Origin: Sulfurovum sp.
GTDB taxonomy: Bacteria > Campylobacterota > Campylobacteria > Campylobacterales > Sulfurovaceae
Direction of reading: 5' to 3'
Length of the DNA: 36,317 nucleotides
Assembly: GCA_027068485.1 (NCBI GenBank)
Contig: JAMOSB010000005.1
Span: forward strand, 1-36,317
Positions 1 to 36,317 of the stretch are shown here, one piece after another; position 1 is the first letter of the stretch, and every line of letters begins with the position of its first letter. Both the position numbers and the translations under genes were made by a program. A model generated the notes under the pieces. The model did not search any database, was not told the origin of the DNA, and saw nothing but the letters and a program-made list of their open reading frames with translations.

Positions 1-2
1 AG

Positions 3-2993
3 ATCTCTGTGAGTGGTGGGTATGTTGGGGCGAGTGCGGATGTGCTTGATAAGATGGTCGTCACGCAGATAGAGGATGAACTCAAAAGCCTCTCAGAGAT
101 CGATACACTCTATACAAGTATCCAAAATGGACGCTTTGCAATCAATGCCGATATCAAAACAGGGAGTCAGACCCAAGAGGTACTCTCTGATGTGAAAGAT
201 ATCATCGCCAATACACGACGAGATCTCCCCTCTGATATGGATGAGCCGATCGCCAAGGTCGTTGTCCATGACTATCCACTTCTTTTGGTAGCGATATCGG
301 GTGATGTAGCAAAGGAGCAACTTCTTGAAGCTGCGGATGATCTCAAAGGGAAACTCTCGCTTATCAAAGACCTCTCAGGCATCTCCATCCGTGGGGATGC
401 GGATGAGGAGGTACGCATCATACTCAACCAAAAAAAGCTTGATGCGTATGGGTTGAGTAAGCGAGCGGTCTACCAAGCTATCTCAGGGATCGCCTCGATT
501 TTTCCTGCGGGGACGCTTGACACCCAAGGCGATCACCTCTACCTCTCGACAATCAATGGGGAGAAGAGTGCCATGGCACTAGAGGAGACACTACTCAGCG
601 TCGGGGGCAAACGCGTTAGGCTTGGGGATATTGCGAAGGTGACACTGGGGCTAGGGGAGCCACAACAGCTCTCACACTTCAATGGCAAAGCCAATATCTC
701 GCTCAATATCAACAAGAGCAAAGAGGGAAATGCGATTGCGTTGAGTAAGGAGATACGCACCCTGCTGATGGAGTATCGCAAGAGGTATCCTCAGTTGAGT
801 TTTGAGAGCTATACCGATACCTCTATCTGGATTAAAAATCGTCTCAACCTCGTCTCTTCTAATATTATGTTTGGGTTGATTTTGGTCTTTTTGGCACTCT
901 TCCTCTCGGTCAATATGCGTATCGCATGGGTGGTGGCGATAGGGATTCCTACGAGTTTTATGATTACGCTCATCACTGCGGATATGATCGCCTATAGTCT
1001 CAATATGCTCACCCTGCTTGGGGCGTTGATCGCGTTGGGGATGCTCGTAGATGAGGCAATCGTCGTAGCGGAGAATATCTACCGCCACCTAGAGATGGGG
1101 AAGTCCCCTAGAGATGCGGCGATTGATGGGGCGATAGAGATGTTCCCCGCGGTCTTGACTGCCACCCTCACCACAGTCTTTGCCTTCTTGCCTCTTTTGA
1201 TTATGAGTGGTAAGATGGGGATCTTTATGCATGTCTTGCCTGTGATGATTAGTATCTTGCTCCTCTCCTCCCTTTTTGAGGCGTTCTACTTCCTCCCCCT
1301 CCATGCCAAAGAGTTTTTTAGTATGGGAAATGTGGGAAATTTGTCTGTAGAGAATATCGATACCAAAGGGAGCTTCTGGTACCGCTTTATCCACCACTAT
1401 ACAGAGCTTCTTCACCGACTTCTTGAGCGAAAGTATCGCTCTCTTATTGTCTTGGTGGCGTTTATTATCGTCAGTACGGTGGGGATGATAGGGGTGACGA
1501 AGTTTCAGCTCTTTCCTGAGTTTGATGCACAGCAGATCTATCTTAATGGGAAGATTGATATCAACAACAACCTCACTCAGACTGAGGCGTATGTAACGCA
1601 GATAGAGAAGCAGTTGTTAGACACACTCGATCACAATGCCGTTGACTCCGTCACCTCAGTGATTGGGTTCAAGTTTAACCCAGATACGAGTTTTGAAGTG
1701 GGGGATAATGTCTTTCAGATCTTTATCAACCTCCATGAGAAAGCCCCTGAGAACTTCTTTGACCGCTATATCAATCCGATCTTCTCTTTGGAGTATGATG
1801 ATAGTGATATGGTACGCTACAAAACAGCTCAAACGATTGTCAAAGAGGTCAAACGAGATGTCATTGAGAAGTTTAGTCAGCAACAGATTCAGGGTAAACG
1901 TCTCTATGAGGAGTTTAATGTCTATGTGCAACAGACAGGTATCGTCAGCCATGATATCGAGATAGGGTTTGCCTCACTAGACAACCACGCCGTACGCCAA
2001 GCGATGCACTATCTTGAGGCAAACCTCTCCACCCTAGAGGGGGTGGTCGATATCTCCAACAACGCCAATGAGGGGGAGCGAGAGCTAAAGCTTCGGGTCA
2101 ATGCCTATGGACAGTCGTTGGGCTTTAGTGAGAGTACGGTCGTGAGTAGCCTAAGAGGGGCGTTTTTGGAGGCGGAGTATGCCAAGATGTTCAACACCAA
2201 AGGGTTGGTGCGTATCAAGCTAGAGGATCGCTACAAGAGCCAGAGTCACGATATCGCCAACTTCCGTTTGAGTACCCCTGATGGTCGTTATCGTGTCAAG
2301 CTTGGAGATATCTGTGACTTCTTCTACCAGAAGAGTTTTGTGAAGACCTTCAAGGAGGATGGAGAGAAGGTCCGTTCGGTCTTTGCTCGCGTCGATAAGG
2401 GGGTGGTAACGACAACAGAGGTGATGAGTCAGCTCAAACCACAGCTTGTCAAGCTAGAGGCGTTGGGGGTGAAGGTGATTATCAAAGGGGAGGAGAAAGA
2501 GAACACCAAGCTCAAGCGAGAGATGATGCAAGCTGCACTGATCGCAATCTTTTTGATCTTTATCACCTTGGTGTGGATGTTTAACTCTCTAATCTTGCCG
2601 TTGATTATCCTCTCGACCATCCCACTCTCTGTCCTTGGGGCATTGGTAGGGGCGAAGGTGATGGGGATCCATATGAGTATGCCAGGGGTGATGGGGATCA
2701 TCGGACTAGCAGGGGTGGTGGTCAATGATGGGTTGATTATGCTCAGTTTTATCAAAAACAGCACCCACTACACGGAGATGACACAGAAGGCGGGGATGCG
2801 GTTGCGTCCGATTATCCTCACCTCTGTGACCACGGTACTCGGACTCTTCTCTTTGATGTTTTTTGCCAGTGGTCAGGCACTTATCTTACAGCCTATGGCG
2901 ATCTCGCTAGGCTTTGGTATCGCGTGGGCTACGGTACTCAATCTCCTCTATGTCCCGCTCCTCTATGCGGTGATTTATCGGATCAAAGCGTAG
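3..2993 (+). CDS. RND-family efflux permease, 5' end cut by the window
   Basis: An inner-membrane proton-driven efflux pump subunit that would work with a membrane-fusion protein and an outer-membrane channel, neither of which is in the window. The reading frame is open to the first base, and the visible protein begins within the segment equivalent to the early periplasmic PGAS... region, so roughly 45-50 residues with TM1 are missing upstream. The GTG at 9 is not the true start. The TM4 motif GMLVDEAIVVAEN and the TM10 motif GVVVNDGLIMLSF are clear, as are the two large periplasmic loops between membrane blocks. Compared with AcrB, the TM4 Asp-Asp pair is Asp-Glu and the TM10 lysine is Asn, so the proton-relay set is not the classical one. 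That points to the GVVVND branch of RND pumps rather than AcrB itself. Substrate cannot be told. Confidence 0.93.
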   Translation: MSVSGGYVGASADVLDKMVVTQIEDELKSLSEIDTLYTSIQNGRFAINADIKTGSQTQEVLSDVKDIIANTRRDLPSDMDEPIAKVVVHDYPLLLVAISGDVAKEQLLEAADDLKGKLSLIKDLSGISIRGDADEEVRIILNQKKLDAYGLSKRAVYQAISGIASIFPAGTLDTQGDHLYLSTINGEKSAMALEETLLSVGGKRVRLGDIAKVTLGLGEPQQLSHFNGKANISLNINKSKEGNAIALSKEIRTLLMEYRKRYPQLSFESYTDTSIWIKNRLNLVSSNIMFGLILVFLALFLSVNMRIAWVVAIGIPTSFMITLITADMIAYSLNMLTLLGALIALGMLVDEAIVVAENIYRHLEMGKSPRDAAIDGAIEMFPAVLTATLTTVFAFLPLLIMSGKMGIFMHVLPVMISILLLSSLFEAFYFLPLHAKEFFSMGNVGNLSVENIDTKGSFWYRFIHHYTELLHRLLERKYRSLIVLVAFIIVSTVGMIGVTKFQLFPEFDAQQIYLNGKIDINNNLTQTEAYVTQIEKQLLDTLDHNAVDSVTSVIGFKFNPDTSFEVGDNVFQIFINLHEKAPENFFDRYINPIFSLEYDDSDMVRYKTAQTIVKEVKRDVIEKFSQQQIQGKRLYEEFNVYVQQTGIVSHDIEIGFASLDNHAVRQAMHYLEANLSTLEGVVDISNNANEGERELKLRVNAYGQSLGFSESTVVSSLRGAFLEAEYAKMFNTKGLVRIKLEDRYKSQSHDIANFRLSTPDGRYRVKLGDICDFFYQKSFVKTFKEDGEKVRSVFARVDKGVVTTTEVMSQLKPQLVKLEALGVKVIIKGEEKENTKLKREMMQAALIAIFLIFITLVWMFNSLILPLIILSTIPLSVLGALVGAKVMGIHMSMPGVMGIIGLAGVVVNDGLIMLSFIKNSTHYTEMTQKAGMRLRPIILTSVTTVLGLFSLMFFASGQALILQPMAISLGFGIAWATVLNLLYVPLLYAVIYRIKA

Positions 2994-3026
2994 GGTGAAG
3001 TGGTCAAGATTTTAAAGCTATTTGGC

Positions 3027-3032
3027 TATAAT
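3027..3032 (+). promoter_or_regulatory. -10 box for the polyprenyl synthase-hemA-proS operon
   Basis: TATAAT preceded by a T-rich stretch (ATTTTAAAGC, TTTGGC), as in Campylobacterota sigma70 promoters, which often lack a strong -35. It lies in the short gap after the RND gene, about 25 bp before the chosen start at 3058. The site was inferred by eye only. Confidence 0.6.
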
Positions 3033-3057
3033 AATCCACTTTTTTAGAGGAGTGAGG

Positions 3058-3954
3058 ATGCTAAGTGCGGTCGAGAGAAAGATAGAACAGTTTATAGGTG
3101 ATCTTGATGATCCAGAGGTGCGTAGACTCTATAGCCAGCTACCACACGGCAAACGCCTCAGAGCCAAGCTCATCATGAAGATCGCAGGTTCAGGACTCCT
3201 TGCGGTGAAGACCGCTGCGGTGGTGGAGATGATCCACGCGGCAAGTCTGCTCCATGATGATGTGATCGATGATGCCAATATGCGTCGTAACAAACCCTCA
3301 CTCAATGCCCTCTATGGCAATAAAACAGCCATTATGCTAGGGGATATCCTCTACTCCAAAGGCTTTTTTGAACTGAGTCATATCTCTCCCACAGTTGCCA
3401 AACTCGTCTCCAACGCTGTTGTCCAGCTCTCATTGGGGGAGCTCAAAGATGTCACACTCTCTGAAGGGTTTAACCTCGATAGGACAATCTACCTCAAGAT
3501 GATCTACCAGAAGACTGCCTCACTGATGGAGGCTGCTGCGGGGGCTGCGGCACACCTAGCGGACAAAGATGTCACTACCTATATGACCTATGGACGCAAC
3601 CTCGGTATCGCCTTTCAGATGATCGATGATATCTTGGATATCACCATGGATGAGGCGACCCTAGGGAAGCCTGCATTGCATGATTTTGAGGAGGGGAAGA
3701 CGACGCTACCCTATATCTATCTCCATGAGGCGATGACTCCCGAGGAGCAACAGCACCTTCAGCGACTCCATGCCAAAAGACTCTCCACCCAAGAGGCGGA
3801 GTGGATCAAGCAGAAGATGGAGGCGTATGGGGTGATTGCCAAGAGCTATGCAGAGGCGAAGGTACTAGTGGAGGAGGCGATTAGCCTTATGAACCATGCA
3901 GGGGAGACGGCTCTGAGTGGAATTGCGATGGCGATGATTGAGAGGGAGTTTTAA
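3058..3954 (+). CDS. Polyprenyl diphosphate synthase (all-trans, long chain)
   Basis: Condenses isopentenyl diphosphate onto an allylic diphosphate to build the isoprenoid tail, in Campylobacterota presumably that of menaquinone. The protein is 298 residues. The first Asp-rich motif DDVIDD is at residues 67-72, the second (DDILD) at 190-194, and the GKRLRAK substrate-binding motif at about 31-37. A longer reading from TTG 3022 exists, but it would begin upstream of the -10 box at 3027. ATG 3058 has AGAGGAG five bases upstream, so I take 3058. Its stop TAA overlaps the A of the hemA ATG, so the two are translationally coupled. Chain length cannot be fixed from sequence by eye, so I leave the symbol (ispB-like) blank. 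Confidence 0.92.
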   Translation: MLSAVERKIEQFIGDLDDPEVRRLYSQLPHGKRLRAKLIMKIAGSGLLAVKTAAVVEMIHAASLLHDDVIDDANMRRNKPSLNALYGNKTAIMLGDILYSKGFFELSHISPTVAKLVSNAVVQLSLGELKDVTLSEGFNLDRTIYLKMIYQKTASLMEAAAGAAAHLADKDVTTYMTYGRNLGIAFQMIDDILDITMDEATLGKPALHDFEEGKTTLPYIYLHEAMTPEEQQHLQRLHAKRLSTQEAEWIKQKMEAYGVIAKSYAEAKVLVEEAISLMNHAGETALSGIAMAMIEREF

Positions 3955-5261
3955 TGTTCTATCAAGTGGTGAGTTTCTCTCACAAGAGTTGTGAACAGTC
4001 GCTACGGGAGAAGTTGGCATTTGCCGATGAGGAGAGTAAGCGTACCCTACTCAATCAACTGGTGGGGTTTGAGTTTGTCCATGAGGTGTTTGTGGTCTCG
4101 ACCTGTAACCGTGTCGATATCGTACTTGCGACCAAAGATAACTTCTCTAGCTACCATGCGGTGTTGGGGTTGATGAGTCAGCAGAGTGGGGTCAACTTCT
4201 ATGAGCTTAAGAGTGTGGCGAAGCGGTATGATGATGAGGAGGCGGTCTCTCAACTCTTCTCTGTAGTCTCCTCTCTGGACTCCTTGGTCATTGGGGAGTC
4301 ACAGATCACAGGACAGGTCAAAGAGGCGTTTCGCTTCTCCTACGCCAACGGTACAGCAGGGAGTAAGCTCAACCGTGTCATCTCCTACGCCGTCAAGTGT
4401 GCTGCTGAAGTACGCAATGTGACCAATATCTCCCAAAACCCCATCTCTATCGCCTCTGTGGCAGTAGCCCAAGCCCACCACCTCTTGGGTGACAATATTC
4501 AAGGGATGAAGGGGATTGTTGTGGGGGCTGGAGAGATGGGTGTCTTGGCTGCCAAGCATCTGCTTAGAGTGGGGTGTGATGTGGTACTTATCGGGCGTGA
4601 CCTTGCCAAGGTCGAAGCGGTCGCGGAGACGCTTGGAGAGAATGTCAAAGCCGATACGATGGAGGCACTCCCTAAGTATCTCAACCGCTACCGTCTCCTC
4701 TTTAGTGCGACTGCTTCAAAGGAGCCTATCATTACCCGTGCGATGATCGAAAATGAGAGCCTTCCACGCCACTGGTTTGATATGGCAATCCCGCGTGATA
4801 TCGATGCGTTTGATCTGGAGCGATTGCGGATTTTTCGTATCGATGATCTACGAACCATCTCCAACAACAACCACGCCCTGCGTCAAGAGCAAGCGGTACG
4901 GGCAGAGGAGATTGTCGAGCGGTACAAAGAGGAGTTTTATGGGTGGCTAAGAGCCCTCTCCATCGAGCCTGTCATCAAGAAGATGCGAGAGGATGTAGCC
5001 ATCGCGATAGACAAAGAGCTAGTGCGTGCCATCAAGAAGGGCTTTGTCCCCCAAGCGTATGAAGCCAATATGCGTAAGATGGCCAAGCAGATGTTCAACC
5101 GTTTCTTACACGACCCGACCCAAAACCTCCGACACTCCTCTGTGGAGAAGCACAATGCCAACTGTATTGATGCAGTTAAGCAGATGTTTAATATCGATAC
5201 AGAGCATATCAATGCCAAGCAGTATAAAAAAGATCACCATACAAAAGGATACACTGAATGA
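3954..5261 (+). CDS. hemA: Glutamyl-tRNA reductase
   Basis: Catalyses NADPH-dependent reduction of glutamyl-tRNA(Glu) to glutamate-1-semialdehyde, the first committed step of the C5 route to tetrapyrroles. The protein has 435 residues, the normal size. The catalytic cysteine lies in STCNRVD (Cys51), the conserved [14 protein letters not shown] segment follows near residue 105, and the nucleotide-binding loop GAGEMG is at 191-196. The C-terminal helical dimerisation region is present. The start ATG overlaps the stop of the polyprenyl synthase by one base, and the end overlaps the proS start by four bases (ATGA). Grouping with hemC at 7728 and proS matches the hemA-proS-hemC arrangement I recall from Campylobacter. 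Confidence 0.96.
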
Positions 5262-6517
5262 AATTTTCACAACTACTCATCCCTACAACCAAAGAGACTC
5301 CCAATGATGCGACCCTCGCAAGCCATATCTACCTAATCCGTGGAGGTTTTATCCAATCGGTAGGGGACTCAGGACTCTACAACTACCTTCCCCTTGGGAA
5401 AAAGGTACTTGATCGTGTGCGTCAAGTGGTCAAAGAGGAGCTAGATAAGGCAGGATGTCAAGAGGTAAGCCTCTCCTTTGTCACCCCTACGGCACTCTGG
5501 AGAGAGAGTGGACGAGCTGATGAGTATGGTAAAGAGCTTCTACGCTTCAAAGACCGCAAAGAGAACGACTACCTCCTCAGCCCAACCAATGAGGAGGCGA
5601 TGGTCAACCTCGTGCGTCAGAGCGTCAAGAGCTACAAGCAACTCCCACTCAACCTCTATCAGATTAACCTCAAGTTTAGAGATGAGATCCGTCCACGATT
5701 TGGTCTCATGCGTGGGCGTGAGTTTTTGATGAAAGATGGCTATAGCTTCCATGTCTCGTTTGAGGATATGCAACGGGAGTTTGCCTTGATGGAGGAGACC
5801 TATAAGAGGATCTTTACCCGTTTAGGACTCAACTTCCGTGTGGTCGATGCGGACTCTGGACAGATTGGGGGGAGTGGCTCTAAGGAGTTTATGCTTCTAG
5901 CGGATTCGGGTGAGGATGATATCATCGTCTGTGATGCGTGTGAGTATGGTGCCAATATCGAAGTAGCAGAGGATTTCAAAGTAGGGGATCTCTGTGCATG
6001 TGGGGCTCCTCTACGCCTCACCAAAGGGATCGAAGCGGGGCATATCTTCCAGCTTGGTACCAAATACTCCGCCTCACTCAATGCCACTTTCCTCAATGAG
6101 CAGGGCAAAGCCCAAGCGTATGAGATGGGGACTTATGGTATCGGTGTGAGTCGTCTGCTTGCGGGCATTATCGAACAGAATCACGATGAGAGAGGGTGTA
6201 TCTGGACAGACTCCTCTAGCCCATTTGATCTACACCTAATCGTCTCCAATATCAAAGATGAAGCACAGGTGGCTCTGGCAGAGGAGCTTTATGAGGCGTT
6301 GCGTGCCAAAGGGGTTGATGTACTTCTCGATGATCGTAAGGACCGTTTTGGTGCAAAGATGAAGGATTATGAGCTTCTAGGTGTTCCTCATGGTGTGGTC
6401 ATCGGAAAAAATCTTGCAGAGGGTCGGGTCGAACTCCTCCAGAGAGCAGGGATGATCAAAGAGGAAGTCGCAGTCGAGGAACTTATCGCAACACTCTTCG
6501 CAAGGCTTGGGGTATGA
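5258..6517 (+). CDS. proS: Prolyl-tRNA synthetase, short form without the INS editing domain
   Basis: A class II synthetase that charges tRNA(Pro). The protein has 419 residues, whereas the common bacterial type is about 570. Motif 2 ([20 protein letters not shown], 141-160), motif 3 ([17 protein letters not shown], from 281) and the C-terminal anticodon-binding domain ([20 protein letters not shown]) are intact. The ~180-residue INS (YbaK-like, Ala-tRNA(Pro) deacylating) domain that normally sits between motifs 2 and 3 is absent. Only a short linker joins ANIEVAED to KGIEAGHIF, and it keeps four cysteines (C225, C228, C246, C248) that look like a remaining zinc ribbon. The gene is clean and in frame at both ends and overlaps hemA and fxsA by ATGA, so it is not a damaged copy. 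Editing would have to come from a separate YbaK/ProXp-type protein or be dispensable. Confidence 0.95.
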
Positions 6518-6963
6518 TACTCCTTATCGCTGTTCCCTTTCTTTTGTTAGAACTCTACCTCTCTCTCTCAGTGGGGGAGAAGATAGGGTTTTTGGGGTCT
6601 GTGCTATGGATTGTGATGAGTATGATTGTGGGGCTTCGTATCCTTAAGTACTCCCCTCTCACACTTATGGGCAATCTCAACTCTGTCTCACGCGGTAAGC
6701 TTAGTATGGAGAGTTTTCAGAGTGCGAGTACCGCCTATCTCATGGGGGCATTGCTCATCATTATCCCAGGGGTTTTGAGTGATGCCTTGGGGGTGAGTGC
6801 GTTGCTCTATGCCTCTTATTTACGATTTGTTGCTAAAATAACACCAGAAAATAGAAAATTTAACCAAACACAAGGAGATGATCATGTCATTGATGTCGAA
6901 ATTATTGATGAGTACCGTAGTGGCAACACTTACACTGAGTGCCTCACCAAAGATAGAGAATAA
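6514..6963 (+). CDS. fxsA: FxsA-family inner-membrane protein
   Basis: A small membrane protein of 149 residues. Three or four hydrophobic segments fill residues 1-110 (for example [19 protein letters not shown] and [17 protein letters not shown]), the pattern of FxsA. Its E. coli namesake relieves phage T7 exclusion when overproduced; the normal role is unknown. It starts inside the proS stop (ATGA overlap). The tail after residue ~128 ([10 protein letters not shown]...) runs about 80 bases into the next gene in another frame. Homologues I recall end near that IDVEIID segment, so the last ~17 residues may be a readthrough extension after loss of the old stop. Confidence 0.85.
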
Positions 6964-7717
6964 ACTCTTAGTCAAATACGCCAAGAAAGCCATCGTTAAG
7001 AACCCTGAAGCCAAAGTCAAAGGGGTCACGGTCTTAGAGTCTAAAACACACAAAGCCCTCAAAGGGTGGCAGGTACTTTTGACAACAATCGACTTGACCT
7101 ACAAAGGCAAAGAGATCCATGCTCCTGAGATGATGTTTGTCAAAGATGGACTAATCACAGGGAATCTCGTCGACCTCAAAACAGGCAATGACTACCGTGA
7201 TCAGATACGCCCAACTGTACCGCAGAGCTACTATAGTGCGGAGCATCTACTCCTAGGCAATAAGGATGCAAAGCATAAGGTACTGATCTTCTCTGATCCA
7301 CAGTGTCCCTTCTGTCAAGAGACGGTACCTGAGATCTTTGAGGCTGCCAAGAAGCACCCTGATACGCTTGCTGTCTACTACTACCACCTCCCGCTCTTGC
7401 GTATCCACCCTGTTTCAGATGTCCTCACTCGCGTAATGTATGTGGCACAGCATGAGGGGAAAAGTGAGGTAGTAGAGAAGATCTATAGCCTCAAGATCTC
7501 CGCACGAGAGAAAGATACCGCCAAGATACTTAAAGCGGTCAAGAAGCATACAGGCTACAGTATCACCCCAAAGCAGATTGATGCACAATCGGTCAAAGAT
7601 GCGATCAAAGCGGATGAGCTAGCAGCAGGCAAGATGATGGTCACAGGCACCCCTACAATCTATATCGATGGAGAGTGGGACAAGATGCGTGTAGGTTACA
7701 AAGATTTGATAGACTAA
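6884..7717 (+). CDS. Secreted thioredoxin-fold (DsbC/DsbA-like) disulfide oxidoreductase
   Basis: A periplasmic thiol-disulfide protein of 277 residues. It has an N-terminal hydrophobic signal ([17 protein letters not shown]), an N-terminal domain of about 100 residues, and then a thioredoxin fold with the redox motif CPFC at 141-144 (context SDPQCPFC) and the cis-proline motif GTPTIYIDG near the C-terminus. The domain order resembles DsbC/DsbG more than DsbA, but isomerase versus oxidase cannot be decided. AAGGAG at 6872-6877 sits six bases before ATG 6884, which I prefer to ATG 6878, where the site would abut the start. The first ~80 bases overlap the end of fxsA. Its place between fxsA and hemC suggests co-transcription with the haem operon. 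Confidence 0.85.
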   Translation: MSLMSKLLMSTVVATLTLSASPKIENKLLVKYAKKAIVKNPEAKVKGVTVLESKTHKALKGWQVLLTTIDLTYKGKEIHAPEMMFVKDGLITGNLVDLKTGNDYRDQIRPTVPQSYYSAEHLLLGNKDAKHKVLIFSDPQCPFCQETVPEIFEAAKKHPDTLAVYYYHLPLLRIHPVSDVLTRVMYVAQHEGKSEVVEKIYSLKISAREKDTAKILKAVKKHTGYSITPKQIDAQSVKDAIKADELAAGKMMVTGTPTIYIDGEWDKMRVGYKDLID

Positions 7718-7727
7718 AAGGTAACGA

Positions 7728-8681
7728 GTGAAAAAACTAATCATAGCAACCAGAGCGAGTAATCTCGCATTGTGGCAGGCGTACCATATCAAGGAGAGAG
7801 TGGAGAACTCGTTTCCTCATATCACTGTAGAACTCAATGAGATCACCTCCAAGGGGGATAAGATACTCGATAAACCACTTGCCCTTGTAGGTGGTAAAGG
7901 ACACTTCACCAAGGAGCTAGAGGATGAGATGCTCGCAGGCAATGCGCATCTGGCTGTCCACTCGCTCAAAGATGTCCCGACCTATATCCCTGAGGGGCTT
8001 GAGTTGTGTGCGATTACCCAGCGTCAAGATCAGAGCGATGTCTTCCTCTCTCACACTTATGAGAGCTTGGCTCAGTTGCCTCAGGGTGCGGTTGTGGGGA
8101 CGACAAGCCTTAGACGACGGATGCAACTCCTAGAGCAACGCCCCGACCTCACCGTCAAAGACCTACGAGGCAATGTCAACACCCGTCTACGCAAACTCAA
8201 AGAGGGGCAGTATGATGCGATTATCCTTGCTTATATCGGACTGCAACGCCTTGATCTCCTCAAAGGTATCCCTCATGTAGAGCGACTGGCGTTTATGATC
8301 CCTCCGATGGGGCAGGCTGCGTTGGGGATTGAGATCGTGAGTAGTGATAGTGAGGTGCGAGAGATCGCCATGAGCCTCAATGATGAAGCAAGCTTTATCG
8401 CTACGAAGCTAGAGCGGGATTTTGTCTCCAAGATCGGTGCGGGATGCTCTGCCCCTGTCGCGGTCAATGCGACTATCGAAGGGGAGGAGATCACTATTCG
8501 TGCGATGCTAGGCTATCCCGATGGGACACACATCCTACACGAAACCCTCACCGCCCCCCTCACCACCTGTGACGACCTCGGCAGAGAACTCGCCGAAGCG
8601 ATGATCTCCAAGGGAGCCTTAGAGATCTTATCCAAAGCGGAATCTATCGCCTTTAAGGATGAGATGCCTGAGCGTTTGTAG
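7728..8681 (+). CDS. hemC: Porphobilinogen deaminase (hydroxymethylbilane synthase)
   Basis: Polymerises four porphobilinogens to hydroxymethylbilane in the cytoplasm. The protein has 317 residues. Diagnostic blocks are AVHSLKDVPTYIPEGL, GTTSLRRR, KDLRGNVNTRLRKL and GAGCSAPVAV, where Cys240 carries the dipyrromethane cofactor. The start is GTG 7728 with an AAAAGG site seven bases upstream, ten bases after the previous stop. It appears to be the last gene of the operon and is followed by a hairpin with a T run. Confidence 0.96.
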   Translation: MKKLIIATRASNLALWQAYHIKERVENSFPHITVELNEITSKGDKILDKPLALVGGKGHFTKELEDEMLAGNAHLAVHSLKDVPTYIPEGLELCAITQRQDQSDVFLSHTYESLAQLPQGAVVGTTSLRRRMQLLEQRPDLTVKDLRGNVNTRLRKLKEGQYDAIILAYIGLQRLDLLKGIPHVERLAFMIPPMGQAALGIEIVSSDSEVREIAMSLNDEASFIATKLERDFVSKIGAGCSAPVAVNATIEGEEITIRAMLGYPDGTHILHETLTAPLTTCDDLGRELAEAMISKGALEILSKAESIAFKDEMPERL

Positions 8682-8708
8682 GTTCCCACTAGGGAGCCTA
8701 TAGAGCTT

Positions 8709-8732
8709 AAATCTCTTCAAGAGGGGTTTTTT
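8709..8732 (+). terminator. Probable intrinsic terminator after hemC
   Basis: An eight-pair stem (AAATCTCT / AGGGGTTT, with two or three G-T pairs) with a five-base loop is followed directly by six T. A second small hairpin (GGTTCCC/GGGAGCC, 8681-8698) lies just upstream. It sits between convergent hemC and the sulfatase pseudogene. The stem is not strong. Confidence 0.5.
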
Positions 8733-8779
8733 CTAAGCCTTATTCTAATTTTTCTTCAAGTTCCAAAATATTACCATCC

Positions 8780-10662
8780 TCACCGATAGCGTTGTTTCTC
8801 ATAGAGATAGTTGAGTCCTAGGATGAAGGCTAGGGCATCGTGTTCTAGGGCTTGGTTGTGTGGGGCAGGGTGGAGATGTTGTTGGGTGTAGGTGAAGGTC
8901 TGGGCGGGTTTATTGGGGCGGATGACGGCGACTTGGTCATCGACTCTGAGGGCATAGCTCTCATTAAACTGCATTAGGGTGAGGTTGGCTTTGGTGTCAG
9001 AGAAGATGGTGTTGCCTAGGATAGGGTAGTGGAGGTCTTTGCCTAGGTAGTCTAGGGCAGTGGCAAGGACATCAGGTTGAGAGGCGAGCTTGGTGTAGGT
9101 GGTGGGGGTGACTCCCTCTCCCAAAATTAGTGCGGGGATATGGAACATCGAGACAGGGACGACATCATCCCCATAGACACGGATATTGTGATCGGCGATG
9201 ATGACGAAGATGGTATCTTGGTAGTAGGGGAGCTTTTTTGCCTCCTCAAAGAACTTCCCTATCGCATAGTCCGCATACTTCACGGCGTTCTCTACACATC
9301 GTTCTCCCGCTTTGACCTCTTGGATACGCCCTTGGGGGATATCAAAGGGAGAGTGGTTGGAGGAGCTAAACATTAACGCGGCGAAGGGTTTACCCGCATC
9401 GTAGAGCTGGCTAAAGCGTTGGTTGGCTTTGGTGACCAAATCCTCATCACTCACCCCCCAAGTGGCGACAAAGTGAGGTGCATCATAATCTTTCTGCTCG
9501 ATAATCTCATCAAATCCATTGCCCAAGAACCACGAACGCATATTGTCAAAGCGTGCCTCTCCGCCGTAGAGGAAGAGGCTATGGTAGCCTGCCTAAGGGT
9601 TTGAGGAGTGAGGCGAAGGTGAAGAAGTCGCTTTGGGATTTGGTGCGTTTGACGACTCCTTTGCCTGGTACGGCTAAGAAGCCCGCACTACTCCCTGCAA
9701 TCCCTCGTACACTGCGTGTCCCATTGGAGTAGGCATCATCAAACCAAAGCCCCTCTTGTTTAAGTTTGAGTAGCTCAGGGGTGATTTGAGGGGAGACAAA
9801 CTGATAGCCAAGACTCTCTTGGAGGAAGATGACGAGGTTTTTTCGCTTGGGTGTTGGGAAGTGGCTCTTTTCGAGTCGTCTAAAGGGTGAGGAGCTATTG
9901 CGCTCTGTAGGGGTGATACCGAGGCGTGCGTGCATGCGTTGGAGTGCCTCCTCGATAGGCATCTTGCCGTAGCGTTTGATCGCTTTGGTGGCGTACTTTT
10001 TGTTGGCATAGATGGCATAGCCTACTGAGTAGAGGGAGTTTTTGGTGATCTCATTGATGATACGATTACTCGAATACATCGCATCAGAGAGGTTGGCAGG
10101 GCGATGCCCAAAGGAGGAACGCACCCCGATTAGTAGCAGAAGAGCCAACGGGACAAACCAGAGTAGACGATGGGTCAGTGGGGTCTGGAGTGGAGCGATA
10201 AAACTGGTCTTGCTCTGCTTGATGAAGATCCAGCTAAAGAGTCCTATCATCACAAAGGCGATACTCAAGGGGAGCTTGAAGTCTGCAATGAGCATATGGA
10301 ACACCTCGACAGGGTACTCAAGGTACTCTACAAACTTAAAGTTGGGGCGGACATCGTACTGACTGAAGAAAGGGAAGGTCGCCACCTCCATATAGATGAG
10401 TAGCCCAAAGATAACTAAGAAGTAGAGACGCAATAGGAGGTTGGTGATACGACTCAAAACCGTAGGGCTAAAGGTGAGGAGAATAAGCGGGAGTATCAAG
10501 AGTATCGAAGCGAGCATTGTATCCATCTTGAGTCCATAGAGAAAGCTCAGATAGTAGTTGACCCCACTATCGGCAAAACGGTCAAAATAGAGCCAAACGC
10601 CCTATAAAAAAGATCGTAATCATCAAGAGATAATACTGGAAGAGTTTTTTAGCCACAGCCAT
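8780..10662 (-). pseudogene. LTA-synthase-like membrane sulfatase / phosphoglycerol transferase, two frameshifts
   Basis: Members are inner-membrane proteins with an N-terminal TM block and an extracytoplasmic alkaline-phosphatase-fold domain that transfers phosphoglycerol or phosphoethanolamine or acts as a sulfatase. Read from ATG 10662, the frame stops at 10582 after 26 codons (MAVAKKLFQYYLLMITIFF...). The protein continues in the neighbouring frame from about 10600 (WLYFDRFADSGVNYY) to 9579, with further TM helices and the catalytic-threonine segment SNGTRSVRGIAG. It is then broken again at 9587-9594 by a tandem GCCTGCCT and resumes to 8780 with metal-site motifs SSNHSPF and ADHN. Removing one AGGC unit restores PLGYHSLFLYGG, and removing one base around 10590-10600 restores the N-terminus. 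About 627 residues when repaired. Sequencing error could explain the single-base lesion but is less likely for the 4-bp duplication. Confidence 0.85.
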
Positions 10663-10699
10663 AGGGTGTAGTCCTTTGTATGAAGTATTGAAGGGGTAG

Positions 10700-10709
10700 A
10701 TTATAGCAT
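10700..10709 (-). promoter_or_regulatory. Extended -10 promoter of the sulfatase pseudogene
   Basis: On the minus strand TGCTATAAT (TATAAT at 10705-10700) lies about 40 bases before ATG 10662, with an AAAGGA site between. The promoter looks intact although the gene is broken. Confidence 0.55.
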
Positions 10710-10758
10710 AATTTTAGGGTGGGGAAGCGATAGTGATAGCCCTTCTATCATTGGCTCA

Positions 10759-12090
10759 CTATTTTGAGTTGGCAACAAATCGTAACCAACTGTAGCCAAA
10801 CACGCCAGCAAATAAAGAAGCAGCAAGGATCCCTACCTTGGCTTGGAAGATAAGCTCTGGAGTAGTTACAAATGCCAAGTCCGCCACGAAGATGGACATC
10901 GTAAACCCAATACCCCCTAAAAATGCCACCCCAAAGAGTTGGTTTATACTACTTCCCTGTGGCAAAGATGCTATGTTTAACTTGATGGCTAACCATGCTA
11001 CCCCAAAGATACCCAAAACTTTACCCAAGATAAGACCCGCAATAATTCCCATAGAGATAGGTGTCATTATTGTTGTACTAATAGCGCTAAAGTCTATGGC
11101 TATCCCCGCATTTGCCAACGCAAAAAGAGGGATGATAATCAGTGCAACGGGAAGATGTAAGGCATGCTCTAGCCTTGCAGCAGGTGTACCAATCTCATTG
11201 ATATTGTCTTCCAATTTAAGCAATATAGCTTTTTGTCTCTCATTCATCCCTTCGTTTGCATCTATGGGATAAGTGTCGTATTCGTCTAGTAAGATTTTAG
11301 CCTCTTGTCTAAAGCTTGTAGGTGAACGCTTGGGTTTAGAGGGTATGGTAAGTGCTGCGATAACCCCTGCTATCGTAGCGTGTACCCCTGACTCCAACAT
11401 AAAAAACCACATAATAAGCCCTACAATAAAGTAAGGCAAAATCATATGAATACCAAAACGGTTAAACAACACCAAGAGTAAAAATAGACCCCCAGCCAAT
11501 GCAAGTGGTAAGAGGTGTATCTGCTCTGTATAGAAGAGTGCGATAACCAACACCGCACCAAGGTCATCGACAATAGCAAGTGCTACCAAAAAAGTAACCA
11601 AAGCAGGAGGAACGCGCTTACCCAACAAGACCAATGCCGAGATGGCAAACGCGATATCCGTAGCCATAGGGATACCCCACCCTCCAGCACCCTCTGTACC
11701 TACATTGATACTATAATATATCAACGCAGGAAATAGCATACCGCCTATAGCGGCCATAATAGGCAAAATAGCGACTCTAATATTTGAGAGTTCCCCTACT
11801 AGCACTTCTCGCTTTATCTCTAATCCTATGATAAAAAAGAAGATAGCCATCAGACCATCATTTATCCAATGGTGAATAGTATGAGAAAGCTCCCATGAGC
11901 CTACAGTAAAGTCAACTTTTGTATGAAAAAAATGCACATAGCTTTCTGTCATGGGAGAGTTAGCAAGTATAAGTGCAAGAAGTGTCATAAACATAAGTAC
12001 CACACCCGTAGTGGTCTGGGCATGAAGGAAGTGTTCAAACGGGGTAGAGACTCGCTGAAAAGCCTTTTCCCATGGTGCATAGAGTTTCAT
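10759..12090 (-). CDS. nhaA: Na+/H+ antiporter NhaA
   Basis: Exchanges cytoplasmic Na+ for external H+ in the inner membrane. The protein has 443 residues from ATG 12090. The ion-binding aspartate pair is in LAIVDDLGAV (D165, D166), with GLEIKREVLVGELS and PMATDIAFAISAL also present. An inserted hydrophilic loop of about 70 residues lies between SKPKRS and LEHALHLP. The frame is open to ATG 12174, which has AAGGA upstream, but a -10-like TATACT at 12129-12124 would start transcription after that codon, and the family usually begins near MKLYAPWEKAF. Base composition is somewhat AT-richer than the haem operon. Only the start is uncertain. Confidence 0.93.
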   Translation of the reverse strand: MKLYAPWEKAFQRVSTPFEHFLHAQTTTGVVLMFMTLLALILANSPMTESYVHFFHTKVDFTVGSWELSHTIHHWINDGLMAIFFFIIGLEIKREVLVGELSNIRVAILPIMAAIGGMLFPALIYYSINVGTEGAGGWGIPMATDIAFAISALVLLGKRVPPALVTFLVALAIVDDLGAVLVIALFYTEQIHLLPLALAGGLFLLLVLFNRFGIHMILPYFIVGLIMWFFMLESGVHATIAGVIAALTIPSKPKRSPTSFRQEAKILLDEYDTYPIDANEGMNERQKAILLKLEDNINEIGTPAARLEHALHLPVALIIIPLFALANAGIAIDFSAISTTIMTPISMGIIAGLILGKVLGIFGVAWLAIKLNIASLPQGSSINQLFGVAFLGGIGFTMSIFVADLAFVTTPELIFQAKVGILAASLFAGVFGYSWLRFVANSK

Positions 12091-12123
12091 TGTTTGCTCT
12101 TGTGTTAAATTTAGTATCAAAGT

Positions 12124-12129
12124 AGTATA
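12124..12129 (-). promoter_or_regulatory. Possible -10 box for nhaA
   Basis: TATACT on the minus strand, about 33 bases ahead of ATG 12090. No clear -35. It supports the shorter nhaA start. Confidence 0.35.
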
Positions 12130-12157
12130 TAGGATTTGTGTTAATGAGACCAGAGTT

Positions 12158-12289
12158 TTAATCCTTGGATTCATATCCTAATTCCTTATGATTTAAGCTT
12201 TTTAATAGAATATGAGTAAGTATTGCCTCTTTATGTTCTCCTAACGAAAGTAAAAGTATTAAAAGTTGACTCCCCAATAGCTTTGTCAT
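12158..12289 (-). CDS. 43-residue ORF coupled to the methyltransferase stop
   Basis: ATG 12289 overlaps the methyltransferase stop (ATGA), and the frame runs 43 codons (MTKLLGSQLLILLLSLGEHK ... KELGYESKD). The first 20 residues are hydrophobic and the rest amphipathic. It fills the whole gap between the restriction-modification island and nhaA and ends inside the longer nhaA reading. I do not recognise it. It could be a small membrane protein of the island, the C-terminal stump of a gene cut by the island's insertion, or chance. Confidence 0.3.
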   Translation of the reverse strand: MTKLLGSQLLILLLSLGEHKEAILTHILLKSLNHKELGYESKD

Positions 12290-13413
12290 TTAACGGTTTT
12301 GTTGTCTATTTGTAAATGCTTCTTAATCGAATCTTTCAAAGCTATTGCTAAAAACGAAGGAACAGCATTACCAATTTGTAAATTTTTAGAACTTCTTGAC
12401 CCATAAAAAATATAATCATCTGGAAAACATTGTATTCTTGCTCCTTCCCTCGTTGTCAAAGGTCTTGGTGCTTTAGGATGAATACATCTTGAAGATGATG
12501 GTGTGCTTAAATTCCTTGTAATTGTTGGAGCAGGTCTTTCCCACCATAGTCTACAATATGTATTTTTAAATCCACTCTTTGGTCGTAATTCTTCAGGAGC
12601 ATCTGCTGGTGTACCACCATCAGGTAAACATTCCATAAGCTTTACTAACTTATCATTATTTTTTGGTGCATTATGATCCATTAATTTTTTTGGTGCATTA
12701 AGTCTCATTAGCTTTTGAAAATTATTTTTTGGTTCACTATTATATTCAAAACTTTCTTCATTACTTTTTATAAAAGGTAAATCACTAATAGCCTCTGATA
12801 ATGATAAATATGGTTTTAAATTTTGATTAAAAATATTATTTTTATTTGAATGTGTTGGTTCTGGATATTTAAAATCTTGATTTAATTTTGTACCAATAAT
12901 TATAACTCTCTCTCTAATTTGTGGTACGCCATAATCTGCTGAATTTAAAATATCATATTTAACTTTATACCCTAATGATTCAAAAAGGGATAATATTGTT
13001 TTTAATAATTCACCTTTTTGCATCGATAAAAGACCTTTCACATTTTCAAATAAAAATACTTTAGGATTTAGTTCTTCTAAAACTCTATAGTATTCTTGAA
13101 AAAGTTGACCCCTTGGGTCATCAATTAACCTTTTTCCAACAGTTGAAAATGCTTGACAAGGTGGACCACCAACAATTAAATCAATATCACCTTTTTTAAT
13201 TTGTAAGTCTTCTGAAAGATTTTTAATACTAAAATTTTTAATATCACAATTATACATTTTAACAGTTGGATGATTTAAAGAATATGCTTGTGCCATATCA
13301 GATAAAATTTCATTAGCTGCTACAATTTCAAAATTTTCATCATGAGCAAACCCATAACTAAGACCTCCCACACCTGCAAATAAATCTAAAACTTTAAATT
13401 TTTGATTTATCAT
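12286..13413 (-). CDS. Type II DNA (cytosine-5) methyltransferase
   Basis: Methylates C5 of a cytosine in a specific DNA site, using SAM, to protect against the partner endonuclease. The protein has 375 residues. Motifs are in canonical order: I DLFAGVGGLSYGF (from D10), IV GGPPCQAFS with catalytic Cys86, VI ENVKG (E123), VIII QIRERVIIIG, IX RPLTTREGARIQCFP and X QIGNAVPSF. The variable target-recognition region lies between VIII and IX. A longer in-frame reading to 13530 overlaps the upstream gene; ATG 13413, two bases after that gene's stop, gives the expected start just before motif I. By hand counts of individual lines this region is only about 20-30% GC, against roughly half in neighbouring operons, so it is foreign. 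The recognition sequence cannot be inferred. Confidence 0.93.
   Translation of the reverse strand: MINQKFKVLDLFAGVGGLSYGFAHDENFEIVAANEILSDMAQAYSLNHPTVKMYNCDIKNFSIKNLSEDLQIKKGDIDLIVGGPPCQAFSTVGKRLIDDPRGQLFQEYYRVLEELNPKVFLFENVKGLLSMQKGELLKTILSLFESLGYKVKYDILNSADYGVPQIRERVIIIGTKLNQDFKYPEPTHSNKNNIFNQNLKPYLSLSEAISDLPFIKSNEESFEYNSEPKNNFQKLMRLNAPKKLMDHNAPKNNDKLVKLMECLPDGGTPADAPEELRPKSGFKNTYCRLWWERPAPTITRNLSTPSSSRCIHPKAPRPLTTREGARIQCFPDDYIFYGSRSSKNLQIGNAVPSFLAIALKDSIKKHLQIDNKTVK
12295..12396 (+). repeat. Direct repeat, copy 1 (methyltransferase 3' end)
   Basis: Matches 14625-14726 at a constant offset of 2330 with three mismatches by eye (12322, 12337, 12347). It covers motif X and the C-terminus of the methyltransferase. 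Past 12396 similarity falls off. Confidence 0.9.
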
Positions 13414-13415
13414 AT

Positions 13416-13877
13416 TTAACTCTGAAATATATCTTCTAATAATGGTGGTGTTTGGGTTAGTTTCCATGTAAAATAATTTTGATCGATATTGAAAACAGTT
13501 TGACCTTCCATTTGTTGTCTTGTAATCCAATTTACACTATCATCTTCTATCTCATCTAGCTTTATAAATGCTACCTGACCATTAAATAAATCAAAATGAA
13601 TTGCTAAAGATGATATACCCTCTGTTTGAAAAATTCTTTTTGCTTCTAAGACCTTATGCTGTTTAATATCATTAACACCGACAAAACCAGATTGAACTTC
13701 AATTCTTAATTTATTACCATTATTTAATAAAATTTCTAAATCAGCTGTAGGTGTTCTTTTGAATGATTCGATATTTACTAAATCATCATCTCCAATTAAT
13801 GAAATATTGTCAAGACTTACTTTAAATATTTTACTTAGTGCTTTTAAAAAATAATTTGAAATTATATAACCTCTCAT
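13416..13877 (-). CDS. Probable restriction endonuclease, catalytic part (PD-(D/E)xK, E-x-Q type)
   Basis: 153 residues, directly upstream of the methyltransferase. It has a PD-(D/E)xK-like core: TPTADLEI (Asp46), then 13 residues to RIEVQSG (Glu60, Gln62), followed by a helix-forming segment. An E-x-Q end to this motif is known, for example in BglII. I do not recognise the specific family. The frame is continuous with the preceding 107-residue ORF; only a TAG (13880-13878) separates them, and ATG 13877 follows it immediately with no ribosome-binding site of its own except inside the upstream coding sequence. The two parts together would be 261 residues, a normal endonuclease size. Confidence 0.65.
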   Translation of the reverse strand: MRGYIISNYFLKALSKIFKVSLDNISLIGDDDLVNIESFKRTPTADLEILLNNGNKLRIEVQSGFVGVNDIKQHKVLEAKRIFQTEGISSLAIHFDLFNGQVAFIKLDEIEDDSVNWITRQQMEGQTVFNIDQNYFTWKLTQTPPLLEDIFQS

Positions 13878-14201
13878 CTATGAAAAATACACTTGTTCAG
13901 GTCTTCTTCCTTGATTGTTTAATCTTTGAATTATATTATTATCTTTTAGTTTATTGAAAACTACATTTACATTATTTGTACAAAATTCATCGATATTATT
14001 AAAATTAATTTCATTTGAAACTAATGAATTAATTTTTTTAATTATTTCAATAAGTCTAGTATTTAATAATTCAATATAATTGTAATCTACAGTAGGTGTT
14101 ATATCTTTTCCTGCAAAAAACTTTTTTACATCACCTTGATTTGTAAAACCTAGTTCTTTTCTATATTCTTTAAAATATTGTGTTGTAATTAACTTATTCA
14201 T
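13878..14201 (-). CDS. Probable N-terminal part of the split restriction endonuclease
   Basis: 107 residues ending RRPEQVYFS then TAG. The reading frame continues without shift into the catalytic ORF (MRGYIISNYFLKAL). The simplest reading is one gene in which a TGG tryptophan codon became TAG; two subunits translated by stop-start coupling is the alternative. Its ATG overlaps the stop of the upstream gene (ATGA). Residues 60-105 look like a helix-turn-helix/winged-helix segment, but I cannot name a family. AT-rich like the rest of the island. Confidence 0.55.
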   Translation of the reverse strand: MNKLITTQYFKEYRKELGFTNQGDVKKFFAGKDITPTVDYNYIELLNTRLIEIIKKINSLVSNEINFNNIDEFCTNNVNVVFNKLKDNNIIQRLNNQGRRPEQVYFS

Positions 14202-14503
14202 GGCAAATTTTGTATTATCTTTTCAATAAATCCAGCAGAACTTGTATCGTCATCGTCATTAAAATCAATATTGTCACAATTTAAATTTAATTTAGTACAT
14301 ATATTATTTGCACATTCTGTTTTACTTAATATATTATAGTTTGCAAAACCTATATTTTTACAAACCTCTTGTAATAATTGCTTTGTTATTGTTCCATTAT
14401 TCGGATTATAAATTGTATTATCAAAAGTACAATTTATTTTTATACATAATTCTTCAACTAAATCTTGTTTTAATCTATCTGATGTTCGTTCACCTCTTGG
14501 CAT
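14198..14503 (-). CDS. Small protein heading the restriction-modification operon, internal repeat
   Basis: 101 residues, starting at ATG 14503 with AAAGGG upstream. It is the first gene of the four-gene coupled operon. The protein appears to contain two related ~33-residue halves: ELCIKINCTFDN...GTITKQLLQEVCKNIG and NICTKLNLNCDN...SAGFIEKIIQNL. No helix-turn-helix typical of controller (C) proteins is evident. It could be a specificity or accessory subunit of the endonuclease, or an N-terminal piece of it. I do not recognise the family. Confidence 0.55.
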   Translation of the reverse strand: MPRGERTSDRLKQDLVEELCIKINCTFDNTIYNPNNGTITKQLLQEVCKNIGFANYNILSKTECANNICTKLNLNCDNIDFNDDDDTSSAGFIEKIIQNLP

Positions 14504-14621
14504 ATGAAACCCTTTCCATTTTAATTAATACTATCTAACATTGAATGAAAATTTACTAAAATCAATATAATTTTAATTTATCCGACAACGGTTGACTACA
14601 ACGACACTTTAGTGTTCATTG
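14504..14621. other. Island promoter region with small inverted repeats
   Basis: A short AT-rich non-coding gap upstream of the restriction operon. It holds CAAC-G-GTTG (14586-14594), GTTG-ACTA-CAAC (14591-14602) and ACACT-TT-AGTGT (14604-14615). These could be an operator, a weak terminator or a junction scar. No convincing -35/-10 pair was found, only AT-rich -10-like runs. Confidence 0.4.
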
Positions 14622-14778
14622 CTAGGTTTTGTTGTCTATTTGTAAATGCTTTTTAATCGAATCTTTTAAAGCTATTACTAAAAACGAAGGAACAGCATTA
14701 CCAATTTGTAAATTTTTAGAACTTCTAGCCCCAAAAATTTTATCATTTTTTTGGTTATGCAAGAAGTCTATTGAGGTA
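14622..14778 (-). pseudogene. Remnant of a second C5 methyltransferase (C-terminus only)
   Basis: About 50 codons on the minus strand ending in TAG at 14624-14622, reading ...FGARSSKNLQIGNAVPSF and then LVIALKDSIKKHLQIDNKT. This is motif X and the tail of a methyltransferase nearly identical to the one at 12286. Upstream it diverges (SIDFLHNQKNDKI) and is cut off at the end of the DUF3817 gene. It has no start and no catalytic motifs. Confidence 0.85.
14625..14726 (+). repeat. Direct repeat, copy 2
   Basis: Partner of 12295-12396 in the same orientation, lying within the methyltransferase remnant. Together the two copies bound the restriction-modification genes. Confidence 0.9.
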
Positions 14779-14780
14779 AC

Positions 14781-15092
14781 TTACGCTTTAATTGTAATCG
14801 CTTCAGCCTCTTCTTTAGCTTTGCAGAGTTTGTCTGTATAGAAGCTCCCAAAGGGGATAAGTGAGAGGATGAAGAAGTAGAGTGCCTCTTTTTTGGTGAG
14901 GGGGGTTTCGCGTGTTGCTTCGAGTAGTTGGTAGACAAAGACCATAAAGAGGAGTCCGTGGAGCATCCCTGCGACTTTGGTGGCGAGTGGGAAACCAAAA
15001 TTATATTTAAGTGGCATCGCAACAAAGAGTAAGACGATAAATGAGTAGCCCTCTATTTTGTTAATAAGACGAAACTTCTTTAATTCAGACAT
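14781..15092 (-). CDS. DUF3817 small membrane protein
   Basis: 103 residues, with the DUF3817 pattern IEGYSFIVLLFVAMPLKY, a histidine-containing MLHGLLFMVFVYQLL helix and a third helix YFFILSLIPFGSFYTDK. Predicted inner-membrane protein of unknown role. AGGAG lies seven bases before ATG 15092. The 3' end abuts the methyltransferase remnant, so the restriction island inserted right behind this gene. Normal composition for the genome. The overlapping frame at 14768-15025 is a shadow. Confidence 0.85.
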   Translation of the reverse strand: MSELKKFRLINKIEGYSFIVLLFVAMPLKYNFGFPLATKVAGMLHGLLFMVFVYQLLEATRETPLTKKEALYFFILSLIPFGSFYTDKLCKAKEEAEAITIKA

Positions 15093-15119
15093 AATATCTC
15101 CTAATTTTTTCTGAAGTGA

Positions 15120-15128
15120 AGTATAGCA
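15120..15128 (-). promoter_or_regulatory. Possible -10 for the DUF3817 gene
   Basis: TGCTATACT on the minus strand (TATACT at 15125-15120), about 28 bases before ATG 15092. Weak -35. Confidence 0.4.
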
Positions 15129-15180
15129 AAGATAGATTAATGTGAAGTTAAGGAAAAAAATCTATTATTGACTCAATAAA

Positions 15181-15210
15181 CTTGACATAGAGTGACTAAA
15201 GTTGTATAAT
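15181..15210 (+). promoter_or_regulatory. clpB sigma70 promoter overlapped by a HAIR-like operator
   Basis: TTGACA (15182-15187), a 17-base spacer and TATAAT (15205-15210) form a textbook promoter. Overlapping it is CTTGACA-N7-ACTAAAG (15181-15201), which agrees at 11 of 14 positions with the HAIR element CTTGAGT-N7-ACTCAAG bound by HspR, the repressor of clpB and other chaperone genes in Helicobacter and Campylobacter. Repressor binding here would cover the -35 and spacer. The HAIR assignment is an inference from a degenerate match; no CIRCE element is present. Confidence 0.7.
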
Positions 15211-15242
15211 AGTTCAAATTCAGTGAGTAAGGAGTTTCAATT

Positions 15243-17816
15243 ATGTCTATTTTAGAAAAATTAACCAACCAAATGCAGGGGAGTATCGAGTCGGGTATCT
15301 CTCTAGCACTACATAGCAAAAACCAAGAGGTGGAGCCGATCCATATCATCTGGGCACTACTGACCAATAGTGGTTCTATCTTACACCAAGCACTCAATAA
15401 AATGAATGCGGATAAAGCCGCTATCGAACTAGAGGCGAAGAGTGTGGTACATCGACTCCCTACTGTCTCTAGCGTCACCAAGGAGAGTATCAAGCTCTCT
15501 GCCAATCTTGTGCGTTCGTTGCAGGGGGCTGAGGGGGTGATGGTCGCCAATGGGGATCAGTATCTTGCAGTGGATGCGTGGCTCATTGCCAATGCCCAAG
15601 AGCCTTTTAGTCAAGAGGTATTAGGTAAGTATATCGATATGAGTGAGTACAAAAAGACCCTAGAGTCTATCAGAGGGGGGAAGCGTATCGACTCTCAGAG
15701 TGGAGATGAGACACTTGAAGCCCTCGCACAGTATGGGATCGACCTCAATCAAAAAGCCCTTGATGGGGAGCTAGACCCTGTGATAGGGAGAGATGAAGAG
15801 GTACAGCGGATGATGCAGATCCTTATCCGTAAGACCAAAAACAACCCTATCCTTATCGGGGAGCCTGGGACAGGTAAGACGGCGATTGTCGAGGGTCTTG
15901 CACAGCGTATTGTCAATAAAGAGGTGCCACTCAGCCTCCAAAATATGCGTGTGGTAAGCCTAGATATGTCACGGCTTATTGCAGGGGCGAAGTATCGTGG
16001 GGAGTTTGAAGATAGACTCAAGGCAGTCGTCGATGAGGTCAAGGAGAGTGCTAATATCATCCTCTTTATCGATGAGATTCATACTATTGTAGGGGCGGGA
16101 GCGAGTGAGGGGAGTATGGATGCTGCCAATATCCTCAAGCCTGCCCTTGCCCGTGGGGAGCTTCATACCATCGGAGCGACCACTCTCAAGGAGTACCGTA
16201 AGTACTTTGAGAAAGATACCGCCCTTCAGCGACGCTTCCAGCCTGTCAAGGTCGATGAGCCGAGTATCAATGAGGCGTTGCAGATACTACGAGGGATCAA
16301 AGACAAGCTAGAGGCACACCACAATGTCAATATCACTGACTCTGCTCTAATCGCTGCTGCGAAGCTCTCTGATCGCTATATCACCGACAGATTTTTGCCT
16401 GATAAGGCGATCGACTTGATCGATGAAGCCGCAGCAGAGCTAAAGATGCAGATCGAATCAGAGCCGACCGATCTAGCCAAAGCCAAACGGGAGATCTCCA
16501 CACTTTTAGTCGAGAGAGAGGCACTCAAGATGGAGGAGAGTGATAAAAACAGTAGTCGCCTAGAGGAGATTGTCAAAGAGCTAGCTGACCTTGAGGAGCA
16601 TAAGACGACCCTGCAAAATCAGTTTGATAATGAGAAGCAGGTCTTTAATGATATCGCAGAGGTCAAGGTGGCTATCGATACGCTCAAGACCCAAGCAGAA
16701 GCGGTCAAGCGAGAGGGGGACTTCTCCAAAGTTGCAGAGATAGAGCATGGACTTATCCCCGCTCAAAATCAAAAACTCCTCACCCTAGAGGAGAAGTGGC
16801 AGACGATGATGGCAGAGGGAACACTCCTCAAAAACTCTGTTGATGAGGAGATGATCGCGAGTATTGTGAGTCGCTGGACAGGGATCTCAGTGAGTAAGAT
16901 GCTCCAAGGTGAAAAGGAGAAGATTCTCGCTATCGAGTCGATACTCCAAGAGGAGGTCGTAGGACAAGAAGAGGCACTCAAAGCAGTCGCACGAGCGATC
17001 AAGCGAAACAAAGCGGGATTGAGTGATCTCAACCGTCCTATCGGGAGCTTTATGTTCTTAGGCCCTACAGGGGTTGGTAAGACTCAGGTGGCAAAGACCC
17101 TTGCGAAGTTCCTCTTTGACTCTGAGAAGGCACTGATCCGTATCGATATGAGTGAGTATATGGAGAAACATGCTGCGAGTCGATTGGTTGGGGCACCTCC
17201 AGGGTATGTTGGCTATGAGGAGGGGGGACAGCTCACTGAAGCAGTACGACGAAAACCCTACTCCGTCGTACTCTTCGATGAGATAGAGAAGGCACACCCC
17301 GATGTCTTTAATACCCTGCTTCAGGTGCTTGATGATGGACGCTTGACAGACAACAAAGGGGTGACAATCGATTTTAAAAATACGATTATCATTATGACCT
17401 CTAATATCGCGTCTGATAAGATTATGACGATTAGTGATAAGGTGGCAAGAGCGGAGGCGGTCAATGAGGAGCTGAAGAAAAACTTCAAACCAGAGTTTCT
17501 CAACCGTCTGGATGATCAGGTGATCTTCAACCCACTTGACCTCGATGCGATTACGGCGATTGTGGATATCCTCTTCAAAGATATCCAAGCCAAGCTCCTT
17601 GCACGCGATATCACGCTGACACTCACCCAGAGTGCCAAAGCCTATATCGCCCAAGCAGGATTTGACCCTGTCTATGGGGCAAGACCACTCAAGAGAGCCC
17701 TCTATGAGGTGGTAGAGGATCGTCTCGCGGAGATGATCCTCGAAGATCGTGTGGTAGAGGGGAGTCAAGTCGCCTTTGATGTGGTAGAGGGGGAGATCGT
17801 CGTAACGGTCTCTTAA
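15243..17816 (+). CDS. clpB: ClpB disaggregase (Hsp100 AAA+ ATPase)
   Basis: A hexameric cytoplasmic ATPase that, with DnaK, pulls polypeptides out of aggregates. The protein has 857 residues: N-domain 1-150, NBD1 with Walker A GEPGTGKT at 206-213 and Walker [10 protein letters not shown], a coiled-coil middle domain around 400-530 (rich in Glu/Lys/Leu), and NBD2 with GPTGVGKT at 607-614 and [19 protein letters not shown] precedes ATG 15243. The stop codon overlaps that of the convergent SiaA-like gene by three bases, leaving no room for a terminator between them. Heat-shock regulation is suggested by the upstream operator. Confidence 0.97.
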
Positions 17817-20170
17817 TCTCTTGTCACCCTTGGGCTAAACCCGATAAGGGTGATATCATCATTGCGTTCCTCTTGGGCTTGGTAGCTCTGGAGGGCGGTG
17901 ATGAGGTGCTGTTTGTGTTGCTCTAGGGGGAGGTGTTGGAGACTGGCAAGGAGTCTCTTGAAGCGTCGCTTCCCAAAAGGAAATCCTCTCTCCCCACCAT
18001 TTTGGTCGATATACCCATCTGTCGAGAGATAAAACTGCATCCCCTCATGGAGGGAGATCGACTGCTCTTGGTAGGGGTAGTGGCTATCACACTGCTTATA
18101 GCCCACTGAGTAGCGGTTGGGTTTGAGTATCTTGATCTGCTCATTATCTCGATAGAAGAGGGGGATATTTGCCCCTGCAAAGGTGAGTTGGTTCTTGGCT
18201 GTATCGATGAGGATAATCCCCGCATCAAACCCCACATTGGCATTGCTCTGCTCTTGCTTGAGGAGCTGTTTGAACGCTTGGTTAAAGTGTGTGAGGAGAA
18301 GAGCGGGAGAGAGGCTTTGGGGGGTGAGTGTGAGGATCATCTGCTCATGGATCGCTTTGATTAACATCGTCACAAACGCACCTGAGACCCCATGTCCTGT
18401 ACAGTCTATCACACAGAGTAGATGACGAGTGTCGTCTATCGTATCAAAGAAGTAGATATCTCCCCCGACGACATCTTTGGGTTGCCAAAGAGTGAAGTAT
18501 GACTCAAAACACGCCGATAGGCTCTTGGGATCTGGGAGGATAGTATTTTGGATGAGTGAGGCGTACTCGATACTATCTTGGAGCTTTTGGGTGGTGGCGG
18601 TAAGCTCTTGGGTGCGTTGGGTCACTTTGAGTTCGAGGTTTTCATTGAGTTCTTTGAGTTGATAGGTCTTTTTGTCGATGAGCTGTTTGAGCTTTTTGTT
18701 GATGAGTATCGAAGTGGTGACGATGAAGAGTAGGGCGAGGAGTATCCAGCCCAAGAGGTGCCAGTCTAGCTCTTTTTTGACCTGTATGGAGGTCCATTTG
18801 TGATAGATATCGCTAAGCTCCTTGGTCGAGAGAGAGGCGAGGATAGTGTCGATACTCTCGATGACACGGGGGTCGACCTCTTTACGAAGGGCGATTTTGA
18901 GATGGAACATATAGTCAGTTTTCATATAGATTTTGAGGTCATCAAATCCTAAGACATTGATGTAGTAGATCGCCGTGATACCATTGATCCCAAAGTACTC
19001 TATCTCCCCTCTGCGGAGTGCTTCAAGCCCCTCTTGGATATTTTTAAACTCTCTAAATTGTGCATAGAGGTAGGTATCTCTGAGCCACTCTCCAAGGGAG
19101 TTACCTGCAACGATACCGATACTTTTATCGATAAAACCTTCTGAGAGGGAGAGGGGCTTATTCTCATCTGAGACGAGGACAGCGGGGTAGGAGTAGATAC
19201 TATTTTTGGTGAAGTTGAGGTACTGCTCCCGCTCTTTGGTTTGGGGTACGGCACTAAACATCTGGGCTTTTCCCTCCTTGACCATCTTGACAGACGCTGC
19301 CCAGCTCTCCGTAGGGAGTACTTTGAATGTGATCCCACTCTTGCTAGAGATGAGGCTGAGGATATCAGCGATGATTCCAAAGTGTGCGTGACTCATCTCA
19401 TCTTTGTACTCAAAGGGTCGCCAGTCTGGGTCAAAGACATAGTGGATGACCTGATTTTTACACTGCTGTGCGGTAGTGTAGTAGCGTTGGTCTTTGTCGA
19501 GTATCCAGTTCTTCTCCACCTCCTCTAGCTGATGGGTATCGAGTGTTTTGAGTCCTTGGTTGAAGCGTTCGATTGCTTGAGGGCTTGAGGAGATGGCACT
19601 TACTGCTGAGATACTAGAGAGAGAAGAGGCTTTTTTGATACGGTGCTGATAGCCATTTTTGATCGCGAAGTAGGAGATGGGAAGCGTATCATCATAGATC
19701 ACATCGATACGATGATTCAAGAGGGCATTGAGTAGATTGGAATAGGTCTCATAGGAGTGGAGGATGGCTTGGGGTAGTTTATTTTGAATATCCTCTTGGT
19801 AGTCCTCGCCAATGATCCCTACACTCTGAATGGTCTCATTGAACTCCTTGAGACCAAAGAGGGCTGTTTTGGTTTTGTAGTAGGGGGTGGAGGCGTGCAT
19901 CCACGGCTCATAAGGCTCTGTTCCCAAGAAGAAGTCCACATGTCCGCTCTTGGCTAGGGATAAGGCATCATCCCAATCCTTAGCCTCGACAAACTCCACA
20001 GTATAGTGGTTCTTCTTGCCCCAGAGCTTCCAGATATCGATAAAGAGTCCATGAGCTTTATGATTGATTGCGTAGGAGAAGGGGGCATAGTCTGGATCAT
20101 ATGAGACCTTAAAGGTTTGAGCCTGAGAGAAGAGTGTGAGGAGTAGGGAGAGTAGAAAGAGCCGTACCAC
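17813..20170 (-). CDS. SiaA-like PP2C (SpoIIE) phosphatase with two periplasmic solute-binding domains
   Basis: 785 residues. In order: a signal/anchor ([18 protein letters not shown]); a first SBP_bac_3-type domain (about 20-225, starting [14 protein letters not shown]); a second one (about 240-465, [10 protein letters not shown]); a TM helix near 472-492 ([16 protein letters not shown]); a coiled coil to about 540; and a SpoIIE-type PP2C domain with metal-ligand motifs [28 protein letters not shown] and [10 protein letters not shown]. SiaA of Pseudomonas aeruginosa dephosphorylates SiaC; the SiaB and SiaC homologues next door support the same role here. SiaA normally senses through other domains, so the tandem SBP sensor is notable and suggests an amino-acid-like ligand. 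The GTG start follows the siaB-like stop by 11 bases, with AAGG nine bases upstream. Confidence 0.85.
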
Positions 20171-20181
20171 CTAAATCTACC

Positions 20182-20715
20182 TTAGTCTATCATCGCACAA
20201 AATTTGAAGTAGAGTCGCTCATCTGAGAGTGCTTTAAACTCAAAGCTCACCTTTTCAGCTTTTTTGGCTACTTCCAAAAAGCCCAATCCACTCCCTTTTT
20301 CATGGGCATTTCGTCCACTACGACGCACTTCACGGTAGAGTTTTTTGATCTCCTCTGGGCTAGAGGTGATGATCTGCTCTAGTTTGGGTTCCATACGCTC
20401 TTTATCACTCAGCAAAATAATATTTTGACTACAAATAAAGTACTTCCGCTCTCGTTTCCCAACAAAGATCAACCCCTTGGGGTCAAACTTGGTACTGTGT
20501 TCAAGCTTTTTAGAGTAGTTCATGATATTTTGAGCCAGTTCGATAAAGACCACAAAGATGTTGTTGGCAGATCTCATAGAGAGTTCATCCTCTTCGACCT
20601 CCTTCTCCAAGACATTGGTCATCCCTGCGATAAGCGATTGGCTAAAGGAGCCACCATAGGTCAAAAATATAATATCATCTTCAAGTACTGATTCGAGTTT
20701 CTCTATTGAGATCAT
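20182..20715 (-). CDS. SiaB-family protein kinase (GHKL fold)
   Basis: 177 residues. It resembles SiaB, which phosphorylates SiaC on Ser/Thr and opposes the phosphatase SiaA. Visible are an N-box-like IELAQNIMNYSKK (E59, N63), a basic linker REVRRSGRNAHEKG and a G-box-like GSGLGFLEVAKKA, the pattern of a histidine-kinase/anti-sigma ATPase fold. It is soluble, with no TM segment. Its ATG lies one base after the histidine kinase stop, and its AAAGGA ribosome site lies within the end of that gene, so the two are coupled. Activity is inferred from the family and its neighbours. Confidence 0.8.
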   Translation of the reverse strand: MISIEKLESVLEDDIIFLTYGGSFSQSLIAGMTNVLEKEVEEDELSMRSANNIFVVFIELAQNIMNYSKKLEHSTKFDPKGLIFVGKRERKYFICSQNIILLSDKERMEPKLEQIITSSPEEIKKLYREVRRSGRNAHEKGSGLGFLEVAKKAEKVSFEFKALSDERLYFKFCAMID

Positions 20716-20716
20716 G

Positions 20717-21661
20717 TTAATCCTTTAGTCTAAAAGTAAATTTAGCACCCTCTTGGGTGTTGGTCGCACTGAGTGTCCCGTTGTGTTTGTGGGCGATCTT
20801 GGTACTCATATAGAGTCCGACTCCTGTCCCGTGTTTGCCTTTGGTAGAGGTGTGCATATCGAAGAGACTCTCTAGCATCTCCTCAGGAATCCCTCCTGCA
20901 TTGTCGGTCACCTCTAGGCTCTTTTTCGCACCTAAGATAGTGATTGTAATCTTGCGATCTTTGATGCCATTTTGCAAAAAGGCGTATTTGGTATTGCTGA
21001 TGAAGTTGAGGAGGATATGCTTAAACTCGTGGATATTTCCTACAATGGTGAAGTCGCTGATGGTATGGACAGAGAGGTCGATGTGGTACTTTGTCAGCTC
21101 ATCTTGGATGAGGGTGATAGTGTTGGCCACCACCTCACTTGCACTAAACTCCTTGAGGACTTTGACAGGTTTGAAGAAGTCTCGGAAGTTGTTGAGGGTA
21201 TCGACGAGGTGCTGTATCTGTGCCATTGATTTCTCTTTGAAGAGGGCAATCTCCTCTTGGGAAGTCCCTCCATTTTTTTGTGACTCAAGCTTGAGGATAC
21301 TGATACTCATCGAGAGGATATTGAGTGGCTGTATCCACTGGTGGGCGATCGCATCGGTCATCTCCGCTACCGCAGCAAGCTTAGACTGCTCAAAGAGTAT
21401 CTCCTCTTGCTCCTTTCGTTTGACTATCTCCTCTTCGACCTTCGCCTCTAGGTCGTTTTTGTAGCTATCAAGCTCCTCGTTGAGTTCGATGATCGCCATC
21501 TGTTGTTTGTCTGAGAGCTTGATGATTTTGTTGAGTCGAGCCTCTTTTTTTTGGTAGATAGTAGAGAGAAGCTCGACCTCTTCAAGGATACTTTGACACT
21601 CCTCATCATCGATAGTAGAGAGCTTATCTATGATCTTGTCAAACTTTTTATTGTATTTCAT
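20717..21661 (-). CDS. Soluble HisKA histidine kinase within the Sia operon
   Basis: 314 residues with no membrane segment. The N-terminal ~90 residues are a long charged coiled coil. The H-box AIAHQWIQPLNIL carries His107. The N-box is HILLNFISNTKYAF, followed by the G1 box VTDNAGGIPEEML and G2 box GTGVGLYMSTKIAHKHNG. It lies between the siaC-like and siaB-like genes, 16 bases after the former. No response regulator is encoded in the window. Position suggests that it is the output of, or an input to, the SiaC switch, where Pseudomonas has the diguanylate cyclase SiaD. That role is inference. Confidence 0.88.
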   Translation of the reverse strand: MKYNKKFDKIIDKLSTIDDEECQSILEEVELLSTIYQKKEARLNKIIKLSDKQQMAIIELNEELDSYKNDLEAKVEEEIVKRKEQEEILFEQSKLAAVAEMTDAIAHQWIQPLNILSMSISILKLESQKNGGTSQEEIALFKEKSMAQIQHLVDTLNNFRDFFKPVKVLKEFSASEVVANTITLIQDELTKYHIDLSVHTISDFTIVGNIHEFKHILLNFISNTKYAFLQNGIKDRKITITILGAKKSLEVTDNAGGIPEEMLESLFDMHTSTKGKHGTGVGLYMSTKIAHKHNGTLSATNTQEGAKFTFRLKD

Positions 21662-21677
21662 CGATTGACCTTTGACC

Positions 21678-22052
21678 CTACTTCTCGATAAGATTAATCG
21701 TCAACATCTCAAAATCCTCGATAAAATCTTCTCCTGCCTCTTTAGCACTCTCATTCTCCTCATCATAGATCCAGTTGATAATGATCTCAGACGCCTCATT
21801 GTACTCCTCTAGTAGATCAAAAAAGTCAAAGAAGAGCTTGGAGCTACTGGAGTTGAAGTAGATGATACTGAAGTTAACCGTGGTGAGTGGTTGGGGGTCA
21901 TTGAAGTAGGTTTCCACCCACTCCATAAAAGATTTATAAAATTCAAAAGTGTTTTCAGGGTAGGACTTACCACTGAGTTCTATTGTGCCACTCTCCGCGT
22001 CAAGTTTGATGTGAGGTGTATATTTTGTAGATTCAATCTCTAAGTTTTCCAT
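21678..22052 (-). CDS. SiaC-family regulatory phosphoprotein (DUF1987)
   Basis: 124 residues, the usual size. The DUF1987 core is visible: TPHIKLDAESGTIELSGKSY, PENTFEFYKSFMEWVETYF and the phospho-acceptor strand-helix IIYFNSSSSKLFFDFF. In Pseudomonas aeruginosa SiaC the switch residue is, from memory, Thr68 of an N-T/S-S-S-K motif; the first serine here is Ser68. SiaC is toggled by the SiaB kinase and SiaA phosphatase, and its unphosphorylated form binds the output enzyme. First gene of the minus-strand operon C-HK-B-A. Confidence 0.85.
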   Translation of the reverse strand: MENLEIESTKYTPHIKLDAESGTIELSGKSYPENTFEFYKSFMEWVETYFNDPQPLTTVNFSIIYFNSSSSKLFFDFFDLLEEYNEASEIIINWIYDEENESAKEAGEDFIEDFEMLTINLIEK

Positions 22053-22086
22053 CTAGAGTCCTATTATAGTTTAGTAATTTAGAGTC

Positions 22087-22095
22087 ATTATAACA
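22087..22095 (-). promoter_or_regulatory. Extended -10 promoter of the Sia operon
   Basis: TGTTATAAT on the minus strand (TATAAT at 22092-22087), about 35 bases before ATG 22052, with AGGA six bases ahead of the ATG. A second TATAAT at 22070-22065 lies too close to the start to serve. Confidence 0.5.
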
Positions 22096-22201
22096 CTTTG
22101 AGATAAAAGTAGCATAGGTATGGCTAGGATTCTTTTTAAGTTTTGCTTTGACAAGTCACTTTAATCATAACTCCGATGAAATATCTCCAATGGACTTCAT
22201 A

Positions 22202-22264
22202 TTAAAAAGGAATACAGATGAAAAAAATGCTCGTAACAACCATAAAACAAATTTCCTTTTTTAA
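22202..22264. other. Inverted repeat enclosing an 18-codon leader-like ORF
   Basis: Arms TTAAAAAGGAA (22202-22212) and TTCCTTTTTTAA (22253-22264) pair with one bulged base around a 40-base loop. On the plus strand the left arm is the ribosome site (AAGGA) of a short ORF, ATG 22218 to TAG 22274 (MKKMLVTTIKQISFFNFF). On the minus strand the structure lies just after murJ and could be a weak terminator. The rest of the 22053-22281 gap shows nothing else. The ORF may be a degraded gene start, a leader peptide or chance. Confidence 0.3.
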
Positions 22265-22281
22265 TTTTTTCTAGCAAGATC

Positions 22282-23688
22282 CTACCTCATTACCCCCATC
22301 ACATACCCATTGAGTTGATACATCAGCAGGGCAAAGAGGGTGAGGGTGAGGAGGAGGTAGTAGCTGTTTTTGGAGTGGAGTATGGTGATGATGCGTCCGA
22401 AGCCTACCTCTTTGAGTGTCAGCCCAAAGAGTACCCACCCTCCGATACTCCCCGCTAGTGCCAAGCCTGATGCTCCCATGGGGTGCATGAGGAGTAGGGA
22501 GGCGAGGATATTGATGAGTACGGAGATGGTGGCGATCATCGCGGCTTTGCCTTGGCGGTAGGTGGCGTAGAGGAAGAGTGAGAAGAGTTTGGAGAGACCA
22601 AGAGGGAGTAGCCCTAGCATAAAGAGGCTCAGTACCTCTGCGGTCGCTTGGCTCTTTTGGCTATCAAATGCCCCCCGCTCAAAGAGGAGCCAGATGATAG
22701 GCTCTGCGAGTATCACCCCTCCCACGGTCGCCATCCCTAGAGCAAAACTAAGCAACCAAAACCCCTTGGAGAGGTTGGCATAGGCGAGGGTTTCGTTGTC
22801 ATTTTTGAGTGCTTTGGAGATGCTAGGGAAGAGGGCGGTAGCCGTCGCGATGGCGAAGAGTGCCAAGGGGAGCTGGAAGATCCGCTGGGCATAGGTGAGA
22901 TAGGAGATCGAACCCGTCACTAAAAACGAGGCGAGTATCGTCCCCACAAAGCTGTTGATCTGTAGACTCGACCCTCCCCACACCGCAGGGATAAAGAGGC
23001 GGGTAAACTTCTGCTTCTCGTGGGTGATATCTTTGCGGTTACGGTATCGCCACCCTCCAACCAAAAGCCTAGAGAGCTTGAGCCGATATAGAGCGATGAG
23101 GTGTACCGCAACTTGAAGCACACCACCCACAAGGACAGAGATACTTAGAGCATAGGCGATGGTTTTGGGATCCTCTCTCATAAAGAGCAGGAGTGCCACG
23201 ATCATCGAGAGGTTGAGCAGTACCGTCGACATCGCTGTGGTGACAAAATGCTCTTTGTACTGTAGGAGGGTAGCGATAAAGGTGACGATAAAGATGAGGT
23301 AGAGGTACCAGAAGTTGATCGCGGTGAGAGGGGCGGTATCGGCGATACGCGTCGCACTCCACCCCATCGCTTGGAGCATGGTGATTGTCTCAGGTGCAAG
23401 CGTAACCAGCAGAGACCCAAAGATAATAAAGAGTGAGAAGCGTAAGAAGATCGCCGTAGCAAAGACCCCTTTGTTGGAGGATGCGACAAAAGAGGGCATA
23501 AATGCCTGCGTAAACGCCCCCTCCGCGAAGATATTGCGAAAGAGGTTGGGGAGGCGGTTGGCAAGGAAGAAGATATCACTCCAGTAGCTCGCCCCCAAGG
23601 TAGATGCCAAGAGAATATCACGCACAAAACCAAAAATACGGGAGAGCAGTATGCCAAAACTGTTGGTGAAGATCGATTTGAGTCGCAT
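22282..23688 (-). CDS. murJ: Lipid II flippase MurJ (MviN)
   Basis: Moves lipid-linked peptidoglycan precursor across the inner membrane. The protein has 468 residues and about 13-14 hydrophobic segments. The N-terminal signature SRIFGFVRDILLASTLG, with conserved arginines, and RLPNLFRNIFAEGAFTQAF are diagnostic of MurJ. ATG 23688 has only a weak upstream ribosome site. Transcribed alone from a TATAAT at 23722-23717. It sits between the Sia operon and the tri-haem lipoprotein gene, divergent from the latter. Confidence 0.95.
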   Translation of the reverse strand: MRLKSIFTNSFGILLSRIFGFVRDILLASTLGASYWSDIFFLANRLPNLFRNIFAEGAFTQAFMPSFVASSNKGVFATAIFLRFSLFIIFGSLLVTLAPETITMLQAMGWSATRIADTAPLTAINFWYLYLIFIVTFIATLLQYKEHFVTTAMSTVLLNLSMIVALLLFMREDPKTIAYALSISVLVGGVLQVAVHLIALYRLKLSRLLVGGWRYRNRKDITHEKQKFTRLFIPAVWGGSSLQINSFVGTILASFLVTGSISYLTYAQRIFQLPLALFAIATATALFPSISKALKNDNETLAYANLSKGFWLLSFALGMATVGGVILAEPIIWLLFERGAFDSQKSQATAEVLSLFMLGLLPLGLSKLFSLFLYATYRQGKAAMIATISVLINILASLLLMHPMGASGLALAGSIGGWVLFGLTLKEVGFGRIITILHSKNSYYLLLTLTLFALLMYQLNGYVMGVMR

Positions 23689-23716
23689 GGAGTTCGCTTT
23701 GTGTGGATTGGGGAGG

Positions 23717-23722
23717 ATTATA
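23717..23722 (-). promoter_or_regulatory. -10 box of murJ
   Basis: TATAAT on the minus strand, about 28 bases before ATG 23688. No clear -35. Confidence 0.5.
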
Positions 23723-23802
23723 CGCTATCTTTGGTTAAGGGGTACTGCTTTTTAGCCTATATTTTGGGTAGCGTGGTGAGAGTTGAAGTCTATTTTTGAT
23801 AG

Positions 23803-23808
23803 TATAAT
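23803..23808 (+). promoter_or_regulatory. -10 box of the tri-haem lipoprotein gene
   Basis: TATAAT preceded by a T-rich run (TATTTTTGATAG), typical of Campylobacterota. It lies 53 bases before ATG 23862, and the leader contains a small GTGG...CCAC hairpin and AGGAG at 23849-23853. Confidence 0.55.
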
Positions 23809-23861
23809 TGATTAGTCTGCTGTGGTGAGGATACCCACGCACGATATGAGGAGAAATAGAG

Positions 23862-26800
23862 ATGAAAAAAACAACTTATCTTGGTATGGTATTGGTGATG
23901 GTGTGGATACTCACTGGGTGTATCTCCGTGACCAATGAGACAGTGGAGGGAGCAGGGACTCCTGATGTGACAGAGTGTTCGATCTTGGATGGAGTGCTTG
24001 ATGGCAAGGAGTTTGTCCCTCGGACGACTCTAGTAGGGCATGGCGATAGCAATCGTACCGACCCTGATATCTTCTATATCGGCTGGGCAGAACTCAACGA
24101 CCGTATCGACCTTCGCTCTCCTGAGAAGGGCTATAGTGATAGTGGGTTTGAGGATAAGCTCTTTGTCTCTCGCAAAGAGAGCAATGGGAGCTACACCACA
24201 TGGCAGATTTATCCTAAGCTCGATGAGTCGTGTAAAGACCTAGAGAAGGTACGCATCCAGAGCTTCGATGTGGCACCTGATGGGAAGAGCCTCTACCTCT
24301 CGATGAGTCGTGCGGTCTATGCGAGTAGCGATACCAACCACACGACCAACCTCAACCCTGAGGGGAATCTTGCGATCTATAAGCTCGATATCGCAGACCA
24401 AAAGCTCACCCCCATCAGTCATGATAGTAGTGTGAGCTATAGCTACCCTACTTATATAGGGGAGGATAACGCCACAGGGCATGAGATGCTTCTTATCTCC
24501 AAGACCGTTACCAAGAGTGAGATTCCCCTCAACTACAAGCACGATCCACTTCTGCGTGATGAGTATGATCGTGCTCCTGCCCCCCTCATCCATACACTCG
24601 ATACCGTCACGGGGAGCGTGACACGGATAGGGTTTAACAACTCTCATCAGACTGAAGCGACGGTAATCAACCGTGAGAGTGATACCCCCTTGGTGGTCTT
24701 CACACAGTGGGAGCATCAAGCCACGGTCAACCGTTTCTCTCTCTGGAAGATGCAGATTGATGGGAGTGATAGCTTTATGTTCTATGGAGAGGAGGCAAAC
24801 AGCAAAGATAGCGAGGAGAACCTCTACCAAGCACGCCAAATCATGAGTGGAGTCTACAAGGATTATATTTTGATGGGGCAATCTGCACGCACGGGCAATA
24901 CGGGCAATTTCATCGCTGAGGGGGATATCGTCATGACCAAACGAGACAATCTCGACTTGCGAAGTGATAAGATCTACCTCTCACGCTTGGTCGATGACCA
25001 CGGGATTGAGAAGTCTATCGCCCGTACCCCTGATCACTACAATGATCAGAGCTTTGTCTACGCCTACCGACCCAGTACCGAAGAGAGCTACGGTATCTAT
25101 GTCAAAGAGTACCCTACAGACCCCGCCAATCCTACCGATGAGGGGGCAGGGGAGTTGGTCTTTGCACATAGTAGCTACCATATGATGCAACCTCGAAGCT
25201 TCTACCCACCCAAGAGCAAACGCGTCGCACCAGGGCTGAGTGATGTGAGTGAAAACCGCTTCTCCTTCACCAATACCCACCTCAATGGTAAGTCGGGTTT
25301 CTTGGTCAATACTTTGAAGTTTTCGGATAATGGGGAGCAACATCAGCTAGATGGTATCGACACCGATGAGATACGGATGCAGTTCCAAGTCCCCTCTCAT
25401 CACTTCTCAGACTCCTATGCCATTGGGATGGAGCATAGCCCTGAGTTGAGTATCCCCTCTAGTGACTTTATCAAGCCTGAGAGTGATGGATCGATGGGGA
25501 TTATCCTCAAAGAGGGACTCTATATCTGGAAGCTCCATAAGCGGTTTGTCCATCGTGATGGAAGTGGACAGGAGGGGGATCTCTGGATCCCGATACGCTC
25601 CGAGCGTCAAGAGGTGAGCTTCGTCCCCAACCGTGTCAATGCGTGTAACCAGTGTCACCAAGACCGAAGCCAAGACAACCTTGACAAGTATGCCAACTAC
25701 CACTCTATTGCTGAGAAGAAGATGCAGGGGGATTTGAGTGATATGTTGCAAACAGACAAAGATATCTCTGAGTATAATGCCACTAAGCGTATCCCCGATT
25801 TCCATAAAGATATCGCCCCACTCTTTACCAAAGCGGGACTCAATGGTGGGAAGTCGTGTGTGGCGTGTCATAATGAGACCGATAAGCTCAACCTTGCTAA
25901 CCCTACAGGGATCACCCCACGCAATATGCTCTACCGTACCCTCGTCTTGGGAGCTCATCTCATCGAGGGGACAACCACTACCCTGCCTTATCTCTATGAC
26001 GATATTAACCCGATGATGATGGATAATGACTTCCACCCCGCACCCTTCTTGTGGTCACTCCTGCTCAATGATGACCTCACTGTAGCACCTGATAGTAACC
26101 ACTCCAATGAGGGACGACGAAACCTTGAGCGAGGAGGGGATTATGGTGCGAAGTTTAGTCAGAGTGTGCGTGATGAGATTGGGCGTATCAATGACCTCTA
26201 TGACCACAGCCAACACTTCTCACTCGAAGATACCCAAAAGCTCATTGAGTTTGGGAGCAACCGTCTAGCAGTGGGGTTGTCTGATCGAATGAGTTTTGTG
26301 AGTGATACACTCAGTACCCAGACCCCACAAGCCCAAAAAGCCTACCAAGCACTCGTACGCAACTGCTACAGCTGTCACAACACCCATACGACAGGAGGGG
26401 TGAGAGATGCGAATTTTGCAGATATTCAGCCCAAGCAGAAGCGGTATAGTGAAGCCTCCTATCTACGAGACGCTATCATGCGGTTTTCAGTACATCGACA
26501 CCTTGCCAACAAAGGGGATACCCAATACTCCCAATACCTCTGGCAGAGTAATCTCACATACTCAATGAGTAAGACACTTGATTCTGCACTCTATCGTGTT
26601 AACTTCAATGACCCTGAGAACTCAGAACTACTTGTCTATGCACGAGGCTACAAAAAAGAGTCAAACGGTACCCAGACCCCACTCAATGAGACCATCAAAG
26701 CCCATGCGGGGTACCTGAGTGAGGGGGATAAGGACTACACCGCACTAGAGAACTGGATCAAAGGGGTCACCATGAGCAATCAACCCCCCGTACTCCATCA

Positions 26801-27971
26801 GCCTACCAATCCTATCGTTATCAAGGAGTATGATGCCCCTGCATTTATTGGAGAGAGTCTTACTTGGAGTGATGGAGATGATGAACTCTCACAACTCTTC
26901 CTCTCGGGTGTCAATAGCACAGAGCATACCTTCAATGACTCGATGCTCTCCCTAGAGTATCAGAGCCTCGTAGAGGCGAAGCTCAAAGCCTACGCGATAC
27001 TCGGTGATAGAGGTGATCACAACTTTACCTTTACGCTGAGTGATGGACTCGACTCAGGGGTGATCCATAAGATTCCTGTGACGATCACCACAGACTACCA
27101 TGTCCCCGCTCCTACCGCACAACTGCCCAAATCCTACCTCTTCTTTACCGATAGAGCGACAGGGATGCTCAAGAAACTCGATAGTAATGGTACAGAGATT
27201 GAGATCGGGTTGATTGATGGCTTTAGTGAGGAGTGGACGACCGTCTACCGTAGAGCGGAGAAGGGGTGGCTCTACTTTGTCAATCAGGCAGAGCAGAAGA
27301 TCTATGTCGTTGATGAGCGAGATGCCAAAGTACTCTTTGATATCACCATCGACAATAGCCCTAACCAAGTTGGAGCCTCCCATACACAGACACTCTACCT
27401 TATCTGGTGGCGTGATGCTGAGGGGCAGGTGGGTGATGCCAACTACACCGCAGGGGGACTAGAGGGACTCTTGGAGTCGAAGCTTAGTGATAAGCAGGAG
27501 GTCAATGGAGACTTCTATGTGGGGCTTGGTAGTGGGGAGTCTACAGAGCGTACCGTTGTCCCTGAGTGGCGTACCAAGCTTCATGATGGAGGCAACACGC
27601 TTGATGTCTATGTCTGGCGACGGGCGACCTTTATGACTAAACTGGTCAATAGTGGGGTTGATCGGATGAATGTCCTCAACCTTGTCACAGGAAAGCCTAA
27701 GTTTCTTACAGACTTTAGCTTCCCTGCGAAGTCTGTCGATGGGGTGGACTATGATGCAGCGACCTATGCCAATGTCCGTGCGATCGTCGTAGCAAAAGAT
27801 GGGGCGTTTTATGGGTTCAATAAAGACCTCAATCAAGACCCTGAAGCGTTCAACTTTGACCCCCTCACCAAGATACAGAAAAAGGTAACAATCCCTGCGT
27901 GGATTCAGGCCTATATAGAACACTATACAGACTATGCGACACCATTTTTTGTCATAGAGTCTAAACATTAA
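23862..27971 (+). CDS. Large tri-haem c-type lipoprotein, HzsA-related type
   Basis: 1369 residues. The lipoprotein signal has lipobox LTGC with Cys20. Residues ~50-450 carry propeller-like repeats (FDVAPDGKSLYLSMS, ending around YHMMQPRSFYPPK), resembling the hydrazine-synthase-alpha-like (HzsA-related) group. Three haem-attachment motifs follow: CNQCH (595-599), CVACH (666-670) and CYSCH (835-839). After about residue 970 comes an Ig/cadherin-like stretch (PPVLHQPTNP...FTFTLSDGLDSG) and then a second propeller-like C-terminal region. No hydrazine-synthase partner genes are present, so true hydrazine synthesis is not suggested. An electron-transfer or oxidoreductase role at the cell surface is more likely. 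The beta-barrel gene follows 11 bases later. The family call is from memory; the haem motifs and lipobox are directly visible. Confidence 0.75.
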   Translation: MKKTTYLGMVLVMVWILTGCISVTNETVEGAGTPDVTECSILDGVLDGKEFVPRTTLVGHGDSNRTDPDIFYIGWAELNDRIDLRSPEKGYSDSGFEDKLFVSRKESNGSYTTWQIYPKLDESCKDLEKVRIQSFDVAPDGKSLYLSMSRAVYASSDTNHTTNLNPEGNLAIYKLDIADQKLTPISHDSSVSYSYPTYIGEDNATGHEMLLISKTVTKSEIPLNYKHDPLLRDEYDRAPAPLIHTLDTVTGSVTRIGFNNSHQTEATVINRESDTPLVVFTQWEHQATVNRFSLWKMQIDGSDSFMFYGEEANSKDSEENLYQARQIMSGVYKDYILMGQSARTGNTGNFIAEGDIVMTKRDNLDLRSDKIYLSRLVDDHGIEKSIARTPDHYNDQSFVYAYRPSTEESYGIYVKEYPTDPANPTDEGAGELVFAHSSYHMMQPRSFYPPKSKRVAPGLSDVSENRFSFTNTHLNGKSGFLVNTLKFSDNGEQHQLDGIDTDEIRMQFQVPSHHFSDSYAIGMEHSPELSIPSSDFIKPESDGSMGIILKEGLYIWKLHKRFVHRDGSGQEGDLWIPIRSERQEVSFVPNRVNACNQCHQDRSQDNLDKYANYHSIAEKKMQGDLSDMLQTDKDISEYNATKRIPDFHKDIAPLFTKAGLNGGKSCVACHNETDKLNLANPTGITPRNMLYRTLVLGAHLIEGTTTTLPYLYDDINPMMMDNDFHPAPFLWSLLLNDDLTVAPDSNHSNEGRRNLERGGDYGAKFSQSVRDEIGRINDLYDHSQHFSLEDTQKLIEFGSNRLAVGLSDRMSFVSDTLSTQTPQAQKAYQALVRNCYSCHNTHTTGGVRDANFADIQPKQKRYSEASYLRDAIMRFSVHRHLANKGDTQYSQYLWQSNLTYSMSKTLDSALYRVNFNDPENSELLVYARGYKKESNGTQTPLNETIKAHAGYLSEGDKDYTALENWIKGVTMSNQPPVLHQPTNPIVIKEYDAPAFIGESLTWSDGDDELSQLFLSGVNSTEHTFNDSMLSLEYQSLVEAKLKAYAILGDRGDHNFTFTLSDGLDSGVIHKIPVTITTDYHVPAPTAQLPKSYLFFTDRATGMLKKLDSNGTEIEIGLIDGFSEEWTTVYRRAEKGWLYFVNQAEQKIYVVDERDAKVLFDITIDNSPNQVGASHTQTLYLIWWRDAEGQVGDANYTAGGLEGLLESKLSDKQEVNGDFYVGLGSGESTERTVVPEWRTKLHDGGNTLDVYVWRRATFMTKLVNSGVDRMNVLNLVTGKPKFLTDFSFPAKSVDGVDYDAATYANVRAIVVAKDGAFYGFNKDLNQDPEAFNFDPLTKIQKKVTIPAWIQAYIEHYTDYATPFFVIESKH

Positions 27972-27982
27972 GGAGAAGAGAG

Positions 27983-28720
27983 ATGAAAACCGTATCAACC
28001 ACTATCATAACAGCACTGCTCTGTAGCACACTACTACACGCAGAGGGTAAAGGGGTCGTCGAGACCGAGATCTCACCCGTCGAGATTCCTGTAGCCCAAC
28101 GCCCCCTCTATGACTATATGGGACTCAAAGCGGGGACTTTGGGCGTGGGGATTGAGTATGCGATGCCCCTCAACCGCAACTTCTTTGTACGCTTCAACCT
28201 CAATGGATTGAAACTCGATACCGATAAGACCAAAGAGCAGATTAATTACGCTGTGGAGTTAGGCCTACTCAGTGCGGGGGTACTTATCGACTACTACCCA
28301 ATGGATACAGGAAGCTTTCGTCTGAGTGCGGGTGCCTACTACAACGGCAACACCCTCGATGCGAGTGCCTCCCCTGATGCTACGGTCAACTACGATGTAG
28401 GAGGGAGTATCTATACGGGAGCTCAGATTGGTCAGCTTGATGGATCGGTGGAGTTTCCTGCGTTGGCTCCCTATATCGGGATAGGCTATGGTGGGGGTGA
28501 GAGTCACAAAGGGTGGGGCTTCTCTATCGATATAGGGGTACTCTATCACACCAGCTCCGATGTCGAACTCAAAGTGAGCAGTCCACTCGCCACACTCGAT
28601 CCTGCTGCGTTTTCGCAGCTAGAGCGTGATATCGAGCAAGAACGCCAAGAGACCGAAGATGATCTGGAGGATTTTCCTTTCTATCCTGTGGTGATGCTTG
28701 GTGTCACCTACACCTTTTAG
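27983..28720 (+). CDS. Outer-membrane beta-barrel protein
   Basis: 245 residues. A signal peptide (MKTVSTTIITALLCSTLLHA) is followed by alternating amphipathic strands (GTLGVGIEYAMPL, FFVRFNLNGLKL, SFRLSAGAYYNG, WGFSIDIGVLYHTS) and a C-terminal strand ending in Phe (VVMLGVTYTF), the usual outer-membrane assembly signal. An acidic coiled segment (LERDIEQERQETEDDLEDF) sits before the last strand, probably in an extracellular loop or periplasmic turn. It lies 11 bases after the tri-haem lipoprotein gene with its own ribosome site (AAGGAG), so the two are probably co-expressed. Function unknown. Confidence 0.8.
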   Translation: MKTVSTTIITALLCSTLLHAEGKGVVETEISPVEIPVAQRPLYDYMGLKAGTLGVGIEYAMPLNRNFFVRFNLNGLKLDTDKTKEQINYAVELGLLSAGVLIDYYPMDTGSFRLSAGAYYNGNTLDASASPDATVNYDVGGSIYTGAQIGQLDGSVEFPALAPYIGIGYGGGESHKGWGFSIDIGVLYHTSSDVELKVSSPLATLDPAAFSQLERDIEQERQETEDDLEDFPFYPVVMLGVTYTF

Positions 28721-28729
28721 AGGGCTGTG

Positions 28730-29287
28730 ATGATTGTTGGATTAGAGGGGGTGGTGGAGCGTAGAGAGCCTACCTTTATACACCTCAATGTCAATGGCGT
28801 ATGCTATGAGGTACAGGTCTCTATCAACACCTCCAATGCCATCGAGCAGGGGCGTGTAAAGCTTCAGATTACACAGATTATTCGAGAGGATGCCCATCTA
28901 CTCTTTGGGTTTATCACGACAGATGAGAAGAAGCTCTTTGATACAGTACTCAAGATCAATGGGGTTGGTCCAAAGGTAGGGTTGGCAATCTGCTCTACCT
29001 TCACCCCCGAGACCTTTGCCAAGGTCATCGCCTCCAAAGATGTCAGTATGCTCAAACGCGTTCCAGGGATAGGTCCTAAGGCAGCTAGCCGTATCTTCGT
29101 AGAGTTGGCAGACTTTATTGTCGATAGTCAGCAGGAGAATCCAAGTGTGGGTGCGATGGGTGAAGCGGTGATGGCACTAGAGAGCCTAGGCTTCAAAAAA
29201 GATGCTATCCAAAAAGCCCTCTTGGGGGCGAGTGGTGACACCGCTACTTTAGTCAAAATGGGGCTTAAAAAGCTTCAGAGATTGTAG
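28730..29287 (+). CDS. ruvA: Holliday junction branch-migration protein RuvA
   Basis: DNA-binding subunit of the RuvAB motor. The protein has 185 residues: an N-terminal OB fold ([13 protein letters not shown]...), two helix-hairpin-helix motifs INGVGPKVG (76-84) and VPGIGPKAA (111-119), and a C-terminal RuvB-contact domain ([19 protein letters not shown]). A GTG at 28727 would add one residue; ATG 28730 has better spacing from GAGGG. It follows the beta-barrel gene by nine bases. In Campylobacter, ruvA lies near ddl and murF, and murF is 4.5 kb downstream here. Confidence 0.95.
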
Positions 29288-29313
29288 AGAGTCGATCCCT
29301 TAAGGGTGAGTTG

Positions 29314-30006
29314 TCACCTCTTGTGTGGGCTAAGAATGCGTCGTGCAAGGACAAATCGCTCTGCGTAGCTCCCTGACTCTAGGGGGGAGATGATAATCCC
29401 CTTTTGCTTGGATGCTGCGTGGATAAAGGTGCCATCACCAAGGTAGATACCGACATGGGTGATGGGGATATGACGACTCTTATCGGTTAGAAAGAAGAGA
29501 AGGTCACCCTTTTTGAGTGCGGTGCGAGAGACGCTAGTCCCTTGTTTTGATTGAGCCAAGGCGGTACGGGGGAGGGGGATATGGTGCTGTTTGTAGAGGT
29601 ACTGTACATACCCTGAGCAGTCGAAGCCCTCTGGGGAGGTACCACCCCACACATAGCGTCCCCCTTGAAACGCTTTGGCATCGGTGAGGAGTTGTTGTTG
29701 CTCCTTGGGGGAGAGCCGATAGGCTTTGCCTTGTTTGCGGGCATTGGCTTGTGCTTGGGATATCCGCTTGGCTCTTTGGCGTGCGAGGGAGGCTCTGCGT
29801 GCGAGATTTGCTTCCTTGTGTAGGGCATCGTAGATCGCTTGGTAGGAGTACTCGGTGGGATGCTGTAGGATAGCACGGTTTTGGGTGGGGGTGAGGTGCT
29901 TTTGGGTGAGGATAGTACCTGACTTATCACTCATAACAAAGAGATTACCCCAGAGTCCTACCGACACGCCTACGCTTAGCACTCCCACGATCCCTACACT
30001 TCTCAT
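29314..30006 (-). CDS. NlpC/P60 peptidoglycan endopeptidase
   Basis: A secreted cell-wall hydrolase of 230 residues that cuts within stem peptides. An N-terminal hydrophobic signal/anchor is followed by a basic helical linker (residues ~60-100, rich in Arg/Gln/Ala) and the NlpC/P60 domain with catalytic Cys130 (GFDCSGYVQYLY), His184 (THVGIYLGDG) and the third polar residue His196 (FIHAAS). Convergent with ruvA and divergent from the flavoprotein gene. Whether it stays anchored or is released is unclear, as no strong cleavage site is visible. Confidence 0.9.
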   Translation of the reverse strand: MRSVGIVGVLSVGVSVGLWGNLFVMSDKSGTILTQKHLTPTQNRAILQHPTEYSYQAIYDALHKEANLARRASLARQRAKRISQAQANARKQGKAYRLSPKEQQQLLTDAKAFQGGRYVWGGTSPEGFDCSGYVQYLYKQHHIPLPRTALAQSKQGTSVSRTALKKGDLLFFLTDKSRHIPITHVGIYLGDGTFIHAASKQKGIIISPLESGSYAERFVLARRILSPHKR

Positions 30007-30037
30007 CTTCTTCCCTTACTTCATATTTTTTACTATT

Positions 30038-30080
30038 ATTATAGCAGATATTTTCCAACACCATTTTAATCTGCTATAAT
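30038..30080. promoter_or_regulatory. Divergent promoters within a 12-bp perfect inverted repeat
   Basis: Arms ATTATAGCAGAT (30038-30049) and ATCTGCTATAAT (30069-30080) are perfect reverse complements separated by 19 bases. Each arm contains an extended -10 (TGCTATAAT): the right arm faces the flavoprotein gene and the left arm faces the NlpC/P60 gene. The symmetry could be a shared operator or simply two copies of the same strong -10. Confidence 0.7.
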
Positions 30081-30087
30081 GCCACCT

Positions 30088-31236
30088 ATGAAACATGAAA
30101 TCCTTATCATCGGAGGAGGGGCGAGTGCCTTGATGCTTGCCTCTCTACTACCCCCAAACTCTGCGACCCTTATCGAGTCCAATCCCACCCTTGGTGCCAA
30201 GATGCTACTCTCCGGGGGTGGCAAGTGCAATATCACCAATGCGGTGATGGAGAGTGCCTTTTTTCAAGGGGATGCCCCCTTTATCGATAGTGTCTTAGAG
30301 CAGTTTACCCCTGAGCATCTCTTGGCATGGTTGGCTACTCATTATCTCACCCCTGTCATACGCAATGCCACACAGTACTTTTGTAAGCAGAGTGCCAAGG
30401 AGATCGTCTCCATTCTCAGTCGTGAGGCGAGACGACAACGGATCTGTTTGGGGGAGTCTGTATGTTCTGTCGTAGCGATAGCGGAGGGGTTTGAGGTGGT
30501 AACCACAAAGCAGAGACTACGCGTCAAGCAGGTGGTGGTCGCGTCGGGTGGATTGAGCTTCCCCAAGATAGGGGCGAGTGGTATCGGCTACACTATCGCC
30601 CAATCTTTTGGACATACCCCACCCAAGACCACCCCCGCACTCGTGGGCTTGACCGTACAGCCTGAGCAGTTTTTTTTCAAAGAGCTCTCTGGTACTTCGA
30701 CCGATGTGGTGATCCGTGTCGGGGAGCAGGAGGCGAGCGGGGCGTTGCTCTTTACCCATAAGGGGTTGAGTGGTCCTGCGGTGCTTGATGCCTCACTCTA
30801 CTGGGAGAAGGGTACAATCTCTATCGATTTTCTCCCCACCTTTAACCTCAAAGAGGTTAAAAAATCTAAAAAACAGCTCACCACACTCCTCCCACTTCCT
30901 AAGCGTATCGCCAAGGCGTTTCTGCTACAATTTGGACTTGCTGATAAGAGTGGAGATGCGTGTAGTGCCGAAGATTTACGACGCTTGGAGAGGCTCAAAT
31001 GCTACACTTTTGCCCCTGCGGGTACCTTTGGCTACAGTAAGGCAGAGGTGACACGAGGGGGAGTACTGACCAGTGAAGTCGATCATAAGACAATGATGAG
31101 CCAAAAAGTCGCAGGAGTCTACTTCATCGGGGAGGTACTCGATGTGGCAGGTAGAGTCGGTGGATACAATTTTCAGTGGGCATTTTCGAGTGCCTATGTG
31201 TGTGCCAAGAGTTTGAAAAATAGGAAAAAAAGATGA
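30088..31236 (+). CDS. YhiN/HI0933-family FAD-dependent oxidoreductase
   Basis: 382 residues. The dinucleotide-binding loop IIGGGASALMLA is at the N-terminus, followed by the family signature GAKMLLSGGGKCNITN, the middle segment VVASGGLSFPKIGASGIGY, and the C-terminal FAD motif GEVLDVAGRVGGYNFQWAFSSA. These are typical of the BaiN/YhiN group of flavoproteins, whose substrate is generally unknown. ATG 30079 lies within the -10 box (30075-30080), so it cannot be transcribed from this promoter. ATG 30088 is at about the expected transcription start, which implies a leaderless or nearly leaderless mRNA. The stop overlaps the next gene (ATGA). Confidence 0.9.
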   Translation: MKHEILIIGGGASALMLASLLPPNSATLIESNPTLGAKMLLSGGGKCNITNAVMESAFFQGDAPFIDSVLEQFTPEHLLAWLATHYLTPVIRNATQYFCKQSAKEIVSILSREARRQRICLGESVCSVVAIAEGFEVVTTKQRLRVKQVVVASGGLSFPKIGASGIGYTIAQSFGHTPPKTTPALVGLTVQPEQFFFKELSGTSTDVVIRVGEQEASGALLFTHKGLSGPAVLDASLYWEKGTISIDFLPTFNLKEVKKSKKQLTTLLPLPKRIAKAFLLQFGLADKSGDACSAEDLRRLERLKCYTFAPAGTFGYSKAEVTRGGVLTSEVDHKTMMSQKVAGVYFIGEVLDVAGRVGGYNFQWAFSSAYVCAKSLKNRKKR

Positions 31237-32477
31237 AGATAAAACTATTAGTCACATCCGTTGTGGCTGTCGTATTGAGTGGATGTGTCGGTGGACCAGA
31301 TCTAGGAGCGTGGAAGTCAAGCCAAAAGCGTGAGTTTTTAGAGATACTCAAAGAGGATAAATATGCCTCTTTGTGTGATCAAAAAGCACTCTACACACAG
31401 TTCCAAGAGAAAGAGGATGCAGAGTTGATGTCTCAACTCTTGGTGGGGTATGCCAAAAACCTTGCCAATAGCTGTATTGATATCCGACGCTTCAAGGTCG
31501 CCCAGCAGTCACGTAAAGCCAGAGGGATTGAGAGTAACTACGAACTCTTCTTACAGCCTGTACGAGCCTCTGATATCGTTATGAAGCTCAAAGCGGGGTG
31601 GAGTATCGAACGCATACTCCAACCCTATGTCCCTAACTATGCACAGTTCTTTGCACTAATCAAGAGCTACCACGCACTCCAACAAGACCCTACAACTAAC
31701 CCCAAGACACTGCGTAAGATGCGTCTAAGTATCGAGCGTATCAAGCTGATGAAACGCGGACTAGGGGAGCAGTATGCTTTGGTCAATATCCCTGAGTTTA
31801 AGGTGCGTATCATCGAGAATAACAGCACGGTTGTGAGTATGCCTGTAGTGGTAGGAAAGCGTCATATGCAGACCCCTATCTTTAGTGCGGATCTCCAGTA
31901 TATCACCCTCAACCCTCAGTGGAGCGTCCCCAACTCAATCGCCCGTAAGGAGATCATCCCTAAGCTACTTAAAAACCCAGACTATCTCAAACGACGCAAT
32001 ATGGTGATGCGTAGTGACTACAACCTTGGCTCTCGTAAGCTCTCCCCTACGGATGTCGATCTCAAGAAGTATGCGTGGGGTAAAGGGGCGGTACCATTTA
32101 AATTTATCGAAATCCCCTCTCGACGCAATGGGTTAGGGCGTGTGAAGTTTATCTTCCCCAATCGTCACTCCGTCTATATGCACGATACCCAATCTAAGCA
32201 CCTCTTCAAGCGTCGTGTAAGAGCCTATAGTCATGGGTGTATTCGTCTAAGCAAGCCTATGGAGATGCTAAGCTATATCACACAACATTATACCCAAAAG
32301 AGTCCTAGTGAGGTCGATCGTGCGTATAAGAGTCTCAAGACAACACATATCAAGCTAACACGCAGACTCCCTGTCCATACCGCCTATCTCACTGCCTATG
32401 TGGACGATGCCAACGCGGTACACCTCTTTGATGATATCTACGGATTTGACAAAGTGCAGAAACTTACCTTTAGATAG
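31233..32477 (+). CDS. L,D-transpeptidase (YkuD/YcbB-like) lipoprotein
   Basis: 414 residues. Makes or trims 3-3 cross-links, or attaches proteins to peptidoglycan, in the periplasm. The lipobox is LSGC with Cys18. A helical N-terminal region (30-180) precedes the YkuD domain, with FKVRIIENNSTVVSMPVVVG, the YcbB-like LNPQWSVPNSIARKEIIP, and the catalytic motif YSHGCIRLSKP (His334, Cys336). It overlaps the flavoprotein gene by four bases and precedes the hydrolase gene by ten, so these plus-strand genes probably form one transcript through 35471. Confidence 0.9.
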   Translation: MKIKLLVTSVVAVVLSGCVGGPDLGAWKSSQKREFLEILKEDKYASLCDQKALYTQFQEKEDAELMSQLLVGYAKNLANSCIDIRRFKVAQQSRKARGIESNYELFLQPVRASDIVMKLKAGWSIERILQPYVPNYAQFFALIKSYHALQQDPTTNPKTLRKMRLSIERIKLMKRGLGEQYALVNIPEFKVRIIENNSTVVSMPVVVGKRHMQTPIFSADLQYITLNPQWSVPNSIARKEIIPKLLKNPDYLKRRNMVMRSDYNLGSRKLSPTDVDLKKYAWGKGAVPFKFIEIPSRRNGLGRVKFIFPNRHSVYMHDTQSKHLFKRRVRAYSHGCIRLSKPMEMLSYITQHYTQKSPSEVDRAYKSLKTTHIKLTRRLPVHTAYLTAYVDDANAVHLFDDIYGFDKVQKLTFR

Positions 32478-32487
32478 TTGGTTCGAT

Positions 32488-33222
32488 ATGGCATCAAAAG
32501 AGATACGCTACGCCAAAGAGCGGTTCCAACTCTCCTATGAGTTGGTCAACCCCGATCAGAAAGAGGCGATCGTGATCCTCCATGGATGGGGGAGCAATAA
32601 AGCGATCATGAAGCAGGCTTTTGGCAAGGTACTGCCTACCTATACCCATATCTACCTCGATATGCCAGGGTTTGGCAAGAGTTCTAACCCCCTTATCCTC
32701 GACACCTCTGCCTATGCAGAGATTGTGGCACTCTTTTTGGAGGCTATCGGTAGGAAGCCTACGATTGCGATGGGACACTCCTTTGGGGGGAAGGTGGCGA
32801 CACTCTTGGCTACCCCGTGTCTTGTTCTCCTCTCTTCTGCGGGAGTTATCACCCAAAAACCGTGGTCTGTCAAGGTCAAAATCGCCACCTTCAAACTCCT
32901 CAAACCACTGGGTATGAAGCGGATACGCGAACTCTTCGTATCACCTGATGCCCAAGGGATGAGTCATGAGATGTATGAGACTTTCAAGTGTGTCGTTGAT
33001 GAGGATTTTGAGGCGGAGTTTGCCCAATCACGCTCTAAAGCGTTGTGCTTTTGGGGCAGAGAGGATACTGCAACTCCACTCTATACAGGGGAGAAGATCG
33101 CGACGCTGATTGAGGATTCTCACTTCTATCCACTTGAGGGGGATCACTACTTCTTTTTGAAGCATTACGAGATGATCGCCCAAGAGATTACTACACACTG
33201 TAAAGGTCACCACACATGTTAA
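32488..33222 (+). CDS. Alpha/beta hydrolase
   Basis: 244 residues from ATG 32488. The frame extends to 32398 inside the transpeptidase gene, but homology-like sequence begins at MASKEIRYAKERF. Oxyanion motif VILHGWGSN, the nucleophile elbow GHSFGG (Ser98), Asp183 (GREDTATPL) and His210 (EGDHYFF) give a plausible Ser-Asp-His triad. The substrate is unknown. An equivalent hydrolase gene precedes murF in Campylobacter jejuni as I recall, so a link to wall precursor metabolism is possible. No good ribosome site is seen, so coupling to the upstream gene is likely. Its end overlaps murF by seven bases. Confidence 0.88.
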   Translation: MASKEIRYAKERFQLSYELVNPDQKEAIVILHGWGSNKAIMKQAFGKVLPTYTHIYLDMPGFGKSSNPLILDTSAYAEIVALFLEAIGRKPTIAMGHSFGGKVATLLATPCLVLLSSAGVITQKPWSVKVKIATFKLLKPLGMKRIRELFVSPDAQGMSHEMYETFKCVVDEDFEAEFAQSRSKALCFWGREDTATPLYTGEKIATLIEDSHFYPLEGDHYFFLKHYEMIAQEITTHCKGHHTC

Positions 33223-34673
33223 CACTTCTCAATCTACTCTTCTATGGACTCTTTATCTTAGGAATGGGGTACTACTTTATCACCAATCTTCAATGGTACA
33301 GCTATCGCCTCAACCGTGTTATCTTCCATCATACGAAGCTCTGGTGGCACTTTGTCTACTTCTTGATCCCCTTTAGCCTCTACACCTTTGTGAGTGGGGT
33401 GAGTGCATATGGCTTTGTGGTAGCCATTGGTTATCTGGTCTTACTCTTTGGGTGGTATCGTGGTATCGATAAGCCGTTGGTCTTTACAGGGCGTGTCAAA
33501 CGCTTTTTTATCGCACTGATACTCTTCGCACTCTTTATCACCGTAGCCTTCAAGCACTTTGGGGTGATACTCCCACTCTTCTTGGCGTATGTGATCTCTC
33601 ACTTTATTGAGAAGATGCTCTTTCACGGCTTTAAGGTCAAAGCGGAGCAGAAGATAGAGGCGATGGAGGGGATGATCGTGATTGGGGTGACGGCAAGCTA
33701 TGGGAAGACCAGTATCAAAAACTTCATCGCCCACCTTCTCCAAGCCCACTACAAGACCTACGCCACCCCCCGTTCGGTCAATACCCTTGGAGGAGTTGTC
33801 CGTGATATCAATGAGTCACTTCCTTCCGATACGGAGATCTATGTCGTGGAGATGGGAGCAAGAGGTGAGGGGGATATCGCAGAGATTACAACCCTTGTCA
33901 ATCCGCACTATGTCGTCGTGGGCAAGATAGGGCCTGCACATATTGAGTACTTCAAATCAATGGAGAGAATCCGCAATACCAAGATGGAGATACTCCAGAC
34001 CTCACGGCTCAAAGAGGCGTGGATCGATGCGAGTGCGATGGTCAAGCCTGAAGCGATGATCCACACCTATGGAGAACGCCCACTACTTGACCTCAAAGCC
34101 AAACTTCCAACCCCCACCTACTGTGTCGAGGAGATAGAAGCGACCCTAGAGGGGACGGACTTCAGCCTAGAGGGGGAGCGGTACCATGCAACGATCCTAG
34201 GGGCGTTCAATGCCCTCAATCTAACCGCTGCGGTACTTGTCGCCAAGGCGTTGGGACTCTCTACTGAGCAGATTGCCCAAGGACTCTCTACCCTTGAGTC
34301 TGTCCCCCATCGGCTTCAGCGTATCGACGCAGGGGGCAAGGTGATACTTGATGATAGTTTCAATGGCAATATCGATGGGATGATGGCATCATTTGAGCTT
34401 GCCGCTACCCACCCTAAACGCAAAGTGCTTATCACCCCTGGATTGGTCGAGGCAGATACGGCACTCAATATCCAAGTCGCCCAGTGTGCCAATGAGGTCT
34501 TCGATAGAGTGGTTGTCACGGGTGATCTCAACTACGCTATCTTTAAAGCCCATATCGATCCTGAAAAGCTGGTCAAACTAGAGAGCAAACAGCAGATGGA
34601 AGCGATGCTGATAGAGCAGACCCAAGTGGGGGATCTGATCCTCTTTGCCAATGATGCTCCGAGTTTTATCTAG
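33216..34673 (+). CDS. murF: MurF-type Mur ligase with N-terminal membrane region
   Basis: Adds D-Ala-D-Ala to UDP-MurNAc-tripeptide. The protein has 485 residues. The first ~135 are five or so hydrophobic segments instead of the usual N-terminal substrate-binding domain, a form I associate with Campylobacterota MurF. The ATP-binding loop GVTASYGKTS (157-166) follows, then the ligase core (YVVEMGARGEGDI, VVGKIGPAHIEYF) and the C-terminal domain starting LDDSFNGNIDGM. It overlaps the hydrolase gene, and its stop TAG touches the next ATG. The ddl gene expected nearby in Campylobacter is not in this window. Confidence 0.88.
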   Translation: MLTLLNLLFYGLFILGMGYYFITNLQWYSYRLNRVIFHHTKLWWHFVYFLIPFSLYTFVSGVSAYGFVVAIGYLVLLFGWYRGIDKPLVFTGRVKRFFIALILFALFITVAFKHFGVILPLFLAYVISHFIEKMLFHGFKVKAEQKIEAMEGMIVIGVTASYGKTSIKNFIAHLLQAHYKTYATPRSVNTLGGVVRDINESLPSDTEIYVVEMGARGEGDIAEITTLVNPHYVVVGKIGPAHIEYFKSMERIRNTKMEILQTSRLKEAWIDASAMVKPEAMIHTYGERPLLDLKAKLPTPTYCVEEIEATLEGTDFSLEGERYHATILGAFNALNLTAAVLVAKALGLSTEQIAQGLSTLESVPHRLQRIDAGGKVILDDSFNGNIDGMMASFELAATHPKRKVLITPGLVEADTALNIQVAQCANEVFDRVVVTGDLNYAIFKAHIDPEKLVKLESKQQMEAMLIEQTQVGDLILFANDAPSFI

Positions 34674-35471
34674 ATGATGCGTCTAGGGGTGCTACTGCTC
34701 TTGGTGATGGGGATACTCAAGGCTACCCCCCTACACCTCACCCCCAAACAAGCAGCATTTATCGCCCAAAAAGTCTGGCTCAATGAGGGGGCAGGGCTAG
34801 ATAAGTATCTAATCCACTGGAATAGAGGCGAGGGGTTTGCCTCAGTGGGGATTGGACACTTTATCTGGTTTGCCAAGGGGCATACGGAGCGGTTTCGGGA
34901 GGTATTCCCTCTAGTAGTTGCCTCGATGGAGCGTCAAGGTGTTGCGATGCCCTCATGGCTCACCTCTCACACCCCCCTCCCGTGGCGGAGTCGGACTCAG
35001 CTCCTCTATGCTAAGAAGCATCAGACCCCACGCTACCAAGAGCTATTACGCTTTTTGAAGCGAACCAAAGCCTATCAGGCGGAGTTTATGGCAATCCGAC
35101 TCACCCAAGCTCTCCCACAGATGCTCCAAACCCTCAACGACCCAGTACAACAGAGACGACTGCAAGAGCGATTTGAAGGGGTACTCTACCACCCTGATGG
35201 TCGGATTAATCCCCAAGGACTCTATGTACTGCTTGACTACACCAACTTCAAAGGGGAGGGGACACTCAAGAGCGAACGCTATCACGGAGAGGGGTGGGGA
35301 CTGCTTCAAGTCCTGCTTGCGATGGATCCACACGAGTCCAACCGCTGTAAGGCGTTTGCCCTCTCTGCCCAACGCATCCTAGCCCGTCGTATCCGTAATT
35401 CACCACCCCAGCGGGGGGAAGAGCGGTGGCGTAAAGGGTGGAATGTCCGCTTGCGTACCTACTGGAAGTAG
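34674..35471 (+). CDS. Secreted protein of an uncharacterised, possibly lysozyme-like family
   Basis: 265 residues. A signal peptide (MMRLGVLLLLVMGILKATP) precedes KVWLNEGAGLDKYLIHWNRG and EGFASVGIGHFIWFAKG, a highly conserved-looking block of Trp, Asn, Glu and Gly. The C-terminal half has LYVLLDYTNFKGEGTL and a basic tail. I recall this WN-GE-F-S-GIGHFIW block from unannotated proteins of several proteobacteria. The Asn-Glu next to it and the gene's place behind murF and an L,D-transpeptidase make a muramidase-like role a reasonable guess but not more. ATG 34674 directly follows the murF stop; ATG 34677 is equally possible. Confidence 0.7.
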   Translation: MMRLGVLLLLVMGILKATPLHLTPKQAAFIAQKVWLNEGAGLDKYLIHWNRGEGFASVGIGHFIWFAKGHTERFREVFPLVVASMERQGVAMPSWLTSHTPLPWRSRTQLLYAKKHQTPRYQELLRFLKRTKAYQAEFMAIRLTQALPQMLQTLNDPVQQRRLQERFEGVLYHPDGRINPQGLYVLLDYTNFKGEGTLKSERYHGEGWGLLQVLLAMDPHESNRCKAFALSAQRILARRIRNSPPQRGEERWRKGWNVRLRTYWK

Positions 35472-35503
35472 GGAAGATTAGGGGAGTTTTACACGATTTT
35501 TGC

Positions 35504-35509
35504 TATAGT
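35504..35509 (+). promoter_or_regulatory. -10 box of the DUF445 gene
   Basis: TATAGT preceded by a T run and TGC (ATTTTTGCTATAGT), 26 bases before ATG 35535, with AAAGG at 35523-35527. Confidence 0.55.
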
Positions 35510-35534
35510 TCTACCAAAACAGAAAGGTGTATCT

Positions 35535-36239
35535 ATGTCCAAAACTCTTCTTACTGATCTGCTCTCTATTGGAGTAATTCTCCTCTCTTTTGTCGTCCCA
35601 ACCTCCTATGCACCCTTTCTACTCTTTGGGGGACTCTTTGCCCTTTCAGGTGCGATCACCAACCAACTCGCCATCCATATGCTCTTTGAGAGAGTCCCGT
35701 TTCTCTATGGTTCAGGGGTAATTCCTGCACGCTTCGACTCCTTTAAACGGGCGATTAAAAACCTTATGATGGAGGAGTTTTTTACGCGTGAGCAGTTGGA
35801 AGCATTTTTTGCGAGTGAGGAGAAGAAGATTAGCCTAGAGCCTATCATTGAGCAGACAGACTTTACGCCTGCTTTTGATGCGTTGAGCAAGACCGTGATG
35901 GAGTCGCCACTTGGGGGGATGCTAGGGATGTTTGGTGGAGAGAGTGCTTTGGAGGGGTTGCGTGAGCCTTTTAGTGAGAAGATGAAGCGTGCGGTGGTGG
36001 GGATCGTCAACTCCCAAGCCTTCAATGATACCCTCCAGACTCACCTCCAACACTCCTCTCTCAATGAAGATCTACTCACCTCCATCGAATCCGTCATCGA
36101 CACCCGCCTCAACCAACTCACCCCCCAAATGGTCAAAACAATCGTCCAAAATCTTATCCAAGAGCATCTTGGTTGGCTTGTCGTATGGGGTGGAGTCTTT
36201 GGTGGAGCGATAGGGGTACTCTCTGCACTCTTGCTATAG
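35535..36239 (+). CDS. DUF445 family membrane protein
   Basis: 234 residues. Two N-terminal hydrophobic segments lead into the signature GAITNQLAIHMLFERVPFLY and GSGVIPARFDSFKRAIKN, followed by a long helical domain and a C-terminal TM helix (WLVVWGGVFGGAIGVLSALLL). The family is a conserved inner-membrane protein of unknown function. It has its own promoter and appears monocistronic. The remaining 78 bases of the window hold nothing I can identify. Confidence 0.88.
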   Translation: MSKTLLTDLLSIGVILLSFVVPTSYAPFLLFGGLFALSGAITNQLAIHMLFERVPFLYGSGVIPARFDSFKRAIKNLMMEEFFTREQLEAFFASEEKKISLEPIIEQTDFTPAFDALSKTVMESPLGGMLGMFGGESALEGLREPFSEKMKRAVVGIVNSQAFNDTLQTHLQHSSLNEDLLTSIESVIDTRLNQLTPQMVKTIVQNLIQEHLGWLVVWGGVFGGAIGVLSALLL

Positions 36240-36317
36240 GGGGTTGGGGAGGATTACCGAGACATTTTATAGTGAGAGCAATGAGAGTTGGGCAGTTTTT
36301 TTATGCTGAGAAAAAAT

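Follow-up and report, generated by a model that had tools for sequence, protein, structure and literature searches.

A predicted tri-haem outer-membrane lipoprotein with HzsA-like architecture, linked to small beta-barrels and often to Lit, in bacteria that include sulfur and iron oxidisers

What do the two co-directional plus-strand genes between murJ (22282-23688, minus strand) and ruvA (start at 28727) in a Sulfurovum genome (1.73 Mb, 98% complete) encode, and do they belong together? We analysed the whole 36,317-nucleotide stretch of DNA in which they lie (hereafter the window; contig JAMOSB010000005.1). A sequence-only reading had described a 1369-residue lipoprotein with propeller-like regions at both ends and three CxxCH motifs, followed 11 bases later by a 245-residue barrel, and had likened its N-terminal and haem parts to HzsA-related proteins. 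HzsA is the alpha subunit of the anammox enzyme hydrazine synthase (Kuenenia stuttgartiensis, PDB 5c2v chain A); HzsA-like (HZS_alpha-domain) proteins are known in Planctomycetota and Desulfobacterota, and the origin of hydrazine synthase is debated. The open reading frame, ribosome-binding site and signal peptide ending in an LTGC lipobox were all present, and the barrel gene does start 11 bases past the lipoprotein stop (Table 1). A scan for promoters and terminators gave nothing above chance level, and no tRNA or Rfam features were found in the window.

Table 1 Features of the gene pair, with positions in the window.
Feature	Position	Strand	Basis
Ribosome-binding site of lipoprotein gene, AGGAG	23849..23853	+	Sequence
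Tri-haem outer-membrane lipoprotein gene (predicted), 1369 aa	23862..27971	+	ORF; family of 23 aligned members
Lipoprotein signal peptide and lipobox LTG-C20, +2 residue Ile	23862..23921	+	Sequence; C20 invariant in 20/20 members holding that position
N-terminal beta-propeller, about residues 55-450	24024..25211	+	AlphaFold2 model; VIA TolB matches, Z about 20
HzsA-like middle domain, about residues 451-581	25212..25604	+	AlphaFold2 strands; match to 5c2v_A spans the region
Haem motif 1, C595NQCH599	25644..25658	+	CNQCH invariant in 23/23
Haem motif 2, C666VACH670	25857..25871	+	Family alignment, conservation
H782, candidate distal haem ligand	26205..26207	+	Invariant in 23/23; putative offset of HzsA His772
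Haem motif 3, C835YSCH839 (third haem)	26364..26378	+	Family alignment, conservation
Ig/cadherin-like domain, about residues 975-1080	26784..27101	+	AlphaFold2 strands; weak Cadherin_3/Big_9 matches in members
C-terminal beta-propeller, about residues 1085-1369	27114..27968	+	AlphaFold2 pLDDT there mostly 80-94; VIA Z 13.5
Ribosome-binding site of barrel gene, AGGAG	27971..27975	+	Sequence
CarO-family small outer-membrane beta-barrel gene, 245 aa	27983..28720	+	NF038067 8e-11; family profile vs CarO structures

The lipoprotein contains nine cysteines: the lipid-anchor C20, the pair C39/C124 and six haem cysteines. In an alignment of 23 family members all nine were invariant wherever a member covers the position, and ten histidines were invariant as well. 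When the protein was shuffled 20,000 times the number of CxxCH motifs reached a maximum of one (mean 0.001), so the three observed are far above expectation. These motifs, of which the first two are 71 residues apart and the third lies 169 further on, are invariant across the family in a protein exported by a signal peptide, as is characteristic of c-type cytochromes. The N-terminal propeller carries C124, paired with C39, and the invariant histidines 244, 262, 285 and 440, while the middle domain carries the invariant H513 and the motif WIPIR.ERQEV.F. Every member that includes the N-terminus had I or V, and none had Asp, at +2, as in outer-membrane lipoproteins; together with the lipobox this points to an outer-membrane location. 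It should be noted that the stretch after the lipid cysteine (23919-23980, residues 20-40; GCIS..N.TV and then GTPD.T.C) shows a conservation that is unusual for the linker of a lipoprotein, and is possibly a recognition element.

We used AlphaFold2 to model the protein in two overlapping parts. For residues 21-1080 the model was of moderate quality (pLDDT 63, pTM 0.45), and stretches of its haem region were weak; its first Foldseek match was HzsA (5c2v_A, E 1.8e-10), followed by propeller-only proteins (5.7e-6). VIA also placed 5c2v_A first (Z 23, 538 residues aligned, rmsd 7.4), with model residues 35-783 matched to HzsA residues 51-793 at 13% identity. As the TolB propeller matches in VIA (Z about 20) took in only about 267 residues and ended near residue 430, roughly half of the HzsA-aligned residues lie beyond the propeller. 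Residues 500-1369 gave a better model (pLDDT 79, pTM 0.73) with a C-terminal propeller at about 1080-1367 (VIA Z 13.5); HzsA was not among the VIA matches listed for this model, but as these are filled by the C-terminal propeller its absence is uninformative on the haem part. Propellers were predicted at both ends, as had been proposed, and the HzsA-like order of propeller, middle domain and haem domain was recovered, at moderate model confidence.

The resemblance to HzsA held for this predicted architecture but not for sequence or chemistry. None of the 23 members matched PF18582 (HZS_alpha) at E ≤ 1, so a profile search did not bear out the proposed HzsA-related middle domain, and a family profile found no HzsA match in the PDB at E ≤ 10, either in full or with the middle and haem region alone. 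PF18582 likewise had no match in 15 carrier genomes, where the controls held no positive either. In HzsA the haem alpha-I iron is ligated by Tyr591, four residues past the CxxCH histidine, zinc is ligated by Cys303, and His772 is the distal ligand of haem alpha-II (PMC12758564). The family alignment has S, N or D and never Tyr at the position four residues past H599, and the only cysteines before haem 1 in the window protein are C20, C39 and C124, with no counterpart of Cys303. The invariant H782 would lie at the offset that the VIA match gives for His772, as judged from the ends of the matched ranges and not from a residue alignment. Compared with HzsA, which has two haems, the window lipoprotein keeps the order of N-terminal propeller, middle domain and c-haem domain and adds a lipid anchor, a third haem, an Ig-like domain and a second propeller, but it lacks the active-site Tyr and Cys, and no HzsB- or HzsC-like genes were seen among the neighbours in the window or at the relatives' loci. 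Common descent with HzsA is likely given the fold and domain order, although no sequence method found HzsA. An HzsA-like architecture with two propellers, next to a CarO-type barrel, is supported by prediction.

To define the family we queried 84,980 species genomes with two short exact peptides, and found 23 loci in three phyla, with 44-72% identity that in most cases extends over the whole protein; as the scan relied on these peptides, further members probably exist. The hosts are Sulfurovum and other Campylobacterota, Thiothrix, Thiomargarita and other Thiotrichaceae, Chromatiales, Mariprofundaceae and a Troglogloeales bin (Nitrospirota), and include sulfur and iron oxidisers. Distribution was patchy: true copies were present in 2 of the 78 genomes of the window genus (a third match there was spurious), in 1 of 397 evenly drawn Campylobacterota genomes and in 7 of the 63 genomes of the order Thiotrichales, two of these being fragments. 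In the gene tree Thiothrix occupied two well-supported places, and the Nitrospirota copy clustered with two Thiothrix copies. Horizontal transfer is the simplest reading of this placement, with the usual caution over bins, and on the same reading the lipoprotein and barrel would form a horizontally spread module. No relatives were found in plasmid and viral collections. The match to a membrane GGDEF-like protein at L003/L005 (33-35% identity over about 80 residues) was dismissed as chance or local resemblance. The Troglogloeales copy (L019, 6125-10317) consists of two ORFs, split near 7030-7051; either the gene is broken or the sequence contains an error.

In 18 loci the lipoprotein gene has a neighbouring barrel gene, which belongs to one of three families. 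CarO-type barrels lie directly downstream (-14 to +17 bases) in ten of these (the window, L006, L014, L027, L015, L016, L018, L019, L020 and L073), a TIGR04219-like barrel lies directly upstream in three Mariprofundaceae loci, and in five Sulfurovum-group loci the tri-haem gene is followed first by a further lipoprotein, which has cadherin domains in L009, and then by a TraF_2-like barrel; the complete loci L021 and L025 have no adjacent barrel. The three families in the same position suggest that the presence of a barrel matters more than its type. A profile of nine linked barrels, which are 18-45% identical to the window barrel, matched the CarO structures 4fuv, 4rl9 and 4rlb in the PDB (E 2e-13 to 1e-9, 4fuv best), so that the barrel of the sequence-only reading could be assigned to the CarO family. 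The window barrel scores below the equivalog cut-off of NF038067 and is hence not the ornithine porin itself; unlike CarO of Acinetobacter, the linked barrels adjoin a cytochrome lipoprotein gene. As both genes and their linkage are conserved in other phyla, their pairing in the window is not due to chance, and the objection that they might lack conserved linkage falls away.

A second gene linked to the family encodes Lit (lipoprotein intramolecular transacylase), known mainly from Firmicutes (Bacillus cereus and Enterococcus, with Lit2 in Listeria). Unlike the Firmicutes enzymes, the linked copies occur in diderms and adjoin the gene of one specific haem lipoprotein. A Lit gene is adjacent in ten loci (L009, L026, L011, L023, L014, L027, L015, L016, L021 and L073), and the copies scored exceed the Pfam PF07314 cut-off. 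The catalytic motifs of B. cereus Lit surround His85 and His153 (PMC8275575); among the ten linked copies HxxxV is present as strictly written in nine, with a conservative change to HLLDI in L023, and FxxxHxxxFxxxxW in nine, being missing in L021. According to a review (PMC11784454), Lit N-acylates a lipoprotein by shifting the lipoprotein's own acyl chain, Lol transport is licensed by N-acylation, and in E. coli lit can take the place of lnt for transport to the outer membrane. Gene linkage and this known chemistry suggest that Lit acts in editing the anchor of the tri-haem lipoprotein. The link is not obligatory, since the window genome has no Lit: none was found in the 78 genomes of its genus or in the 397 sampled Campylobacterota genomes, and Lit is also missing in several other carriers of the lipoprotein. 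It was present in all three cassette-bearing Campylobacterota searched outside the window genus, and within Campylobacterota it was found nowhere but next to the lipoprotein gene.

A Lit-family homologue occurs in 33 of the 63 Thiotrichales genomes. We rejected the idea that every one of these belongs to the cassette, as several of the homologues checked sit among unrelated genes and are without the second catalytic motif. In three Thiothrix genomes (L061, 7545-9772; L062; L064) rpiA lies directly beside lit, and in T. fructosivorans (L016, 9157-17408) the tri-haem lipoprotein, the barrel and a WD40 lipoprotein are found between the two. Judging from this gene order, the cassette appears to have been lost or gained at the Thiothrix rpiA-lit site. 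Genome G162, which carries the tri-haem family elsewhere, also encodes (L070, 8513-13126, minus strand) a 740-residue lipoprotein with nine CxxCH motifs and a Calx-beta domain; next come a Calx-beta protein and, after it, Lit. This nine-haem protein is a second multihaem kind linked to Lit.

Elsewhere in the window, three other regions deserve mention. The minus-strand genes at 17813-22052, upstream of murJ, encode a SiaA-like phosphatase, a SiaB-like kinase, a histidine kinase-like ORF and SiaC, the set of a biofilm/c-di-GMP switch. Between 12001 and 14200 the GC fraction falls to 0.29, compared with about 0.49, in a stretch that contains small ORFs and the gene of a C-5 cytosine DNA methylase, and this region looks like a recently acquired restriction-modification island. 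Two adjacent ORFs of 253 and 315 aa at 8780-10526 (minus strand) may be one broken sulfatase-fold gene, as the downstream ORF covers no more of the Sulfatase profile than its C-terminal part.

Our best explanation, to which we give about an even chance, is that the lipoprotein is a predicted outer-membrane oxidoreductase presented with its barrel. Its core would be a c-type cytochrome with three haems, anchored in the outer membrane and built on the HzsA-like plan of beta-propeller, middle domain and haem domain, to which the third haem, the Ig-like domain and the second propeller would be additions. The Lol route would carry it to the outer membrane, where the haem lipoprotein probably performs redox chemistry. 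The first haem, beside the propeller and middle domain in the place of HzsA haem alpha-I, may be the reaction site, and the others would pass electrons on, at least one of them probably with bis-histidine ligation (H670/H782). Given the hosts, the substrate class is likely to be reduced sulfur, nitrogen or metal species. Where Lit is encoded, at about half of the loci, this dedicated enzyme would N-acylate the anchor with one of the anchor's own acyl chains and in this way license transport by Lol or tune the anchoring; the window copy presumably uses the ordinary Lnt route.

The main rival to the oxidoreductase reading is a plain electron conduit resembling MtrC/OmcA, which would connect the periplasm with an external solid, a partner cell or a soluble cytochrome and have no site of substrate turnover. 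We consider this possible but unlikely. All 23 members match the MtrC/MtrF domain II/IV profile around haems 1-2, below threshold (best E 4.4e-7), and an outer-membrane haem lipoprotein with a neighbouring barrel gene, hosts that oxidise iron or sulfur and the nine-haem lipoprotein beside Lit in one carrier genome would all suit a conduit. However, the protein consists mostly of propellers and has three haems, spaced as given above, rather than the ten of MtrC/OmcA, and its closest structure is an enzyme subunit. MtrCAB combines a large porin with a periplasmic multihaem cytochrome, whereas here the barrel has 245 residues, no cytochrome gene occurs among the neighbours examined, and MtrA- and MtrB-like genes are absent beside the window pair. 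A cytochrome conduit of the kind found in porin-cytochrome systems would by no means fit into a barrel as small as the CarO type. The dominance of two propellers and an Ig-like domain could instead indicate a scaffold for binding or adhesion, with structural or sensory haems, and both the BtuG-type surface vitamin-B12 lipoproteins among the matches of the residues 500-1369 model and the SiaABC biofilm-signalling genes upstream in the window are consistent with this. Yet few parts of the protein are as conserved as the haem motifs and the residues flanking them, CNQCH and its neighbours being invariant, which would be unexpected for a scaffold and makes this reading improbable.

Two further readings assign the haems to known enzymes. 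Gluconate 2-dehydrogenase has a tri-haem cytochrome subunit, and the lipoprotein might similarly serve a GMC-type dehydrogenase, given that Gluconate_2-dh3 and GMC oxidoreductase genes lie directly upstream of it in three related Sulfurovum genomes (L009, 7661-9843; L010; L026) and that the window genome holds a GMC enzyme, 50% identical. However, at most other loci the cassette has no neighbouring GMC gene, and a search of 17 carrier genomes found no match whatever in 8 of them. Because the GMC gene is core in the window genus (66 of 78 genomes, vs 2 of 78 for the cassette) we see no association between the two; the dehydrogenase was rejected as a partner, and this very improbable reading is largely refuted. 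Nitrogen chemistry like that of hydrazine synthase would fit the architectural match to HzsA, but the substitution of Tyr by S, N or D, the lack of a Cys in the Cys303 region, neighbourhoods in which no HzsB- or HzsC-like gene was seen, and hosts that oxidise sulfur or iron, and are not anammox bacteria, make it extremely improbable.

In the literature searched we found no paper describing the lipoprotein-barrel-Lit gene set, and a tri-haem lipoprotein set that often carries Lit is new here. Tentatively, and as a doubtful proposition when taken as a whole, the predicted oxidoreductase and its partners may make up a mobile enzyme system in the outer membrane of chemolithotrophs, where the tri-haem lipoprotein with its HzsA-like plan would perform a new inorganic redox reaction and be matured by a private Lit, amounting to cargo-specific editing of a lipid anchor in diderm bacteria. 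A protein of predicted HzsA architecture, anchored in the outer membrane of sulfur and iron oxidisers, widens the known range of this fold, and the link to Lit offers a concrete case of an anchor-editing enzyme that would act for one specific cargo in bacteria with an outer membrane.
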